This document shows, in pieces, positions 1-64,000 of a stretch of 64,000 nt of DNA; position 1 is the stretch's first letter, and every line of letters begins with the position of its first letter. A program made the position numbers and the translations under genes. The notes below the pieces were generated by a model. It saw nothing but the letters and a program-made list of their open reading frames with translations, had not been told where the DNA came from and searched no databases. Origin of the DNA: Streptomyces venezuelae (GTDB lineage Bacteria; Actinomycetota; Actinomycetes; Streptomycetales; Streptomycetaceae); the NCBI RefSeq assembly GCF_008642375.1, contig NZ_CP029194.1:4278001-4342000 (forward strand), in the 5' to 3' direction.

Positions 1-2681
1 GCCTCGAAGGCGGCGAGCGGGGTCAGGACGACCACGGCGAGGGCCACTCCGTCGAGCCGCCCGTCCCGTACGGCCTGGACACCGACGAGTGCGGCGGCCG
101 CGACCGTCAGGCCGCAGACCGTCGCGGAGAGACCGGCGCCGAGCGCGGTGGCCGCGGCCTGGCGCGAGGCGATGGAGGTGAGGTGCCGGTCGGCGATCCG
201 GGTGCGCTCGACCCGTCCGGGCAGCGCGCCCGCGACGGTCAGCTCGGCGCAGCCGCGGAGCAGGTCGGCCACCGCGGTCGCCAGGGCACCGCGCGCAGGG
301 GCGAGTCGGCGCTCGGCCCGGCGGGCGACGGCCCCGCCGGCCGCCGGCACGGCGATTCCCGCGACGAGCAGGCCCACGGCGAGGACGGCCCCGGCCTCGG
401 GCAGCATCCAGGCGGTGAACCCGGCGGAGACGACGCCCACGACGAGGGCGGCGCCCACCGGGAGCCACCAGCGCAGCCAGTAGTCCTGGAGCGCGTCGAC
501 ATCCTGGACGAGCCGGGACAGCAGGTCTCCGCGCCGGGCGCGCCGCAGCCCTGCTGGGGCGATCCGCTCCAGGCGGCCGTAGACGGAAACCCGGAGCTCG
601 GCGAGCATCCGGAGCACGGCGTCGTGCGAGACGAGCCGCTCGGCGTACCGGAAGACGGCCCGGCCGATGCCGAAGGCGCGCGTGGCCGTGACGGCCATCA
701 TCAGATAGAGCACGGGCGGCTGTTCGGAGGCCCTGGAGATGAGCCAGCCGGACACGGCCATGAGCCCGACGGCGGAACCGAGGGCCAGGCTCCCGAGCAG
801 CAGGGCGAGCGTCATGCGTCCCTTGAGCTCTCCTGCCATGTCCCGGACCCGCCCGAGCACCGACCGCCCGGAACCCGCCCCGGCCGCCTCGCCGGACAGG
901 GCCTCCGAGTCCGCTCCCGCTTCCTCCTGGCCGGCCGAGTCCGAGTCGTACGACTCCGACCCGCCCGACCCCGACACGACAGAACCCGAAGACTCCGCGT
1001 CGGCCACGGCCCCGTTCCCGGCCCCGGCCCCTCCCGCCGCCGGAACCAGGCTCACCACCCGGTCCGCGACCGCGAGCAGCGCCGGACGGTGGACCACCAG
1101 CAGGACCGTCCGGCCGGCCGCGAGGCGCCGGACCGCGTCGACGACACCCGCCTCCGTCTCGCCGTCCAGCGCGGCCGTCGGCTCGTCGAGCAGCAGCAGA
1201 GGCCGGTCGGCCAGGAACGCCCGGGCGAGCGCCAGACGTTGCCGCTGGCCCGCCGAAAGACCGGCGCCGTCCTCGCCGAGCAGGGTGTCGAGCCCCTCCG
1301 GAAGCCCCGCGACGAACCCGTCCGCCCCGGCGTCCCGCAAGGCTTCCCGTACGGCCTCGTCGGAGGCGTCCGGGCGGGCCAGCCGTACGTTCTCGGCGAT
1401 CGTCCCCGCGAAGAGGTACGGACGCTGCGGCACCCAGGCGATCCGCGACCGCCACACCTCCAGATCCAGCGACGCGAGCTCCTCGCCGCCGACCAGGACG
1501 GAGCCGCCCTCCTCCGGCGCCACGAAGCCGAGCAGCACATCGAGGAGCGTCGACTTCCCGACACCACTCGGGCCGACCAGGGCCACCGTCTCGCCGGACT
1601 CGACCGTCAGCGTCGCTGCGTCCAGCGCCGGTTCGGCGCGCCCCGTGTGCCGCACGGTCACCCGGTCGAGCTCCAGCCGCACGGACTCCGGAACCGCCCC
1701 CGTACCGCCGGCGCGTACCGGCTGCTCCAGAACCTCGAAGATCTCCTCCGCCGCAGCGAGCCCCTCGGCCGCCGCGTGGTACTGCGCGCCCACCTGCCGC
1801 AGGGGGAGGTAGGCCTCGGGCGCCAGGATCAGGATGACGAGCCCGGTGTACAGGTCGATCTCGCCGTGGACGAGCCGCATGCCGATGGTCACGGCGACGA
1901 GCGCGACCGACAGGGTCGCGAGGAGTTCCAGGGCGAAGGAGGAGAGGAACGCGATCCGCAGGGTGCGCATCGTCGCCTGCCGGTACTCCGAGGTGATCGT
2001 GCGGATCGACTCGGCCTGGGCCTTCGCCCGTCCGAAGATCTTGAGGGTGGGCAGGCCCGCCACGACGTCCAGGAAATGGCCGGAGAGCCGGGAGAGCAGC
2101 TTCCACTGCCGGTCCATCCGCGCCTGCGTGTACCAGCCGATGAGAATCATGAAGATCGGGATGAGCGGCAACGTGACGACGATGATCGCCGCCGAGACCC
2201 AGTCCTCGGTGACGATCCGCGCGAGGACGGCCACCGGCACGACCACCGCGAGACCGAGCTGCGGCAGGTACCGCGCGAAGTAGTCGTCGAGCGCGTCCAC
2301 GCCCCGCGTCGCGAGCGCGATCAGCGAACCGGCCTTCTGGCCGCTCAGCCAGCCGGGCCCGAGCGCGGCCGCCCGTACGAGCAGCCGGCCGCGGAGTTCG
2401 GACTTGACCGCCGCGCTCGCCCGGTGGGCGGCGAGCTCGGTCAGCCAGGAGACGAGCCCCCGCCCCACCGCGACTCCCGCGAGCAGCAGCAGAGGAGTGG
2501 TCAGATCGGAACCCGCCAGGCCCTTCTGGAAGGCCCCCACCACGATCTCGGCGATGAGCATCGCCTGGGCGACGACCAGCGCCGCCCCGGCCAGACCGAG
2601 CACGACCACCGCGGCAAGGAAGAAGCGGGTGGCCCGGGCGTACCGGAGCAGACGCGGGTCGATCGGTTTCACGTGAAACAT
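1..2681 (-). CDS. cydCD: Fused CydC/CydD thiol-reductant ABC exporter (partial, C-terminus off window)
   Basis: This is the heterodimeric-type ABC transporter needed to assemble cytochrome bd; in E. coli CydDC exports cysteine and glutathione to the periplasm. Here both halves are fused in one chain. The first half has a membrane domain followed by an ATPase with Walker A GPSGVGKST, signature LSAGQRQRLALARA and Walker B LLLLDEPTAALD (about 1180-1570). An Ala/Gly/Ser/Glu-rich linker follows, then a second membrane domain that runs off the left edge; the second ATPase is not visible. It lies 20 bp downstream of cydB in the same direction, so it is the third gene of the cyd operon. The start ATG at 2681 gives MFHVKP, and those first codons are a parS site. 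The family assignment is firm; the substrate is inferred from the family. Confidence 0.93.
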   Translation of the reverse strand, partial: MFHVKPIDPRLLRYARATRFFLAAVVVLGLAGAALVVAQAMLIAEIVVGAFQKGLAGSDLTTPLLLLAGVAVGRGLVSWLTELAAHRASAAVKSELRGRLLVRAAALGPGWLSGQKAGSLIALATRGVDALDDYFARYLPQLGLAVVVPVAVLARIVTEDWVSAAIIVVTLPLIPIFMILIGWYTQARMDRQWKLLSRLSGHFLDVVAGLPTLKIFGRAKAQAESIRTITSEYRQATMRTLRIAFLSSFALELLATLSVALVAVTIGMRLVHGEIDLYTGLVILILAPEAYLPLRQVGAQYHAAAEGLAAAEEIFEVLEQPVRAGGTGAVPESVRLELDRVTVRHTGRAEPALDAATLTVESGETVALVGPSGVGKSTLLDVLLGFVAPEEGGSVLVGGEELASLDLEVWRSRIAWVPQRPYLFAGTIAENVRLARPDASDEAVREALRDAGADGFVAGLPEGLDTLLGEDGAGLSAGQRQRLALARAFLADRPLLLLDEPTAALDGETEAGVVDAVRRLAAGRTVLLVVHRPALLAVADRVVSLVPAAGGAGAGNGAVADAESSGSVVSGSGGSESYDSDSAGQEEAGADSEALSGEAAGAGSGRSVLGRVRDMAGELKGRMTLALLLGSLALGSAVGLMAVSGWLISRASEQPPVLYLMMAVTATRAFGIGRAVFRYAERLVSHDAVLRMLAELRVSVYGRLERIAPAGLRRARRGDLLSRLVQDVDALQDYWLRWWLPVGAALVVGVVSAGFTAWMLPEAGAVLAVGLLVAGIAVPAAGGAVARRAERRLAPARGALATAVADLLRGCAELTVAGALPGRVERTRIADRHLTSIASRQAAATALGAGLSATVCGLTVAAAALVGVQAVRDGRLDGVALAVVVLTPLAAFE
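2666..2679. promoter_or_regulatory. parS: parS site 1 (overlaps cydCD start)
   Basis: Perfect 14-bp palindrome GTTTCACGTGAAAC, the ParB-binding centromere site of Streptomyces. It forms codons 2-6 of cydCD. Confidence 0.9.
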
Positions 2682-2701
2682 GCCCCTCTGGTGAGCGTCG
2701 G

Positions 2702-3703
2702 CTAGTGGGCGTCGGCGATGTGCTGCGTACCGATGCGCTTACGGAACACCCAGTAGGTCCAGCTCTGGTACAGCAGCACCAACGGGGTCGCGATCGCCGC
2801 GCACCAGGTCATGATCTTGAGCGTGTACGGGCTCGACGACGCGTTCGTCACGGTAAGGCTCCACTCGGGGTTGAGCGAAGACGGCATGACGTCGGGGAAG
2901 AGCGCGAGGAAGAGCATCGCCACCGCGGCGGCGATCGTCACGCCCGAGAGCGCGAACGACCAGCCCTCGCGTCCCACCTTGATGGCCCCGATCGCGCCGA
3001 CCAGCGCCACCACGGCGACCAGCATCGCTGCGAGGCTCCAGCTGTCCCCCGTGTCGACCTGGGTCCAGATCAGGAAGGCGAGCGCGAGCAACGCCGTGAC
3101 CAGGCCGAGCTTGAGCGCGAGGGCCCGGGCGCGTACCCGGATGTCACCGACCGTCTTGAGCGAGGCGAAAACAGCGCCGTGGAAGGTGAAGAGGGTGAGC
3201 GTGACCAGACCGCCGAGAAGGGCGTACGGGTTGAGGAGGTCCCAGAAGGTGCCGACGTACTCCATCTCCGCGTCGATCTTCACGCCGCGGACGATGTTGC
3301 CGAAGGCCACGCCCCAGAGGAACGCGGGGATCAGGGAGGTCCAGAAGATGGCCTGCTCCCAGTTGCGCTGCCAGTTCTCCTCGGGCCGCTTCGCCCGGTA
3401 TTCGAAGGCGACGCCCCGGACGATCAGACAGACCAGGATGATCAGCAGGGGCAGGTAGAAGCCGGAGAAGAGCGTCGCGTACCACTCGGGGAACGCGGCG
3501 AAGGTCGCGCCGCCGGCAGTGAGCAGCCACACCTCGTTGCCGTCCCAGACGGGACCGATCGTGTTGATGAGGACCCGCTTCTCGACCCGGTCGCGGGCGA
3601 GCAGCTTGGTCAGGACACCGATCCCGAAGTCGAAGCCTTCGAGGAAGAAGTAGCCGATCCAGAGGACGGCGATGAGTACGAACCAGACGTTGTGGAGTTC
3701 CAT
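2702..3703 (-). CDS. cydB: Cytochrome bd ubiquinol/menaquinol oxidase subunit II
   Basis: Subunit II of the bd-type terminal oxidase, which takes electrons from menaquinol and reduces oxygen with high affinity. The 333-residue protein has the usual length and about eight to nine hydrophobic helices. The N-terminal region, with LWIGYFFLEGFDFGIGVL (near residue 15) and then GPVWDGNEVWL (near residue 51), is typical of CydB. The ATG at 3703 follows an AGGAGA-type ribosome site. It starts 17 bp after the cydA stop and ends 20 bp before cydCD, so the three genes form one transcript. Transcription is probably set by the Rex site upstream of cydA. Confidence 0.97.
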   Translation of the reverse strand: MELHNVWFVLIAVLWIGYFFLEGFDFGIGVLTKLLARDRVEKRVLINTIGPVWDGNEVWLLTAGGATFAAFPEWYATLFSGFYLPLLIILVCLIVRGVAFEYRAKRPEENWQRNWEQAIFWTSLIPAFLWGVAFGNIVRGVKIDAEMEYVGTFWDLLNPYALLGGLVTLTLFTFHGAVFASLKTVGDIRVRARALALKLGLVTALLALAFLIWTQVDTGDSWSLAAMLVAVVALVGAIGAIKVGREGWSFALSGVTIAAAVAMLFLALFPDVMPSSLNPEWSLTVTNASSSPYTLKIMTWCAAIATPLVLLYQSWTYWVFRKRIGTQHIADAH

Positions 3704-3720
3704 GCCTCGTTCTCCTGACC

Positions 3721-5229
3721 TCAGTACGAGAAGGCCATGGGCCGGTCGGGGTCACGGGAGTCCCCGCCGATCTTGGTGGGCGGGTTGAGGTCGTCCTCGG
3801 TGAGCTCCGGCGGGCCGGCCTTGATGTACTTCACGAGGAGCTTGACCTCGATCACGGCGAGGACGGCGTAGAGCACGGTGAAGACGATCATCGAGGTGAG
3901 CACCTCGGCCGTGGTGGTGCCGGGGGAGACCGCGTCCCGGGTGCGCAGCACGCCGTAGACGACCCAGGGCTGGCGGCCCATCTCGGTGAAGATCCAGCCC
4001 CAGGAGTTGGCGATCAGTGGGAACGCCATGGTCCAGAGGGCGACGATCCAGTACCACTTGGTGAAGCGGGCGCTGAGCGCCTTCCGCCTGAACAGGACCA
4101 GGTTCGGCACTTCGTCCTCACCGGTCCGCATCCCCGGTGCCAGCATGAACTTCTTGCGGGTCAGCCAGAGGCCGAGCATGCCGATGCCCAGCGAGGCCAT
4201 GCCGAAGCCGATCATCCAGCGGAAGCCCCAGTACGCGACGGGGATGTTGGGCCGGTAGTCGCCGGGGCCGAACTTCTCCTGCTCGGCCTTGTTGATGTCG
4301 TTGATGCCCGGGACGTACGAGGTGAAGTCGTCGTTCGCCAGGAACGACAGCAGGCCCGGGATCTCTATGGCCACCTTGTTGTGGCCCTTGTCGACATCGC
4401 CGTACGCGAAGATCGAGAACGGCGCGGGTGCCTCGCCGTCCCAGAGGGCCTCGGCGGCGGCCATCTTCATCGGCTGCTGCTTGAACATGACCTTGCCGAG
4501 CAGGTCACCGCTGATGGCGGTGCCGAGGCCGGCGATGATCAGGGTGATCAGGCCGAGCCGCAGCGAGGTCCGCATCACCGGAATGTGCTTCTTCCGCGCC
4601 AGGTGGAAGGCGGAGATGCCGACCATGAACGCGCCGCCGACCAGGAAGGCCGCCGTCATGGTGTGGAAGAACTGTGTGAGGGCGGTGTTCTGGGTGAGCA
4701 CCAGCCAGAAGTCGGTGAGCTCTGCCCGCCCGCGCTCCTCGTTGATGCGGTACCCGACGGGGTGCTGCATCCAGGAGTTCGCCGCGAGGATGAAGTAGGC
4801 GGAGAGGATGGTGCCGATCGACACCATCCAGATGCAGGCGAGGTGGATCCGCTTCGGCAGCTTGTCCCAGCCGAAGATCCACAGGCCGATGAACGTGGAC
4901 TCGAAGAAGAAGGCGATGAGCGCTTCGAAGGCGAGCGGGGCACCGAAGATGTCGCCGACGAAACGGGAGTAGTCCGACCAGTTCATACCGAACTGGAACT
5001 CCTGGACGATGCCGGTGACGACACCCATGGCGATGTTGATCAGGAAGAGCTTGCCCCAGAACTTCGTCGCCCGGAGGTACTTCTCCTTCCCGGTCCGCAC
5101 CCAGGCGGTCTGGAGACCGGCAGTGAGGGCGGCGAGGGAGATCGTCAGGGGGACGAAGAGGAAGTGGTAGACGGTGGTGATGCCGAACTGCCAGCGCGCC
5201 AGAGTCTCTGGCGCAAGAGCGAGGTCCAC
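3721..5229 (-). CDS. cydA: Cytochrome bd oxidase subunit I
   Basis: Subunit I carries hemes b558, b595 and d and the quinol site. The protein has 502 residues and about nine membrane helices. The sequence shows the N-terminal heme-ligand histidine (H22 in TTVYHFLFVP), a second histidine region (QFFHTMTAAF) and the CydA signature GRQPW at about residue 418. The periplasmic Q-loop region (roughly residues 250-330) is of the short type found in Gram-positives. The start is GTG at 5229, preceded by GGAG. It is the first gene of cydA-cydB-cydCD; the promoter region upstream holds a perfect Rex operator, indicating induction when NADH/NAD rises under oxygen limitation. Confidence 0.97.
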   Translation of the reverse strand: MDLALAPETLARWQFGITTVYHFLFVPLTISLAALTAGLQTAWVRTGKEKYLRATKFWGKLFLINIAMGVVTGIVQEFQFGMNWSDYSRFVGDIFGAPLAFEALIAFFFESTFIGLWIFGWDKLPKRIHLACIWMVSIGTILSAYFILAANSWMQHPVGYRINEERGRAELTDFWLVLTQNTALTQFFHTMTAAFLVGGAFMVGISAFHLARKKHIPVMRTSLRLGLITLIIAGLGTAISGDLLGKVMFKQQPMKMAAAEALWDGEAPAPFSIFAYGDVDKGHNKVAIEIPGLLSFLANDDFTSYVPGINDINKAEQEKFGPGDYRPNIPVAYWGFRWMIGFGMASLGIGMLGLWLTRKKFMLAPGMRTGEDEVPNLVLFRRKALSARFTKWYWIVALWTMAFPLIANSWGWIFTEMGRQPWVVYGVLRTRDAVSPGTTTAEVLTSMIVFTVLYAVLAVIEVKLLVKYIKAGPPELTEDDLNPPTKIGGDSRDPDRPMAFSY

Positions 5230-5312
5230 GTCGTTTTCTCCTTACATCGCCGTGGTCACATCGGCAGTTTGCCCTGTTAATCCCACTAATTTAGGGATGA
5301 ACCAGGACACGC

Positions 5313-5330
5313 TTGTGAACGCGTTCACAT
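5313..5330. promoter_or_regulatory. Rex operator (ROP) upstream of cydA
   Basis: The 16 bases TGTGAACGCGTTCACA at 5314-5329 are a perfect palindrome and match the Streptomyces Rex consensus TTGTGAA-N4-TTCACAA except at one outer position. They lie about 85 bp upstream of the cydA start. Rex is known in S. coelicolor to repress the cydABCD operon and to be released by NADH, so redox control of this operon is a strong inference. Confidence 0.9.
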
Positions 5331-5433
5331 TCACAAGCATTATGGCTCATACGAAATCCGTACCTTCAGTCGGGGTCCCCGTACCGAAGGTCACCTCTTC
5401 CCAGGGCCTTCAACATATTGTTGAATCCGGGGC

Positions 5434-5811
5434 ATGACCCTTCGGATACGCATCGTCTGGCCGGCCGGACACACCACGGCGACCCTTGAGGAGACCCCCA
5501 CGAGCACGGCGCTCGCGAGGGTTCTCCCGATCTCCTCCACCGCCCGCACGTGGGGCGAGGAGGTCTACTTCGACACACCGGTCTCCGTCCCCGTCGAGGA
5601 CGGAGCTCGCCAGGTCGTCGAGCCCGGCACGGTGGCCTTCTGGACGGACGGCGACGCGCTCGCCCTCCCCTACGGCCCGACCCCGATCTCGCGCGGGGAC
5701 GAGTGCCGGCTCGCGAGCCCCTGCAACCTCCTGGGCGCTCTGAACGGCGACCCGCGGATCCTGGCCACCGTCAGGGACGGCGACCCGATCCGCGTGGAGT
5801 CCGTGGACTAA
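5434..5811 (+). CDS. Small cyclophilin-fold protein
   Basis: A 125-residue protein resembling the TM1367-like cyclophilin-fold family (Cyclophil_like). Cues are the N-terminal [20 protein letters not shown] strand, the [10 protein letters not shown] segment, the [20 protein letters not shown] segment and a C-terminal GDPIRVE strand. There is no signal peptide or membrane segment, so it should be cytoplasmic. No enzymatic activity is established for this family. The gene is divergent from cydA and convergent with hisC, overlapping the hisC stop by 4 bp. The start ATG at 5434 sits just after a GGGG stretch. Confidence 0.75.
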
Positions 5812-6905
5812 CCCTCCTGGCGGAAGCCCTCCGCCGCCTTCAGGAACAGGTCGTTCGCCTCGGTCTCACCGATCGTGACGCGGACGCCCTCACCCGCGAA
5901 CGGCCGCACCATCACGCCGTGCCGCTCGCACTCCGCCGCGAAGTCCAGCGTCCGCTCGCCGAGCCGCAGCCAGACGAAGTTCGCCTGGGTGTCCGGCACG
6001 GTCCAGCCCTGGGCCACGAGCCCCGCATGGACCCGCTCACGCTCGGCCACCAACGAGCCGACCCGGCCGAGCAGTTCGTCCTCGGCCCGCAGCGAGGCCA
6101 CCGCCGCGTCCTGCGCCAGCTGGCTCACCCCGAACGGGACCGCCGTCTTGCGCAGCGCCGCCGCAACCGGCTCGTGGGCCACCGCGAAGCCGACCCGCAG
6201 CCCCGCCAGGCCGTAGGCCTTGGAGAACGTGCGCAGCACGGCGACGTTCGGCCGGTCGCGGTAGAGCTCGATGCCGTCCGGGATGTCGGTGTCGCGGACG
6301 AACTCGCGGTACGCCTCGTCGATCACGACCAGGACGTCGGAGGGCACCCGGTCGAGGAAGCGCTCCAGCTCGGCCCGGCGGACCGCGGTGCCCGTGGGGT
6401 TGTTGGGGTTGCAGACGAAGATCAGCCGCGTCCGGTCGGTGATCGCCGCCGCCATCGCGTCGAGGTCGTGCACCTCCCCGTCGGTCAGCGGCACCTGCAC
6501 CGAGGTGGCACCGCTGATCTGCGTGATGATCGGGTACGCCTCGAAGGAGCGCCAGGCGTAGATCACCTCGTCGCCCGGGCCCGAGGTGGCCTGGAGCAGC
6601 GACTGCGCGACGCCGACCGAGCCCGTGCCGGTCGCGATGTGCGAGACGGGCACGCCGAAGCGGTCGGCGAGCTCCTGCATCAGGCCGGTGCAGGCCATGT
6701 CCGGGTAGCGGTTGAAGTTCGCGGCGGCGGCCAGCGTGCTCTCCATGACCCCGGGCAGCGGCGGATAGGGGTTCTCGTTGGACGAGAGCTTGAAGGCCAC
6801 GGGACCGCCCGCGGCGGCCGGCTTGCCCGGCTTGTAGGTGGGGACACCGTCCAGCTCGGCGCGCAGCTTGGGGCTGCCGGTGCTCGTCCCGCTGGTCTCG
6901 CTCAC
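5808..6905 (-). CDS. hisC: Histidinol-phosphate aminotransferase-type PLP enzyme
   Basis: A fold-type I PLP aminotransferase of the HisC family, converting histidinol phosphate and 2-oxoglutarate to imidazole acetol phosphate and glutamate in histidine synthesis, or acting on aromatic amino acids. The sequence shows [13 protein letters not shown] near the N-terminus, [10 protein letters not shown], the DEAYREF aspartate region and the PLP lysine in [14 protein letters not shown] chose GTG at 6905 (365 residues) because a GAGGAGG ribosome site lies just upstream; a longer reading from 6947 adds 14 unlike residues. It is not in a his operon, so it may be the second hisC-like gene of streptomycetes, possibly an aromatic aminotransferase. 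Confidence 0.9.
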
Positions 6906-7274
6906 AGTGTGGCCTCCTCGACCGTCCGTACCGCCAATACTCCTCACCTTATGAGGATTCGCCTCCGCTGCGAATGGCCTGTGGACAACAGGAGGGACAC
7001 GCTGTGGAAAGAGGGGGAGCGCGGGACCGGGTGGCGCGCGCCGGTGGCGGGCGCCGTGGCGCGCATCCCCCGTAGAGGTGAGTTGAGACCTCTTCGAGAC
7101 CTCGCCCCTTCGCCAGGCCTACGGCGTTCGGCAACCCTAGGTCGCATGGAAGAACCCTCAACCGCCTTCGATTCCATGCCTGTTGACTCGTTTCGATCAT
7201 GCAGAAACGTGCCTGTCAATGCCTGCATATGCGGCCGTCCCGACCGCCCCTCATCGCCCTACTATCGGCTCGCC
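6906..7274. other. 369-bp divergent intergenic region hisC / LacI regulator
   Basis: No gene is seen here. It holds a perfect DnaA-box match TGTGGACAA at 6981-6989, a GC-rich hairpin-forming stretch around 7030-7065 (GGCGCGC repeats), and an inverted repeat CGTTTC-N9-GAAACG at 7189-7209 that could be the operator of the LacI-family regulator. None of these is proven. Confidence 0.45.
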
Positions 7275-8381
7275 ATGACAGCAGCAGGGAAGCACCAGGT
7301 GAGCCGGGCACAGACCCGGGGAAGCCGGCAGGGCCGGGCAGGCATCCGGGACGTGGCCGCCGCCGCCGGGGTCTCCATCACGACTGTCTCCGACGCGCTC
7401 AACGGCAAGGGCCGACTCCCGGACGCCACCCGCCGCCACGTCCGCGAGGTCGCCGACCGGCTGGGCTACCGCCCATCCGCGGCGGCCCGCACGCTTCGTA
7501 CGGGCAAGTCGGGACTCATCGGCCTGACCGTGACCACGTACGGGGATGAACCTTTCACCTTCACCGAATTCGCATACTTCGCGGAGATGGCCAGAGCAGC
7601 CACATCGGCAGCACTCGCCCGGGGCTACGCCCTGGTCATCCTCCCCGCCACCTCCCGCCATGACGTCTGGTCGAACGTCGCCCTCGACGGCACCGTCGTC
7701 ATCGACCCCTCCGACCATGACCCGGTCGTCACCGAACTGGTCCGGCAAGGCCTCCCCGTCGTCTCCGACGGACGCCCCGCCGGCACCCTTCCGGTCACCG
7801 CCTGGGTCGACAACGACCACGAAGCCGCCGTCCTCGATCTGCTCGACCACCTCGCCGCCGCCGGCGCCCGCCGCATCGGCCTCCTCACCGGAACCACCAC
7901 CGACACGTACACCCGCCTGTCCACCACCGCGTACCTCAACTGGTGCGAGCGGGTCGGCCAGGACCCCGTCTACGAGGCCTATCCGGCGCACGATCCGTGC
8001 GCGGGCGCCGTCGCGGCCGACCGGCTGCTCGCCCGCCCGGACCGACCGGACGCCGTGTACGGCCTCTTCGACCCCAACGGAACCGACCTCCTCGCGGCCG
8101 CGCGCCGCTACGGACTGCGCGTCCCGGAGGACCTGCTGCTGGTCTGCTGCAGCGAGTCCACCGTCTACGCCACCACCGAACCGCCCATCACGACGCTCTC
8201 GCTCAAACCACGCAGGATCGGCACGGCCGTCGTCCAGCTCCTCATCGACGCCATCGAGGGGATCGATACGGACGGCCCGGTCGAGCAGGTGATACCGACC
8301 GAACTCATCGTCCGCACCTCCTCACAGCGGCGCTCGCCGCGCACCACGGTCAGCCCGCCGCGCTCACCCGCGAAGGACTGA
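7275..8381 (+). CDS. LacI-family transcriptional regulator
   Basis: A 368-residue repressor of the LacI/GalR family. The N-terminal helix-turn-helix is clear (GIRDVAAAAGVSITTVSDALNGKG, about residues 25-48), followed by the hinge region LGYRPSAAARTLRTGKSGLIGL. A periplasmic-binding-protein-like effector domain covers residues about 75-345, ending ELIVRTSS. A basic 24-residue N-terminal extension precedes the HTH. The ATG at 7275 has no strong ribosome site. The ligand cannot be read from the sequence: no sugar-use genes are adjacent. The inverted repeat at 7189-7209 is a candidate autoregulatory site. Confidence 0.9.
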   Translation: MTAAGKHQVSRAQTRGSRQGRAGIRDVAAAAGVSITTVSDALNGKGRLPDATRRHVREVADRLGYRPSAAARTLRTGKSGLIGLTVTTYGDEPFTFTEFAYFAEMARAATSAALARGYALVILPATSRHDVWSNVALDGTVVIDPSDHDPVVTELVRQGLPVVSDGRPAGTLPVTAWVDNDHEAAVLDLLDHLAAAGARRIGLLTGTTTDTYTRLSTTAYLNWCERVGQDPVYEAYPAHDPCAGAVAADRLLARPDRPDAVYGLFDPNGTDLLAAARRYGLRVPEDLLLVCCSESTVYATTEPPITTLSLKPRRIGTAVVQLLIDAIEGIDTDGPVEQVIPTELIVRTSSQRRSPRTTVSPPRSPAKD

Positions 8382-8408
8382 CCGAAGCTCACCGAACCCG
8401 CCGCCCCC

Positions 8409-8432
8409 CGCCCCTGCCCGTGGGCAGGGGCG
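8409..8432 (+). terminator. Terminator after the LacI-family gene
   Basis: Stem CGCCCCTGCCC with TG loop and matching GGGCAGGGGCG, 28 bp after the stop codon at 8381. There is no U tract, as is usual in Streptomyces. Confidence 0.75.
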
Positions 8433-8645
8433 GCGAAACCGGGCACCGTACCGGGCTCAACCCTGGACTGGACCTTCTCAATTCGGGCGAAACAACCGGT
8501 GAACCCGGAGTGGACCCGGATTCACCACCCCTGGTGCGTCACACAGGAGGACCCTCATTCCTATGATGGGCGGACGACATCGTGGGCCACCCCGACCAGG
8601 CCGGTCCACCATGTGCAGGGCATCGCGACGGTGGTGGAGGGGTCC

Positions 8646-10133
8646 ATGACTCAGGGGGCCGGGCAGGAGCCCGTGGTGCGCACGGCGACATTGCGCGACT
8701 TCCGCGTACCGCCGTACGCCCGGGTGCCCGTACAGGGCCATGCCACCGAGCCGACGGTCGAGCACCTTCCACCGGCCCAGGCACCCACCCAGGCGCCGGC
8801 CGAGACACCGGCACAGGCACCCACCCAGGCGCCGGCCGAGACACCGGCACAGACACCTCCCCAGCCGCCGGCCGAGGCAGCTGCCCGCACCCCGGCCGAG
8901 ACGCCCGCCGCCCCGCCCATGCCGGCCACCGCGCCTGCACCGGCCGTCGAGGCAGCACCGAGCGGATCGCTCTCCGTCGTCGGCGCACCTCCGTCCGCGC
9001 CCGCCACGCCCGCGCCCGTCCCCGCCCACGTACCCCCGCCCGCGCCTGCGCCCGCCGACCCGACCCTCCTCCTGGGCCGCCGCGTCGCCCCCGCCTACAC
9101 CGGTACGGCCCCCACGACCAGCACGACCGGCTCCTCCATCGTCTCGGTCGCCACGGGCCACCCCGGCAGCGCCTTCCCCGAGGGCGACCTGCCCGAGGGC
9201 TACACCCCCACCGAGCGCGACCTCCCGGTCATCAACCGCGGCGACACCGTCCAGGTCCGGGTCGCCCCCGAGGCCGCCACCGCGCCCGACCCCACCGCCG
9301 CGAACGGCGACGGCCCCGGCCCCCTCTACGTCGTCGGCGACGTCCACGGCTACCTCGACGAACTCGTCGGCGCCCTGCGCGCCCAGGGCCTCGTCGACGA
9401 GAACGGCGGCTGGGCCGCGGGCAACGCCCGGCTGTGGTTCCTCGGCGACTTCACCGATCGCGGTCCCGACGGGATCGGCGTCATCGACCTCGTCATGCGG
9501 CTCTCCGCCGAGGCCGCCGCCGCCGGCGGTTACTGCAAGGCCCTCATGGGCAACCACGAGCTGCTGCTGATCGGCGCCAAGCGCTTCGGCGACACCCCGG
9601 TCAACTCCGGCGCGGGCACGGCCACCTTCCAGGCCGCCTGGCTGCTCAACGGCGGCCAGAAGCACGACATGGACCGGCTACAGGACGTCCACCTCCAGTG
9701 GATGTCCCGGCTCGACGCCGTGGTCCTGGAGGACGACCACCTCCTCCTGCACTCCGACACCACCGCGTACCTCGAATACGGCGAGACGATCGAGGACGTC
9801 AACGACACGGTCCACGAGATCCTCAACCGGAGCGATGCCGACGAGGTCTGGGACGTGTTCCGCAAGTTCACGAAGCGCTTCGCGTTCCGTGACGAGGGCG
9901 GACCGCAGGCCGTCCAGGAGCTCCTCTCCACCTACGGCGGCAGCCGGATCGTGCACGGCCACAGCCCCATCCCGTACCTCCTCGGCCAGGTCGGCACGGA
10001 GGAGGGCGAGGGCAGCGGCGGCCCGGTCATCGACGGACCTCATGTGTACGCGGACGGTCTCGCGATCGCCATGGACGGCGGTGTGACCATGGCCGGAAAG
10101 CTGCTGGTCGTCGAACTCCCCCTGAACGGCTGA
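8646..10133 (+). CDS. Metallophosphoesterase (PPP-type phosphatase) with Pro/Ala-repeat N-terminus
   Basis: A 495-residue protein. The C-terminal 270 residues carry the metallophosphatase motifs in order: GDVHGYLDEL (metal ligands D, H), LGDFTDRGPDG, GNHELLL and a late HGHSPIP. These define the PPP/bacterial Ser-Thr phosphatase fold with a two-metal site. The N-terminal 200 residues are low-complexity Pro/Ala/Thr with a 12-residue unit QAPTQAPAETPA repeated exactly once and then decaying. No transmembrane segment is seen. I chose ATG 8646 because GGAGGGG precedes it; an in-frame upstream start at 8499 would add 49 unsupported residues. The target is unknown. Confidence 0.88.
   Translation: MTQGAGQEPVVRTATLRDFRVPPYARVPVQGHATEPTVEHLPPAQAPTQAPAETPAQAPTQAPAETPAQTPPQPPAEAAARTPAETPAAPPMPATAPAPAVEAAPSGSLSVVGAPPSAPATPAPVPAHVPPPAPAPADPTLLLGRRVAPAYTGTAPTTSTTGSSIVSVATGHPGSAFPEGDLPEGYTPTERDLPVINRGDTVQVRVAPEAATAPDPTAANGDGPGPLYVVGDVHGYLDELVGALRAQGLVDENGGWAAGNARLWFLGDFTDRGPDGIGVIDLVMRLSAEAAAAGGYCKALMGNHELLLIGAKRFGDTPVNSGAGTATFQAAWLLNGGQKHDMDRLQDVHLQWMSRLDAVVLEDDHLLLHSDTTAYLEYGETIEDVNDTVHEILNRSDADEVWDVFRKFTKRFAFRDEGGPQAVQELLSTYGGSRIVHGHSPIPYLLGQVGTEEGEGSGGPVIDGPHVYADGLAIAMDGGVTMAGKLLVVELPLNG
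8778..8879. repeat. 36-bp in-gene tandem duplication
   Basis: Two identical 36-bp units at 8778-8813 and 8814-8849, followed by a diverged third unit up to 8879. They encode the Gln-Ala-Pro-Thr repeats of the phosphatase N-terminus and keep the reading frame. Confidence 0.85.
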
Positions 10134-10298
10134 CGCATAACCCTGCGCATCCGGGGAAGTCGATTTCCGGAAACACCCTGTCAGCCCGTGGTGTCACCGC
10201 AATACCATCGGACCATCCGTAGCAGGCTCTCCTCCGTTTCTGCCCGATCGGCCGTTCTCCACGGCTGATCCGGGCCTGCGGAGCATCGGGGGATGCAC

Positions 10299-10943
10299 AT
10301 GAACGTGGCTCCGTACCTGCTGACCGAGGATCGCGCCGAGTACGAGCGGGTCCTCGACGACGCACTGAGCACCGCCCACGCACGTCCGGATCTCGCCGGA
10401 GTCGGGACACGGCTCACGGTGGGGCAACTGCGCTCCATGGCTCTGAACGCGACAGCGCTGATCACCACCGCGGCGTCGAGCGAGTACGACCACTTCGTCA
10501 AGGTCCGCGAGCAGGGCCGCGTCGCGGTCGCCACCCGCGTACCGGCCCCGCAGGACGGCTCCGGCGCGGGGATCGTCGCGATCTTCACGGTGATGGTGCC
10601 CGTCCTCGCCGGGTCGGCCGCCTTCATCTTCCTGCTGGTCGGCGCGCTTCTGCACGCGCTAGCGCCCACCGTGGTCTTCGGATCGACCCTGCTGACGGCC
10701 GGTCTGGTCTTCGGCGCGGTCGCCGCCGCCGGCCTGCTCTGCGCGGCCGCCGGACTCCTCCGGACCGCCCTGCGCAACAGCCCGACCGCGACGGTCACCG
10801 CCGGGACGCCCGCCACCTCGGCGGACGACGAGCTGTCCCGAGCCCGCGAGGCCTGGCGCCTCGCCCTGCTCGAACGCGGCGTCGTCCCCTTCCTCCGCGC
10901 CGCCCTCGCGGCCACGGACCAGGGCGACGACACCGCCACCTGA
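10299..10943 (+). CDS. Actinobacterial membrane protein, function unknown
   Basis: I do not recognise a named family. The protein (214 residues from ATG 10299; ATG 10293 would add two) has a soluble N-terminal part of about 90 residues, two strong hydrophobic helices (about 92-120, IVAIFTVMVPVLAGSAAFIFLLVGALL, and 125-155, rich in Ala/Gly/Leu), and a C-terminal soluble segment with ELSRAREAWRLALLERGVVPFLR that looks helical. A GGGGG ribosome site spaced 5 nt favours the second ATG. It is likely a two-pass inner membrane protein with both ends in the cytoplasm. It is followed by a strong terminator shared with thiC. Confidence 0.7.
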   Translation: MNVAPYLLTEDRAEYERVLDDALSTAHARPDLAGVGTRLTVGQLRSMALNATALITTAASSEYDHFVKVREQGRVAVATRVPAPQDGSGAGIVAIFTVMVPVLAGSAAFIFLLVGALLHALAPTVVFGSTLLTAGLVFGAVAAAGLLCAAAGLLRTALRNSPTATVTAGTPATSADDELSRAREAWRLALLERGVVPFLRAALAATDQGDDTAT

Positions 10944-10960
10944 CGGAGGGCCCACACAAC

Positions 10961-11002
10961 GGCACCGGCCCGCGACTCCCCCGTGGGTCGCGGGCCGGTG
11001 CC
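10961..11002. terminator. Bidirectional terminator between the membrane protein and thiC
   Basis: Perfect 16-bp stem (GGCACCGGCCCGCGAC and its complement) around a 10-nt loop, between two convergent genes. Confidence 0.85.
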
Positions 11003-11024
11003 TGCTCGGATGCTGCCGCCGCGG

Positions 11025-12912
<1,888 letters not shown>

Positions 12913-12993
12913 GTGTGCAAAGGTGTCACCACGCTAGCGCCATCCCTGGCGTGCTGAACAGTGGGCCCCCACCGTTCTTGCGATGATCGGTCG

Positions 12994-14373
12994 GTGACTT
13001 CCCCCCAGCAGCCCCCCGAGCCGCACGACCACGCCCCCGGTCCCGACCACGGACACGGGCATTCGACCGGGCACGCAACCGGGCACGGGCACAGCCACAG
13101 CCACGGCCCCGCCGCCCCCGTCTCCCGGCATCTGCGCAAGGTCATCGCCGCGGTCCTGATCCCCTTCGCCACCGCCGTCCTGGTCGGCCTCGTGGCCCTG
13201 TGGCCCGGCGGCGCCCCGGCGCACGAGCGCACCGGGGTCGGCTTCGACCGGCAGACCGAACAAGGCACGGTCGTCTCCGTCGAGCAGGTCGACTGCAAGG
13301 ACGTGAACGCCGCCCAGGTCCCGCCGACCGGGGACACCTCCACACCTCAGGGCCGCGAGGCGGTCAACGCCCAGCAGGGGCAGTGCGAGAAGGCGACGAT
13401 CGAGGTCACCAGCGGCCCGGAGAAGGGGCGGACGTTCACCGAGATCGTGCAGCCCGACGCCCCGCGCCAACTGCACGAGGGGCAGGGCGTGGTGGTGGCG
13501 TACGCCCCCGACGCCCCGCGCGACCTGCAGTACTCGGTGACGGACGTGAACCGGAAGCTCCCGATGGCGCTGCTCGCCGGGATCTTCGCCGTCGCGGTCG
13601 TGCTCGTCGGCCGGATGAAGGGCTTGATGGCGCTCGTCGCGCTCGTCGCGAGCTTCCTGGTGCTGACGTTCTTCATCCTGCCGGCGATCCTGGAGGGCTC
13701 GAATCCGCTGGTCGTGGCGGTGGTCGGGTCGAGTGCGATCATGCTGATCGCGCTCTACCTGTGCCATGGCCTCTCGGCCCGCACCTCGGTCGCGGTGCTC
13801 GGCACGCTGATCTCGCTGCTGCTGATCGGTCTGCTCGGCTCGCTGTTCATCGGCTGGGCCTCGCTCACCGGCAACACCGACGACAACACCGGCCTGATCC
13901 ACGGCCTGTATCCGGACATCGACATGTCCGGCCTGCTGCTCGCCGGCATCATCATCGGTTCGCTCGGTGTCCTCGACGACGTGACCGTCACCCAGACCTC
14001 TGCGGTCTGGGAGCTGCACCAGGCCGACCCTCACATGGGGCCGCGCGCGCTGTACCGAGCCGGGATCCGGATCGGCCGCGACCACATCGCCTCGGTCGTG
14101 AACACCCTGGTCCTCGCCTACGCGGGCGCCGCCCTGCCGCTGCTGCTGCTCTTCTCGATCGCGCAGAGCAGCATGGGCACCGTGGCCAACAGCGAGCTGG
14201 TCGCGGTGGAGATCGTCCGAACCCTGGTCGGTTCGATCGGTCTGGTGGCCTCCGTGCCGCTCACCACGGTCCTCGCGGCGCTGGTGGTCTCCGCCGACCG
14301 GCCGGGAGCCGACGCCGGCGGGCAGCCCCGGGCCACGGCGGTACGGGGCGGTCGGCGCCGCCGCGCGAAGTAG
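12994..14373 (+). CDS. YibE/F-family membrane protein with His-rich N-terminus
   Basis: A 459-residue multipass protein of the YibE/YibF family, whose function is unresolved. The cytoplasmic N-terminus holds a metal-binding-looking cluster (about residues 9-38, many HGHGHS units). One membrane helix follows (IAAVLIPFATAVLVGLVALW), then an extracytoplasmic domain of about 120 residues with two cysteines, then seven or so helices from residue 190 onwards, including the conserved GVLDDVTVTQTSAVWEL segment. GTG at 12994 is the likely start; no strong ribosome site is present. The gene is divergent from thiC and convergent with ssgA. A role in metal handling is a guess from the His cluster. Confidence 0.85.
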   Translation: MTSPQQPPEPHDHAPGPDHGHGHSTGHATGHGHSHSHGPAAPVSRHLRKVIAAVLIPFATAVLVGLVALWPGGAPAHERTGVGFDRQTEQGTVVSVEQVDCKDVNAAQVPPTGDTSTPQGREAVNAQQGQCEKATIEVTSGPEKGRTFTEIVQPDAPRQLHEGQGVVVAYAPDAPRDLQYSVTDVNRKLPMALLAGIFAVAVVLVGRMKGLMALVALVASFLVLTFFILPAILEGSNPLVVAVVGSSAIMLIALYLCHGLSARTSVAVLGTLISLLLIGLLGSLFIGWASLTGNTDDNTGLIHGLYPDIDMSGLLLAGIIIGSLGVLDDVTVTQTSAVWELHQADPHMGPRALYRAGIRIGRDHIASVVNTLVLAYAGAALPLLLLFSIAQSSMGTVANSELVAVEIVRTLVGSIGLVASVPLTTVLAALVVSADRPGADAGGQPRATAVRGGRRRRAK

Positions 14374-14452
14374 GGGTTCCGGGTGTGGGCCGGTCGATCC
14401 CGGACTCCCGCACCCCCTACCTCGCGCGCCGGCGAGGTCTCGGCCGGCAGTC

Positions 14453-14887
14453 TCAGCCGGCGTTCTCCTCTGCCAGAATCCGGCCGAGTGCCGCCTCCAG
14501 GTTGTCCTCGAAGTCACCGAGTGTCCGTTCCTGACCAAGCGGAACCAGCTTGTCCGTGCGGTCGAGGAAGGCGACCAGCGGCGGCGCGCTCGCCCGGAAC
14601 AGGGCGCGGTCGCCGCCGACCTGGAGCCGGATGGAGACGTCCGAGAGTCCCTCGGGGTCCGTCGGGGCGATGTGCACGTCCCCGTCCCCGCTCGGCCTGT
14701 TGATCCCGTCGAGCAGCAGTTCCCTACCGAACGCCCAGGTCACGGGCGCGTCTCCGGGGAGGTGGAAAGTCATCCGGACCGCGTAAGGATCCCGGGTCTC
14801 GTAGCGCAGCTCGACTGGGATCTTGAAGCAGAGCTCCTCGGAAACGAGGAAGCTCATCAGAACCTCGGCCTGAACCGACTCTCGCAT
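14453..14887 (-). CDS. ssgA: Sporulation regulator SsgA
   Basis: SsgA-like proteins occur only in sporulating actinomycetes; SsgA itself promotes septum formation in aerial hyphae and localises cell-division and wall machinery. The 144-residue protein contains the family core: MSFLVSEELCFKIPVELRYE, MTFHLPGDAPVTWAFGRELL and LGRILAEENAG at the end. From the methionine at residue 11 it would be 134 residues, close to the S. coelicolor form; I chose ATG 14887 since GGGG lies 6 nt upstream (14890 is also ATG). Its regulator ssgR is 138 bp upstream in the same direction, a fixed Streptomyces pairing. Confidence 0.95.
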   Translation of the reverse strand: MRESVQAEVLMSFLVSEELCFKIPVELRYETRDPYAVRMTFHLPGDAPVTWAFGRELLLDGINRPSGDGDVHIAPTDPEGLSDVSIRLQVGGDRALFRASAPPLVAFLDRTDKLVPLGQERTLGDFEDNLEAALGRILAEENAG

Positions 14888-15025
14888 CATGTACCCCGCA
14901 GTAGATGAAGCAGTTGTGTAAACACAGCTGCTGAAAGCTGTGACCGAAACGGCCAGGAATGATCCCCCGTGGCCCTCTTGACGCAATCGTGCTGTACGCG
15001 CTAGCAGATCACAAGGAGTGATTTT

Positions 15026-15796
15026 TCAGATACTGATAGAGAACGCGAGCGAACTGAAGAGCCTTCCGATCTCCGTACGTAGCCGCTCGACTGCTGGGAG
15101 CAACCGTTCTTCCTGGTGAAGGGGGAGGGAAATGGCCATCGCGGCCGCCGCGGAGCCCGCCGTGATGGGAATGGCGGCACAGACCGTGCCGAGCGCATAT
15201 TCCTGACGCTCTACCAGGGGTTCCATTCGCCCCAAACCGCCCAAACGCTCCAAAAGGACACGACGATTACGCACCGTGTACGGAGTGATGGCTTCCACCG
15301 GATGGCGGTCGAGGTGGTCTTGACGGGTCTTCAGATCGAGTTGACTCAGCAGGCACTGCCCGATGGCGTGCGCGTGTGCGGTCTCGCGGAAGTCGGCCCA
15401 CTCCTCCACCGCGGGGGCCGAAGGAGTGTCCGCGACGGCGACGAGCTCGATCTCTCCCTCGCGGTAGAGGGCGAAGTACACCGGCACACCGATCTCGTCC
15501 CGCCAGCGGGCAAGGGAGTCTTCGATCTTGATGCGACGATTCTGCACAGCTCCGCCGCCGGCCAGACGGACGGCGGCGTCGCCAAGGACGAACACACCCT
15601 TCTCGCGGCGTAGATAGCCCTCGTGGGTCAGGGTGCGGAGCAGGTGGTACGTGGTGGGCAGCGGGAGGCCCGTCTCACGGGCGAGCTGTTTGGCCGGGGC
15701 GCCGTCCGCATGGGAGGACACGGCCTCCAGAAGTCTCAGCGCCCGCTGCACCGAGCCGATCAACGTAGGTGCAGCTGTCTGCGTAGCCGTGGCCAA
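15026..15796 (-). CDS. ssgR: IclR-family regulator SsgR
   Basis: An IclR-type activator of ssgA in Streptomyces. The 256-residue protein has an N-terminal winged helix (SVQRALRLLEAVSSHADG to LRREKGVFVLG, about residues 14-72), a linker helix, and the IclR effector domain (about 95-245, including AHAIGQCLLSQL and GTVCAAIPI). The start is TTG at 15796, chosen because GGGGGTG lies just upstream and the homologous N-terminus MATATQTAAPTLIGSVQRAL begins there. Its adjacency to ssgA on the same strand supports the named role. Confidence 0.92.
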   Translation of the reverse strand: MATATQTAAPTLIGSVQRALRLLEAVSSHADGAPAKQLARETGLPLPTTYHLLRTLTHEGYLRREKGVFVLGDAAVRLAGGGAVQNRRIKIEDSLARWRDEIGVPVYFALYREGEIELVAVADTPSAPAVEEWADFRETAHAHAIGQCLLSQLDLKTRQDHLDRHPVEAITPYTVRNRRVLLERLGGLGRMEPLVERQEYALGTVCAAIPITAGSAAAAMAISLPLHQEERLLPAVERLRTEIGRLFSSLAFSISI

Positions 15797-16031
15797 AGGT
15801 CACCCCCAGGCGTCACGACGGATGCAGTGCATCCGCCCGCGGGGGCCGCCCCCGCGCGCCCGCCGGGCCTGGGAAACCGCTGGTCAGTACGAGGTCTACG
15901 CCCGTAGTCCCCAACACGGCGGAGGGATTCCACTCTAGTGGCAGCCTTCGGGGCCCCGCCCGGATTCAACCCACGCATCCCCCACCCGGGCTAATGGCCG
16001 CCGTCGGCTCCCTGCGATGCAGGGGCTTGTG

Positions 16032-16250
16032 CTACCAGTCCTCGCGCGATCCGGCGGAGCCCTTGAACTTCCGCACGACGTAGACGAGTCCGGCGACGAG
16101 TGCCACGAAGAGCAGCACCTTGAACAGCAGCGCGACCACGAAGGTCAGGACGCTGGTGATCAGTCCGCCGAAGACGACCAGGACGAGAGCGGGTATGGCG
16201 ACCCACTTCACCCACCAGGGCATCCCCGCGAGAATCTCCTGTACGGCCAT
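16032..16250 (-). CDS. DUF5326-type small membrane protein
   Basis: A 72-residue protein beginning MAVQEILAGMPWWVKWVAIP, with two adjacent membrane helices (about 14-35 and 38-58) and a short basic C-terminal tail. It looks like the Streptomyces DUF5326 family, for which I know no function. ATG 16250 is preceded by GAGGTAGG; upstream in-frame starts would add 12 charged residues with no ribosome site. Confidence 0.75.
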   Translation of the reverse strand: MAVQEILAGMPWWVKWVAIPALVLVVFGGLITSVLTFVVALLFKVLLFVALVAGLVYVVRKFKGSAGSREDW

Positions 16251-16414
16251 GGTCCTACCTCGCTCTCGAAGATCCGTTCCACGCACTCCGCGCCGAACAT
16301 CCTCAAGGCTAGGGGCGGAAAGCGGCCCGAGGGGCCCTCGGGGCCCCCGCTCTCCCCTGATCCACCCCCTAGGGGGTCGCCGCCTCTCGGGGCTCGGGAC
16401 CTCAGGGGTCCGTA

Positions 16415-16519
16415 CCTCAGAGCTCGGGGCCTCAGAGCTCGGGGCCTCAGAGCTCGGGGCCTCGGGGCACGGGGCCTCAGAGCTCGGGGCCTCGGGGCAC
16501 GGGGCCTCGGGGCTCGACG
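16415..16519. repeat. 15-bp intergenic tandem repeat array
   Basis: Six contiguous 15-bp units from 16415 to 16504 and a decayed seventh. Four units read CCTCAGAGCTCGGGG and two read CCTCGGGGCACGGGG; a looser copy precedes at about 16400. The array lies between the cupin stop and the start of the DUF5326 gene, filling its upstream region. Confidence 0.9.
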
Positions 16520-16528
16520 GCTCGGGCT

Positions 16529-16846
16529 TCAGCTCTCCGGCGGGGAGAAGACCACCAGGACCCGCAGGTCCTCGCTGATGTGGTGGAACTTGTGGGGCAC
16601 CCCGGCCGGCACGTAGACCACGCTGCCGCGCGCCACCTGGGTCGTCTCCTCCCCGACCGTGATCGCCGCACGGCCACTGACCACGAAGTACACCTCGTCC
16701 TGGCGGTGCGGCTGCTGGGGGTCGAGCGCCCCGGCGTCCAGCGCGTAGAGGCCCACCGACATGTTCCGCTCCCGCAGGAACTGGAGATAGGCGCCCTGGT
16801 TCGCGGCGCGCTCCGCCTCCAGTTCGTCCAGCCGGAATGCCTTCAT
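16529..16846 (-). CDS. Cupin-domain protein
   Basis: A 105-residue single-domain cupin. Motif 1 is PHRQDEVYFVVSGRAAITVG (about residues 46-65) with the H and E ligands in the expected order, and motif 2 is PAGVPHKFHHI (80-90), so a metal-binding jelly roll is likely. The substrate is unknown. ATG 16846 gives the N-terminus MKAFRLDELEAER. The gene is divergent from the holin-like protein at 16898, with 51 bp between the starts. Confidence 0.88.
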   Translation of the reverse strand: MKAFRLDELEAERAANQGAYLQFLRERNMSVGLYALDAGALDPQQPHRQDEVYFVVSGRAAITVGEETTQVARGSVVYVPAGVPHKFHHISEDLRVLVVFSPPES

Positions 16847-16897
16847 CGCCTGTCCGCCCCTGCCCTTGGCCCGATCGTGTCTGCCACGATCAGACAC

Positions 16898-17275
16898 ATG
16901 AAGAATTTTGTAGTCAAGACGCTCGCCAACGCGGGCGCCCTGGGAGTCGCCATCTGGCTGCTCCAGGACATCACCCTGACCGGTGAGAGCACCGGCAAGA
17001 AGGCCCTGACCCTCATTCTCGTGGCCCTGGTCTTCGGCCTCGTGAACTTCTTGGTCAAGCCGATCGTCAAGTTGCTGACGCTTCCGCTCTTCATCCTGAC
17101 ACTCGGCCTGATCACCCTGGTGATCAACGCCCTGATGCTGCTCCTCACGTCCTGGCTGGCCGAGCAGTTCGACCTCAGCTTCCACGTGGAGGGCTTCTGG
17201 ACCGCCGTCCTCGGCGGCCTGATCATCTCCGTCGTCTCGTGGGCACTGAACATCGTGCTCCCCGACGGCGACTGA
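16898..17275 (+). CDS. Phage-holin-4/YvlD-like membrane protein
   Basis: A 125-residue protein of four hydrophobic helices (about 4-27, 35-55, 61-88 and 102-122) with the family-typical LVFGLVNFLVKPIVKLLTLPL and LGLITLVINALMLLLTSWL. The family name (phage holin 4) reflects similarity only; chromosomal members are housekeeping membrane proteins of unknown role. It ends 10 bp before ptpA in the same direction, so the two are probably cotranscribed. Confidence 0.85.
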   Translation: MKNFVVKTLANAGALGVAIWLLQDITLTGESTGKKALTLILVALVFGLVNFLVKPIVKLLTLPLFILTLGLITLVINALMLLLTSWLAEQFDLSFHVEGFWTAVLGGLIISVVSWALNIVLPDGD

Positions 17276-17285
17276 GCAGGCGACC

Positions 17286-17777
17286 GTGACCTATCGCGTG
17301 TGCTTCGTCTGCACGGGCAACATCTGCCGCTCGCCGATGGCCGAGCACGTCTTCCGCCGCCGTGTGGAGGAGGCCGGCCTCGGCGGAGCGGTGGAGGTCG
17401 ACAGCGCGGGGACCGGCGGCTGGCACGAGGGCGACGGCGCCGACCCCCGCACGGTCGCCGTCCTGGAGGAGAACGGCTACACCTCCGCGCACTCCGCCCG
17501 CCCGTTCCGTGCCTCCTGGTTCTCCGCCCTGGACCTGGTGATCGCGCTGGACGAAGGGCATCTGCGGGAGCTCAGGGCGCTCGCCCGCACCCCCGAGGAA
17601 GCGGCGAGGATACGGCTGCTCCGCTCCTACGACCCGGCCGCGGGGGACGCTCTCGACGTCCCCGACCCGTACTACGGGGGCCGGGAGGGCTTCGAGGAGT
17701 GCCTGGAGATGGTGGAGGCCGCGAGCGGAGGACTGCTCGCGGCCGTACGTGCGGAAGTGGAGGAACGGACAGCGTGA
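17286..17777 (+). CDS. ptpA: Low-molecular-weight protein-tyrosine phosphatase
   Basis: A cytosolic phosphatase that removes phosphate from tyrosine residues through a cysteinyl-phosphate intermediate. The P-loop CTGNICRS at residues 9-16 supplies the nucleophile C9 and R15, and the acid aspartate is in DVPDPYYGG (about 127). The length of 163 residues is normal. This is the place of ptpA in S. coelicolor, where the enzyme has been linked to antibiotic production. The GTG start at 17286 is 10 bp after the preceding gene, and the stop overlaps the next gene's GTG as GTGA, indicating translational coupling. Confidence 0.93.
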   Translation: MTYRVCFVCTGNICRSPMAEHVFRRRVEEAGLGGAVEVDSAGTGGWHEGDGADPRTVAVLEENGYTSAHSARPFRASWFSALDLVIALDEGHLRELRALARTPEEAARIRLLRSYDPAAGDALDVPDPYYGGREGFEECLEMVEAASGGLLAAVRAEVEERTA

Positions 17778-18943
17778 CCGACCAGGCAAGCGACCCCGGC
17801 CGGCGGACGGCCGCCGCGCTCGGTGACGGCACCCTCGCCGTGCGGGCCGGGCTCCCCGAGCCCGTGAAGTACGAACCGACCCTGCCGGGCCCGGTCTTCG
17901 CGGCCCACTTCCACCTGCCGGGCGAGCCGACGGGCGGTTACGCGTACGGCCGCGACGAGAACCCCACCTGGACCCATCTGGAACGGGCGATCGGCGAGCT
18001 GGAGGCGCCGGGGGAGGAGGGCGTCGAGACGCTCGTCTTCGCCTCCGGCATGGCGGCGATCTCGGCCGTCCTCCTCTCCCAACTGAAGGCCGGCGACGCG
18101 GTGGTGGTGCCGACCGACGGCTACCAGGCCCTGCCGCTGCTGCACGAGCAGCTCAGGGCGTACGGGATCGAGGTCCGCACCGCACCGACCGGCGGCGACG
18201 GACAGCTCGCCGTCCTCGAAGGGGCCCGGCTGCTCTGGCTCGAGACCCCGTCCAACCCCGGTCTCGACGTCTGCGACATCCGGCGCATGGTGCGCGAGGC
18301 GCATGCAGCGGGGGCGCTCGTGGCCGTCGACAACACCCTCGCCACCCCGCTCGGCCAGCGGCCCCTGGAGCTGGGCGCGGACTTCTCCGTCGCCAGCGAC
18401 ACCAAGGGCATGACCGGACACGGTGACGTCCTGCTCGGGCACGTGACCTGCCGGGATCCCCTGCGGGCGGCGGAGGTTCGGCGCTGGCGCAAGGTCGTCG
18501 GCGCGATCCCCGGTCCCATGGAGGCCTGGCTCGCCCACCGTTCGCTGGCCACCCTCCAGCTGCGGATCGACCGGCAGTGCTCCACCGCCCTGTCCCTCGC
18601 GAGCGCTCTCGCCGAGCGCGAGGACGTGGCCGGGCTGCGCTACCCGGGGCTGCCGGGCGACCCCTCGCACGCGGTGGCGGCCCGGCAGATGCGGCGCTTC
18701 GGCCCGGTGGTCTCCTTCGAGCTCGCCGACCGGAAGCGGGCCGAGCGGTTCCTCGAAGAGCTGCGGCTCGTGGACGACGCCACCAGCTTCGGCGGCGTGC
18801 GCTCCACGGCGGAGCGGCGCGGGCGCTGGGGCGGGGACGCGGTCGCGGAGGGCTTCATCCGCTTCTCGGTGGGCGCCGAGGATCCGGAGGATCTGATCGC
18901 CGATGTCCTGCGTGCCCTCGACGAGGCCGGAGCCGCGGGCTGA
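17774..18943 (+). CDS. Cystathionine gamma-lyase-type PLP enzyme
   Basis: A 389-residue enzyme of the Cys/Met-metabolism PLP family. Visible features are GGYAYGRDENPTW near the N-terminus, FASGMAAISAVLL, VVVPTDGYQALPLL (the Tyr that stacks on PLP), LETPSNPGLDVCDI, and the PLP lysine in SDTKGMTGHGDVLLG (around residue 210). Cystathionine gamma-lyase (cysteine, 2-oxobutyrate and ammonia from cystathionine) is the customary call; gamma-synthase or methionine gamma-lyase activity cannot be excluded from sequence. The gene overlaps the ptpA stop by 4 bp. Confidence 0.85.
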   Translation: MTDQASDPGRRTAAALGDGTLAVRAGLPEPVKYEPTLPGPVFAAHFHLPGEPTGGYAYGRDENPTWTHLERAIGELEAPGEEGVETLVFASGMAAISAVLLSQLKAGDAVVVPTDGYQALPLLHEQLRAYGIEVRTAPTGGDGQLAVLEGARLLWLETPSNPGLDVCDIRRMVREAHAAGALVAVDNTLATPLGQRPLELGADFSVASDTKGMTGHGDVLLGHVTCRDPLRAAEVRRWRKVVGAIPGPMEAWLAHRSLATLQLRIDRQCSTALSLASALAEREDVAGLRYPGLPGDPSHAVAARQMRRFGPVVSFELADRKRAERFLEELRLVDDATSFGGVRSTAERRGRWGGDAVAEGFIRFSVGAEDPEDLIADVLRALDEAGAAG

Positions 18944-18982
18944 GTCCCTGGAGGCGCCCGGCCTGCACCGGGCGCACGGAAC

Positions 18983-19022
18983 GGGGCGCTCCGAGCCTCC
19001 CCCCTCGTGGCTCGGAACGCCC
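18983..19022 (+). terminator. Terminator after the cystathionine gamma-lyase gene
   Basis: Interrupted inverted repeat: GGGCG plus CCGAGCC pairing with GGCTCGG plus CGCCC, loop about 10 nt, 40 bp downstream of the stop. Confidence 0.65.
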
Positions 19023-19100
19023 TCGGTTCCACGCGCGGAGACCGCCTGAACAAGGCTAGTTGACTGTGCGTCAGTGTCCAATCACGGTAGCGACAGAGAC

Positions 19101-19118
19101 CTATCGACTTATTTATAG
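19101..19118. promoter_or_regulatory. Candidate LysR box
   Basis: CTAT-N10-ATAG, a T-N11-A type dyad inside an AT-rich patch 72 bp before the LysR gene start. This fits the usual autoregulatory position. Confidence 0.45.
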
Positions 19119-19189
19119 TTGGACGGTCCTGAGGCGCAGTCAGCCGACCGCCTGAGTCGAACGGCCGCACGGCCGGGAGGGGGCGGACC

Positions 19190-20086
19190 ATGGATCTGGC
19201 CCTGCTGCGCACGTTCGTCACGGTGCACCGGGCCGGCTCCTTCACCCGCGCCGCCGCGCTCCTGGGTCTCTCCCAGCCCGCCGTCACCAGCCAGATCAGG
19301 ACCCTGGAACGGCAGCTGGGCCGGCCGCTCTTCCTCAGACAGGCGCGCGGGGTCACGCCGACCACGATCGGCGACGAGCTCGCGCACCGCGCCGCTCCTC
19401 ATCTGGACGCCCTGGTGGAGATCGCCGAGACCGGCCTCGACGAGGAGAGCGGCGTGCGTACCCTCCATGTCGCCGGGCCTCCGGAATTCACCGCGCTCCG
19501 CGCGCTGCCCGCGCTCACCCCGCTGGTCGGCCAGGGCCTCGCCGTGCGGGCGACCTTCCTCGGGAACGCGGAGGAGATCCTCGACGGGCTCGCTGCGGGT
19601 CACCACGATCTGGCCCTGACCACTGCCCGCCCGCGCGGGGGTCTCTTCGTCGCCACCCCGCTCTGCGACGAGGAGCACGTGCTGGTCGCGGCCCCGCGCT
19701 GGGCGGCCCGGCTCGCTCCCGAAGTGCTGCTCCGCAAGGGGGCGGTGGTCCTGGAGCAGCTTCCAGTGGTCGAGGTGCACGAGTCGCTGCCGTTCGTCTC
19801 CCGCTACTGGGCCGCCGTCTTCGAGACCAAGCCCGCGGCGGCCGCGACCGTGATCGCCCCCGACCTTCGAGCCGTACGGGACTCCGCGGCCTCCGGCGCC
19901 GGTCTCGCCGTCCTGCCGCGCTATCTGTGCGAGGAAGCCTTGGAGCAGGGACGGCTCGTGGCGCTGCTCGATCCCCCGGTGCCTCCGCTGCGGACGTACT
20001 TCCTCGTCGTACGGACCGGCACGCTTGCGCTCTCGCACATCGCGCGGGCCCACGAGGCTCTGTCGGCGGCCGCGGCGGACTGGTGA
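19190..20086 (+). CDS. LysR-family transcriptional regulator
   Basis: A 298-residue LysR-type regulator. The winged HTH is residues 1-60 (MDLALLRTFVTVHRAGSFTR, then LSQPAVTSQIRTLERQLGRPL), followed by a linker helix and a two-lobed effector domain from about residue 90 to 290. The ATG at 19190 follows a purine-rich GGGAGGGGGCGGA. No clear target operon is divergent to it: the upstream neighbour runs in the same direction and is separated by a terminator. Ligand unknown. Confidence 0.92.
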   Translation: MDLALLRTFVTVHRAGSFTRAAALLGLSQPAVTSQIRTLERQLGRPLFLRQARGVTPTTIGDELAHRAAPHLDALVEIAETGLDEESGVRTLHVAGPPEFTALRALPALTPLVGQGLAVRATFLGNAEEILDGLAAGHHDLALTTARPRGGLFVATPLCDEEHVLVAAPRWAARLAPEVLLRKGAVVLEQLPVVEVHESLPFVSRYWAAVFETKPAAAATVIAPDLRAVRDSAASGAGLAVLPRYLCEEALEQGRLVALLDPPVPPLRTYFLVVRTGTLALSHIARAHEALSAAAADW

Positions 20087-20121
20087 GTTTCAGGACACCC
20101 CGTACGGGCCATTTTCTTCCC

Positions 20122-20601
20122 ATGACCGAACGGCCCGTGATCAAGCGCACCGCACGCGCCATCCTGCTCGACGGGGACGATCTCGTCCTCATCAAACGCA
20201 CCAAGCCGGGGATGGATCCCTACTGGCTCACGCCCGGTGGCGGCGTGGAGCCTTCCGACGCCACCGTCGTCGAGGCCCTGCACCGCGAGGTGCACGAGGA
20301 GCTCGGCGCCAAGATCACCGACGTGGTGCCCTGCTTCGTCGACACCGTCGAGCACATCGTCGACGGCGGGGTCTCCGGAGTGAAGGTCCAGCACTTCTTC
20401 GTGTGCCGGCTCGGCTCCATGGACCCCTCCCTCCGGCACGGCCCCGAGATCGACGAGCCGGTCGGCGATTACGAGATCGTCCGGGTGCCGTTCAGCCGGG
20501 TCGGCATCGCCGCCGTCCACCTCGTCCCTCTCTCGCTGCGCCATTACCTCGACGGCAACATCGAGGGGGTTCGCGCCATGCATGCCCCCGACCTGGGCTG
20601 A
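20122..20601 (+). CDS. NUDIX hydrolase
   Basis: A 159-residue NUDIX protein. The NUDIX box G-x5-E-x7-REVxEELG is complete (about residues 38-60, with GGGVEPSDATVV and LHREVHEELGA), so a metal-dependent nucleoside-diphosphate hydrolase is expected. The substrate is not readable. ATG 20122 gives MTERPVIKRTARAILLDGDD, the usual first strand of the fold. The last 58 bp overlap, on the opposite strand, the 3' end of the flavohemoprotein gene. Confidence 0.9.
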   Translation: MTERPVIKRTARAILLDGDDLVLIKRTKPGMDPYWLTPGGGVEPSDATVVEALHREVHEELGAKITDVVPCFVDTVEHIVDGGVSGVKVQHFFVCRLGSMDPSLRHGPEIDEPVGDYEIVRVPFSRVGIAAVHLVPLSLRHYLDGNIEGVRAMHAPDLG

Positions 20602-21767
20602 TCGCCGCTCGCTGGGGTGAGCTCCGCCAGGAAGTCGTGCCGGATGCGGTCCGACGGCACCCCTGCTCCGCGCAGGGCGTCGACCCCCCGGCGGACCATG
20701 CCGAGCGGGCCCGAGAGGTAGGCGTCGCGCTCCTCCCAGGGCCCGTAGCGGCAGACGGCGTCCGGGAGCCGCCCTTGTTCCTCGGTGACGGGGTGGACGG
20801 AGAGCCAGGGGAAGGTCTTCTGGAGCCGCAGCATCGCGTCGATGTCGTAGAGGTCGTGGCCGCTGCGCGCCCCGTAGAAGACGTCGACCGGCCGCCGGTC
20901 GCCGTGCTCGGCGACGTCCTCGACCAGGGCCCTGATCGGCGCTATCCCCGTGCCACCGCCCAGACAGAGCAGTCCGCTGTCGGTGGAGTGGTCGACCGTC
21001 ATGGAGCCGGCCGGCGGGCCGAGCCGCAGAACGTCCCCGGGGCGCGCCCTGTGGACCAGCGCGTTGGACACCCAACCCGCCGGGACCGCCTTGACGTGGA
21101 GGGAGAGCAGCCCGTCGGGCCGGGGTGCCGAGGCGAAGGAGTAGTGGCGCCAGATCCGTGGCCACCAAGGGGTCTCCAGCGTCGTGTACTGCCCCGCGAG
21201 GAAGGGGTACGGCTGGTCGGGGCGGAGGGTGACGACGGCGACGTCGGGGGTGCGGAGGTCATGGGACACCACCTCGGCCTGCCACCAGGCGGGCGCGTAC
21301 TCCTCGCTCTCCGCCGCCGCGTCGATCATGATCTGGGAGATCGTCGTGTACGTACGGACCCAGGCCGCCTCGGTCTCCGCGTCCCAGCTCTCCGTGGCGT
21401 ACCGGACGAGCGCTCCGACGAGGGCCTCACCGACGGCCGGGTAGTGGGCGGGCTTCGTGCCGTACTTGCGGTGTCCCTTGCCGAGGTCCTCCAGATACGC
21501 GGTGAGGACGGGCAGGTCGTCCAGGTGCTCGGCCGCCGTCAGGAGGGCCTTCAGAAGCCGGTCCCGCTGGGTGTCCATCGCTGCGGGGAACATCTCGCGC
21601 AGCTCGGGGTTCCGGACGAAGAGCAGGGCGTAGAAGTACGAGGTCACCTGGTCGGCGACGGGTGCGATCTCCGCCAGGGTGCGACGGACGAGAACCGCGT
21701 CGGGGGAGGCCTCTTCGGGTATTCGGGCCTCCGTGCCGTCCTTCGTGGTGGTCGGAGCATCCATCAT
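20544..21767 (-). CDS. Flavohemoprotein (globin plus FAD/NAD reductase)
   Basis: A 407-residue protein with an N-terminal globin domain (about residues 20-160) and a ferredoxin-NADP-reductase-like module (about 165-385). The proximal histidine is in GHRKYG (near residue 98), the FAD motif RHYSFASAP and the nucleotide motif CLGGGTGIAP are intact, so it should act as a nitric-oxide dioxygenase or a related reductase. The C-terminal 25 residues are not conserved-looking and run into the NUDIX gene on the other strand; the true functional end may be earlier. The start MMDAPTTTKDG at 21767 has a GAGGCACATG context. It is a single-gene unit. Confidence 0.88.
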   Translation of the reverse strand: MMDAPTTTKDGTEARIPEEASPDAVLVRRTLAEIAPVADQVTSYFYALLFVRNPELREMFPAAMDTQRDRLLKALLTAAEHLDDLPVLTAYLEDLGKGHRKYGTKPAHYPAVGEALVGALVRYATESWDAETEAAWVRTYTTISQIMIDAAAESEEYAPAWWQAEVVSHDLRTPDVAVVTLRPDQPYPFLAGQYTTLETPWWPRIWRHYSFASAPRPDGLLSLHVKAVPAGWVSNALVHRARPGDVLRLGPPAGSMTVDHSTDSGLLCLGGGTGIAPIRALVEDVAEHGDRRPVDVFYGARSGHDLYDIDAMLRLQKTFPWLSVHPVTEEQGRLPDAVCRYGPWEERDAYLSGPLGMVRRGVDALRGAGVPSDRIRHDFLAELTPASGDQPRSGACMARTPSMLPSR

Positions 21768-21872
21768 GTGCCTCGCCTCGCGCTGGCCGGCTTCCGTGCC
21801 CGCAGCATGACCGTTCCGAGCACCGCTTCGGACGGAAAGCGGCGTTCTCGGGTCATAGGGCCGGGTTTCCGG

Positions 21873-22544
21873 CTAAGCTGCGCGGTTTCGGACCAAGTCG
21901 TAGGCCTCACGCAGGTCCCCTCCGGAGTAGCTGTGGCGGGAGATCCCGGCGAGGTGATGGTCCGCGTTCACAGCCACGGTGTCCCGCACGATCGCGAAGA
22001 GCTCGGCGTCGGACATCGAGTCCCCGTAGGCCACACAGTCGGCCCACTCCACCCCGTACTCCGCGCAGAGCTCCCGCGCGATCCGCACCTTCGCCGCCGC
22101 GTCGAGGATGCCGGGCCGGTGGATCGGCTCGGTGAAGGGGACGGCCGGCCAGCGTGAACCGTGCACCGTGTCGACGCCCCAGTCGAGCAGGCGCTCGACG
22201 AAGAAGTCGGGCGAGAGGGAGATGACCGCACAGCGCCCGCCCCGGGCCTTGATGTCGGCCCAGACCTCGCGGATGCCCGCCAGCCAGGGCGCACCCTCGA
22301 AGGCGGCATCGACCTGCTCCGGGGTGAGCGTGGACCAGAGGTCACGGGCCCGCACAGCGAACTCGTCCGGAGTGAGCCCCCGCAGAAACCCCTCCTCCAG
22401 AGCGGTGATCTCCTCCAGAAGGCCCAGCTGTCGGGAGATCTCCACAGCGGCGGCCGAACCCCTGATCAGCGTGCCGTCGAGGTCGAAGAGGTGCAGTCTG
22501 CCGGGTCGGGATTCCCTGGATTCACTCGGTTTCACGTGAAACAT
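21873..22544 (-). CDS. HAD-family hydrolase (SerB-like phosphatase)
   Basis: A 223-residue HAD phosphatase. Motif I FDLDGT (D21, D23), motif II in VISLSPDFF, and motif IV GDSMSDAELF are all present with a C1-type cap between, resembling phosphoserine-phosphatase-like enzymes. The substrate is undetermined. I chose ATG 22544, giving MFHVKPSES, because GGGAG lies 9 nt upstream; the first codons coincide with a parS site. It is divergent from the GNAT gene at 22646. Confidence 0.87.
   Translation of the reverse strand: MFHVKPSESRESRPGRLHLFDLDGTLIRGSAAAVEISRQLGLLEEITALEEGFLRGLTPDEFAVRARDLWSTLTPEQVDAAFEGAPWLAGIREVWADIKARGGRCAVISLSPDFFVERLLDWGVDTVHGSRWPAVPFTEPIHRPGILDAAAKVRIARELCAEYGVEWADCVAYGDSMSDAELFAIVRDTVAVNADHHLAGISRHSYSGGDLREAYDLVRNRAA
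22529..22542. promoter_or_regulatory. parS: parS site 2 (within the start of the HAD gene)
   Basis: Perfect GTTTCACGTGAAAC; it encodes residues 2-6 of the HAD hydrolase. Confidence 0.9.
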
Positions 22545-22645
22545 CGTCCGCATCTCCCAAGGTGGAATCAACGCCTCCCCGCGCAAAAGGCCGGATCGCG
22601 TAAACCGGTGGACGGACGATCAGCGATTCGGTCAGCCTGGAAGGC

Positions 22646-23509
22646 ATGCCGACTTCCCCCTCAGCTCTCGCTCAGCTCCCCATCCGGCGCCTCGCCACGG
22701 ACGACCTCCTCGGCTGCGCCGACCTCTCCGAGAACAGAGGGTGGCCGCGTGAAGAGCACAAGTGGGGTCATCTGCTGACCGCGGGAACCGGATACGGCAT
22801 CGACGACCCTTCCGGCACGGGGCTGGTCACCTGCTGCGTGGTCACCTCGTACGGTCCGGAGCTCGCCGCCATCGGCATGGTGCTCGTCGCCGAGTCGTAC
22901 GCCCGCCAAGGTGTGGGACGCCGACTCATGCAGCACGTCCTGGCCGAGGCAGGCGGCACCCCGCTCACCCTGTACGCCACCCCCAACGGACAGCCCTTGT
23001 ACGAGCAGCTGGGGTTCATCGAGACGACCCGGTCCGAGATGGTGCGCGGACGGTTCAGCTTCACCACGCCCCCTCCGGACGTCCCCGTCCGCCCGGCGAC
23101 CGCCGAGGACCTCCAGGCGGTCCTGCGCCTGGACCGCGAGATCTTCGGCCTCGACCGCACGCACATCCTGACCCGGCTGCCCGCCTTCGCCGACCATCTG
23201 CGGGTCGCGGAGGAGAACGGCGAGATCACCGGCTTCGCGGCGGCCTGGCCCAACATGGACACGCATGTGGTCGGGCCACTGATCGCCAAGGACCCGGCCA
23301 CGGCCCAGGCGCTGATCGCCTCCCTGGCCGCCGCCACGGACCGGCCGCTGCGCACGGACATCGACGTGCGTCACACGACGCTGCTGGGCTGGGCGAAGGA
23401 GAACGGCATCGACTCGATCGCCACCAACGCCGTGATGGTCCGCTCCGTGCCGGACCTCCCCGGCGACTGGCGACGGCGCTTCGCTCCGCTGACGGTCGCG
23501 GCGGGCTGA
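22646..23509 (+). CDS. Double-domain GNAT acetyltransferase
   Basis: A 287-residue protein with a clear N-terminal acetyltransferase domain: the acetyl-CoA loop is ARQGVGRRLMQHVL (about residues 88-101), preceded by AAIGMVLVAESYA and followed by LYATPNGQPLYEQLGF. The C-terminal half (from about residue 148, VRPATAEDLQAVLRLDREIF) has a second GNAT-like fold ending with WAKENGIDSIATNAVMV, a common tandem arrangement. The acceptor is unknown. ATG 22646 follows GGAAGGC. Confidence 0.88.
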   Translation: MPTSPSALAQLPIRRLATDDLLGCADLSENRGWPREEHKWGHLLTAGTGYGIDDPSGTGLVTCCVVTSYGPELAAIGMVLVAESYARQGVGRRLMQHVLAEAGGTPLTLYATPNGQPLYEQLGFIETTRSEMVRGRFSFTTPPPDVPVRPATAEDLQAVLRLDREIFGLDRTHILTRLPAFADHLRVAEENGEITGFAAAWPNMDTHVVGPLIAKDPATAQALIASLAAATDRPLRTDIDVRHTTLLGWAKENGIDSIATNAVMVRSVPDLPGDWRRRFAPLTVAAG

Positions 23510-23653
23510 CCCCTGACACCCTCGGCGCCCCCTCTCCGCCGGTGACACCCGCGGCGACCCCGGGAAGATTTACTTGCACACGCGCATTATTGCGTTGCAT
23601 CGTCTACGCTGGTTCATGAGCCGCTCCGGCGCCGAGGAGACCGAGGAGAGATC

Positions 23654-24112
23654 ATGACCGCGACGGACCCCGCACTGACCGCGCTCGCCCAGCGCTGGTG
23701 CGCCCTCTCCCTGCTGCACGGCCGGATCGAGTCGCACATCGAGCGCGCCCTGGAGTCCCGGCACGGTCTGAGCGTCCGCGAGTACTCCCTCCTCGATGTC
23801 CTCAGCCGCCAGCACAGCGGCCCGGGCGGCCACCTCCAGATGAAGCAGGTCGCCGACGCCGTCGTACTGAGCCAGAGCGCCACCACCCGTCTCGTCACCC
23901 GGCTCGAGGACCGCGGCCTGCTCACCCGGTACCTCTGCGCCACCGACCGGCGGGGCATCTACACCGATGTGACCGAGGCCGGCCAGAAGCTCCTCGAAGA
24001 GGCCCGCCCCACCAACGACAGCGCGCTCCGCGAGGCCCTCGACGACGCCGCGAAGAACCCCGAGCTGGCCCCGCTTGTCCAGGTCGTCGAGGGCGTGGGC
24101 GTCACCGTCTGA
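23654..24112 (+). CDS. MarR-family transcriptional regulator
   Basis: A 152-residue MarR-type winged-helix repressor. The recognition region LQMKQVADAVVLSQSATTRL (about residues 65-84) is followed by VTRLEDRGLLTRYLCATDRRGIYTDVT, the wing. It starts at ATG 23654 after GAGGAGAG. An AT-rich patch with repeats of TTGC at 23570-23600 upstream may hold its operator. The downstream GNAT gene on the same strand, 48 bp away, is a possible partner. Confidence 0.92.
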   Translation: MTATDPALTALAQRWCALSLLHGRIESHIERALESRHGLSVREYSLLDVLSRQHSGPGGHLQMKQVADAVVLSQSATTRLVTRLEDRGLLTRYLCATDRRGIYTDVTEAGQKLLEEARPTNDSALREALDDAAKNPELAPLVQVVEGVGVTV

Positions 24113-24160
24113 GCCGGGAGGAGGGCGGCGGCAGGAGAGGACCGTGCGTACGCTGCGGGC

Positions 24161-24613
24161 ATGAGCGATCTTGAGATACGCCCCGCCGTCGCCGCCGACC
24201 TCCCGGCCATCGTGGCGATGCTCGCCGACGACATGCTGGGTGCACAGCGCGAGTCCCCCGACGACCTCTCCCCGTACCTCGTCGCCTTCGAGCGCCTCGC
24301 GAACGATCCCCACCAGCACGTCGTCGTGGCGGCCCGTGGAGAGAAGGTCGTCGGGACGCTCCAGCTGACGGTGATCCCCGGGCTCTCCCGCAAGGGCACC
24401 ACCCGCTCGATCATCGAAGGCGTCCGCATCCACGCCGACGAGCGTGGCAGCGGACTCGGTACCCAGCTCATCGAGTGGGCCGTCGAGGAGTCCGGTCGCC
24501 AGAACTGCGGAATGGTCCAGCTGACCTCCGACGTCACACGCACCGACGCCCACCGCTTCTACGAGCGGATCGGCTTCGAGGCTTCTCACGTGGGGTTCAA
24601 GAAGATCCTCTGA
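24161..24613 (+). CDS. GNAT-family acetyltransferase
   Basis: A 150-residue single-domain acetyltransferase. Motif A EGVRIHADERGSGLGTQLIE (about residues 86-105) contains the acetyl-CoA-binding RGSGLG, and motif B ends HRFYERIGFEASHVGFKK. The acceptor is unknown. It is 48 bp after the MarR gene and followed by a strong terminator at 24631-24658. Confidence 0.92.
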   Translation: MSDLEIRPAVAADLPAIVAMLADDMLGAQRESPDDLSPYLVAFERLANDPHQHVVVAARGEKVVGTLQLTVIPGLSRKGTTRSIIEGVRIHADERGSGLGTQLIEWAVEESGRQNCGMVQLTSDVTRTDAHRFYERIGFEASHVGFKKIL

Positions 24614-24630
24614 AGCCCCCTCGGACGAAC

Positions 24631-24658
24631 AGCGCGCCGGGCGACGACCCGGCGCGCT
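24631..24658. terminator. Terminator between GNAT and serine hydrolase genes
   Basis: Perfect 11-bp stem AGCGCGCCGGG / CCCGGCGCGCT with loop CGACGA. It abuts parS site 3 directly. Confidence 0.85.
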
Positions 24659-24672
24659 GTTTCACGTGAAAC
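24659..24672. promoter_or_regulatory. parS: parS site 3
   Basis: Perfect GTTTCACGTGAAAC in the convergent intergenic space, immediately after a terminator stem. Confidence 0.92.
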
Positions 24673-24712
24673 AGGAGGTGGTGAGCTCGGAGGCAGTGAC
24701 CGGACGGGCGGC

Positions 24713-26095
24713 TCAGAGGCCGCGCCAGCCCGCCTCGTCCACCCCGCCCGGTACCGCGTCCCCCGGCTCGTACGGCTCCCGGGTGAAGACGAAGGACGCC
24801 AGGTCGAGATGGCTCACGCTGCCGTCGGGGCGCCGCACCACCCGGAGCGTCTCGCCCGCGTAGTAGCCGTTGAGCCCGACCCAGCCGCCCTCGGGCAGCG
24901 CACGGAAACTCGCCCGCCGCCCGGCTCCACGCAGCGGCTCCAGCACCACGGAACGCTCGGGCCCGAGCCGGAGCCCGTACGCGTACGTGCCCCAGTACCA
25001 AGGCCCCGTCAGGGAGAGCAGCTCCTCGTCGACCTCCGCCTCCGGAAGGGGGCGCCAGGGCTCCGGGAACCTCGGCTCGGCCTCCGCCACGATCCGTACG
25101 AGATCGGCCGCCACTGCCGCCGTCAGCGGCCCGGACGTGGCATTGGCGAGGGCGATCGCCGCCAGGCCGTCCTCGACGCTCACCCAGAGGCAGGCGACGA
25201 AGCCCGGCAGGGAGCCGGTGTGCCCGACCAGGGTCCGGCCGTCCTTGCGCAGCAGCTGGAGACCGAGCCCGTAGCTCCCCTCCCAGTCGCCCTCACCGGC
25301 AGGGGACGCGGGAGCCCGCATCTCCTCCACCGAGGCGGTCGCGAGGACCCGCTCGTCACCCGCCGCGAGGAACACGGCGAATCGGGCCAGATCCGCGGCA
25401 GTCGACCACAGCTGGCCGGCCGGCGCCATCAGCCCCAGATCCACCGACGGCTCGGGAAGCATCACATCGGCCCAGGGGTGCACCGCCCAGCCGCCCGCGT
25501 GCGGGGCGACCGGGTCGAGCGTTGTACGGCTCATCCCCAACGGCTCCAGGATCTCGCTCCGCAGCGCCTCCGCCCAAGGAACTCCCCGCACCTCCTCGAC
25601 GAGTGAACCGAGCAGCGTGTAGCCGGGGTTGGAGTAGTGGAAACCGCGCCCCGGGGTCCGGAGGAAGGGCCGCTCCCCCAGCACGTCGGAGAGCTCCGGC
25701 CGCAGTGCGGCGGAGGACCGCTCCCACCACTGGCCGGGAGTCTCGGCCGCGAGGCCCCCGCCGTGACCGAGGAGCTGAGCGATCGTCACCTCGCCGACGC
25801 TCGTTCCCTTGAGGTGGCGCTCCAGCGGATCGTCGAGGCCGAGCAGCCCTTCGTCCCGCAGACGCATCACCAGCACGGCGGTGAACACCTTGGTGAGGGA
25901 GCCGATCCTGAACTGCGTATCGGCGTCCGGCGCATGTCCGTCCACACAGCTGCGCGAACCGCTCCACACCATCGCTCCGTCACGGACCACCGCCCCGACG
26001 AACGAGGGCGCACGCCCTTCGGACTGGGCGACCGCCACACGGTGCAGCAGGGCGCGCTCGGTACCGGGCAACAAGACTTCGAAGGATGTCGTCAT
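24713..26095 (-). CDS. Serine hydrolase, class C beta-lactamase / D-aminopeptidase fold
   Basis: A 460-residue penicillin-recognising-fold protein. The catalytic S66-x-x-K69 (in RIGSLTKVFT), the Y-x-N in HYSNPGYTLLG and the H-x-G in GHTGSLPG are present, so it is likely an active serine hydrolase. No signal peptide is visible, so it appears cytoplasmic, as with several Streptomyces members. A C-terminal beta-rich domain (about 365-455, lipocalin-like) follows the catalytic domain. ATG 26095 was chosen since GGATGGG precedes it; upstream alternatives lack support. Esterase or D-peptidase activity is more likely than antibiotic resistance. Confidence 0.88.
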   Translation of the reverse strand: MTTSFEVLLPGTERALLHRVAVAQSEGRAPSFVGAVVRDGAMVWSGSRSCVDGHAPDADTQFRIGSLTKVFTAVLVMRLRDEGLLGLDDPLERHLKGTSVGEVTIAQLLGHGGGLAAETPGQWWERSSAALRPELSDVLGERPFLRTPGRGFHYSNPGYTLLGSLVEEVRGVPWAEALRSEILEPLGMSRTTLDPVAPHAGGWAVHPWADVMLPEPSVDLGLMAPAGQLWSTAADLARFAVFLAAGDERVLATASVEEMRAPASPAGEGDWEGSYGLGLQLLRKDGRTLVGHTGSLPGFVACLWVSVEDGLAAIALANATSGPLTAAVAADLVRIVAEAEPRFPEPWRPLPEAEVDEELLSLTGPWYWGTYAYGLRLGPERSVVLEPLRGAGRRASFRALPEGGWVGLNGYYAGETLRVVRRPDGSVSHLDLASFVFTREPYEPGDAVPGGVDEAGWRGL

Positions 26096-26181
26096 AGATC
26101 CCATCCAACGTGATGTCACATCCGAACCTTCCCGATCCGTCCCCTGAACATCACCCGATGGACCCGGAAGGGAGCACGGAC

Positions 26182-27117
26182 ATGAAGGTTCTGCTGGCAG
26201 GAGCGAGCGGCGCACTCGGCCGGAGCGTCACCCGGCAGCTGACCGCTGCCGGACACGAGGTCGCGGGGCTCGGTCGGGGCGCCACGAACACGTTGCGCGC
26301 CGACCTCCTGGACGCCGACGCGGTCCTCAGGGCCGTGGACGGGCTCGCCTTCGACGTCGTCGTCCACGCGGCGACCGCGCTCAAGGGCGAGTCGATGGCA
26401 CGCCACCAGAGCATGGTGCCGACCAACGCCCTGCGGACCCGGGGCACCGAGAACCTGCTCTCCGCCGCCCGCGCGACCGGCGCCCGCCGGTTCGTGGTCG
26501 AGTCGATGATGTTCGGCTACGGGTACGGCGACCACGGCGCCGGCCTCATCACCGAGGACAACACGCCCTTCGGCCCGCGCGGCACCAACGCCTGGCTGGA
26601 GCGTCACGTCGGCGCCATGCGCGCCAAGGAGCGGATGGCCTTCACCGCGGAAGGCCTCGAAGCGATCAGCCTGCGCTTCGGCTTCTTCTACGGCGCCGAG
26701 GTCACCGACAACGACGTGCTCCCCCTCCTGCGCAAGCGCTCCCTGCCCGTGGTCGCCGACCACGGACGCGCCTTCTCCTGGGTCGACGTCGACGACGCGG
26801 CGCGGGCCGTCGTCCTCGCCACGGAGGGCGGCACCCCGGGCCAGGCCTACAACATCGCCGACCGCACCCCGCTCCCCTTCGGCCGACACCTTCAGGAGGT
26901 CGCCGCGGCCTTCGGCGCTCCCCAGCCCCTGCGAGTTCCCCTCTGGCTGCTCAAGCCGGCTCCCCTGGCCCACACGGCCATGACCTCGCAGCTGCGCCTC
27001 GACGCGAGCAAGGCCGAACGCGAACTCGGCTGGTCGCCCACCCACGACGACAGCCTGGCGGGAGTACGGGCCCTCACCTCCGCCGACGGCGGTAGTAGGC
27101 GATCGCGAGCACGATGA
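26182..27117 (+). CDS. NAD-dependent epimerase/dehydratase-like protein
   Basis: A 311-residue extended-SDR protein. The nucleotide motif GASGALG is at residues 7-13 and the core shows VVVHAATAL, then VVESMMFGYGYGD and LRFGFFYGAE. I see no standard Y-x3-K catalytic pair, so it may bind NAD(P) without classical epimerase chemistry. ATG 26182 (MKVLLAGASGALG) follows GGGAG. The basic C-terminal tail overlaps, by 44 bp on the other strand, the end of the membrane protein gene. Confidence 0.85.
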   Translation: MKVLLAGASGALGRSVTRQLTAAGHEVAGLGRGATNTLRADLLDADAVLRAVDGLAFDVVVHAATALKGESMARHQSMVPTNALRTRGTENLLSAARATGARRFVVESMMFGYGYGDHGAGLITEDNTPFGPRGTNAWLERHVGAMRAKERMAFTAEGLEAISLRFGFFYGAEVTDNDVLPLLRKRSLPVVADHGRAFSWVDVDDAARAVVLATEGGTPGQAYNIADRTPLPFGRHLQEVAAAFGAPQPLRVPLWLLKPAPLAHTAMTSQLRLDASKAERELGWSPTHDDSLAGVRALTSADGGSRRSRAR

Positions 27118-27625
27118 TGATCGGCCCCCACACGGCGGTCGGGGAGAGGCAGATCGTCGCGAGCGTATGCCAGGCGTCGCTGGTGTAGGCGACGGTGTCG
27201 ATGACGCCGTACAGACTGAGCCTGCGTCCGTCACCGATGGGGACACCGGTGAACAGCACGGTAAGAACCAGGCCGCCGAGAACGGCGGGGACGACGGCAG
27301 CCATGGGCCGGACGCGTCTGCCGCCGATGACCGGGATCCAGGCGGGCACCACCTCTCCCCACCCACGGACCAGTCCGATGGCCAGGATCGCGGTCACTTC
27401 CGTGAGGATGCTCAGCCCGAGCACGTACGGGATGCTCACCCAGTAGGGCGGAAGGCCGGGCCCCTGGATCTGCCCCATCTCGAAGTGCAGGGCGAAGGGG
27501 AGCCGCCACAGGCACGACGGCAGCAGAAGCAGCGGAAGCGCGTGGGCCATGCGCATGGCCCAGCGCGGCACCGGCCGCTCGGTGTCGCTGACGAGCGGGG
27601 GCCGGTGAAGGATGCTCGGTGTCAT
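27074..27625 (-). CDS. Four-helix membrane protein, function unknown
   Basis: A 183-residue hydrophobic protein with four predicted membrane segments: about residues 25-45 (MAHALPLLLLPSCLWRLPFA), 62-85 (YVLGLSILTEVTAILAIGLV), 106-130 (AAVVPAVLGGLVLTVLFTGV) and 155-178 (ICLSPTAVWGPIIIVLAIAY), ending in RRRRR. I do not recognise a family. ATG 27625 has GGTGGAG just upstream. It lies at the edge of the accessory stretch and converges on the epimerase-like gene. Confidence 0.75.
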   Translation of the reverse strand: MTPSILHRPPLVSDTERPVPRWAMRMAHALPLLLLPSCLWRLPFALHFEMGQIQGPGLPPYWVSIPYVLGLSILTEVTAILAIGLVRGWGEVVPAWIPVIGGRRVRPMAAVVPAVLGGLVLTVLFTGVPIGDGRRLSLYGVIDTVAYTSDAWHTLATICLSPTAVWGPIIIVLAIAYYRRRRR

Positions 27626-27841
27626 GGCTCCACCCTCGTGAAGCGGACGTGGCGAGGGATCCTCCCCATGGACCGAACCGCTCCCCCGCACGGGGGAGGA
27701 GCGGCGCCCTGGGGCACGACAGCGGCGGACGCCCCGGATGGCCGTTGGGGCCCTGTAGGTTCTCAATTCCAATGTCATGCGAGTGACCACGTGACCAGCT
27801 GCTTGGAGCTGTTCTCAAACGGATGACATAGCTCCGGATTC

Positions 27842-28450
27842 TCAGGGCCGTGACAGATCCTCGCGATCGCGGTGCTGCCTCAGGATGCGGTCGACCGGCG
27901 CTCGCAGGGCGGGGGAGGTCAGTTCCAGGTCGCGGTTGTCGCGGCCTTCGAGCATGTGGTCGAGCCAGCGTTCGTACCAGGCCAGGAAGTCGGTGGCCGA
28001 CGAGACGTTGGGGCCCCAGAAACCGTCGGCGTTTCCGGTGACGACGCGGCCGGCCAGGGGACCTGTGATGCCGAGAAGCACCAGGTCGGTGCACCCTGCC
28101 TCGATGATATGCAGGAAAAGGTCACTTCGGTGAGGCGGGCCGCTGGCGAACGTGAACCCCCGAGGGCGACCGGGCTCGCCTCGGGGGTCCATCGTGAACA
28201 GCCGACATGACTGCAACGGCAGGAGGCCGTAGAACGGCGATGCGCCGCCCCCGCCCAGTGTGGTCAGGAAGCTGCGATAGGGATCGGGCAGTTCGATGTG
28301 GTGGTCGGCTTCGAACTCGGCGACCTTCGCGTCCGGCAACGGGGGGTCGAGGCGGAACCCATGCTTCTCTTCACCGAAGGAGTAGCTTCGCGGCGCGGCA
28401 TAGGGCACCTTGGCGAGCTTGCGTCGGATGCGGGCGATCCGGGAGTCCAT
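27842..28450 (-). CDS. SMI1/KNR4-family protein
   Basis: A 202-residue protein of the SMI1/KNR4 (SUKH) superfamily: LDPPLPDAKVAEFEADHHIELPDPYRSFLTTLGGGG-type core (about residues 34-75, here split by short loops) and FYGLLPLQS, then the C-terminal GRVVTGNADGFW and LAWYERWLDHML. Many bacterial SUKH proteins are immunity proteins of polymorphic toxins, but no toxin is next to it here, so this is only a possibility. ATG 28450 follows a weak purine stretch. Base composition is visibly less GC-rich than the core genes. Confidence 0.8.
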   Translation of the reverse strand: MDSRIARIRRKLAKVPYAAPRSYSFGEEKHGFRLDPPLPDAKVAEFEADHHIELPDPYRSFLTTLGGGGASPFYGLLPLQSCRLFTMDPRGEPGRPRGFTFASGPPHRSDLFLHIIEAGCTDLVLLGITGPLAGRVVTGNADGFWGPNVSSATDFLAWYERWLDHMLEGRDNRDLELTSPALRAPVDRILRQHRDREDLSRP

Positions 28451-28577
28451 TCGAACTCTTCTCTCTGTCCTCCCGCAAACTACCTGCTCACCGGCAGGGG
28501 TGTCACCAGTGTGATCGGCTGCCCGTAAGCCAGTTGTGCCCGGCATCATGCACTGGGATCCTCCCCAGGTGACCAGC

Positions 28578-28946
28578 ATGAGCACGGAACTGCGATCCGA
28601 GGCAGGATGGGACGGCCCCTACTATCGCGTTCGAACCGATGGCTTCGAGGCTTTCTTCCTCCCGAACCCTGATGACGTACTCGACGAGGTCTGCAACGTC
28701 GATGCCGAGGTTCGCCTCCCCGATGGCTCACGCTGGAGTGCGACGATCTTCACAGTCGCCGAGGTCAGCCGGTTGATGAAGAGGTGGGAGGAGACAGGAG
28801 AAGCGGCAGGTGGTCGGTGCTTCTGGTACTCGGACGGGCTGATCGTTCGAGATCCCGGCATCCGGGAGATGGTGATCGTGATCGCCGAGCTGCTTGCTTC
28901 GGGAGAGTTCGAGGGGGCCTTCCACCGCCTGGACGACTCTGCGTGA
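28578..28946 (+). CDS. Hypothetical protein of 122 residues
   Basis: I do not recognise this protein. It is small, acidic and soluble, with GWDGPYYRVRTDGFEAFFLP, a central WSATIFTVAEVSRLMKRWEE stretch, and a C-terminal helix MVIVIAELLASGEFEGAFHR. There is no signal peptide. Its size, acidity and place beside an SMI1 protein and a transposon remnant would suit an immunity or cargo protein, but that is speculation. ATG 28578 is 7 nt after AGGTG; a longer reading from 28536 is possible. Confidence 0.65.
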   Translation: MSTELRSEAGWDGPYYRVRTDGFEAFFLPNPDDVLDEVCNVDAEVRLPDGSRWSATIFTVAEVSRLMKRWEETGEAAGGRCFWYSDGLIVRDPGIREMVIVIAELLASGEFEGAFHRLDDSA

Positions 28947-28957
28947 GCTCCGATGCT

Positions 28958-31216
28958 TCATGACTGCGCATCGCATTGAAACGTCCGGATCGCCCTGAGC
29001 ACCTTCCTCCCCAAAGAGGTCAGCGTCATCGGCCGTCCCCGTTCGGCTCTCACCAGCAGCGGTCCGCCGAGCTCTCGCTCGATCCGGTTGATCTGCGCGA
29101 CAAGGGTGAAATTGTTGAGGCCGAGACCGCTCGCTGCGTCACCAAGGCTTGGATAGGCGGATGCAGCCGCGAATCGGTTCAGGCGTTCGCTGGCACCCTG
29201 GCCGCCGAGTGCCGGCTGGAGGATGCGTGGCGCTTGGCCGGCTTGGTCGATGGCCCGAAGTGCCTGGCTGTGGCTGGCGCCTCCGCGTGATCGCAACGGG
29301 ACGTTATGGGTCTTGGCCCAGCGCGCCATGTTCGCGGTACTCATGCCTTTCTCGCGTGCGAGGTCTGCGAGGGTCCGACGGCAGTGGACGTACTGCTCGA
29401 TCAGCCAGTCCCGTTCGACCGTCCCGCGGCGCCTGTAGTCCTGCGGGCCTTCACGGAGCGCGACTTCATACTCATGCGCGAGAGCGGTCAGCACGCTGCG
29501 GGAGAAACCTGTGAAGGCGGCCATCTGGTTCAGGGATTGGTGCTCGTCTAGGTAGAGACGGACGAAGGTCTCCTTCGGCACGTCCTGACGGGCCTCGAGA
29601 CGGACCTGGCCCGTCGCCCTGGCGGCGGACTTCGTCGGCGGTGGCGCGGGGGTGGGATGTTCGTCCAGGACGTGCCGGATTGCCTCGACGGTGGTGCCGA
29701 GGGCCTCAGCCGCGTACTGAACTGCGTTCTTGCGCTGGCGGACGAGGCGGTGCAGGTGGGGGCCGTCGATCCGAGCGGGGTCGGGACCCGGTAGGTCCAG
29801 CTCGTCGAGCAGGGCGGTTGGGGGCTGCCAGGTCACCGGCTCGTCGCGGATGCCGTGGCAGGCCAGGAAGTCGCGCGCCGCTCGGTCAAGCTCGCCAGCC
29901 AGCTCGGGGGTCTGGAGGACGGCAACGCGGGCGGCCTCAGCCCTGAAGGCTGCTTCGCCACCGCTGCCGAATCCTTGGGCGACTTCGGAGGGAAGTCCGC
30001 TGATGCGCTGGAACAACCAGCATCGGACGATCTGCTCGCGTCGGCCGTGGCCAGGCGGTGAGCCGGTGCGCTGACAGATCTCCGACCAGCGCTCGTGCGG
30101 CAGCAGGTCGGTGTAGTCGAGGAGTCGGCGCCGCTGGTAGTCGATGGGAACATCGTGGGCATCGAGGTAGCCGGCCAGTCGGACCAGAGCGTCCGTCGCG
30201 TCCGGCCAGTGTGGCCGGTCGTCCAGCATCTGCACGATGCGAGAGATGTCGATGCCGTCGGTGACCTCGCCGAGGCGCCGGACAGCTGCGGCGAGGCTGG
30301 TCCGGCTGCCGATGAGCAGGAGTGAGCTGGCCAGGACGGGCGCGAGAAGCCGGGCCGATCGACAGCCCGGGAAGCGAGTCGAGAGCCCGGGGCGGGCGCG
30401 AGGTGCTCTTCGGCGATGTCAGATGGCACGAGGCTCGCGAGGGTGCCGGCCGGAAGGTCCGCCAGAACGCGTCCGCCGATCGCCCGGATGTCCGCGAGGG
30501 CGTTCTGTGCCGGCTGCGGGCTCGCTGTGTAGATGCCGAAGGCGGCTGTCCCGGACTCGATGATCTCCAGCAGCCGGTCTTGGGCCGTCAATGCCGCATG
30601 GCTTGAGGGCAGCTGGAAAGTTCGGGTCTTGGTCAGGTCGAAGCCGCAGCCACCCGACGGCTCAGCGCTCGGGCGCGAGGGGGGATTGCCGCAGATTCCC
30701 AGCTGGGGGATGGCCCGACCAGAGCGGGGACGCTCGCGCTGAACTCGCTCGCAGTGCGGGCAGCAGTCGGTCAGCAGGCGTCGGTGGGTGGGGCAGGCGA
30801 ACGACCAGCCCAGGCGCCAGGCCAGCTGCCAGCGGCCTCCGGAGTCGGCCAGGCAGTCCGGGCAGAACCGCGACCCGCGGGCCCTGCCCCAGAGCACCCG
30901 GCGGTTGACGTGCCGGCGCTCGGGGTCGACGCGAAGGGCCCGCTGGTCATAGTGGGCCAGCGTCATGGCCGTGATCACGGCCGGGGCAGCCCGCTCGCAT
31001 GGGCGACGGCAGCGGTCTCCTGCTCTCGCAGCGCGATCGTCCAGTCCGGAGGGATGTCCCGCAGCTGGTTCCCGGAGCGGCCTCTCACCGGAAAGCCCGA
31101 GTGGGCCATCGCCTCCCCGAACGAGGTATTCAGACGCTCTGCCAGGACGTCCAGCCACGAGTCGAGGGCCTCACCGGGAAGCGGGTCCAGCCAGATCGGG
31201 AGCGTCCTCGGAGATC
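28958..31216 (-). pseudogene. Broken tniQ/tnsD-like target-selection gene with LysR-like C-terminal HTH
   Basis: TniQ-family proteins choose insertion sites for Tn7-like transposons. Reading leftwards, an N-terminal piece (LPIWLDPLPGEALDSWLDVL) ends at a stop at 30975. The next frame continues directly with AVITAMTLAHYDQRALRVDP, WGRARGSRFCPDCLADSGG and CPTHRRLLTDCCPHCERVQ, the zinc-ribbon region. After about 30350 the homologous reading moves to a third frame that runs to 28958. So there are at least two frameshifts; the first is consistent with loss of one C in a C-run near 30970. The last 60 residues (SLGDAASGLGLNNFTLVAQI, then LVRAERGRPMTLTSLGRKVL) look like a LysR winged helix. No proper start codon remains because the 5' end is fused to a tniA remnant. 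Confidence 0.85.
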
Positions 31217-31437
31217 TCCTCGGCGTCGTCCGAGGACGGTCCAGGCCCCTCGGGGATGAGGGTGGCCCGGTCGGAGAAGAGCAGTTCCCGCAAAGACAGC
31301 CGCAGGAGCCTGCCGTGGCGGTCCTTGAGGACGACCTCGTTGCCAGCCGTGGTGGCAGCCATCTCGACCACCTCGACGGTCTCCCCGTCATAGCGGAAGT
31401 GTGTACCGACGCCAACCCGCGCCCCAGCCCTGCTCAC
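31171..31437 (-). pseudogene. tniA/tnsB-like DDE transposase remnant (N-terminus only)
   Basis: The 88-codon frame starts MSRAGARVGVGTHFRYDGET, then VEVVEMAATTAGNEVVLKD and LRLSLRELLFSDRATLIPEG. This is the usual N-terminus of actinobacterial Mu/TnsB-type transposases, normally about 600-700 residues. After SSDDAEEISE (about 31216) it runs out of homology into the tniQ remnant, so the DDE catalytic core and the whole tniB/tnsC ATPase gene are missing. The GTG start overlaps the tnsA stop (GTGA), as expected of an original operon. Confidence 0.8.
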
Positions 31438-31982
31438 GCCGTTCTCCCCAGCACGTGCGCCGAGCTGAATGGCCGGTCGAGATCAACCGTGAACTCTTGT
31501 GTCCACAGCAAGTGATAGATCGCAGACCGGACTCGCTCCTCCGGGTGACCGGGCAAGCTGGCCACCGCTCGACGCATAGAGACTCCGTCGAGCTCAGCGC
31601 CACGAAGCTCGTCTACGAGCCCACGGTCGAACAGCCAGTCTCTGCGGTAGCCCGCCAAGAAGCGGACGTTCTCCAGCTCAACCGCGGGTGGCTCGCTCCA
31701 GACCTCGTACTTCCACCCGTGGACCTCCACCGCCTCACGGGTCCAGCCGAAAGTGAAGGCCACCTCCGGCTTGGACAACCGGTGCAGTGACTTCACATCC
31801 ACGACCACGGGTCCCTCGTCGGTGACCAGGAGATAGTCCGGGATGTGCTTGCGCACAGCCCCGTCCACCTCGGCCTTGAGCAGAAAGGGCTGGGCCACGA
31901 TGGAACGTACGGACGGATCGAAATCAGCGAAGAGGAGCCGCGCCAGTTCGAGGCGCGACTCGTAGACACGGGATTTGCGAAC
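31434..31982 (-). pseudogene. tnsA-like endonuclease remnant, 5' truncated
   Basis: An open frame of 182 codons that begins just after an in-frame TAG at 31983-31985 and has no ATG/GTG before 31898. It reads RKSRVYESRLELARLLFADF, then AQPFLLKAEVDGAVRKHIPD and VVVDVKSLHRLSKPEVAFTF, the TnsA N-terminal nuclease fold. The E of YESRLE, the D of IPDYLL and V-x-D-V-K are the expected active-site residues. The C-terminal part follows. The protein's original N-terminus is lost at a junction only a few bases from the dnaB stop codon. The region is visibly poorer in GC than its flanks. Confidence 0.8.
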
Positions 31983-31996
31983 CTACAGCCCTCCGG

Positions 31997-33478
31997 TCAG
32001 GTCTGGGCCATGTCCACGAAGCGCGAGTAGTGGCCCTGGAAGGCGACGGTGATCGTGGCCGTCGGGCCGTTTCGGTGCTTGCCCACGATGATGTCCGCCT
32101 CGCCGGCCCGCGGGGACTCCTTCTCGTAGGCGTCCTCACGGTGCAGCAGGATCACCATGTCGGCGTCCTGCTCGATCGAGCCGGACTCACGCAGGTCGGA
32201 GACCATCGGCTTCTTGTCGGTGCGCTGCTCGGGACCACGGTTCAGCTGGGAGAGCGCGATCACGGGCAGCTCCAGCTCCTTGGCGAGAAGCTTGAGGTTT
32301 CGCGACATGTCGGAGACTTCCTGCTGACGGCTCTCCTGCCGCTTGGAGCCACCCGACTGCATCAGCTGCAGGTAGTCGATGATCACGAGCTTGAGACCGT
32401 TGCGCTGCTTGAGCCGACGGCACTTGGCCCGGATCTCCATCATCGACAGGTTCGGGGAGTCGTCGATGTACAGGGGCGCCTGGGAGACGTCGGGCATGCG
32501 ACGGGCGAGCCGCGTCCAGTCCTCGTCGGTCATGGTGCCGGAGCGCATGTGGTGGAGCGCGACCCTGGCCTCCGCCGAGAGCAGGCGCATCGCGATCTCG
32601 TTGCGGCCCATTTCGAGGGAGAAGATGACGCTGGGCAGGTTGTGCTTGATGGAGGCCGCCCGGGCGAAGTCCAGAGCGAGGGTCGACTTACCCATGGCGG
32701 GACGGGCCGCGATGATGATCATCTGGCCGGGGTGCAGTCCGTTGGTGAGCGAGTCGAGGTCGGTGAAGCCGGTCGGCACGCCCGTCATCTCACCGCTGCG
32801 GGAGCCGATCGCCTCGATCTCGTCGAGGGCCCCCTCCATGATGTCGCCGAGCGGCAGGTAGTCCTCGGTGGTGCGCTGCTCGGTGACCGCGTAGATCTCG
32901 GCCTGCGCCGAGTTCACGATCTCGTCGACGTCTCCGTCGGCCGCGTAGCCCATCTGCGTGATCTTGGTGCCGGCCTCCACGAGGCGGCGCAGGACGGCGC
33001 GCTCGTGGACGATCTCGGCGTAGTACGAGGCGTTGGCCGCGGTCGGGACCGACTGGACCAGCGTGTGGAGGTAGGAGGCGCCGCCGACGCGGGTGATCTC
33101 ACCGCGCTTGGTGAGTTCGGCGCCGACGGTGATGGGGTCGGCCGGCTCGCCCTTGGCGTAGAGGTCGAGGATCGCGGCATAGACGGTCTCGTGGGCGGGC
33201 TTGTAGAAGTCGTTGCCCTTGATGATCTCCACGACGTCCGCGATGGCGTCCTTGGAGAGCAGCATGCCGCCGAGGACGGACTGCTCGGCGTCGAGATCCT
33301 GCGGGGGGACTCGCTCGAAACCGGAGAGGCCGCCGTCCCACGGGCCGTCGTTGCCGCGCTCGTGCTGGTCGTCGCGCCCGCGGCCCCGGCCGCGCCCTTC
33401 TCCTCGGGTACGGGTGGGCAGCCGGTCGCTCGGTCCGCTGTCGGCCCAAGGGTCGTCCATGGGCTCGGTAACGCTCAC
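31997..33478 (-). CDS. dnaB: Replicative DNA helicase DnaB
   Basis: The hexameric helicase that unwinds DNA at the replication fork. The 493-residue protein has a low-complexity, Arg/Gly-rich N-terminal stretch (residues 1-50), the DnaB N-terminal helical domain (about 55-160, VPPQDLDAEQSVLGGMLLSK) and the RecA-like C-terminal domain with Walker A ARPAMGKST (around 245), Walker B LVIIDYLQLM and QLNRGPEQRTDKKPMVSDLR. No intein is present. GTG 33478 is 7 nt after GGAGG. Its stop lies 15 bp from the edge of the transposon remnant. Confidence 0.97.
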   Translation of the reverse strand: MSVTEPMDDPWADSGPSDRLPTRTRGEGRGRGRGRDDQHERGNDGPWDGGLSGFERVPPQDLDAEQSVLGGMLLSKDAIADVVEIIKGNDFYKPAHETVYAAILDLYAKGEPADPITVGAELTKRGEITRVGGASYLHTLVQSVPTAANASYYAEIVHERAVLRRLVEAGTKITQMGYAADGDVDEIVNSAQAEIYAVTEQRTTEDYLPLGDIMEGALDEIEAIGSRSGEMTGVPTGFTDLDSLTNGLHPGQMIIIAARPAMGKSTLALDFARAASIKHNLPSVIFSLEMGRNEIAMRLLSAEARVALHHMRSGTMTDEDWTRLARRMPDVSQAPLYIDDSPNLSMMEIRAKCRRLKQRNGLKLVIIDYLQLMQSGGSKRQESRQQEVSDMSRNLKLLAKELELPVIALSQLNRGPEQRTDKKPMVSDLRESGSIEQDADMVILLHREDAYEKESPRAGEADIIVGKHRNGPTATITVAFQGHYSRFVDMAQT

Positions 33479-33902
33479 CAAGCCACCTCCTCCCGTCCGC
33501 TCCGCGGACCTCGCCGTGCCACTCTTTCTTACGCCACGGCCTTGATCAAAGAGTGGCTTCGCGACCGCTGCTGGCGCGTCGGGCGCCGGACCACGGTAGG
33601 CCCGCGAGGAGCGTCAGCCAATCTGGTTATCCACAGGGCCTGTGGGTGAACGGCCAGATGCTGTGGAGAACTCCCCGGATCCTGTGCACGGAGCGGGGGA
33701 CAGCCATGTGGACAAACTCATAACACCCCCACGCCCACCCATGTGACCTGCAGTTTTTCCATCCACGGCCTGTGGGGGAGAAAAACTTCTCCACCCGGGC
33801 CAAGATCAGAACAAACGGCCCACACCCGAAGCCCCGCACCATCCTGGAGTAATGGTCTCTTGGGCCTTGCATCTCTTACCTGTGGAAGATTAGATTGACC
33901 GC
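33479..33902. promoter_or_regulatory. 424-bp dnaB/MATE intergenic region with DnaA-box cluster
   Basis: No convincing gene. It carries three matches to the Streptomyces DnaA box (T/C)(T/C)(G/A/C)TCCACA: TTATCCACA at 33627-33635, TGTGGAGAA (reverse) at 33662-33670 and TGTGGACAA (reverse) at 33707-33715. There is a near match TTCTCCACC at about 33787, and two CCACAG/CTGTGG dyads (33631-33645 and near 33762). The stretch is clearly more AT-rich than its neighbours. DnaA control of dnaB, or DnaA titration, are possible roles. Confidence 0.6.
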
Positions 33903-35240
33903 ATGATCCAGGCCCCCGCGACCTCCAAGGCCGTCCGCCGACAGCACGACCGCGAGATCGTCTCCCTCGCCCTGCCGGCCTTCGCTGCTCTCGTCGCCGA
34001 GCCGCTCTTCCTCATCGTCGACAGCGCCATCGTCGGCCACCTCGGCACCCCCCAACTCGCGGGGCTCGCGATCGCCGCCGCCCTGCTGTCCACCGCAGTC
34101 AGCGTCTTCGTCTTCCTCGCCTATGCGACCACGGCGGCCGTCGCCCGACGCGTCGGCGCGGGGGACCTCCAGGCCGCCATCCGGCAGGGCATGGACGGCA
34201 TCTGGCTCGCCCTCCTTCTCGGCGCCGCCGTCGTCGCCGTGACCCTGCCCGCGGCGCCCCGGCTCGTCGATGTCTTCGGCGCCTCCGACACGGCCGCCCC
34301 CTACGCCGTGACCTATCTCCGGATCTCCAGCCTCGGCATCCCCGCCATGCTGGTGGTCCTGGCCGCCACCGGCGTCCTCCGCGGCCTCCAGGACACCCGT
34401 ACACCGCTCTACGTGGCCATCGGGGGCTTCGCCGTGAACGGGGCGCTGAACCTCGGGCTGGTCTACGGCGCGGGGCTGGGGATCGCAGGCTCGGCCTGGG
34501 GCACGGTCATCGCCCAGTGCGGCATGGCCGTCGCCTACCTCGTCGTGGTCGTACGGGGCGCCCGGCGCCACGGCGCTTCCCTCCGCCCCGACGCCGCCGG
34601 CATCCGCGCCTCGGCCCAGGCCGGCGTCCCACTCCTGGTCCGTACACTCTCGCTCCGCGCCATCCTGATGATCGCCACCGCCGTCGCGGCCCGGATGGGT
34701 GACGCCGAGGTCGCCGCCCACCAGATCATCCTGTCCCTCTGGAGCCTGATGGCCTTCGCGCTCGATGCGATCGCCATCGCGGGCCAGGCCATCATTGGCC
34801 GCTATCTCGGCGCGAACGACGCCGAGGGCGCACGCCAGGTCTGCCGCCGCATGGTCCAGTGGGGCGTGGCCTCGGGAGTGGTGCTCGGTGCACTCCTCAT
34901 CGTCGCCCGTCCCCTGTTCATCCCGCTCTTCACCAGCGACGCCACCGTCCAGGACACCCTGCTCCCGGCCCTCCTCGTGGTCGCGCTGTCCCAGCCGATC
35001 TCCGGTGTCGTCTTCGTCCTCGACGGTGTCCTCATGGGCGCGGGCGACGGGCCCTATCTGGCCTGGGCCATGTTGCTGACCCTCGCGGTCTTCGCCCCGG
35101 TCGCCCTGCTCGTCCCGGTGCTCGGTGGCGGGCTGACCGCCCTCTGGTGGGCGATGACTCTGATGATGACGGTCCGGATGGTGACGCTCTGGCTGCGCTC
35201 GCGCTCCGGCCGCTGGATCGTCACGGGCGCCACGCGCTGA
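33903..35240 (+). CDS. MATE-family multidrug/toxin efflux transporter
   Basis: A 445-residue transporter with about twelve membrane helices, organised as two six-helix halves (ALPAFAALVAEPLFLIVDSA to about residue 190, and LVRTLSLRAILMIATAVAAR onwards). These openings match DinF/NorM-type MATE proteins, which export cationic compounds using a sodium or proton gradient. The substrate is unknown. ATG 33903 has only a weak upstream purine tract. It is divergent from dnaB and ends before a parS site and a strong terminator. Confidence 0.92.
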   Translation: MIQAPATSKAVRRQHDREIVSLALPAFAALVAEPLFLIVDSAIVGHLGTPQLAGLAIAAALLSTAVSVFVFLAYATTAAVARRVGAGDLQAAIRQGMDGIWLALLLGAAVVAVTLPAAPRLVDVFGASDTAAPYAVTYLRISSLGIPAMLVVLAATGVLRGLQDTRTPLYVAIGGFAVNGALNLGLVYGAGLGIAGSAWGTVIAQCGMAVAYLVVVVRGARRHGASLRPDAAGIRASAQAGVPLLVRTLSLRAILMIATAVAARMGDAEVAAHQIILSLWSLMAFALDAIAIAGQAIIGRYLGANDAEGARQVCRRMVQWGVASGVVLGALLIVARPLFIPLFTSDATVQDTLLPALLVVALSQPISGVVFVLDGVLMGAGDGPYLAWAMLLTLAVFAPVALLVPVLGGGLTALWWAMTLMMTVRMVTLWLRSRSGRWIVTGATR

Positions 35241-35242
35241 AC

Positions 35243-35256
35243 GTTTCACGTGAAAC
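35243..35256. promoter_or_regulatory. parS: parS site 4
   Basis: Perfect GTTTCACGTGAAAC, 2 bp after the MATE stop codon and just before a terminator stem. Confidence 0.92.
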
Positions 35257-35260
35257 GGCG

Positions 35261-35292
35261 GAAGGGCCGCACCCCGAGGGGTGCGGCCCTTC
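35261..35292. terminator. Bidirectional terminator between MATE gene and rplI
   Basis: Perfect 15-bp stem GAAGGGCCGCACCCC with its complement around a very short GA loop, between convergent genes. Confidence 0.9.
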
Positions 35293-35325
35293 CTCACTGC
35301 TGAGCGCAGACTGCCAAGGGCAGCG

Positions 35326-35772
35326 TTACGCGGCGACGACCTCGACGCCGAGCTTCGCGGCAACCTCGGGGTGCAGACGCACGAAGACCTGGTGCGAGCC
35401 CAGGGTCTTGATCGGCGAACCGAGCTCGACGCGACGCTTGTCGACGTCGGGGCCACCCGCGGTCTTGATCGCCGAGGCGATGTCGGCCGGGGTCACGGAG
35501 CCGAAGAGACGGCCGGCGTCGCCGGAGCGAACGGCCAGGCGCACCTTCGTGCCCTCGAGCTGGGCCTTGATCTCGTTGGCCTGCTCGATGGTCGCGATCT
35601 CGTGGATCTTGCGGGCGCGGCGGATCTGCGCCACGTCCTTCTCGCCACCCTTGGTCCAGCGGATCGCGAAACCACGCGGGACCAGGTAGTTGCGAGCGTA
35701 GCCGTCCTTGACGTCGACGACATCGCCGGCGGCGCCGAGGCCAGAGACCTCGTGGGTCAGGATGATCTTCAT
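35326..35772 (-). CDS. rplI: 50S ribosomal protein L9
   Basis: A 148-residue L9 with the N-terminal [25 protein letters not shown]-type rRNA-binding domain (about residues 1-52), a long connecting helix, and the C-terminal domain ([20 protein letters not shown]). It is the last gene of rpsF-ssb-rpsR-rplI; ATG 35772 is preceded by AAGGAAAGGGTG and lies 18 bp after the rpsR stop. Confidence 0.98.
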
Positions 35773-35790
35773 TTTTCGGTCACCCTTTCC

Positions 35791-36027
35791 TTATCGCGCG
35801 GTGGACGTGTAGGGCAGCAGCGCCATCTCACGGCTGTTCTTGACGGCCGTGGCGACGTCACGCTGGTGCTGCGTGCAGTTGCCGGTGACGCGGCGGGCAC
35901 GGATCTTGCCGCGGTCGGAAATGAACTTCCGCAGCATGTTCGTGTCCTTGTAGTCCACGTACGCGGTCTTGTCCTTGCAGAACGCGCAGACCTTCTTCTT
36001 AGGCTTGCGCACAGGCGGCTTCGCCAT
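35791..36027 (-). CDS. rpsR: 30S ribosomal protein S18
   Basis: A 78-residue S18 with [20 protein letters not shown] and [20 protein letters not shown]. The N-terminal cysteines are few (one C before the FCK), so this looks like a partly zinc-free form. It follows ssb by 58 bp with GGAGAAACACC before the ATG. Confidence 0.98.
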
Positions 36028-36085
36028 GGTGTTTCTCCTGTGTGATCAAGAAGTGGGGATACGAGCTGCTTCGAGGGCACGTGCC

Positions 36086-36676
36086 CTAGAAGGGGGGCTC
36101 GTCCGAGTAGCCGCCGCCGGAGTTCCCACCCCAGCCGCCGCCTCCGCCGCCCTGCTGGCCGCCGGAACCGCCGGAAGGAGCACCGGTCGCCCACGGGTCG
36201 TCGGCGGGAGCACCGCCACCACCCTGCGGGGCACCGCCGCCGGAGTTCCCACCCCAGCTGCCGCCACCCTGCTGCTGGCCACCGCCGCCGTAGCCGCCCT
36301 GACCACCGCGACCAGTGGTCTTGGTGACCTTGGCCGTGGCGTTCTTGAGGCTGGGGCCGACTTCCTCGACGTCCAGCTCGTAGACCGTGCGCTTGACGCC
36401 CTCACGGTCCTCGTAGGACCGCTGCTTCAGCCGGCCCTGCACGACGACGCGCATGCCTCGCTGAAGCGACTCGGCGACGTTCTCCGCCGCCTGACGCCAG
36501 ACCGAGCACGTGAGGAAGAGGCTCTCGCCGTCCTTCCACTCGTTGGTCTGACGGTCGAAGGTGCGGGGGGTGGACGCGATACGGAACTTCGCGACCGCCG
36601 CACCGGACGGGGTGAAGCGCAGCTCGGGGTCGTCGACAAGATTGCCGACGACCGTGATGACGGTCTCGCCTGCCAT
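36086..36676 (-). CDS. ssb: Single-stranded DNA-binding protein
   Basis: A 196-residue SSB with an OB fold (residues 1-110, [40 protein letters not shown]). A Gly/Gln-rich flexible linker follows (about 125-185), and the acidic protein-interaction tip ends DEPPF. It protects single-stranded DNA at forks and recruits partners by its tip. This is the housekeeping ssb, encoded between rpsF and rpsR as in most actinobacteria. Confidence 0.97.
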
Positions 36677-36749
36677 GGGGGAACCTCTCGGCGGGATTGC
36701 TTCTGGCTGCTTGTAGCTACTCGGACCCGATGACCTCTGAGCTAGAAGC

Positions 36750-37040
36750 TCAGTGGGTCTCGGGGCGGAGGACCTTGGTCCGGAGGACCGACTCGTTCAG
36801 GTTCATCTGGCGGTCGAGCTCCTTGACGACCGCAGGCTCGGCCTGCAGGTCGATGACCGAGTAGATGCCCTCGGGCTTCTTCTTGATCTCGTACGAGAGA
36901 CGACGACGGCCCCAGGTGTCGACCTTCTCGACCTTTCCGTTGCCCTCACGGACGACGGAGAGGAAGTTCTCGATCAGGGGGGCGACAGCGCGCTCCTCCA
37001 GATCGGGGTCGAGGATGACCATCACCTCGTAGTGACGCAT
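36750..37040 (-). CDS. rpsF: 30S ribosomal protein S6
   Basis: A 96-residue S6 starting [20 protein letters not shown] and ending [19 protein letters not shown] 37040 has an excellent AAAGGAGGTGGG site. It is the first gene of rpsF-ssb-rpsR-rplI. About 200 bp upstream separate it from the divergent membrane protein and must hold the operon promoter. Confidence 0.98.
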
Positions 37041-37322
37041 GTGGAACCCACCTCCTTTGGACTCAGCGGCCACGGTCGTTCCGTGGCAGGAGGGTCGTGA
37101 TGCGTAAGCAACGGTATCCGCCACCACTGACAATCCCCTCGGTGAACGAGGGGGCCGTCGGGGATCCCAGAGGGAACTGGGCAGACACCGGCGCAGCTGT
37201 ACAGAGTACCCGCACATCGGCTGCGGTTGAAATTCCCCGGTGAGGGGACGCAATCTGTACACAACGGATGTCGGCGGCGCCGCAATGCGCCGCCCTCGCG
37301 CAGCAACGCCAGGAGGTGCCCC

Positions 37323-37637
37323 ATGGCACAGGCAATGCGACCCGACCCCGGCCACTCCCTCTTCGCGACCGACGGCAAGCCCCACCCCCTCCAGGACACC
37401 CTGGTCGGCGTGACACTGGTCCTGGGTGTCCTCGCCTTCGTCACCGCGCAGTTCGACAACCTGCACCTGCTGAGCTCCTGGTCGGGCCTGATCGGCATCC
37501 TGACCGGTGCCTACGGACAGTTCATCTCCGTGACGACCCGCGAACGCTTCCTGCTGATCCTCGGACTCGGCGCCTCGGCGTTCGGCTTCTATCTCGGGAT
37601 GGCGCACGGCGGCCTCTTCGGCGGCGTCATCAGCTGA
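37323..37637 (+). CDS. Small membrane protein, function unknown
   Basis: A 104-residue protein with three hydrophobic helices (about residues 27-45, [18 protein letters not shown]; 52-68; 77-98, [20 protein letters not shown]). It is conserved in position next to rpsF in Streptomyces as I recall, but I know no function. ATG 37323 follows CAGGAGGTG. Confidence 0.8.
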
Positions 37638-37756
37638 GCCCGGCGGCACGTCAGGGCGTACACGCCCATCCGGGGCGCTCCCCGGTCACAGTAGGCTTCG
37701 GCGCGAGAGCCGGAGCCCCTGACCGATGGGGACACACCTGCCGAGGAGCGCCCCGC

Positions 37757-38875
37757 ATGAGCCTGACCCTGAGGACCATCAGCCGTGAGCAGCATCTGGG
37801 ATTCATCCAGAGCCAGCCCGCTGCGAGCCACTGCCAGGTCCCGGCGTGGGCTGATGTGAAGACCGAGTGGCGCTCGGAGAACCTCGGCTGGTTCGACAAG
37901 AACGGCGAGCTCGTCGGCGTCGGCCTGGTGCTCTACCGCCAGCTCCCGAAGATCAAGCGCTACCTGGCCTATCTGCCCGAGGGTCCGGTCATCAATTGGC
38001 ACGCGCCGAACCTCGACGACTGGCTGCAGCCGATGCTGGCGCACCTCAAGCAGCAGGGCGCCTTCTCGGTGAAGATGGGCCCGCCGGTCGTCATCCGCCG
38101 CTGGGACGCCGCCGCCATCAAGTCCGGCATCCAGGACCCGGACGTGAAGCGCCTCAAGGACGTCGAGGCCACCCACATCGAGCCGCGCGCCTTCGAGGTC
38201 GCGGACCGGCTGCGGAAGATGGGCTGGCAGCAGGCCGAGGACGGCGGCGCCGGCTTCGGTGACGTCCAGCCCCGCTACGTCTTCCAGGTCCCCCTCGCGA
38301 ACCGCTCGCTCGACGACGTCCTCAAGGGCTTCAACCAGCTGTGGCGCCGGAACATCAAGAAGGCCGAGAAGGCCGGTGTCGAGGTCGTCCAGGGCGGCTA
38401 CGAGGACCTGGCCGAGTGGCAGCGGCTCTACGAGATCACGGCCGTCCGCGACCACTTCCGGCCGCGCCCGCTCTCGTACTTCCAGCGCATGTGGACCGTC
38501 CTCAACAACGAGGACCCCAACCGCATGCGGCTCTACTTCGCGCGCCACAACGGCGTGAACCTGTCGGCCGCGACCATGCTCGTCGTCGGCGGCCACGTCT
38601 GGTACTCCTACGGCGCCTCCGACAACATCGGCCGCGAGGTCAGGCCCTCGAACGCGATGCAGTGGCGGATGCTGCGCGACGCCTACGCGATGGGCGCGAC
38701 CGTCTACGACCTGCGGGGCATCTCCGACTCGCTCGACGAGACCGACCACCTCTTCGGGCTCATCCAGTTCAAGGTGGGCACGGGCGGCGAGGCCGTCGAG
38801 TACGTCGGCGAGTGGGACTTCCCGCTGAACAAGCTGCTGCACAAGGCGCTCGACATCTACATGTCCCGCCGCTGA
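37757..38875 (+). CDS. femX: FemX-type peptidoglycan bridge transferase
   Basis: A FemABX aminoacyl-tRNA-dependent transferase. In Streptomyces the FemX homologue adds the first residue, glycine, to the stem-peptide side chain of LL-diaminopimelate. The 372-residue protein has two GNAT-like subdomains: SLTLRTISREQHLGFIQSQP and GWFDKNGELVGVGLVLYRQL in the first, and LWRRNIKKAEKAGVEVVQGG, YSYGASDNIGREVRPSNAMQ and VYDLRGISDSLDETDHLFGL in the second. The helical tRNA arm of some Fem proteins is lacking. ATG 37757 follows GAGGAG. An alanine-racemase-like gene is 82 bp downstream, which suits a wall-precursor theme. Confidence 0.9.
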   Translation: MSLTLRTISREQHLGFIQSQPAASHCQVPAWADVKTEWRSENLGWFDKNGELVGVGLVLYRQLPKIKRYLAYLPEGPVINWHAPNLDDWLQPMLAHLKQQGAFSVKMGPPVVIRRWDAAAIKSGIQDPDVKRLKDVEATHIEPRAFEVADRLRKMGWQQAEDGGAGFGDVQPRYVFQVPLANRSLDDVLKGFNQLWRRNIKKAEKAGVEVVQGGYEDLAEWQRLYEITAVRDHFRPRPLSYFQRMWTVLNNEDPNRMRLYFARHNGVNLSAATMLVVGGHVWYSYGASDNIGREVRPSNAMQWRMLRDAYAMGATVYDLRGISDSLDETDHLFGLIQFKVGTGGEAVEYVGEWDFPLNKLLHKALDIYMSRR

Positions 38876-38957
38876 GCCGCGTCGCTTCGGCGACGGTTCC
38901 GTAGTCTCGTACATATCTTTGATACACCGCTGCCACCAGAAAGGTTCCGGGCCGGCC

Positions 38958-39989
38958 ATGGCGCTCTCCCTCTACGTCGACACCGCTCGCTGGCGCGCGC
39001 ACCAGAAGACCGTCATCGACCAGTTCCCCGGTCTGATCCCGGTCTGCAAGGGCAACGGCTACGGCTTCGGGCACGAGCGCCTGGCCGACGAGGCCGCCCG
39101 GTTCGGCGCCGACATGCTCGCGGTCGGCACCACCTACGAAGCCGCGCGGATCAAGGACTGGTTCAGCGGCGACCTGCTGGTCCTCACCCCCTTCCGCCGG
39201 GGCGAAGAACCGGTTCCGCTGCCCGACCGGGTCATCCGCTCCGTGTCCTCCGTGGACGGCGTCCACGCCCTGGTGGGCGCCCGGGTCGTCATCGAGTGCA
39301 TGAGCTCGATGAAGCGGCACGGCGTCCACGAGAGCGAGCTCCAGCAGCTCCACTCCGCCATCGAGGACGTACGGCTCGAGGGCTTCGCCCTCCACCTCCC
39401 GCTGGACCGCCCGGACGGCACCGACGCCGTCGAGGAGGTCATCGCCTGGATGGACCGGCTGCGGACCGCCCGTCTGCCGCTGCACACCATGTTCGTGAGC
39501 CACCTGCGGGCCGAGGAACAGGCCCGGCTCCAGCAGCAGTTCCCGCAGACCCGCTTCCGCGCGCGGATCGGCACCCGGCTGTGGCTGGGCGACCACGAGG
39601 CCACCGAGTACCGGGGCGCCGTCCTCGACGTGACCCGGGTCGCCAAGGGGGACCGTTTCGGCTACCGCCAGCAGAAGGCCGCGTCGGACGGCTGGCTGGT
39701 CGTCGTCGCCGGCGGCACCTCGCACGGCGTGGGTCTGGAGGCTCCCAAGGCGATGCACGGCGTCATGCCGCGCGCCAAGGGCGTCGCACGAGCCGGTCTG
39801 GCCACGGTCAACCGGAACCTGTCGCCCTTCGTCTGGGCGGGCAAGCAGCGCTGGTTCGCCGAGCCGCCGCACATGCAGGTGTCGATCCTGTTCGTGCCCG
39901 CGGACGCCCAGGAGCCCCGCGTCGGCGACGAGCTGGTGGCGCATCTGCGCCACACCACGACGCAGTTCGACCGGCTCGTGGAGCGCTGA
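38958..39989 (+). CDS. Alanine-racemase-like fold-type III PLP protein
   Basis: A 343-residue protein with an N-terminal TIM-barrel-like region and the PLP-lysine motif VCKGNGYGFGHERLADEA (about residues 28-45), the counterpart of the VVKANAYGHG motif of Alr. The C-terminal domain carries FRARIGTRLWLGD and LDVTRVAKGDRFGYRQQ, the latter similar to the Alr beta-domain GDxVGYG element. The overall similarity to classical alanine racemase is partial, so racemisation of alanine is unproven. Its neighbour femX hints at a cell-wall role. ATG 38958 lies 9 nt after GGTTCCGGG. Confidence 0.8.
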   Translation: MALSLYVDTARWRAHQKTVIDQFPGLIPVCKGNGYGFGHERLADEAARFGADMLAVGTTYEAARIKDWFSGDLLVLTPFRRGEEPVPLPDRVIRSVSSVDGVHALVGARVVIECMSSMKRHGVHESELQQLHSAIEDVRLEGFALHLPLDRPDGTDAVEEVIAWMDRLRTARLPLHTMFVSHLRAEEQARLQQQFPQTRFRARIGTRLWLGDHEATEYRGAVLDVTRVAKGDRFGYRQQKAASDGWLVVVAGGTSHGVGLEAPKAMHGVMPRAKGVARAGLATVNRNLSPFVWAGKQRWFAEPPHMQVSILFVPADAQEPRVGDELVAHLRHTTTQFDRLVER

Positions 39990-40004
39990 GCCGGTCGACC
40001 ACGG

Positions 40005-41540
40005 TCACCCCCGGGAATCCCCAACCGTCTCCGGTTCGGGATCCCCGGGGGTGCCCCATTCCACCCGCGGACCCTCGACCGCCGGCGCGGCGTGCCGGGC
40101 CGGATGTGCCGCCCTGCCCGTGACGAAGACGTCCTTCGCGCCGTCCAGGACGCCCCCCGAGGGGTCGTCCGAGCCGTCCTGGCGGACCGGGTCCTTCTCG
40201 GGCATGAGGATGTCGCGTACGACCACGACGCACAGGTACAGCGTGCCGAGCAGGTGCAGGACGATCGCGAACTGGTAGCCGTCGACCGGCAGTCCCTGCT
40301 TGCTGCCGCTGTTCATGAAGGCCAGGTACATCCAGATGCCCAGGAAGTACATGACCTCGCACGCCTGCCAGATCAGGAAGTCGCGCCAGCGCGGCCGGGC
40401 GAGGGCCGCGAGCGGGATGAGCCACAGCACGTACTGCGGCGAGTAGACCTTGTTGGTGAGGACGAACGCGGCGACGACCAGGAAGGCCAGCTGGGCGAAG
40501 CGGGGCCTGCGGGGAGCACTGAACGCCAGGAAGCCGAGCGCGACCACCGCGACGACCATGAGCATCAGGGCGTACATGTTGGCCTTGTCCGGCGTGATCG
40601 ACGTGCCCGTCCGCTGGCTGATCAGCAACCAGACCGAACCGAAGTCGACGTTCCGGTCACGGCTGAAGAGGTAGAACTGCTTCCACCCCTCGGGCGCCAT
40701 CAGCATCACGGGCAGGTTCACGACCAGCCACGCGCCGGCCGCACCGAGCACGGCCGTCCCGTACTCCCGCCACTTCCCCGCGCGCCAGCAGAGCAGCAGC
40801 AGCGGGACGAGGAGCAGTATCGGGTAGAACTTCGCCGCCGTGGCGAGGCCGAGCAGGATGCCGAAGCCGAGCGGCCGGCCGCGCGACCACAGGAGGACGG
40901 CGGCGGAGGTCAGCGCGACGGCCAGTATGTCCCAGTTGATCGTGGCGGTGAGCGCGACGGAGGGCGCCAGGGCGACCAGGAGGCCGTCCCAGGGGCGGCT
41001 CCGGTGCGTCCGCGCGACACAGACCGCGAGGACGGCCGCGCAGACCATCAGCATGCCGGCGTTGACCATCCAGAACGTCTGCTCGCGGTGGTCCATGGTG
41101 CCGCTGCCGGGCGTCAGCCAGGCCGCGACCTCCATGAAGAGGCCCGTCAGGACCGGGTACTCCAGAAACGGTATGTCGCCGCTCAGCCGGTCGAAGTAGG
41201 GCACCAGGCCGTCGGCGAACCCTCGTCCGGAGAAGAGGTGCGGGATGTCCGAGTAACAGGCGTGGGTGTACTGGGAGGTGGTCCCCCGGAACCAGGCCCA
41301 GTTGTAGCAGGGCAGTTTCTGCACCATGCCGAGGGCGAACATCCCGATGGCCACGAGAGCGATCACTCGCACCGGTGTGAACTGACCGCGGCCGGTCAGG
41401 GCACGGCGGCCGAAGGGACCGCCGATCAGCTCGCTGCCCGCGGCGGCCACCTCGTCCCGGTGGGTGGGGATGACCGTCCGCGGGCCCTGCGGCCGGTCCT
41501 GCGGCTCGCGCGTCTTCTGGAGGCTCGGCATGGGGGACAT
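40005..41540 (-). CDS. GT87/DUF2029-type polyprenyl-sugar glycosyltransferase, membrane
   Basis: A 511-residue membrane protein with about ten or more hydrophobic helices, beginning with a cytoplasmic proline-rich tail and the first helix VIALVAIGMFALGMVQKLPC near residue 56. The extracytoplasmic FLEYPVLTGLFMEVAAW and the NWDILAVAL segment match the GT87 (PimE-like mannosyltransferase) family. These enzymes take sugar from polyprenyl-phosphate donors at the outer face; the acceptor is unknown here. The C-terminal 60 residues are cytoplasmic and charged. ATG 41540 (or 41531) is preceded by GGCAGG. It follows the PBP gene by 112 bp on the same strand. Confidence 0.8.
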   Translation of the reverse strand: MSPMPSLQKTREPQDRPQGPRTVIPTHRDEVAAAGSELIGGPFGRRALTGRGQFTPVRVIALVAIGMFALGMVQKLPCYNWAWFRGTTSQYTHACYSDIPHLFSGRGFADGLVPYFDRLSGDIPFLEYPVLTGLFMEVAAWLTPGSGTMDHREQTFWMVNAGMLMVCAAVLAVCVARTHRSRPWDGLLVALAPSVALTATINWDILAVALTSAAVLLWSRGRPLGFGILLGLATAAKFYPILLLVPLLLLCWRAGKWREYGTAVLGAAGAWLVVNLPVMLMAPEGWKQFYLFSRDRNVDFGSVWLLISQRTGTSITPDKANMYALMLMVVAVVALGFLAFSAPRRPRFAQLAFLVVAAFVLTNKVYSPQYVLWLIPLAALARPRWRDFLIWQACEVMYFLGIWMYLAFMNSGSKQGLPVDGYQFAIVLHLLGTLYLCVVVVRDILMPEKDPVRQDGSDDPSGGVLDGAKDVFVTGRAAHPARHAAPAVEGPRVEWGTPGDPEPETVGDSRG

Positions 41541-41566
41541 CCTGCCGTACGTCCCCGGCGAAACGG

Positions 41567-41622
41567 CGAGGGCCGCCGCGTCCGGTCCGTACGGAAGGTA
41601 CGGACGGACGCGACGGCCCTCG
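41567..41622 (-). terminator. Terminator after the penicillin-binding protein gene
   Basis: Long imperfect hairpin: CGAGGGCC / GGCCCTCG outer stem, an inner CGCGTCCG / CGGACGCG stem, and a further GTACGGA-type dyad at the tip. Confidence 0.7.
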
Positions 41623-41652
41623 CTGCGTGCCCTGGGAAGGGCGCGGCCGGGA

Positions 41653-44469
41653 TCAGGGAGTCCAGGCCCCGTCCTCTTCACTGCCGCCGCCGGGCCGGCC
41701 GGTCCCGTTGCCCGGATCGTCCGTCGTCGCCGTACCGGTCGGCGTCGGCGCCTCCGTCGTGGTCGGCGGCGTGGTCGTCGGTTCACCCGTGTTGCCGCCC
41801 GGGTCGCCGCCCGTGTCGCAGTCCAGGTCCCAGACGCTGCAGGTCGTCTTGCCCGGCTTCGGCGACTTCGTCGGCCTCGTCGGGGGAGTCGTCGTCGGGG
41901 TGGCCGGGGGAGTCGTCGTCGGCGCCTCGGTCGTCGGCGTCGCCGTGGTCTCGGTGGGCGTCGGGGTGGCCGTCGGCGACGGGGTCGGGCTGGTGGCGCC
42001 ACCGCCGAACACCGGCTCGGCGTTCTCCAGGTCCTCGGGCTCGGGGAACTTCACGTCCGGCATGCCCTCGACGGCATCCGTCATGTAGTCGTTCCAGATC
42101 TGCGAGGGGAACGACGAACCGTGGATGGTGTCCCTGTCACCCGTGCCGTACATCTCCTCGAACTCGCGGTTCTTCTTCGTCTCGTCGTCGTCGAAGCGGT
42201 ACATGTCGATGGCGGTCGACAGCTGCGGGGTGTAGCCCACGAACCAGGCCGACTTGTTGCCGTCGGTCGTACCGGTCTTGCCGGCCACGGCGCGGCCCGG
42301 GATCGCGGCGTTGTTGCCGGTGCCCTCCGGGTCCTCCACGACGTCCCGGAGGACGTCGGTGACGTTGCTGGCGATGGCCGTCGTGAAGGCCTGCTCGGTC
42401 TTGACCTCATGCTTGTAGATGGTCTTTCCGCCCTTGACCACCTTGGTCACCGAGAACGGGTCCTTCTGCTGGCCGTTGTCGGCGAAGGTCGCATAGGCGC
42501 CGGCCATCCGGATCGCGCTCGGGCTGGAGATACCGAGGGAGAAGGAGGGCACCTCGCCCTTGACGAGCGAGTCCTCGCGCAGACCGGCCTTGACCGCGGC
42601 CTCACGGACCTTGTCGATGCCGATGTCCATGCCGAGCTGCACGTACGGGGAGTTGGCCGACTTGATCATGGCCCGGCGAAGGGTCATCGAACCGTAGCTC
42701 GCGTTGCCGTCATTGGTCTGGAACCACTCCTTGCCCTTCTCGTCCTCCCAGATCTCGCCGTTGTACTTCCGGATCTTCAGCTTGTTCTTGCCGGAGTAGC
42801 GGCTCTTGTCCGGGTCCACGATCGTGCGGGAGGACGCGTCCTGGACGGGACCGAGTTCCTTGTCCCGGACGCCGTCCTGCATCGCGGCGGCCAGCACGAA
42901 GGGCTTGAAGGTCGATCCGACCTGGGCACCGGTCGTGTCGGCGTTGTTGGTGAAGTGCTTGGTGGCGTCGGTACCACCGTAGATCGCGACCAACGCGCCC
43001 GTCTGCGCGTTCACGGAGGCGCCGCCGAACTGGACGTGGGTGTCCGTCTTCGGCCGCTTCTTCGGGTCGATGTGCTCGTCGTAGACCTTTTTGACCGCGT
43101 CCTCGAGGTCCTTCACCTTCTTCTTCTCGAAGGTGGTGTGGATCTCGTAGCCGCCGCGCTCCAGCTCCTTGGCGCCGATGCCGTCGGTGTTGCTGTTGAT
43201 GTAGTTCGCCTTGGCCGTGCTGACGAGGTAGCCGATCTGGCCGCCCAGCTGCACGTCCTGCTTGCGCTTCTGGACCTTGGGGAACGTCGTGTACTTGGCA
43301 CGCTCCTCGGCCGTGATCTTGCCGTCCTTGACCATCTCGTCGAGGATCCAGCTCCACCGCTTGGTGGCGCGGTCGAGGTTCTTCTGGGGCGTGGCCTCGG
43401 GGTCGATCTCCGGGTAGCCGGCCGGGTCGTAGTACGTCGCGCCCTTCAACACAGCGGTGAGCAGCGCCGACTCACTGGCGTTGAGATGCCTGGAGTCCTT
43501 GCCGAAGTACGCGCGAGAGGCCGCCTGGATGCCGTAGGCACCGCGCCCGTAGTACGAGGTGTTCAGGTAGCCGGCCATGATGTCGCGCTTTTCCAGCTCG
43601 TTACCGACCTTCATGGAGATGAAGAGTTCCTTCACCTTCCGGGTGAGGGTCTGCGACTGGTCGTTGAGCCGGTTGTTCTTCACGTACTGCTGGGTGATGG
43701 TCGAACCACCCTGGGTGTCGCCGCCCTTGGCCATGTTCCACACGGCGCGACCCATGCCCATCGGGTCGACACCCGAGTCCGTCCAGAAGGTCTTGTTCTC
43801 GGCCGAGACCACGGCCTCCTGCATGACCTTCGGGATCTGCTCGATGCCGACGATCTGACGGTTCGTACCACTGCCGGTCGCGACCATGCGCGTTCCGTCG
43901 GCCCAGTAGTAGATGTTGTTCTGCGAGGTCGCGGACTCGTCCGTCTCGGGGATCGTGACCTGGGAGTACGCGAAGACCGCGCCGCCCATCAGCACACCGG
44001 CGAACACCAGGAACGTGCCCGTCACGAGCCTCCACGAGGGCATCCAGCGACGCCAGCCGTACTTGTCGTGGCGCGGATAGTCGATGATCCGCTTCTTGCC
44101 CGGCGGACGACCGCCGGAGCCTCGACCCGGGCCGCTGCCACGACCGCCACCGGCACCACCGCCGCCGCGCCGTCCTCCACCGGGGCCCGCGGGACCGCCA
44201 GGGCCCCCGGGGCCGGCTTCGGCACCCCTCCGACGGCCGCCGCGCTGCGCGGCCCGACGGGCCTCCGCGCGACCGCCGTAGGGACGCGACTCCTCCCCAT
44301 GGGAAGAATGGGAAGAAGGCGGTCCGTACGAGGCCGCAGGGGCCCCCGTGCCGACATCCTGGGCCGGGGCCGACCTGCGGCCCACCGGCTGCTGGGCAGC
44401 GCGCCGTGCCGCCGCGCGGCCACCTGCCGGCGGCTCCTGCGGCGACATTTTGCGACGATGCTCGCTCAT
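41653..44469 (-). CDS. Class A penicillin-binding protein (transglycosylase/transpeptidase)
   Basis: A 938-residue bifunctional PBP that polymerises and cross-links peptidoglycan outside the membrane. A Gly/Arg/Pro-rich cytoplasmic tail (residues 1-130) precedes one membrane helix (about 146-170, TGTFLVFAGVLMGGAVFAYS). The GT51 domain follows with ENKTFWTDSGVDPMGMGRAV and GGSTITQQYVKN, then the transpeptidase domain with the STFK serine (about 520), SANSPYV (S-x-N) and KTGTTDGN (about 731). The tail from about 845 is a Pro/Thr-rich low-complexity stretch. The start is ATG 44469; the upstream spacing region holds no other gene before padR. Confidence 0.93.
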   Translation of the reverse strand: MSEHRRKMSPQEPPAGGRAAARRAAQQPVGRRSAPAQDVGTGAPAASYGPPSSHSSHGEESRPYGGRAEARRAAQRGGRRRGAEAGPGGPGGPAGPGGGRRGGGGAGGGRGSGPGRGSGGRPPGKKRIIDYPRHDKYGWRRWMPSWRLVTGTFLVFAGVLMGGAVFAYSQVTIPETDESATSQNNIYYWADGTRMVATGSGTNRQIVGIEQIPKVMQEAVVSAENKTFWTDSGVDPMGMGRAVWNMAKGGDTQGGSTITQQYVKNNRLNDQSQTLTRKVKELFISMKVGNELEKRDIMAGYLNTSYYGRGAYGIQAASRAYFGKDSRHLNASESALLTAVLKGATYYDPAGYPEIDPEATPQKNLDRATKRWSWILDEMVKDGKITAEERAKYTTFPKVQKRKQDVQLGGQIGYLVSTAKANYINSNTDGIGAKELERGGYEIHTTFEKKKVKDLEDAVKKVYDEHIDPKKRPKTDTHVQFGGASVNAQTGALVAIYGGTDATKHFTNNADTTGAQVGSTFKPFVLAAAMQDGVRDKELGPVQDASSRTIVDPDKSRYSGKNKLKIRKYNGEIWEDEKGKEWFQTNDGNASYGSMTLRRAMIKSANSPYVQLGMDIGIDKVREAAVKAGLREDSLVKGEVPSFSLGISSPSAIRMAGAYATFADNGQQKDPFSVTKVVKGGKTIYKHEVKTEQAFTTAIASNVTDVLRDVVEDPEGTGNNAAIPGRAVAGKTGTTDGNKSAWFVGYTPQLSTAIDMYRFDDDETKKNREFEEMYGTGDRDTIHGSSFPSQIWNDYMTDAVEGMPDVKFPEPEDLENAEPVFGGGATSPTPSPTATPTPTETTATPTTEAPTTTPPATPTTTPPTRPTKSPKPGKTTCSVWDLDCDTGGDPGGNTGEPTTTPPTTTEAPTPTGTATTDDPGNGTGRPGGGSEEDGAWTP

Positions 44470-44839
44470 CGAACGACTACTCCTCGGGCAGGCGCGTACG
44501 CCTGGAAGCGGCAGTTGAGTTCCGGTCCCCCCGAAATGCGCACGGGCTGAGCCCCATCGGAGGCCCCTCCGTAACGCAGCCGGTCACCCGCAGCACTGAC
44601 GCCCCACGGCATCGCTTGGTTCCCGGTGGTCTGCATGCCGCACAGACTACGCACGGCCAAAACCCACGTAGGGCCGGAGTTCACCCCAAATCAGGCAAGT
44701 CGATCGCTGTGAATTGACGATGTGACGCCGGTCACGGCGGTCCCACTTGTCGAGACAGTGAGCCCGTTCTATCGTGCTGATGTATCGAGTCGATACATCA
44801 GCACGGCATAAGGGTCCCGAGAAGCGGAGGAGGCGACGG
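44470..44839. promoter_or_regulatory. 370-bp divergent region PBP / PadR
   Basis: No gene. It contains the promoter for PadR: -35 TTGTCG at 44747-44752 and -10 TATCGT at 44770-44775 with a 17-bp spacer. A perfect inverted repeat lies immediately downstream (listed separately). Promoter elements for the PBP gene were not identified with confidence. Confidence 0.55.
44774..44804. promoter_or_regulatory. Perfect 31-bp palindrome, putative PadR operator
   Basis: Two 15-bp arms (GTGCTGATGTATCGA and its complement) flank a single central G. The inner core TGTATCGA/TCGATACA is AT-rich. It overlaps the end of the -10 element at 44770-44775 and the expected start of transcription, 36 bp before the padR ATG, so autorepression is the natural reading. 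Confidence 0.85.
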
Positions 44840-45520
44840 ATGAGCAGGCGCTCAGGCATCCTCGAGTTCGCCGTTCTCGGCCTGCTCCGCGAGGCCCCGA
44901 TGCACGGGTACGAGCTGCGGAAGCGCCTCAACACCTCGCTGGGGGTCTTCCGGGCCTTCAGCTACGGGACGCTGTATCCCTGCCTCAAGACGCTGGTCGC
45001 CAACGGCTGGTTGATCGAGGAGCCGGGCAGCGCCCCCGAGGAAGCACTCGCCGCTTCACTCGCAGGACGCCGGGCCAAGATCGTCTACCGGTTGACACCG
45101 GAAGGTAAGGAGCACTTCGAGGAGCTCCTCACCCACACGGGCCCCGACGCCTGGGAGGACGAGCACTTCGCCGCCCGCTTCGCCTTCTTCGGCCAGACCG
45201 AGCGCGAAGTACGGATGCGGGTGCTCGAAGGGCGCCGCAGCCGGCTGGAGGAGCGCCTGGAGAAGATGCGCGCCTCCCTGGCCAGGACCCGCGAGCGACT
45301 CGACGACTACACACTTGAGCTGCAGCGCCACGGTATGGAGTCCGTGGAGCGCGAGGTGCGCTGGCTGAACGAGCTCATCGAGAGCGAGCGGGCGGGACGG
45401 GATCAGCGATCCGGCCCCGACGCCCCCGCTCTGCACGACAACGATTCTGGAGAAACGGGCGGCCTGCCCCGGCACGGGGGCAGTACCCGGCCGGATCCGT
45501 CCGACGACACCGCCAAGTGA
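44840..45520 (+). CDS. PadR-family transcriptional regulator
   Basis: A 226-residue PadR protein. The winged helix (residues 3-80) starts [20 protein letters not shown] and continues [20 protein letters not shown] and [18 protein letters not shown]. The C-terminal part is a long coiled coil (about 110-180, [20 protein letters not shown]) for dimerisation, followed by a disordered polar tail. ATG 44840 has a strong GGAGGAGGCG site. The gene sits 50 bp upstream of inositol-phosphate synthase on the same strand, so the pair is likely cotranscribed and jointly repressed through the 31-bp palindrome. As I remember, this padR-ino1 pairing is conserved in actinobacteria. Confidence 0.92.
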
Positions 45521-45570
45521 AACCCTGCGCACAGCAGGGCTTCCACGATCACAACAGGGAGCAACCGGAA

Positions 45571-46653
45571 ATGGGTTCGGTTCGCGTAGCCATCGTCGGC
45601 GTGGGCAACTGCGCCGCCTCGCTGGTCCAGGGCGTCGAGTACTACAAGGACGCCGACCCGGCGACCAAGGTGCCCGGCCTGATGCACGTCCAGTTCGGCG
45701 ACTACCACGTCGGTGACGTCGAGTTCGTCGCCGCTTTCGACGTCGACGCGAAGAAGGTCGGCCTCGACCTCTCGGACGCCATCGGCGCCAGCGAGAACAA
45801 CACCATCAAGATCTGCGACGTCCCGAACGCGGGCGTCACGGTCCAGCGTGGTCACACCTACGACGGTCTCGGTAAGTACTACCGCATGACCATCGAGGAG
45901 TCCGCCGAGGAGCCGGTCGACGTCGTCCAGATCCTCAAGGACCGCCAGGTCGACGTTCTCGTCTGCTACCTGCCCGTGGGCTCCGAGGACGCTGCGAAGT
46001 TCTACGCGCAGTGCGCCATCGACGCCAAGGTCGCGTTCGTCAACGCCCTCCCGGTCTTCATCGCCGGCACCAAGGAGTGGGCGGACAAGTTCACCGAGGC
46101 GGGCGTCCCGATCGTCGGCGACGACATCAAGTCGCAGGTCGGCGCGACCATCACGCACCGCGTGATGGCGAAGCTGTTCGAGGACCGCGGTGTCCGTCTT
46201 GAGCGCACCATGCAGCTCAACGTCGGCGGCAACATGGACTTCAAGAACATGCTCGAGCGCGACCGCCTCGAGTCCAAGAAGATCTCCAAGACGCAGGCCG
46301 TCACCTCGCAGATCCCGGACCGTGAGCTGGGCGAGAAGAACGTCCACATCGGCCCGTCGGACTACGTGGCCTGGCTGGACGACCGCAAGTGGGCGTACGT
46401 GCGCCTCGAGGGCCGCGCCTTCGGTGACGTTCCGCTGAACCTCGAGTACAAGCTCGAGGTGTGGGACTCCCCGAACTCCGCGGGTGTCATCATCGACGCC
46501 CTGCGCGCCGCGAAGATCGCCAAGGACCGCGGCATCGGCGGCCCCATCCTCTCCGCGTCGAGCTACTTCATGAAGAGCCCGCCGGTCCAGTACTTCGACG
46601 ACGAGGCCCTGGCCAACGTCGAGAAGTTCATCAAGGGCGAGGTCGAGCGCTAA
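45571..46653 (+). CDS. ino1: Inositol-1-phosphate synthase
   Basis: Converts glucose-6-phosphate to myo-inositol-1-phosphate with NAD, feeding mycothiol and phosphatidylinositol synthesis in actinobacteria. The 360-residue protein is of the short archaeal/actinobacterial type: NAD loop [20 protein letters not shown] at the N-terminus, then [16 protein letters not shown] and [15 protein letters not shown], the conserved synthase motifs. ATG 45571 is preceded by AACAGGGAGCAAC. It follows padR by 50 bp and ends at a terminator at 46670-46707. Confidence 0.95.
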
Positions 46654-46669
46654 GCGCCACACGCTTGTC

Positions 46670-46707
46670 GAAGAGGGTCCCCGAGGTGCTGCCCGGGGGC
46701 CCTCTTC
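46670..46707 (+). terminator. Terminator after ino1
   Basis: Stem GAAGAGGG-CCCCG pairing with CGGGG-CCCTCTTC, loop about 10 nt, 17 bp after the ino1 stop. Confidence 0.8.
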
Positions 46708-46726
46708 GTATGTGAGTCTTGCTGCC

Positions 46727-47986
46727 ATGTCCGTCGTACGTGATCTGCGCGTACTCCTGCGCCTGACGAACTTCCGCCGCCTGCTCGCCGTCCGGCTGCT
46801 CTCCCAGGGCGCCGACGGCGTCTACCAGGTGGCCCTGGCCACGTACGTCGTCTTCTCCCCCGAGAAGCAGACCTCACCCGCCGCCATCGCCTCAGCCATG
46901 GCCGTGCTCCTGCTCCCGTACTCGCTCGTCGGGCCCTTCGCCGGCGTCTTCCTCGACCGCTGGCAGCGCCGACAGGTCTTCCTGTACGGGAACCTCCTGC
47001 GGGCCCTGCTCGCCTGCGGGACCGCCGTACTCATCGTCGCCTCCGTCCCCGACTGGCTCTTCTACGCCTCTGCGCTCTCCGTCACGGCGGTCAACCGCTT
47101 CGTGCTAGCAGGGCTCTCGGCCGCGCTTCCCCGCGTCGTCGACGAGGAGCGGCTGGTCGTGGCGAACTCGCTCTCCCCCACGGTCGGCACCCTGGCCGCG
47201 ACCCTCGGGGGCGGTCTGGCCTTCGGCGTCCGGCTGCTCACCGACGAGTCCGACGCGGCGGTGGTGGCCTTCGGCGCCGCCCTCTACCTCCTGTCCGCCC
47301 TGGCCTCCCTGCGCATCCCAAGGGCACTCCTCGGACCCGATCAGGAGCTCGCTCCCCAGCGACTCACCTCGGCTCTGTCCTCCACGGCCAGAGGGCTGGT
47401 CGCGGGACTGCGGCACCTGGCCGAGCGACGGCCCGCCGCCAGGGCTCTGACCGCGGTGGCCCTGATGCGCTTCTGCTACGGCGCCCTGCTCGTCACCGTG
47501 CTGATGCTCAGCCGCTATGCCTGGAGCACCACGGAGTCCGAGGGGCTCGGTCTCCTCGGGATCGCCGTCGCCGCCTCGGGGGCGGGCTTCTTCGCGGCGG
47601 CCGTCCTCTCCCCCTGGGCAGTGGGACGGCTGGGGCCGTTCGGCTGGATGACCCTGTGTGCGGGGATCGCCGCCGTCCTGGAGCCGACGCTCGGCCTCTT
47701 CTTCGACCCCGTCCCCTTCCTCGTCGCCGCCTTCGTCCTCGGGCTCATCACCCAGGGGGCCAAGATCGCGACGGACACCGTCGTGCAGACGGCCGTGGAC
47801 GACGCCTACCGAGGCCGGGTGTTCGCCCTCTACGACGTGCTGTTCAACGTCGCGTTCGTGGCTGCGGCGGGAATCGCCGCGCTGATGCTGCCGGCGGACG
47901 GCCGATCACCGCTGTTGGTCATCCTGGTGGCTGCGATCTATGCGGCGATCGCGCTGGTGTTGCACAAGGAACGCGCCGAGGGGTGA
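46727..47986 (+). CDS. Major facilitator superfamily transporter
   Basis: A 419-residue MFS protein with about eleven or twelve membrane helices. The N-terminal half shows the loop 2-3 pattern GPFAGVFLDRWQRRQVFLYG (about residues 68-87), and the C-terminal half has GAKIATDTVVQTAVDDAYRG and LYDVLFNVAFVAAAG. It resembles the putative drug/enterobactin-export (EntS-like) MFS branch. The substrate is unknown. ATG 46727 lies in a context with no strong ribosome site; a GTG at 46712 is possible. It is followed by three parS sites. Confidence 0.88.
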   Translation: MSVVRDLRVLLRLTNFRRLLAVRLLSQGADGVYQVALATYVVFSPEKQTSPAAIASAMAVLLLPYSLVGPFAGVFLDRWQRRQVFLYGNLLRALLACGTAVLIVASVPDWLFYASALSVTAVNRFVLAGLSAALPRVVDEERLVVANSLSPTVGTLAATLGGGLAFGVRLLTDESDAAVVAFGAALYLLSALASLRIPRALLGPDQELAPQRLTSALSSTARGLVAGLRHLAERRPAARALTAVALMRFCYGALLVTVLMLSRYAWSTTESEGLGLLGIAVAASGAGFFAAAVLSPWAVGRLGPFGWMTLCAGIAAVLEPTLGLFFDPVPFLVAAFVLGLITQGAKIATDTVVQTAVDDAYRGRVFALYDVLFNVAFVAAAGIAALMLPADGRSPLLVILVAAIYAAIALVLHKERAEG

Positions 47987-47987
47987 T

Positions 47988-48001
47988 GTTTCACGTGAAA
48001 C
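47988..48001. promoter_or_regulatory. parS: parS site 5
   Basis: Perfect GTTTCACGTGAAAC, flanked by T and A so that 16 bp are palindromic. It overlaps nothing coding and starts 1 bp after the MFS stop. Confidence 0.93.
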
Positions 48002-48046
48002 ATCACCCCTCTACGACACGCTGCCTCGGGCGTCGATCAGGCGGGT

Positions 48047-48060
48047 GTTTCACGTGAAAC
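48047..48060. promoter_or_regulatory. parS: parS site 6
   Basis: Perfect GTTTCACGTGAAAC. Second of three sites within 92 bp. Confidence 0.93.
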
Positions 48061-48065
48061 GTGGG

Positions 48066-48079
48066 GTTTCACGTGAAAC
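48066..48079. promoter_or_regulatory. parS: parS site 7
   Basis: Perfect GTTTCACGTGAAAC, only 5 bp after site 6. Confidence 0.93.
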
Positions 48080-48103
48080 ATCGCTCTGATTTCCCGGCTC
48101 GAC

Positions 48104-49546
48104 TCAGCCGCGCGCGGCCCACCACTCCTTGAGTGCCGCGATCGCCTCGTCGTGCTCCATCGGCCCGTTCTCCAGCCGGAGCTCCAGCAGGAACTTGTAC
48201 GCCTGCCCGATGGCCGGACCGGGCCCGATGCCGAGGATCTCCTGGATCTGGTTGCCGTCCAGGTCAGGACGGATCGCGTCCAGCTCCTCCTGCTCCTGGA
48301 GCTGGGCGATGCGCTCCTCCAGGCCGTCATAGGTGCGGGAGAGAGCCGTCGCCTTGCGCTTGTTGCGCGTGGTGCAGTCCGAACGGGTCAGCTTGTGCAG
48401 CCGCGATAGCAGGGGTCCGGCGTCGCGGACATAGCGGCGCACCGCCGAGTCGGTCCACTCGCCGTCCCCGTATCCGTGGAAGCGGAGATGCAGCTCGACC
48501 AGCCGCGAGACGTCCTTGATCATCTCGTTGGAGTACTTCAGCGCGGTCATGCGCTTCTTGGTCATCTTCGCGCCCACCACCTCGTGGTGGTGGAAGGAGA
48601 CCCGTCCGTCCTTCTCGAAGCGACGGGTGCGCGGCTTGCCGATGTCGTGGAGCAGGGCCGCGAGGCGCAGCACCAGGTCGGGGCCGTCCTCCTCCAGGTC
48701 GATCGCCTGGTCGAGCACCGTCAGCGAGTGCTCGTAGACATCCTTGTGCCGGTGATGCTCGTCGCTCTCCAGGCGCAGCGCGGGCAGCTCGGGGATGACA
48801 TGGTCGGCGAGACCGGTGTCCACGAGCAGGCCGAGGCCCTTCCGGGGGTGGGCCGAGATCAGCAGCTTGTTGAGCTCTTCCCTGACCCGCTCGGCGGAGA
48901 CGATCTCGATCCGGCCAGACATCTCCCGCATCGCCGTGACGACCTCGGGTGCCACCTCGAAGTCCAGCTGGGCGGCGAACCGCGCGGCACGCATCATGCG
49001 CAGGGGGTCGTCGGAGAAGGACTCCTCGGGCGTTCCCGGCGTGCGCAGGACCCGGGCGGCCAGGTCCTCCAGGCCGCCGTACGGATCGATGAACTCCTTC
49101 TCGGGGAGTGCCACGGCCATGGCGTTGACGGTGAAGTCACGCCGGACGAGGTCCTGGCCGATGGAGTCGCCGTACGAGACCTCGGGCTTCCGGGAGGTCC
49201 GGTCGTACGCCTCGGAGCGGTACGTCGTGACCTCGATCTGGTAGCCGTCCTTCTGCGAGCCGACCGTCCCGAAGGCGATCCCGACCTCCCAGACGGAGTC
49301 GGCCCAGGGGCGGACGATCTTCAGGACGTCCTCGGGGCGGGCGTCCGTGGTGAAGTCCAGGTCGTTGCCGAGCCGGCCGAGCAGGGCATCCCTCACCGAG
49401 CCGCCGACCAGCGCGAGACTGAACCCGGCCTCCTGGAAACGGCGGGCAAGGTCGTCGGCGACAGGGGACACACGCAGCAGTTCGCTGACCGCGCGGTGTT
49501 GCACCTGGCTCAGTGCAGTCGGGGTGTCTTCGTTGGCGTTCGGCAC
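48104..49546 (-). CDS. CCA tRNA nucleotidyltransferase
   Basis: Adds or repairs the CCA end of tRNAs (class II-type nucleotidyltransferase; poly(A) polymerase is the alternative in this family). The 480-residue protein has the active site GGSVRDALLGRLGNDLDFTT (about residues 48-67), the RRDFTVNAMAV motif, and an HD domain LLHDIGKPRTRRF (about 285). GTG 49546 gives VPNANEDTPTALSQVQHRAV, matching the start I expect for Streptomyces; no ribosome site is obvious there. It is convergent with the MFS gene and divergent from the DUF6049-type gene. Confidence 0.92.
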   Translation of the reverse strand: MPNANEDTPTALSQVQHRAVSELLRVSPVADDLARRFQEAGFSLALVGGSVRDALLGRLGNDLDFTTDARPEDVLKIVRPWADSVWEVGIAFGTVGSQKDGYQIEVTTYRSEAYDRTSRKPEVSYGDSIGQDLVRRDFTVNAMAVALPEKEFIDPYGGLEDLAARVLRTPGTPEESFSDDPLRMMRAARFAAQLDFEVAPEVVTAMREMSGRIEIVSAERVREELNKLLISAHPRKGLGLLVDTGLADHVIPELPALRLESDEHHRHKDVYEHSLTVLDQAIDLEEDGPDLVLRLAALLHDIGKPRTRRFEKDGRVSFHHHEVVGAKMTKKRMTALKYSNEMIKDVSRLVELHLRFHGYGDGEWTDSAVRRYVRDAGPLLSRLHKLTRSDCTTRNKRKATALSRTYDGLEERIAQLQEQEELDAIRPDLDGNQIQEILGIGPGPAIGQAYKFLLELRLENGPMEHDEAIAALKEWWAARG

Positions 49547-49724
49547 AACAGAAAAGGGTACGTGCCCCGGTCCACCGCGGCGTCCCCGTTTTCCCTCGGG
49601 CCGGACACACGGGCCCATCGGCTGGAGCAGTCCCCGGCACTTGCCCCCGGCGTGCCTCGTTACCATGCCTGGACACAGCAACCGGGAACCATCGAAACCA
49701 CTGGCACCACAGACAACGACGAGG

Positions 49725-52121
49725 ATGGGCGAACGCGTGGGCGAGGCGGCAGACATTCAGGGAACCGGTCCCTCACCTGCCCGCCGATGGCTGCGGCGCA
49801 CCATCACGGTCGCCGTCGGCGCGCCGCTGCTCGCCGGACTCCTCCAGGCCCCGACCGCGACACCCGCGGACGCCGCCGAGGAAGCCGCCGTCTCCAAGAC
49901 CGTCGATGTGTCCCTCGACACGCTGTCCCCGACCGCGCCCGTGGAGGGTGACACGGTCACCGTCTCGGGGACGGTCACCAACCGGGGCAAGAAGACCATC
50001 ACCGACGCGACCGTGGACCTCCGGGTCGGCCCGATGATGACGAGCCGCAGCGAGATCGACCAGGCGTCGGACCGCACCGGCTACCGCGACGACAGCGACC
50101 CCGCCCCGCTCGACGAAGCCCCCACCGTCAAGATCCCCCGCCTCGGCGCCGGGCTCAGCGCGGACTTCTCCCTCTCGGTCCCGGTCTCCGAACTCGGTCT
50201 CGACGAGTCGGGCGTCTACCAGCTGGGCGTCTCGCTCACGGGCCAGACCTCGGACCGGCGCTACGACCGGGTCCTCGGCATCGAGCGGACCTTCCTGCCG
50301 TACCAGCCGGAAGCCACCGAGAAGAAGACCCAGCTCACCTACCTCTGGCCGCTGATCTCCTCGGCCCACGTCTCGGCGGAGACGGCCACGGACGATCAGC
50401 AGACCCCGGTCTTCGAGGACGATGCCCTGGCCGCCGAGCTGCGTCCGGGTGGCCGTCTCGAGCAGATGGTCTCGCTGGGCAAGGACCTGCCGGTGACCTG
50501 GGTGATCGACCCGGACCTGCTGGCCACCGTCGACGCCATGGCCAATGGCTACCGAGTGAAGGACGGCATCGCCCACGTGCCGGGCAAGAACGCGGCCGTG
50601 GCCGAGCAGTGGCTGAACGCGCTGGAGAAGGCGGTGCAGGGCCGCAAGATCGTCGCCCTGCCGTTCGCCGACCCCGACCTCGCTTCCCTCGCTCACCGCG
50701 GCAAGGACGTCCCGGGCTCCCTGGGCCACCTCCAGTCGGCGACCTCGCTCGCGGCGACGACCGTCGAGACCGTCCTCCACGTCCAGCCGTCCACCGACTT
50801 CTCCTGGCCCGTGGAAGGAGCGGTCGACCCCTCGATCGTGGCCGTCGCCACCTCGGCCGGCGCCAACAAGGTGATCGCCCGCAGCGACAGCGTCCGCGAC
50901 GACCTCTCGTACACGCCGACGGCGGCCCGTCCCCTCGGCAACGGCAGCACGACGGCCGTCGTGACCGACCAGCTGCTGTCCACCGCCTTCGAGGGCGACA
51001 TGGTCCGCACGGAGACCTCCACCCTCGCGGTCCAGGAGTTCCTCGCGCAGTCGCTCGCGATCACCCTGGAACAGCCGGAGCAGCAGCGCAGCGTCGTGGT
51101 CGCCCCGCAGCGGGTACCGAGCGTCTCCCAGGCGCAGACGATGGCGGCCGCCCTGCGGGGCCTCTCCGCCCAGCGCTGGAGCCATCCGATCGACCTCCAG
51201 GCGGCTGCCGCGGCCAAGCCCGACCCGAACGCCTCCACCGCGGTGCCCAGCGGCTCCCGGTACCCGAAGCAGCTGCGCGACCGGGAACTGCCCGTCCAGA
51301 CCTTCCGCGACATGAAGACCACCCGCGACGAGCTGGACGACTTCAAGATCGTCCTGACGCTCCCGGACCGTGTCGTGACCCCGTTCGGCAACGCGATCAA
51401 CCGCGAGATGTCCACCTCCTGGCGCGGTCAAGCCAGGGCGGCCGCCGTCTACCGGAACGACGTCCTGCAGTACCTGCAGGACCTCACCGAGGGCATCCAG
51501 CTGGTCGACAAGTCGGACCTCACCCTGTCCGGGCGCAGCGCGACGATTCCCGTGACCGTCCAGAACAAGCTGCTGCAAGGCGTGGACGACCTGGTCCTGC
51601 GCCTCACCTCGGGCAACGGAAACCGGCTGGAGCTGAACGGCGGGCGATACGCCGAGCTCCCCGTGAAGATCAACGCCGGGCACAGCCAGTCGGTGAAGTT
51701 CGAGGCGTCGGCCAACGTCAACGGCCAGGTCCCGATGACGGCCCAGCTCTACACCGCGGACGGCACCCCGTACGGGCAGCCGATGACCTTCAACGTCAAG
51801 GTCTCCGAGATCACCGCCACGGTGATGCTCGTGATCGCCGGCGGTGTGTTGCTCCTCGTCCTCGCAGGCGTCCGGATGTACAGCCAGCGCAAGCGGGTCG
51901 CGGCCAGGAAGGCGGAGACCGAAGCCGAGGAGACCGAAGCCGAGGAATCATCCGAGGCTGAGGAATCCGAGGCCGGAGGATCCGAGGCGGGCACGGAGAC
52001 GGATCCCGAGGACACCGGGGACGCCGCGGACGGCGAACCCGAGCAGCCGAGTGACCCGACACCGGACACCGTGTCCGAAAGCGGTGACCCGTCGGGCCCG
52101 GGTGAGAAAGTGGACCGTTGA
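49725..52121 (+). CDS. DUF6049-type secreted/membrane-anchored protein
   Basis: A 798-residue protein (794 if GTG 49737 is used) that I assign to the DUF6049 family found next to murJ in actinobacteria. It has an N-terminal signal or anchor (RRTITVAVGAPLLAGLLQAP, residues about 25-45), a large extracytoplasmic part with an N-terminal Ig-like domain (VEGDTVTVSGTVTNRGKKTI), a middle region with VTWVIDPDLLATVDAM, and a beta-rich domain near residues 560-680. A single membrane helix (ITATVMLVIAGGVLLLVLAG, about 695-715) is followed by a highly acidic cytoplasmic tail. Function unknown; the neighbours point to cell-wall work. Confidence 0.8.
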   Translation: MGERVGEAADIQGTGPSPARRWLRRTITVAVGAPLLAGLLQAPTATPADAAEEAAVSKTVDVSLDTLSPTAPVEGDTVTVSGTVTNRGKKTITDATVDLRVGPMMTSRSEIDQASDRTGYRDDSDPAPLDEAPTVKIPRLGAGLSADFSLSVPVSELGLDESGVYQLGVSLTGQTSDRRYDRVLGIERTFLPYQPEATEKKTQLTYLWPLISSAHVSAETATDDQQTPVFEDDALAAELRPGGRLEQMVSLGKDLPVTWVIDPDLLATVDAMANGYRVKDGIAHVPGKNAAVAEQWLNALEKAVQGRKIVALPFADPDLASLAHRGKDVPGSLGHLQSATSLAATTVETVLHVQPSTDFSWPVEGAVDPSIVAVATSAGANKVIARSDSVRDDLSYTPTAARPLGNGSTTAVVTDQLLSTAFEGDMVRTETSTLAVQEFLAQSLAITLEQPEQQRSVVVAPQRVPSVSQAQTMAAALRGLSAQRWSHPIDLQAAAAAKPDPNASTAVPSGSRYPKQLRDRELPVQTFRDMKTTRDELDDFKIVLTLPDRVVTPFGNAINREMSTSWRGQARAAAVYRNDVLQYLQDLTEGIQLVDKSDLTLSGRSATIPVTVQNKLLQGVDDLVLRLTSGNGNRLELNGGRYAELPVKINAGHSQSVKFEASANVNGQVPMTAQLYTADGTPYGQPMTFNVKVSEITATVMLVIAGGVLLLVLAGVRMYSQRKRVAARKAETEAEETEAEESSEAEESEAGGSEAGTETDPEDTGDAADGEPEQPSDPTPDTVSESGDPSGPGEKVDR

Positions 52122-52166
52122 GCGATGTCGTGGCCGGTCGGCCGGGGACGATGAGGTGGGGTAACC

Positions 52167-54398
52167 ATGAACGCGCCGTACGACGGTGACCGCGGCCAGG
52201 GCGCGGGCGGCACCGCGCCGTCCGGTGGGACGCCCGCGGCACCCCCCGGTTCCGGGTACCCACCGGTGCCTCCCTCGGCTCAGCAGGGCGTCCCCGACCC
52301 GCACGGGCAGGATCCCTACGCGCAGAATCCGTACGCCCAGGACCCCTACGTCCAGGACGCCTTCACCCACGACCCGTACCGTGCCCAGGATCTCTCCGCG
52401 CAGGACCCGGTGACCGAGGCGCTCTACGACCGCGCCGCGCACCCGCCGCCCCCGCCCGGCACCTACCAGGAGCCCCAGCCGCTCTACCAGCAGCCCGCCG
52501 CGCCCCACCACGCCCCGGACCCCCGCGTGTGGGCGCAGACCCCGGCGCCCGAGCCCGACGGCCCCTCGCGTCACCTGCCGTACGGCGACGACGCCCGCAC
52601 GGTGCAGTTCACCGGAGTCGACGACCTGGTCACCCGCGCCGGCGAGGAGCAGCCCGAGCCGGACGCGTTCGCGCACCTCTACCGGGACCAGCAGACGCCC
52701 GGCCAGGTGCCCCCGCCCGCCTCGGAGCCGGACCCCATGCCCGTTCCCGCCCCCGCACCGAAGAAGTCCGGCCGCGCCTCCGGGCTGCTCAAGTCGAGCG
52801 CCGTGATGGCCGCCGGCACCCTGGTCTCCCGGCTCACCGGCTTCGTCCGCAGCCTGGTGATCACCGGTGCGCTCGGCGCGGCACTGCTCGGTGACACCTT
52901 CACCATCGCGTACACCCTGCCGACGATGATCTACATCCTCACCGTCGGCGGCGGCCTCAACTCGGTCTTCGTGCCCCAGCTCGTCCGCTCCATGAAGAAC
53001 GACGAGGACGGCGGCGAAGCCTATGCCAACCGCCTGCTCACGCTCGTGATGGTGGCACTCGGCCTGATCGTGGTGGCGGCGGTCCTCGCCGCACCGCTGC
53101 TGGTCCGGCTGATGTCTAACACGATCGCCGACGACGCCGCGGCCAACAGCGTGGCCGTCACCTTCGCCCGCTACTGCCTGCCCACGATCTTCTTCATGGG
53201 TGTGCACGTGGTGATGGGTCAGATCCTCAACGCCCGTGGCAAGTTCGGCGCGATGATGTGGACGCCGGTCCTCAACAACATCGTCATGATCGTCACGTTC
53301 GGCCTGTTCATCTGGGTCTACGGCACTTCCGCCGAGTCCCACATGGGCGTCCAGACCATTCCCGACGAGGGCATCCGCCTGCTGGGCATCGGCACCCTCC
53401 TCGGGCTCGTCGTGCAGGCCCTGGCGATGATCCCGTACCTCCGCGAGACGGGCTTCCGCTTCCGGCCCCGCTTCGACTGGAAGGGCCACGGGCTCGGCAA
53501 GACGGTCAAGCTCGCCAAGTGGACGGTCCTGTTCGTCCTCGCCAACCAGGCGGGCGTCCTGGTCGTCACCCAGCTCGCCACCGCCGCCGGTCAGGAGTCG
53601 GGGAAGAACGGCGCCGGCTTCCTCGCCTACTCCAACGCCCAGCTGATCTGGGGCATGCCGCAGGCCATCATCACCGTCTCCGTCATGGCCGCGCTGCTGC
53701 CGCGGATCTCCCGCGCCGCCCACGACAACGACCCGGGCGCCGTCCGCGACGACATCTCGCAGGGCCTGCGCAACTCGGCCGTCGCGATCGTCCCGGTCTC
53801 CTTCGCCTTCCTGGCCCTCGGCGTCCCGATGTGCACCCTGCTCTACGCCTCCAGCGGCGTCGAGGCCGCCCAGGGCATGGGCTTCATCCTGATGGCCTTC
53901 GGACTCGGCCTGATCCCCTACTCCGTCCAGTACGTCGTGCTCCGCGGCTTCTACGCCTACGAGGACACCCGGACGCCCTTCTACAACACGGTCATCGTCG
54001 CCGCCGTGAACGCGGCCGCCTCCGCCCTCTGTTACGTCCTCCTGCCCGCGCAGTGGGCCGTCGTGGGCATGGCCGGCGCCTACGGGCTCGCCTACTCCGT
54101 CGGTGTCGGCATCGCGTGGCGCCGCCTGAGCAAGCGCCTCGGCGGCGACCTGGACGGCACCCAGGTGATGCGGACCTACGCTCGACTCTGCATGGCCTCC
54201 GTGCCCGCGGCGATCGTGGCCGGTGCCGTCGGCTTCGGGCTGCTGAAGCTCCTGGGCGAAGGTGCCCTGGGCTCCCTCGTCGCCCTGCTCGTCGGCGGAG
54301 CCGTCCTCCTGGGTGTCTTCTTCGTCGCGGCCAAGCGCATGCGGATCACGGAGCTGAACACCCTGGTCGGCATGGTGCGGGGACGCCTGGGACGCTGA
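52167..54398 (+). CDS. murJ: Lipid II flippase MurJ (MviN) with long disordered N-terminus
   Basis: Moves the peptidoglycan precursor lipid II across the membrane. The 743-residue protein has an unusual 200-residue cytoplasmic N-terminus full of Pro, Asp, Gln and Tyr (DPYAQNPYAQDPYVQDAF-like repeats). About fourteen helices follow: SSAVMAAGTLVSRLTGFVRS opens the MVF-fold and MNAGAG-like core, ILNARGKFGAMMWTPVLNNI and FYAYEDTRTPFYNTVIVAAV are typical MurJ segments. ATG 52167 has GGTGGGG upstream. It is followed after 116 bp by a pseudokinase gene that is fused to MurJ in mycobacteria. Confidence 0.94.
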   Translation: MNAPYDGDRGQGAGGTAPSGGTPAAPPGSGYPPVPPSAQQGVPDPHGQDPYAQNPYAQDPYVQDAFTHDPYRAQDLSAQDPVTEALYDRAAHPPPPPGTYQEPQPLYQQPAAPHHAPDPRVWAQTPAPEPDGPSRHLPYGDDARTVQFTGVDDLVTRAGEEQPEPDAFAHLYRDQQTPGQVPPPASEPDPMPVPAPAPKKSGRASGLLKSSAVMAAGTLVSRLTGFVRSLVITGALGAALLGDTFTIAYTLPTMIYILTVGGGLNSVFVPQLVRSMKNDEDGGEAYANRLLTLVMVALGLIVVAAVLAAPLLVRLMSNTIADDAAANSVAVTFARYCLPTIFFMGVHVVMGQILNARGKFGAMMWTPVLNNIVMIVTFGLFIWVYGTSAESHMGVQTIPDEGIRLLGIGTLLGLVVQALAMIPYLRETGFRFRPRFDWKGHGLGKTVKLAKWTVLFVLANQAGVLVVTQLATAAGQESGKNGAGFLAYSNAQLIWGMPQAIITVSVMAALLPRISRAAHDNDPGAVRDDISQGLRNSAVAIVPVSFAFLALGVPMCTLLYASSGVEAAQGMGFILMAFGLGLIPYSVQYVVLRGFYAYEDTRTPFYNTVIVAAVNAAASALCYVLLPAQWAVVGMAGAYGLAYSVGVGIAWRRLSKRLGGDLDGTQVMRTYARLCMASVPAAIVAGAVGFGLLKLLGEGALGSLVALLVGGAVLLGVFFVAAKRMRITELNTLVGMVRGRLGR

Positions 54399-54514
54399 AT
54401 CGACGTCCCCGCACAACCATCGGCGGGGACCGCGTGTCGTGCATAGCGTCGGACTGTGGGCACAATTGGCTTGGCTGTTGGAAGTGGCGCAACGGATGGG
54501 GAGGCAGGACGACG

Positions 54515-56206
54515 GTGGCGGAACGTAGCACGGCCGCCGTCGACGTGGCCGACAGCGGTGACGACCCGCTGACCGCCAAGGCGGACAAGGCCGCGACCGA
54601 CGGGGTGGCGACAACGCAGAAGATGGCGGAGAAGACCGCCGAGGCCACGGAAAGCAAGGCGGTCGAACGACAGAGCGGCGAACAGCCTTCCATCACGGCA
54701 CCGGAACTGCACAGTGGCCACAAGCTGGCCAGACGGTACCGACTGGAGGAGTGCGTCACTCGTCTGGACGGCTTCAGCAGTTGGCGTGCCGTCGACGAGA
54801 AGCTGCGCCGTGCCGTCGGGGTCCACCTGCTGCCGGCGGACCACCCCCGGGCCCGCTCCGTCCTGGCGGCGGCCCGTTCCGCGGCGCTGCTCGGCGACCC
54901 CCGGTTCGTCCAAGTCCTCGACGCCGTCGAGGAGAACGACCTCGTGTACGTCGTGCACGAGTGGCTGCCCGACTCGACCGAGCTGACCGCGCTGCTCGCG
55001 ACCGGCCCGATGGAGGCGCACGACGCCTACCAGCTCGTCAGCCAGGTCTCGCAGGCCATGGCCGCCGCCCACCGCGAAGGTCTCGCGCACCTCCGGCTCA
55101 CCCCGAGCGCCGTCCTGCGCAGCTCCACCGGCCAGTACCGGATCCGCGGCCTCGCCGTGAACGCCGCCCTGCGCGGCATCACCGCCGAGCGCCCCCAGCT
55201 CACCGACACCGAGGCCATCGGCGCCCTGCTGTACGCCGCCCTCACCCAGCGCTGGCCCTACGACAGCGACGCCTACGGGCTCTCCGGCCTTCCCAAGGGC
55301 GTGGGGCTCCTCTCACCCGACCAGGTAAGGGCCGGGGTCCACCGCGGCCTCGCCGAGATCGCCATGCGCGCCCTCGCCAACGACGGCGCCACGGCCTCCC
55401 GTCAGGACCGGCCCTGCACCACCCCGGACGAGCTCGCCAAGGCCGTCGCGGCGATGCCCCGCGTGAAGCCGCCGGAGCCGGTGTTCCCCACCCCGACCGA
55501 CTACCAGCGCACGACGTACCAGCAGGGCACGTACGGCCGCCCGCAGGCACGTCCCGTCGCCGCCACCCAGCCGGTCATCGCGCCTCCGGCCCCGCTCCAG
55601 AGCCGTACCGGCACGGCACTGAAGTGGGCCGTCTCGGCCCTCCTGATCGCCGCTCTGGGCCTGGGCAGCTGGCAGATCGCCGACCGGCTCCTCGCCAACG
55701 AGCCGACCACCAAGACGCCGGTCACATCCCCCACGGTCGACGAGAAGCCCGAGCCGCCCAAGCCGATCTCCATCGTGTCCGCCCAGGACTTCGACCCGGC
55801 CCCGCAGGGCAACGGCACGGAGAACCCCCAGGCCATACAGCTCGCCTACGACGGCGACCCCAACACCTACTGGCACACCGTGAACTACTACGGTTCCGAC
55901 TTCGCCAACCTGAAAACCGGGGTCGGCCTGGTCCTCGACCTGGGCACGGCGAAGGAGATCAGCTCGGTCGAGCTGTCGTTCGTGGGCCAGACCTCGGTGG
56001 AGCTCCGCACCGCACCCTCCGACGCTTCGTCGACGCCGTCCATGGCCGACGGGTTCACGACGCAGGCGGAAGGCTCGGGCAGCAACGTGACACTGAAGCC
56101 CACCAAGCCGGTCACGACCCGCTACGTTCTGGTCTGGCTGACGGAACTCCCTGCCAACGACGGAGGCTTCCGGGGCAAGCTGTCCGAGATCAAGATCTTG
56201 GGCTGA
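54515..56206 (+). CDS. Membrane pseudokinase linked to MurJ
   Basis: A 563-residue protein: disordered N-terminus (1-65), kinase-like domain (about 66-310), proline-rich linker, one membrane helix (about 369-390) and an extracellular domain with NTYWHTVNYYGSDFANLKTG, resembling a discoidin/carbohydrate-binding fold. The kinase-like domain lacks the catalytic signatures: where HRDLKPxN is expected it has HREGLAHLRLTPSAVL, where DFG is expected it has RIRGLAVNA, and no VAIK lysine is seen, so it should be inactive. In M. tuberculosis the same parts are fused to MviN and recruit FhaA after phosphorylation by PknB; a similar regulatory role is inferred. GTG 54515 follows GGGGAGGCAGG. Confidence 0.88.
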   Translation: MAERSTAAVDVADSGDDPLTAKADKAATDGVATTQKMAEKTAEATESKAVERQSGEQPSITAPELHSGHKLARRYRLEECVTRLDGFSSWRAVDEKLRRAVGVHLLPADHPRARSVLAAARSAALLGDPRFVQVLDAVEENDLVYVVHEWLPDSTELTALLATGPMEAHDAYQLVSQVSQAMAAAHREGLAHLRLTPSAVLRSSTGQYRIRGLAVNAALRGITAERPQLTDTEAIGALLYAALTQRWPYDSDAYGLSGLPKGVGLLSPDQVRAGVHRGLAEIAMRALANDGATASRQDRPCTTPDELAKAVAAMPRVKPPEPVFPTPTDYQRTTYQQGTYGRPQARPVAATQPVIAPPAPLQSRTGTALKWAVSALLIAALGLGSWQIADRLLANEPTTKTPVTSPTVDEKPEPPKPISIVSAQDFDPAPQGNGTENPQAIQLAYDGDPNTYWHTVNYYGSDFANLKTGVGLVLDLGTAKEISSVELSFVGQTSVELRTAPSDASSTPSMADGFTTQAEGSGSNVTLKPTKPVTTRYVLVWLTELPANDGGFRGKLSEIKILG

Positions 56207-56231
56207 CCACCGCACGGGGAGGGGCTCACCA

Positions 56232-56936
56232 TTGGACGCTCCGATAGACGAGTCCACAGGCGACCAGGAACTCTTGGCGCGCCATGTCGCCGGGGACCCG
56301 GACGCCTTCAGTGAGCTTGTGCGGCGTCATCGCGACCGTCTGTGGGCGGTGGCCCTGCGCACCCTGGGGGACCGCGAGGAGGCCGCCGACGCCCTCCAGG
56401 ACGCCCTGCTGTCCGCCTTCCGGGCCGCCCATACCTTCCGGGGCCAGTCGGCCGTCACGACCTGGCTGCACCGCATCACGGTGAACGCCTGTCTCGACCG
56501 TGCCCGAAAGGCCGCCTCCCGCAGAACCTCGCCCGTCGACGACACCGACCGGTTCGAGCAGCTCCTCGACCCCCACGAGTCGGCCGAGGCCCCCGCGGAG
56601 CGCGAGGACCTCCACCGGCAGGTCCTCGCGGCACTCGCCCTCATCCCCGAGGACCAGCGCGCCGCACTCGTCCTGGTCGACATGCAGGGATACCCGGTCG
56701 CGGAGGCGGCACGTATCCTCGGCGTTCCCACCGGAACCGTGAAGAGCCGCTGCGCGCGGGGGCGCTCCCGCCTGCTGCCGATGGTCACTCATCTGCGCGC
56801 CGACACAGTGGGTAACGAGGCCGCCGAAGGGGGAAGGAACCGGACGCCGGGGACATCCGTCCCACCGGTGCCGGGGCCGACGAATACCGGACCGACAGAT
56901 CCAGCTGCTGTGAAGGGCGGAGGTGGGCGCGCGTGA
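56232..56936 (+). CDS. sigM: ECF sigma factor SigM
   Basis: A 234-residue ECF sigma factor. Region 2 is ELVRRHRDRLWAVALRTLGD and EEAADALQDALLSAFRAAHT (about residues 26-75), region 4 is LALIPEDQRAALVLVDMQGY and ILGVPTGTVKSRCARGRSRL (about 135-180). A polar tail of 50 residues follows. The start is TTG 56232, 8 nt after GGGGAGGGG. Its stop overlaps the GTG of the anti-sigma factor. The gene order sigM-anti-sigma-trxB-trxA is shared with Mycobacterium, where SigM controls surface genes; regulon inference here is by analogy. Confidence 0.93.
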   Translation: MDAPIDESTGDQELLARHVAGDPDAFSELVRRHRDRLWAVALRTLGDREEAADALQDALLSAFRAAHTFRGQSAVTTWLHRITVNACLDRARKAASRRTSPVDDTDRFEQLLDPHESAEAPAEREDLHRQVLAALALIPEDQRAALVLVDMQGYPVAEAARILGVPTGTVKSRCARGRSRLLPMVTHLRADTVGNEAAEGGRNRTPGTSVPPVPGPTNTGPTDPAAVKGGGGRA

Positions 56937-57871
56937 CTTCCACGACCGGCAAGGCCGACACGACACAGCACCCGGACGTCTCGGAGATCTCCGATCTGAC
57001 CGAGGGGCTTCTGTCACCGAGCCGCTCCGCGGCCGTACGCCGCCACCTGGACGACTGTGCCCTGTGTACGGATGTCAGGACTTCCCTGGAGGAGATCCGG
57101 GGCCTCCTGGGCACGCTGCCCGGACCGCCGCGCATGCCCGCCGAGATCGCCGGCCGGATCGACGCCGCACTCGCCGCCGAAGCCCTGCTCCAGGCCACCG
57201 CGCCGGAGAGCGACGGCCCTGTTTCACGTGAAACATCGCGCCCCCGCACCGAACCTCTCCCCTCCGGCACGCCTTCCCGCGCAGCAGTGCGCCCTGCGGG
57301 CCGGCCGAACGCGGCCACCGGCCCCGGCCGCCCCGGAAAGCCCCGTCGCCGCCGGATCGCCCTGGTCTCCTCGATGGGTGCTGCCTTCGCCGCCGCCCTC
57401 CTCGGGACGAGCCTCCTCCTCAGCCAGGGCGGTGGTCCGACCGCCGAAATTGCGAACGGAGCCAAGAAGGCGGACGCCAACGCGGTGGCCATGAGCCCCT
57501 TCTCCGGGACACCGGTCGAGGAACGCGTCCACGCGCTCCTGGGCGAGGGCGCCGGCGTGGCCAGTTCGCCTCAGGGCGTCGGCCCCGAATCGCTGTCCGC
57601 CGAGAGCACCACCGCGAGCACCCCCCAGCGGAACAGGGACAGTGCTGTCCCCGGCTGTGTCCTGGCCGGCACGGGCCGCAGCGACACCGTGCTCGCCCAT
57701 GAGCGCGGCGAGTACCAGGGCACACCCGCATACCTGCTCGTCCTCGCGGACCCTGCCGACAGCACCCGAGTCCAGGCATTCGTCCTCGACGCCACCTGCG
57801 CCGACCGGCCGACGAGCACCGGAAACCCAGCTGCCGATGTTCTGCTCAGCGAGACATACCCGCGTTCCTGA
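56933..57871 (+). CDS. Membrane anti-sigma factor of SigM
   Basis: A 312-residue zinc-binding-type anti-sigma factor. The cytoplasmic domain has H38-x3-C42-x2-C45 (HLDDCALC), the ZAS motif, and extends to about residue 130. One membrane helix spans about 147-165 (VSSMGAAFAAALLGTSLLLS), and an extracytoplasmic domain follows with two cysteines (PGCVLAGTG and DATCADR) that may form a disulfide. The GTG overlaps the sigM stop (GTGA), supporting partnership. A parS site lies inside the cytoplasmic linker and encodes the residues around PVSRETS. Confidence 0.9.
   Translation: MTSTTGKADTTQHPDVSEISDLTEGLLSPSRSAAVRRHLDDCALCTDVRTSLEEIRGLLGTLPGPPRMPAEIAGRIDAALAAEALLQATAPESDGPVSRETSRPRTEPLPSGTPSRAAVRPAGRPNAATGPGRPGKPRRRRIALVSSMGAAFAAALLGTSLLLSQGGGPTAEIANGAKKADANAVAMSPFSGTPVEERVHALLGEGAGVASSPQGVGPESLSAESTTASTPQRNRDSAVPGCVLAGTGRSDTVLAHERGEYQGTPAYLLVLADPADSTRVQAFVLDATCADRPTSTGNPAADVLLSETYPRS
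57221..57234. promoter_or_regulatory. parS: parS site 8 (inside the anti-sigma gene)
   Basis: Perfect GTTTCACGTGAAAC within coding sequence, read in the frame giving VSRET. Confidence 0.92.
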
Positions 57872-57912
57872 TCTCGCTCGGCGTCTCGGCCACGTGCCGC
57901 GGGGCAATCTCG

Positions 57913-57938
57913 GGAATGCATCCCCCGTAGGATCCGTT
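57913..57938 (+). promoter_or_regulatory. SigR-type promoter of trxBA
   Basis: GGAAT at 57913-57917 and GTT at 57936-57938 are separated by exactly 18 bp. This matches the SigR (thiol-oxidative-stress sigma) consensus GGAAT-N18/19-GTT, known for trxBA of S. coelicolor. Confidence 0.8.
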
Positions 57939-58010
57939 GGGTGGGGTGAGAGTGACCGAGACAACCGCCCCCGTAGGCAGTGGCAGTCTGCAGAGACGAG
58001 GAAGTAACCC

Positions 58011-58976
58011 GTGAGCGACGTCCGTAACGTGATCATCATCGGCTCCGGGCCCGCGGGTTACACCGCTGCGCTCTACACGGCCCGAGCGTCGCTGAACCCT
58101 CTGGTCTTCGAGGGGGCCGTCACCGCTGGTGGCGCCCTGATGAACACGACCGAGGTCGAGAACTTCCCCGGCTTCCGTGACGGCATCATGGGCCCGGACC
58201 TCATGGACAACATGCGGGCCCAGGCCGAGCGCTTCGGCGCCGAGCTCATCCCCGACGACATCATCGCCGTGGACCTGACCGGTGACATCAAGACCGTCAC
58301 CGACACCGCCGGCACCGTGCACCGCGCCAAGGCCGTCATCGTCACCACGGGCTCCCAGCACCGCAAGCTCGGCCTCCCCAACGAGGACGCGCTCTCGGGT
58401 CGCGGTGTCTCCTGGTGCGCCACCTGCGACGGGTTCTTCTTCAAGGACCAGGACATCGCCGTCGTCGGCGGCGGCGACACCGCGATCGAGGAGGCCACCT
58501 TCCTCTCGCGCTTCGCCAAGTCCGTCACGATCGTCCACCGCCGTGACACCCTGCGCGCCTCCAAGGCCATGCAGGAGCGCGCCTTCGCCGACCCGAAGAT
58601 CTCGTTCGCCTGGGACAGCGAGGTCACCGCGATCCACGGCGAGCAGAAGCTCAGCGGCCTGACCCTGCGCGACACCAAGACCGGCGCGACCCGCGAGCTG
58701 GCCGTCACCGGCCTCTTCATCGCCGTGGGCCACGACCCGCGGACCGAGCTCTTCAAGGGCCAGCTGGAGCTGGACGACGAGGGTTACCTGAAGGTGGCCG
58801 CGCCGTCGACCCGCACGAACCTCACGGGCGTCTTCGGTGCGGGCGATGTCGTCGACCACACCTACCGCCAGGCCATCACGGCCGCCGGCACCGGCTGCTC
58901 CGCCGCGCTCGACGCCGAGCGCTTCCTGGCCGCCCTCGCCGACAGCGAGAAGCTGGCCGAGACCCCCGCGGTCTGA
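58011..58976 (+). CDS. trxB: Thioredoxin reductase
   Basis: Reduces thioredoxin with NADPH. The 321-residue flavoprotein shows the FAD loop [20 protein letters not shown] at the N-terminus, the redox pair C136-A-T-C139 in [10 protein letters not shown], the NADPH loop [15 protein letters not shown], and the C-terminal [23 protein letters not shown] 58011 follows GAGGAAG. It precedes trxA by 47 bp and is likely under a SigR-type promoter as well as the sigM context. Confidence 0.97.
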
Positions 58977-59023
58977 CCCTCGTCTTTCCTCACCCCACAC
59001 CCCGCGAGAACAAGGAGGCCGCC

Positions 59024-59356
59024 GTGGCCCTGAAGAATGTGACCGACGCTTCCTTCGATGAGGACGTCCTCAAGAGCGACAAGCCCGTCCTGGTGGACTT
59101 CTGGGCTGCCTGGTGCGGCCCGTGCCGCCAGATCGCTCCGTCGCTGGAGGCCATCGCCGCCGAGCACGGCGAGATCGAGGTCGTGAAGCTCAACATCGAC
59201 GAGAACCCGGCCACGGCCGCCAAGTACGGCGTCATGTCCATCCCGACGCTGAACGTCTACCAGGGTGGCGAGGTCGTGAAGACCATCGTCGGCGCCAAGC
59301 CGAAGGCCGCCATCCTGCGTGACCTGGCGGACTTCGTCGAGCCCGCGAACGGCTGA
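59024..59356 (+). CDS. trxA: Thioredoxin
   Basis: A 110-residue classical thioredoxin with the W30-C31-G-P-C34 active site in [14 protein letters not shown], the cis-proline loop [12 protein letters not shown] and the closing helix. It shuttles reducing power from TrxB to ribonucleotide reductase and other targets. GTG 59024 follows AAGGAGG. It is the second gene of trxB-trxA and is followed by a parS site and terminator. Confidence 0.97.
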
Positions 59357-59365
59357 CACGTCTCT

Positions 59366-59379
59366 GTTTCACGTGAAAC
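59366..59379. promoter_or_regulatory. parS: parS site 9
   Basis: Perfect GTTTCACGTGAAAC; its right half CGTGAAAC is repeated directly after it (59379-59386). Confidence 0.92.
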
Positions 59380-59388
59380 GTGAAACAC

Positions 59389-59423
59389 GAAAGGCCCGCC
59401 CCCCTGGAGGGGCGGGCCTTTCT
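59389..59423. terminator. Terminator between trxA and the GNAT gene
   Basis: GAAAGGCCCGCCCC stem with its complement GGGGCGGGCCTTTC and a short loop, ending TCTCGTGT. It serves both convergent genes. Confidence 0.88.
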
Positions 59424-59435
59424 CGTGTCCCAAGG

Positions 59436-60053
59436 TCAGAGCGGTCGCAGCGCGGGCTCCTTCTGCACGGCGCCGAGCAGCCGGTCCAGCGCCATCTCGA
59501 CGTCCTCCTTCCAGGAGAGCGTCGTCCGCAGTTCCAGCCGCAGCCGGGGGAACGCGTGGTGCGGCCGGACGGTCTTGAAGCCCACGGCAAGAAGGTGGTC
59601 GGCCGGGAGCACGCAGGCCGGCTCCTTCCACCGGGCGTCGCCGAACGCCTCGATCGCCTTGAAGCCCCGCCGCATCACATCCTTGGCCACGGTCTGCACG
59701 ACCATCCGGCCCAGCCCCTGGCCCTGGTATCCCGGCATGATCCAGGCCGTCATCAGCTGGACGGAGTCAGCCGCCACCGGACTGGTCGGGAAGGCCGTCG
59801 ACCGCGGCACGTACGCCGGGGGAGCGTAGAGGACGTAGCCGACGGGCACCTCGTCCACGTAGACCACCCGCCCGCAGGAACCCCATTCCAGGAGGACGGC
59901 GGAGATCCAGGCCTCCTTCTCCGCCTCCGGACGACCCGCCTTCACGGCGGCCTCTCCACTTACCGGGTCGAGCTCCCAGAAGACACAGGAGCGGCATCGC
60001 CGCGGAAGATCCGAAAGGTTGTCCAGAGTGAGCGGTACGAGCCGACGCCCCAC
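59436..60053 (-). CDS. GNAT-family acetyltransferase
   Basis: A 205-residue GNAT protein, typically encoded between parB and trxA in Streptomyces. The acetyl-CoA motif is MTAWIMPGYQGQGLGRMVVQ (about residues 101-120, loop QGQGLG). The N-terminal region carries RRCRSCVFWELDP, with two cysteines spaced C-x2-C, which is distinctive of this group. The acceptor is unknown. GTG 60053 is preceded by GCAGCC only, so translation initiation looks weak. Confidence 0.88.
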   Translation of the reverse strand: MGRRLVPLTLDNLSDLPRRCRSCVFWELDPVSGEAAVKAGRPEAEKEAWISAVLLEWGSCGRVVYVDEVPVGYVLYAPPAYVPRSTAFPTSPVAADSVQLMTAWIMPGYQGQGLGRMVVQTVAKDVMRRGFKAIEAFGDARWKEPACVLPADHLLAVGFKTVRPHHAFPRLRLELRTTLSWKEDVEMALDRLLGAVQKEPALRPL

Positions 60054-60145
60054 GGCTGCCCCTCGCTTCCCTCGCCCTCGAGCACGGATACGCCTCTCAG
60101 AATCGTATCGACCGGGCGATCAAGGGGACACCGCTCCAAGGCAAA

Positions 60146-60187
60146 GGGCGGGTCGGGCTCCGGTGAAGACCGGAGTCCGACCCGCCC
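60146..60187 (-). terminator. Terminator after parB
   Basis: GGGCGGGTCGG-CTCCGGT stem pairing with ACCGGAG-CCGACCCGCCC, just downstream of the parB stop. Confidence 0.85.
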
Positions 60188-60214
60188 TGGCCGTAAATCG
60201 ACGCAGCGAGAACG

Positions 60215-61306
60215 TCAGCCCTGCTCGTTCTGCTGGGCGTTCTTCTGGTCCATGACCTTCCCCTCGCCAGGGGCGAGGGTCGAGAGGATCCGGTCCAGAT
60301 CATCCATCGAAGCGAACTCGACGACGATCTTGCCCTTCTTCTGCCCCAGGTCGACCTTCACCCGCGTCTCGAATCGGTCCGAGAGCCGGGACGCGAGATC
60401 GGTCAGCGCGGGCGAGACCCGTCCCCCGGCCCGCGGGCCCTTCGGCTTGACCGCGGCAGGCTCCTCGGAGCCCATGAGGCTCACGATCTCCTCGACGGTA
60501 CGCACGGAGAGACCCTCGGCGACGATCCGGTAGGCCAGCTGGTCCTGAGCCTCCGCGTCCTCCACGCCGAGCAGGGCCCTCGCGTGGCCGGCGGAGAGCA
60601 CGCCGGCGGCGACCCTCCGCTGCACCGGCGGAGAGAGCCGCAGCAGACGCAGCGTGTTGGAGATCTGCGGGCGGGAACGCCCGATCCGCTCCGCGAGCTG
60701 GTCATGCGTGCAGCCGAAGTCCTTGAGCAGCTGCTCGTAGGCGTGGGCCTCTTCGATCGCGTTCAGCTGGGCCCGGTGGAGGTTCTCCAGGAGGGCGTCC
60801 AGGAGCATCTTCTCGTCGTCGGTGTCCCGGACGATCGCCGGGATCCGCTCAAGACCGGCGGTCGTCGATGCCCGCAGGCGACGCTCGCCCATGACCAGCT
60901 CGTAGCGCTCGTCACCGATCTTGCGTACGACCACGGGCTGGAGGAGGCCGACCTCCTTGATGGAGATGACGAGCTCCGCCAGGGCGTCCTCGTCGAAGAC
61001 CTCACGCGGCTGGTGCCGGTTGGGAACGATCGCGTCGATCGGAAGCTCGGTGAAGTAGGCCCCGCCCTGAACCTCCGGGACGGCCTCCTCCTCGCCCCAC
61101 GACGCATCCGAGTCGGGTGACGGGCTGCTGTGCGGAAGCGTCGCCAGCTTGGCAGCAGCCACGCCCCGCTCCGAGGGCAGCACGGGGACCGCACCGGAGG
61201 AGGTCGTGCCGACCCCGAGGCCGACCGCCGGAACCTTCTGTTCCTGCGGGGCGGCGGGGATCAGCGCACCGAGCCCACGTCCCAACCCCCTAGGTCGCTT
61301 GCTCAC
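60215..61306 (-). CDS. parB: Chromosome partitioning protein ParB
   Basis: Binds parS, spreads along DNA using CTP, and builds the origin-proximal segregation complex for spore formation. The 363-residue protein has the N-terminal ParA-contact/CTPase part (about residues 75-165, with RHQPREVFDEDALAELV and the GERR loop MGERRLRASTTAG), the HTH for parS (FGCTHDQLAERIGRSRPQIS, about 195-215) and a C-terminal dimerisation domain (TRVKVDLGQKKGKIVVEFAS). The N-terminal 70 residues are variable. GTG 61306 overlaps the parA stop (GTGA). Confidence 0.97.
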   Translation of the reverse strand: MSKRPRGLGRGLGALIPAAPQEQKVPAVGLGVGTTSSGAVPVLPSERGVAAAKLATLPHSSPSPDSDASWGEEEAVPEVQGGAYFTELPIDAIVPNRHQPREVFDEDALAELVISIKEVGLLQPVVVRKIGDERYELVMGERRLRASTTAGLERIPAIVRDTDDEKMLLDALLENLHRAQLNAIEEAHAYEQLLKDFGCTHDQLAERIGRSRPQISNTLRLLRLSPPVQRRVAAGVLSAGHARALLGVEDAEAQDQLAYRIVAEGLSVRTVEEIVSLMGSEEPAAVKPKGPRAGGRVSPALTDLASRLSDRFETRVKVDLGQKKGKIVVEFASMDDLDRILSTLAPGEGKVMDQKNAQQNEQG

Positions 61307-62559
61307 TGGATCCCCTCCGACATGCTGCGCTGGTTGTTCTGGTGCCCTGCGTGGGCGTGCTGCGGGTCGTAGTGCAGGGCAGCACCCCGCAGAGCGATCT
61401 CACGAGCGGCCTCCAGATACGACAGGGCACCACTGGAGCCCGGGTCGTACGTGAGAACCGTCTGGCCGTAACTCGGCGCCTCCGAGATGCGGACGGACCT
61501 CGGAATGCTGGTCCGCAGCACCTCTTCGGCGAAGTGCGTGCGCACCTCGTCGGCGACCTGGGAGGCGAGCCTCGTCCGGCCGTCGTACATGGTGAGCAGG
61601 ATGGTCGAGACGTGGAGCCCGGGGTTCAGGTGCCCCCGGACCAGCTCGACGTTCCGCAGGAGCTGGCCGAGCCCTTCCAGCGCGTAGTACTCGCACTGGA
61701 TCGGGATCAGCACTTCGGCGCCCGCCACCATGGCGTTCACCGTGAGCAGGCCGAGTGAGGGCGGGCAGTCGATCAGGATGTAGTCGAGCGGCTGCTCGTA
61801 GGCCTGGATCGCCCGCTGCAGACGGCTCTCACGAGCCACCAGCGACACCAGCTCGATCTCCGCACCGGCGAGATCGATGGTGGCCGGGGCACAGAAGAGG
61901 CCCTCGACGTCCAGGACCGGCTGCACCACCTCGGAGAGCGGCCGGCTGTCCACCAGCACGTCGTAGATCGAGGGGACCTCGGCGTGGTGATCGATGCCGA
62001 GCGCCGTGGAAGCGTTGCCCTGCGGGTCCAGGTCGATGACCAGGACCCGGGCACCGTGCAATGCCAGGGAGGCGGCAAGGTTGACGGTCGTGGTCGTCTT
62101 GCCCACGCCGCCCTTCTGATTGGCGACCACCATCACGCGCGTCTGGGCCGGTCGGGGAAGTCCCTCACCGGCACGGCCCAGGGCTTCTACTGCCAGTTGG
62201 GCAGCACGACCAATGGGGGTGTCGTCCATCGGGGGCAATGTTTCACGTGAAACATCCTCCCCCACCGATTCGGTTCGGGGACCGGGGACCGGATCGGTCA
62301 TCGGTCCCGCGATGTTGGCGTCGGACCGCAAGGATTCACTCTCCTCGGCTTCAGGCTCGCGATGAGCAGAGCCTGCCATGCTTTCGGGGTCGTGAACCAG
62401 CGAGGTCGGTGGTTCTGTGGGTGAATCCACCTCTGTGGACAACTCCGTAACCCTCGCGAGTGGCTTCACGCGGGGCTTACGGTCCCGGGGCGTGGCAGCC
62501 GCGCGACCGCGGCTGATGATCCCCTGCAGCAGGGAGCGACGTTTCACGTGAAACACCAT
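61303..62559 (-). CDS. parA: Chromosome partitioning ATPase ParA
   Basis: The P-loop ATPase that moves and positions ParB-parS complexes. The 418-residue protein shows the deviant Walker A KGGVGKTTTTVNLAASLALHG (about residue 148; signature lysine present), DLDPQGNASTALG, and DYILIDCPPSLGLLT. The first 130 residues are a variable, acidic extension. ATG 62559 gives MVFHVKRR, where the parS site falls at codons 2-6; the methionine at 62379 (MAGSAHREP) is an alternative start closer to the annotated S. coelicolor N-terminus as I recall it. A second parS site lies inside this extension. Confidence 0.95.
   Translation of the reverse strand: MVFHVKRRSLLQGIISRGRAAATPRDRKPRVKPLARVTELSTEVDSPTEPPTSLVHDPESMAGSAHREPEAEESESLRSDANIAGPMTDPVPGPRTESVGEDVSRETLPPMDDTPIGRAAQLAVEALGRAGEGLPRPAQTRVMVVANQKGGVGKTTTTVNLAASLALHGARVLVIDLDPQGNASTALGIDHHAEVPSIYDVLVDSRPLSEVVQPVLDVEGLFCAPATIDLAGAEIELVSLVARESRLQRAIQAYEQPLDYILIDCPPSLGLLTVNAMVAGAEVLIPIQCEYYALEGLGQLLRNVELVRGHLNPGLHVSTILLTMYDGRTRLASQVADEVRTHFAEEVLRTSIPRSVRISEAPSYGQTVLTYDPGSSGALSYLEAAREIALRGAALHYDPQHAHAGHQNNQRSMSEGIQ
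62240..62253. promoter_or_regulatory. parS: parS site 10 (inside parA)
   Basis: Perfect GTTTCACGTGAAAC within the N-terminal extension of parA (frame giving VSRET). Confidence 0.93.
62541..62554. promoter_or_regulatory. parS: parS site 11 (at the parA start)
   Basis: Perfect GTTTCACGTGAAAC, 5 bp inside the ATG at 62559. Confidence 0.93.
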
Positions 62560-62616
62560 GCCCCTGCTGCACGGTCGGAGCCGTTCGACACTCCGAAAAT
62601 GGTACGTATGCGACGC

Positions 62617-63333
62617 TCAGCGGCGTCGGCGGGTCTTGCTCGTCCGGGCGGCCTTGGCGCGCTTGGCCGCGAACCGCACACCGCCCGGGCTCTCACCGAC
62701 CTCTACCCGGACGACCGTGGACAGCGGATCGACAATCCCCTCGCCCACGTGCAGCACTGAGGTCTCCACCACACCGAGCCTGGAGAGCGCGGCGCGGGCA
62801 CCGTTGAGCTCCTCCTCCGCCGTGTCGCCCTTGAGCGCCAGCATCTCGCCGTACGGGCGGAGCAGGGGAACGCCCCAGCCGGCCAGCCTGTCCAGCGGGG
62901 CCACGGCGCGGGCGGTCACCACGTGGACGGGTGTGATCTTGCCGAGCATCTCCTCCGCGCGGCCACGGACCACCGTCACATGGTCGAGGCCCAGCAGCTC
63001 GACGACTTCCTGGAGGAAGTTCGTCCGGCGCAGCAGCGGCTCCAGGAGAGTGATCTTGAGGTCGGGCCGGACCAGCGCAAGCGGGATGCCGGGAAGACCG
63101 GCGCCCGAGCCCACGTCGCAGACCGTGACGCCCTCGGGGACGACCTCCGAGAGGACGGCACAGTTCAGCAGGTGCCGCTCCCACAGCCGCGGGACCTCAC
63201 GCGGGCCGATCAGGCCGCGCTTCACACCCGCGTCCGCGAGGAGCTCCGCGTACCGCACGGCCTCCGGGAAGTACTCACCGAAAACCGTGCGCGCCTGCTC
63301 CGGCGCCTCCGGGAGCTCCGCTGCCTCCGTCAC
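62617..63333 (-). CDS. rsmG: 16S rRNA (guanine-527 N7) methyltransferase RsmG
   Basis: Methylates G527 of 16S rRNA, using SAM. The 238-residue protein has the SAM-binding CDVGSGAGLPGIPLALVRPD (about residues 71-90), LLEPLLRRTNFLQEVV, and the RAVAPLDRLAGWGVPLL motif. The C-terminus is a basic SKTRRRR tail. GTG 63333 follows AAGGACGG; an upstream reading to 63504 would run into the rsmG-jag spacer and terminator. Mutations in this gene are known to give low-level streptomycin resistance in Streptomyces. Confidence 0.95.
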   Translation of the reverse strand: MTEAAELPEAPEQARTVFGEYFPEAVRYAELLADAGVKRGLIGPREVPRLWERHLLNCAVLSEVVPEGVTVCDVGSGAGLPGIPLALVRPDLKITLLEPLLRRTNFLQEVVELLGLDHVTVVRGRAEEMLGKITPVHVVTARAVAPLDRLAGWGVPLLRPYGEMLALKGDTAEEELNGARAALSRLGVVETSVLHVGEGIVDPLSTVVRVEVGESPGGVRFAAKRAKAARTSKTRRRR

Positions 63334-63407
63334 GGGGAACCGTCCTTCCGTACCGCACGCAATCCCTGCGAGCGCACTGTGGTGGCTGACTATCAGGCTG
63401 ACAAAGA

Positions 63408-63437
63408 TCGGCCCCGCCTGCGAACAGACGGGGCCGA
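63408..63437 (-). terminator. Hairpin between jag and rsmG
   Basis: TCGGCCCCG / CGGGGCCGA stem with a 12-nt loop, shortly after the jag stop at 63452. Confidence 0.75.
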
Positions 63438-63451
63438 CACTACGAGAGGGA

Positions 63452-63964
63452 TCAGGCCGGAAGTACGACGACGAAGCGCTGCGGCTCCTCGCCCTCGGAC
63501 TCACTGCGCAGACCGGCGGCGGCGATCGCGTCGTGCACGACCTTGCGCTCGAACGGGGTCATCGGGTCCAGCTTGACCGGCTGCCCGCTGGACTTCACCT
63601 CGTCCGCGGCCTTGGCGCCCAGCTCGGCGAGCTCGGTGCGCTTCTGGGCGCGGAAACCCGCGATGTCGAGCATGAGCCGGCTACGGTCACCGGTCTCACG
63701 GTGCACGGCCAGGCGGGTCAGCTCCTGGAGGGCCTCCAGGACCTCGCCGTCGCGGCCCACGAGCTTCTGCAGGTCACGGCTGCTGGATTCGCTGACGATC
63801 GAGACCGCGGCGCGGTCCGCCTCGACGTCCATGTCGATGTCGCCGTCGAGGTCGGCGATGTCGAGCAGACCCTCGAGGTAGTCGGCCGCGATCTCACCCT
63901 CCTGCTCCAGGCGGGTCAGGGTGTCGCCACCCTCGGCGGCGGCGGAGGTGATGCCTTCCGTCAC
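63452..63964 (-). CDS. jag: Jag/KhpB-type RNA-binding protein
   Basis: A 170-residue protein with a KH domain (about residues 45-105: IVSESSSRDLQKLVGRDGEV, then RLAVHRETGDRSRLMLDIAG) and a C-terminal R3H domain (about 106-170: LDPMTPFERKVVHDAIAAAG). It lacks the N-terminal Jag domain of Bacillus proteins. It binds RNA and is linked to membrane-protein insertion because it sits next to yidC. GTG 63964 is 14 bp after the yidC stop with GAAGGAGACC before it. Confidence 0.94.
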   Translation of the reverse strand: MTEGITSAAAEGGDTLTRLEQEGEIAADYLEGLLDIADLDGDIDMDVEADRAAVSIVSESSSRDLQKLVGRDGEVLEALQELTRLAVHRETGDRSRLMLDIAGFRAQKRTELAELGAKAADEVKSSGQPVKLDPMTPFERKVVHDAIAAAGLRSESEGEEPQRFVVVLPA

Positions 63965-63978
63965 GGATGGTCTCCTTC

Positions 63979-64000
63979 TTACTTCTTGGACGACGGGTGC
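63979..64000 (-). CDS. yidC: C-terminal end of YidC membrane insertase (partial)
   Basis: Only the last six codons and TAA are inside the window; they read HPSSKK. The identity rests on position, directly upstream of jag on the same strand, which is the standard dnaA-flank order rnpA-yidC-jag-rsmG-parA-parB. Confidence 0.6.

Follow-up and report, generated by a model that had tools for sequence, protein, structure and literature searches.

A probable dead copy of a dnaB-homing Tn7-like transposon in Streptomyces venezuelae

We find that the window (the whole 64,000-nucleotide stretch of Streptomyces venezuelae DNA analyzed here) contains one decayed Tn7-like element of 4.23 kb, at positions 27754-31987, just downstream of the replicative helicase gene dnaB. 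Very likely it is what remains of an actinobacterial Tn7-like transposon, now dead, that uses the 3' end of dnaB as its attachment site. Intact relatives from actinobacteria, with TnsA, TnsB, TniB, and TniQ, are likewise inserted downstream of dnaB, with tnsA toward that gene. On the strength of the sequence comparisons below, we regard the gene set, the ends, the orientation, the near-fixed spacing, the recurrence at dnaB, the duplications flanking some of the elements, and the deletions in the window copy as established.

The window element and its decay

The element and its surroundings comprise the following features, in window coordinates.

31997-33481, minus strand: dnaB, replicative helicase (PF03796, 363 bits); host gene outside the element, its 3' end being the putative attachment site
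31988-31996, minus strand: 9-bp spacer from the dnaB stop to the transposon end; its final 4 bp recur at the opposite end
31966-31987, minus strand: left transposon end, initial ~22 bp only (1 mismatch to the genome-wide pattern); inner TnsB-type repeats deleted
31434-31970, minus strand: tnsA remnant, residues 58-239 of 239, 5' truncated
31210-31437, minus strand: tnsB remnant, codons 1-76, 84% identical to the TnsB of relative L007; DDE core gone
30990-31208, minus strand: tniQ residues 6-78, immediately behind the tnsB remnant
30337-30987, minus strand: tniQ residues 80-296, past a frameshift, containing the CCCH zinc-finger residues
28958-30355, minus strand: tniQ residues 419-879 to the stop, with an open frame of 425 aa (28958-30235)
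28536-28946, plus strand: 136-aa passenger gene convergent with tniQ, an arrangement also present in relative L004
27842-28585, minus strand: passenger gene with a SUKH/SMI1-KNR4 domain (PF09346, 25.4 bits, exactly at the cut-off)
27754-27865, plus strand: right transposon end (right-end HMM, 23.1 bits; 2 mismatches to the genome-wide pattern)

Both inverted ends of the element are preserved. Searching the 8.56-Mb genome with a 23-base end pattern at up to three mismatches returned three sites: these two ends (one and two mismatches) and an unrelated site with three. The backward control returned none in the same genome, and the element's ends are the only sites at two mismatches or fewer. Read by eye, the right end holds three repeats, putative transposase-binding sites, spaced as in intact right ends.

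The tnsA remnant scores 199 bits against the NCBIfam family NF033179 (TnsA_like_Actin; cut-off 110) over profile positions 41-211 of 212. It retains the residues E, PD, and DVK, which we take to be the TnsA nuclease motif and which are invariant in a nine-row alignment. The larger tniQ piece matches PF06527 (42.2 bits, over the cut-off), and the 425-aa frame ends in a LysR-type helix-turn-helix (HTH_1, 33.6 bits). The whole genome has one TniQ match and one TnsA match, the latter being the window fragment. The 136-aa passenger is 61% identical to the passenger in the same place in L004, and SUKH/SMI1-KNR4 domains form a superfamily of immunity proteins. No tniB, the TnsC-type AAA+ ATPase gene, was detected in the window copy.

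Three deletions account for the missing parts. One of ~365 bp removed the inner left end and the start of tnsA, a second of ~3.0 kb (~3.02 kb) fused tnsB to tniQ and took the DDE core and tniB, and a third of ~430 bp lies within tniQ. One base is also changed in the terminal 12 bp of the left end. As judged from these losses, the element is a deletion remnant of a Tn7-like member rather than a complete member. It is probably unable to move by itself, because the left end and tnsA start, most of tnsB with tniB, and part of tniQ are gone.

The earlier note on this DNA had proposed a 5'-truncated tnsA, the first 75 or so codons of a tniA/tnsB gene, and a frameshifted tniQ, all on one strand, as if a single deletion had fused the tniA remnant to tniQ and removed tniB and the DDE core. 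These remnants are real and match Tn7-like proteins, and the proposed fusion agrees with the ~3.0-kb deletion; the deletion inside tniQ is additional. The note's module, at 28958-31982, does hold the remnants, but the element starts at the right end at 27754, with the two passengers between. Nor does tnsA begin 15 bp from the dnaB stop: those codons are the ~22 bp of left transposon end, which begins 9 bp past the stop, and tnsA homology starts only at ~31970-31966, after the ~365-bp deletion. Low GC content, cited as support for acquisition, is a weak argument: GC is 0.62-0.66 through most of the passenger genes and through tnsA, yet the end of dnaB is likewise at 0.65, and much of tniQ reaches 0.70-0.73.

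Related elements recur at dnaB

The earlier note had also raised an actinobacterial Tn7-like branch that uses the 3' end of dnaB, and such a branch is found: dnaB lies directly upstream in 24 of the 42 loci collected by TnsA similarity. A dnaB-plus-end pattern is present in 30 of 392 genomes of the genus, with none for the backward control. When dnaB was not required, the left-end pattern gave 28 matches in 24 of the 392 genomes. Sixteen are at dnaB, five at dnaB paralogues (48-70% identical), one in tandem behind a dnaB element, five elsewhere, and one at a contig end. Relatives that never lie near dnaB would have spoken against the note; instead, 21 of the 28 matches adjoin dnaB or a paralogue, although the search favors this group because the pattern was written from dnaB-linked elements. 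Several genomes appear to be identical to named contigs (e.g., L004/L052, L005/L062, and L007/L045), and duplicate junctions were therefore collapsed ahead of the counts.

The wider TnsA family is far more common than the dnaB junction: an NF033179 match occurs in 248 of the 392 genomes, and the junction is absent from most of these. Thirty loci compared from the best-scoring NF033179 matches (L074-L103) belong to another branch, 33-44% identical to the dnaB group.

The proteins of intact relatives resemble those of Tn7-like systems. TnsB of L006 matches the solved ShCAST TnsB structure at 3.5e-16, and TniB matches PF05621 (39.6 bits, over the cut-off) and VchTnsC (9.3e-9); a sequence-based structure search for TnsA gave no useful match. 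Among 10 cargo proteins compared with PADLOC for defense genes and for the cas effectors of a CRISPR-associated transposon, nine had no match and none was convincing; the remaining one (from L003) had weak Csa3/CARF matches that resemble its own HTH domain. Among the sites of relatives away from dnaB, two are the 3' ends of genes: one encoding an OmpA domain, for L017 and L041, and one encoding a glycoside hydrolase 15, for L031 and L035, the domains having been tested in L017 and L031. No tRNA target was detected in nine such loci and no Rfam small-RNA target in four.

Insertion geometry

Of 43 unique junctions, 42 place the transposon end 7-11 bp past the dnaB stop and one places it 20 bp past; this set covers only DnaB tails that end in the common codons, and other tails were added in a later junction count. 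In that count, DnaB proteins with 22 codons past the KxRxG motif (48 junctions) show 7-11 bp in 46 cases. Where there are 23 codons (six junctions), the distance from the stop is 5-7 bp, and that from KxRxG to the end is constant at 77-79 bp. One extra DnaB codon thus brings the stop nearer to the element, so the insertion point is measured from inside dnaB.

Perfect 5-bp duplications flank 11 of 28 end pairs, compared with a mean of 0.57 and a maximum of 5 in 5,000 shuffles. These pairs omit L008 and L009, where the contig stops at the end, as well as weak and nested ends. The other 17, several of them decayed or tandem, include the window copy, where 4 bp (GCCC) are repeated, short of a perfect five. 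Four further pairs comprise one perfect 5-bp duplication (L200) and three without (L026 and two in L198).

The clean empty site that the note hoped for in sister Streptomyces genomes was not found among the twelve close relatives looked at. The nearest two, L154 and L155 (dnaB DNA 98% and 97% identical to the window), lack the element, and they also lack flanking DNA (window 27088-31994 and 27284-31980, respectively); we therefore claim no exact pre-insertion sequence. Two others (L157 and L159) carry elements. The flank at 26900-27753 has three strong matches beyond the window in 61 genomes (G004, G021, and G031), and by coordinates those in G004 and G021 sit away from dnaB.

TniQ and target choice

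Intact TniQ is ~884 aa long, with a TniQ core, a CCCH zinc finger, a long helical C-terminal part, and a terminal LysR-type winged helix. The zinc-finger residues C121, C124, C144, and H147 are invariant in 14 TniQ proteins and fit the TnsD pattern given in PMC2918618. The top match of a TniQ structure model (pLDDT 80) is Tn7 TnsD in the TnsD-TnsC-DNA complex.

Two switches of site coincide with a replaced TniQ. L021, at dnaB, and L018, at another site, share 87% of TnsA and 88% of TnsB, but only 39, 32, and 29% of TniQ by thirds. The corresponding values for L019 (dnaB) and L020 (other site) are 86% and 87% against 35, 19, and 25%. Overall identity of TniQ fails to sort the elements by target: L006 and L024, both at dnaB (40, 32, and 33% by thirds), are no closer to each other than L006 is to L017 at its ompA-like gene (40, 40, and 48%). 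Since the natural pairs L021-L018 and L019-L020 have similar TnsA and TnsB and differ in TniQ and target, the reading of DNA by TniQ is directly testable.

We propose that TniQ would recognize dnaB by binding its last coding stretch. TniB, the AAA+ equivalent of TnsC, would connect TniQ with the TnsA and TnsB proteins on the transposon ends; this order of steps is our inference. Insertion would then occur in one orientation, ~79 bp downstream of the KxRxG codons and hence ~10 bp past the stop, generating a 5-bp duplication and keeping dnaB intact. The copy in the window very likely landed in the same way and then lost ~365 bp, ~3.0 kb, and ~430 bp.

Alternative explanations

The window copy might instead be a non-autonomous element that TnsABC-TniQ supplied from elsewhere can still move, which we consider unlikely. 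Both of its outermost ends are present, and three dnaB-site elements with no tns gene detected (L157, 3.27 kb; L046, 0.6 kb; L063, 0.2 kb) have perfect 5-bp duplications, so the capacity to be moved in trans might survive without tns genes. However, the left end is reduced to ~22 bp without its inner repeats, one of its terminal 12 bases is altered, and the genome offers no other TnsA match.

Selection on the C-terminal half of tniQ, as a stand-alone DNA-binding protein that might, e.g., block incoming elements, seems less likely still. An open C-terminal frame persists in three remnants with different deletions (425 aa in the window, 425 aa in the second copy of L013, and 428 aa in L016). The dN/dS of this half against ten other sequences is 0.25-0.33, close to that of an intact pair (0.25), and for the window tnsA fragment, compared with four relatives, the values are 0.42-0.44 for two and 0.28 and 0.33 for the remaining two, with 0.16-0.21 for two other pairs. 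Yet the broken N-terminal tniQ parts give similar values (0.23-0.39), and the window branch alone carries 24 nonsynonymous and 24 synonymous changes. L005, L029, and others keep merely a short C-terminal stretch, and GC-rich frames easily stay open. These ratios have little power here, because most of the divergence is older than the decay.

That the region downstream of dnaB is simply a permissive gap, gathering many kinds of insertion with no special affinity of this transposon, is very improbable: eight of the twelve close relatives, all without a convincing end pair, do have ~20-330 bp (L156, L158, L160, and L164) or 1.1-1.7 kb of other DNA (L161, L162, L163, and L165) between dnaB and the point where sequence in common with the window resumes, but the single orientation, the spacing of 7-11 bp at all but one of 43 unique junctions, the tracking of spacing with DnaB length, and the insertions at dnaB paralogues and at plasmid dnaB speak against it, and the fixed geometry largely refutes it.

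Plasmids and dnaB paralogues

Elements of the dnaB-homing group also adjoin plasmid-borne dnaB genes in two Mycolicibacterium plasmids. The end lies 7 bp from the dnaB stop in the M. alvei plasmid, 6 bp in the M. aubagnense plasmid, and 14 bp in Tsukamurella. The M. aubagnense copy may be decayed, because its TniQ matches over the first ~380 residues only. In 15 of 18 plasmid contexts inspected, no dnaB was present within ~2.3-2.5 kb upstream. Among the paralogue sites is a decayed copy of dnaB situated close to each end of the chromosome. Further insertions adjoin divergent dnaB genes carried by small contigs, of which one has plasmid-like neighbors. Ten neighbors of such genes gave one weak AAA match in Pfam, and nine compared with PHROGs gave two FtsK-like proteins, one replication initiator, one protein matching families of unknown function, and five without a match.

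To our knowledge, replicative helicase genes occur on every chromosome and on many plasmids. A single selector might thus serve both chromosome and plasmid, where Tn7 needs two, and the insertions in the Mycolicibacterium plasmids and at divergent dnaB contigs fit this reading. That one TniQ, reading the conserved 3' end of dnaB, gives both a safe chromosomal home and a ride on dnaB-bearing plasmids is a tentative suggestion, to which we give somewhat less than even weight. If plasmid dnaB proves a regular target, a single selector could cover both halves of the two-pathway lifestyle.

Comparison with known systems

According to PMC11406308, the natural landing sites documented for Tn7-like elements are few. 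We found no description of dnaB as such a site in the open-access main texts searched. The terms "dnaB" and "Tn7-like" co-occur in PMC10991518, PMC8987985, and PMC3332091, and none of the three names dnaB as a site where these terms occur. In our judgment, the precise, orientation-fixed, and gene-sparing site of the dnaB-homing group, which lies near the middle of the chromosome in the window genome, might make the group useful for inserting DNA into antibiotic producers.

The dnaB group likely belongs to the actinobacterial clade of Tn7-like transposons of Benler et al. (2021), a clade that, according to PMC8649781, has no experimentally characterized member. The two share a host phylum and the same type of gene set; "Streptomyces" and "dnaB" are both absent from the main text of that paper. 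The window tnsA is a member of NF033179, a family that also spans the distant branch of 30 loci. Tn5053-type elements (tniABQR) share the gene names tniA, tniB, and tniQ and the TniB Pfam match, but their targets, by Table 1 of PMC11406308, are resolution sites on plasmids, whereas dnaB-group elements have tnsA and home to a chromosomal gene.

The closest parallel is Tn7 itself. As described in PMC2918618, Tn7 uses TnsABC with TnsD, which has a CCCH zinc finger, to reach attTn7 downstream of glmS. There it inserts by cut-and-paste in one orientation, just past the stop of an essential gene, at a point set by the coding sequence and with a 5-bp duplication. The dnaB group shares the cut-and-paste gene set, the CCCH selector, the single orientation, the site past the stop of a conserved essential gene, the dependence of the insertion point on the coding sequence, and, in 11 of 28 end pairs, a perfect 5-bp duplication. 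It differs in targeting dnaB rather than glmS, which places it outside the glmS-homing subgroup, in its ~884-aa selector with a terminal LysR-type winged helix, and in ends that begin TGTAGG.

A decayed element behind dnaB

The window (positions 4,278,001-4,342,000) comes from an 8.56-Mb single-contig genome whose DnaB matches the one of Streptomyces aureus NRRL B-2808 at 99% identity (L010; L-numbers denote loci of relatives). Behind dnaB, on the same strand, lie pieces of a Tn7-like transposon, with two passenger genes between tniQ and the right end:

31997-33481, minus strand: dnaB
31434-31982, minus strand: tnsA remnant, 199 bits to NCBIfam NF033179 (cut-off 110)
28536-28946: 136-aa passenger, with a 61% relative in L004 in the same place and orientation
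27842-28585: second passenger, SUKH/SMI1 domain at 25.4 bits, exactly the Pfam cut-off

Relative to intact proteins, the residue blocks left are, in order, tnsA 58-239, tnsB 1-76, and tniQ 6-78, 80-296, and 419-879. DNA comparison with L004 reveals three deletions between blocks: a loss of ~365 bp separates the left end from tnsA, ~3,020 bp are missing where tnsB now meets tniQ, and ~430 bp are gone from within tniQ. The second is the tnsB-tniQ deletion that an earlier note had deduced from the sequence. At the first, the matched blocks on either side have ~5 bases in common, an overlap suggestive of a short repeat shared by the two breakpoints.

In dnaB-linked relatives, the terminal sequence TGTAGG(T/G)(T/C)CTCA begins ~10 bp past the dnaB stop. 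The left end in the window begins 9 bp past its stop, with one base changed and ~22 bp kept. A right-end model built on relatives, window excluded, places the right end at 27754 (23.1 bits), and three spaced repeats remain there, by eye like those of intact right ends. A genome-wide search with a 23-base end pattern (up to 3 mismatches) found three sites: both element ends, at 1 and 2 mismatches, and a single unrelated sequence at 3. With both ends located, the element spans 27754-31987.

Relatives of the L004 passenger occur in eight more loci (L002, L005, L006, L013, L017, L024, L040, and L069). Among other cargo, one weak hit is to TriTu, a family of immunity proteins (26 bits; cut-off 27), and orphan immunity genes may be a cargo theme. 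At window positions 24713-27790, a gene for an NAD-epimerase and a frame resembling a membrane protein separate the element from a beta-lactamase-like gene that, in several relatives, is close behind dnaB. They are partly common to sisters L154 and L155; the gap after dnaB changes often.

Recurrence of relatives at dnaB

The remnant itself is ordinary, but the homing group that it reveals is not. A single scan of the window tnsA against 84,980 species genomes, which picks up close relatives only, returned 42 loci, 24 of them with dnaB directly upstream on the same strand. The earlier note had raised the possibility of a branch that uses dnaB, and intact relatives, with tnsA, tnsB, tniB, and tniQ each one open frame, do insert downstream of dnaB (L006, L007, L019, L021, L022, L024, and L025).

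Among 392 genomes of the genus, a pattern joining the dnaB 3' end to the transposon end occurs in 30, at 33 places, while the backward pattern occurs in none. Because this pattern presupposes dnaB, the left end was also searched alone. That pattern, which favors the dnaB-linked group because it was written from such elements, gave 28 matches in 24 of the 392 genomes: 16 behind dnaB (at least 89% identity), 5 behind dnaB paralogues (48-70%; two are the same locus, present near each chromosome end), 5 at other sites, 1 in tandem behind a dnaB element, and 1 at a contig end. One dnaB insertion (L067, genome G310) has the usual end but a distant-branch tnsA (35% identical); it may be a nested element, a recombinant, or a member of a second branch that inserts at dnaB.

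Such elements also occur beside plasmid-borne dnaB. The window tnsA has matches in 126 records of a plasmid collection. Of 18 surroundings examined, 3 are at dnaB; an upstream search for dnaB in the other 15 found none. The element end lies 7 bp past the stop of a plasmid-borne dnaB in Mycolicibacterium alvei (304 kb, circular) and 6 bp past it in M. aubagnense (181 kb). In a Tsukamurella record labelled plasmid, it lies 14 bp past the stop, and the dnaB neighbours (rpsF, ssb, and rpsR) look chromosomal. Divergent dnaB targets occur on contigs of 29, 46, 123, and 128 kb; the 29-kb contig carries replication-initiator-like and FtsK-like genes, and three Streptomyces plasmids bear relatives of its dnaB at 88-90%. 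Of 72,556 plasmid records, 1,340 contain a DnaB relative. Behind one plasmid dnaB (L210, NZ_CP099469.1, 6474-6821) is a gene annotated as the DnaB helicase C-terminal part only, perhaps a trace of recombination at the site.

Insertion geometry

Insertion is tightly positioned. Among 43 unique junctions with the usual DnaB tail (53 loci, window included), the stop-to-end distance is 7-11 bp in 42, with a mode of 10 (24 junctions); in L014, it is 20 bp. Perfect 5-bp direct repeats flank 11 of 28 left/right end pairs, against a mean of 0.57 and a maximum of 5 when right flanks were swapped among elements (5,000 shuffles). Several of the 17 pairs without a perfect repeat are decayed or tandem copies; the window, L003, and the L021 mini-element have a 4-bp repeat only. 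Four additional pairs include one perfect repeat, in L200 (genome G129), where the element adjoins a dnaB copy that is frameshifted and is found near both ends of the chromosome. Thus, what matters for targeting seems to be the 3' DNA of dnaB and not a functional gene.

A recognisable KxRxG motif near the DnaB C-terminus is present at 54 unique junctions. Of the 48 junctions with 22 codons after the motif, 46 have a stop-to-end distance of 7-11 bp; in the other two, it is 14 and 20 bp. Where 23 codons follow (L021, L023, L025, L178, L194, and the M. aubagnense plasmid; few, with L023 and L025 sharing one DnaB tail), it is 5-7 bp. The motif-to-end distance stays at 76-80 in 46 of 48 and at 77-79 in 6 of 6. 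The machinery therefore seems, from junction sequences, to measure its insertion point from inside the dnaB coding sequence.

TniQ as a candidate selector

L021 (dnaB) and L018 (other site) are alike in TnsA (87%), TnsB (88%), and TniB (72%), while TniQ, by thirds, reaches 39/32/29%. For L019 (dnaB) and L020 (other site), the values are 86%, 87%, and 73%, with TniQ at 35/19/25%. Similar TnsA and TnsB combined with divergent TniQ and different sites points to TniQ as the target selector. Against a simple reading, the TniQs of L006 and L024, both at dnaB, share 40/32/33% by thirds, while the L017 element, which lies beside an ompA-like gene, has a TniQ 40/40/48% identical to that of L006. The frameshift-split M. 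alvei TniQ is closer to L006 (dnaB; 44 and 47%) than to L018 (non-dnaB; 38 and 27%), but shows no difference between L019 (dnaB; 40 and 39%) and L017 (40 and 40%). The M. aubagnense match is confined to the first ~380 residues.

In a structure search with an AlphaFold model of L006 TniQ (14 sequences, mean pLDDT 80, pTM 0.65), no match reached E 0.001. The first two matches were Tn7 TnsD, in the TnsD-TnsC-DNA complex, and CAST TniQ (E 0.005 and 0.008; probability 0.99 and 1.00; TM-scores 0.19 by query length). Next came LysR-type DNA-binding domains, matching the C-terminus, as they do by sequence. One Mycolicibacterium plasmid has a split tniQ whose C-terminal half (L221, 21130-22446) bears the annotation LysR family regulator; such labels may conceal further TniQ selectors.

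Module exchange, tandem copies, and reduced elements

In the TnsA tree, the window has no resolved position among eight other rows, all at dnaB (some represent one genome duplicated). The wider clade has 54 rows: 38 at dnaB, 13 elsewhere, and 3 without an assigned site. The window tnsA and truncated tnsB are 91-93% identical to L002 and L004, but tniQ only 67-75%. L004 and L006 have 99% alike tniQ but 71% alike TnsA; thus, modules have been exchanged. Two or more element ends lie back to back, 4-6 bp apart, in L013, L016, L021, L026, L030, and L040, so the site has been used repeatedly. Such tandem copies could favor module exchange.

No tns gene was found in several dnaB insertions, including L157 (3.27 kb), L046 (0.6 kb), and L063 (0.2 kb). 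L157 has a perfect duplication and a cargo gene with counterparts in L004 (98% identity) and L028 (95%). These copies may have been mobilized in trans, or may have become smaller after insertion. MITE-like mini-elements of ~200-230 bp, hardly more than two ends, lie at dnaB or a paralogue (L050, L063, and L021 at 9405-9636). The L008 and L009 contigs are each almost exactly one transposon, end to end, which suggests several copies per genome merged by the assembler.

Comparison with known target sites

Sister elements appear, by eye, to have further fixed sites in common: the 3' ends of an OmpA-domain gene (L017/L041) and a GH15 gene (L031/L035/L173), and two others (L018/L169/L185 and L172/L183). 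Tn7-like sites named in a review of such elements include glmS, yhiN, comM, parE, tRNA genes, guaC, yciA, ffs, and rsmJ (PMC11406308). The term "dnaB" is absent from the main texts of PMC11406308, PMC8649781, and PMC10293859, and dnaB is not named as a Tn7-like site in the open-access main texts searched. Tn7 likewise measures its insertion point from the glmS coding sequence (PMC2918618).
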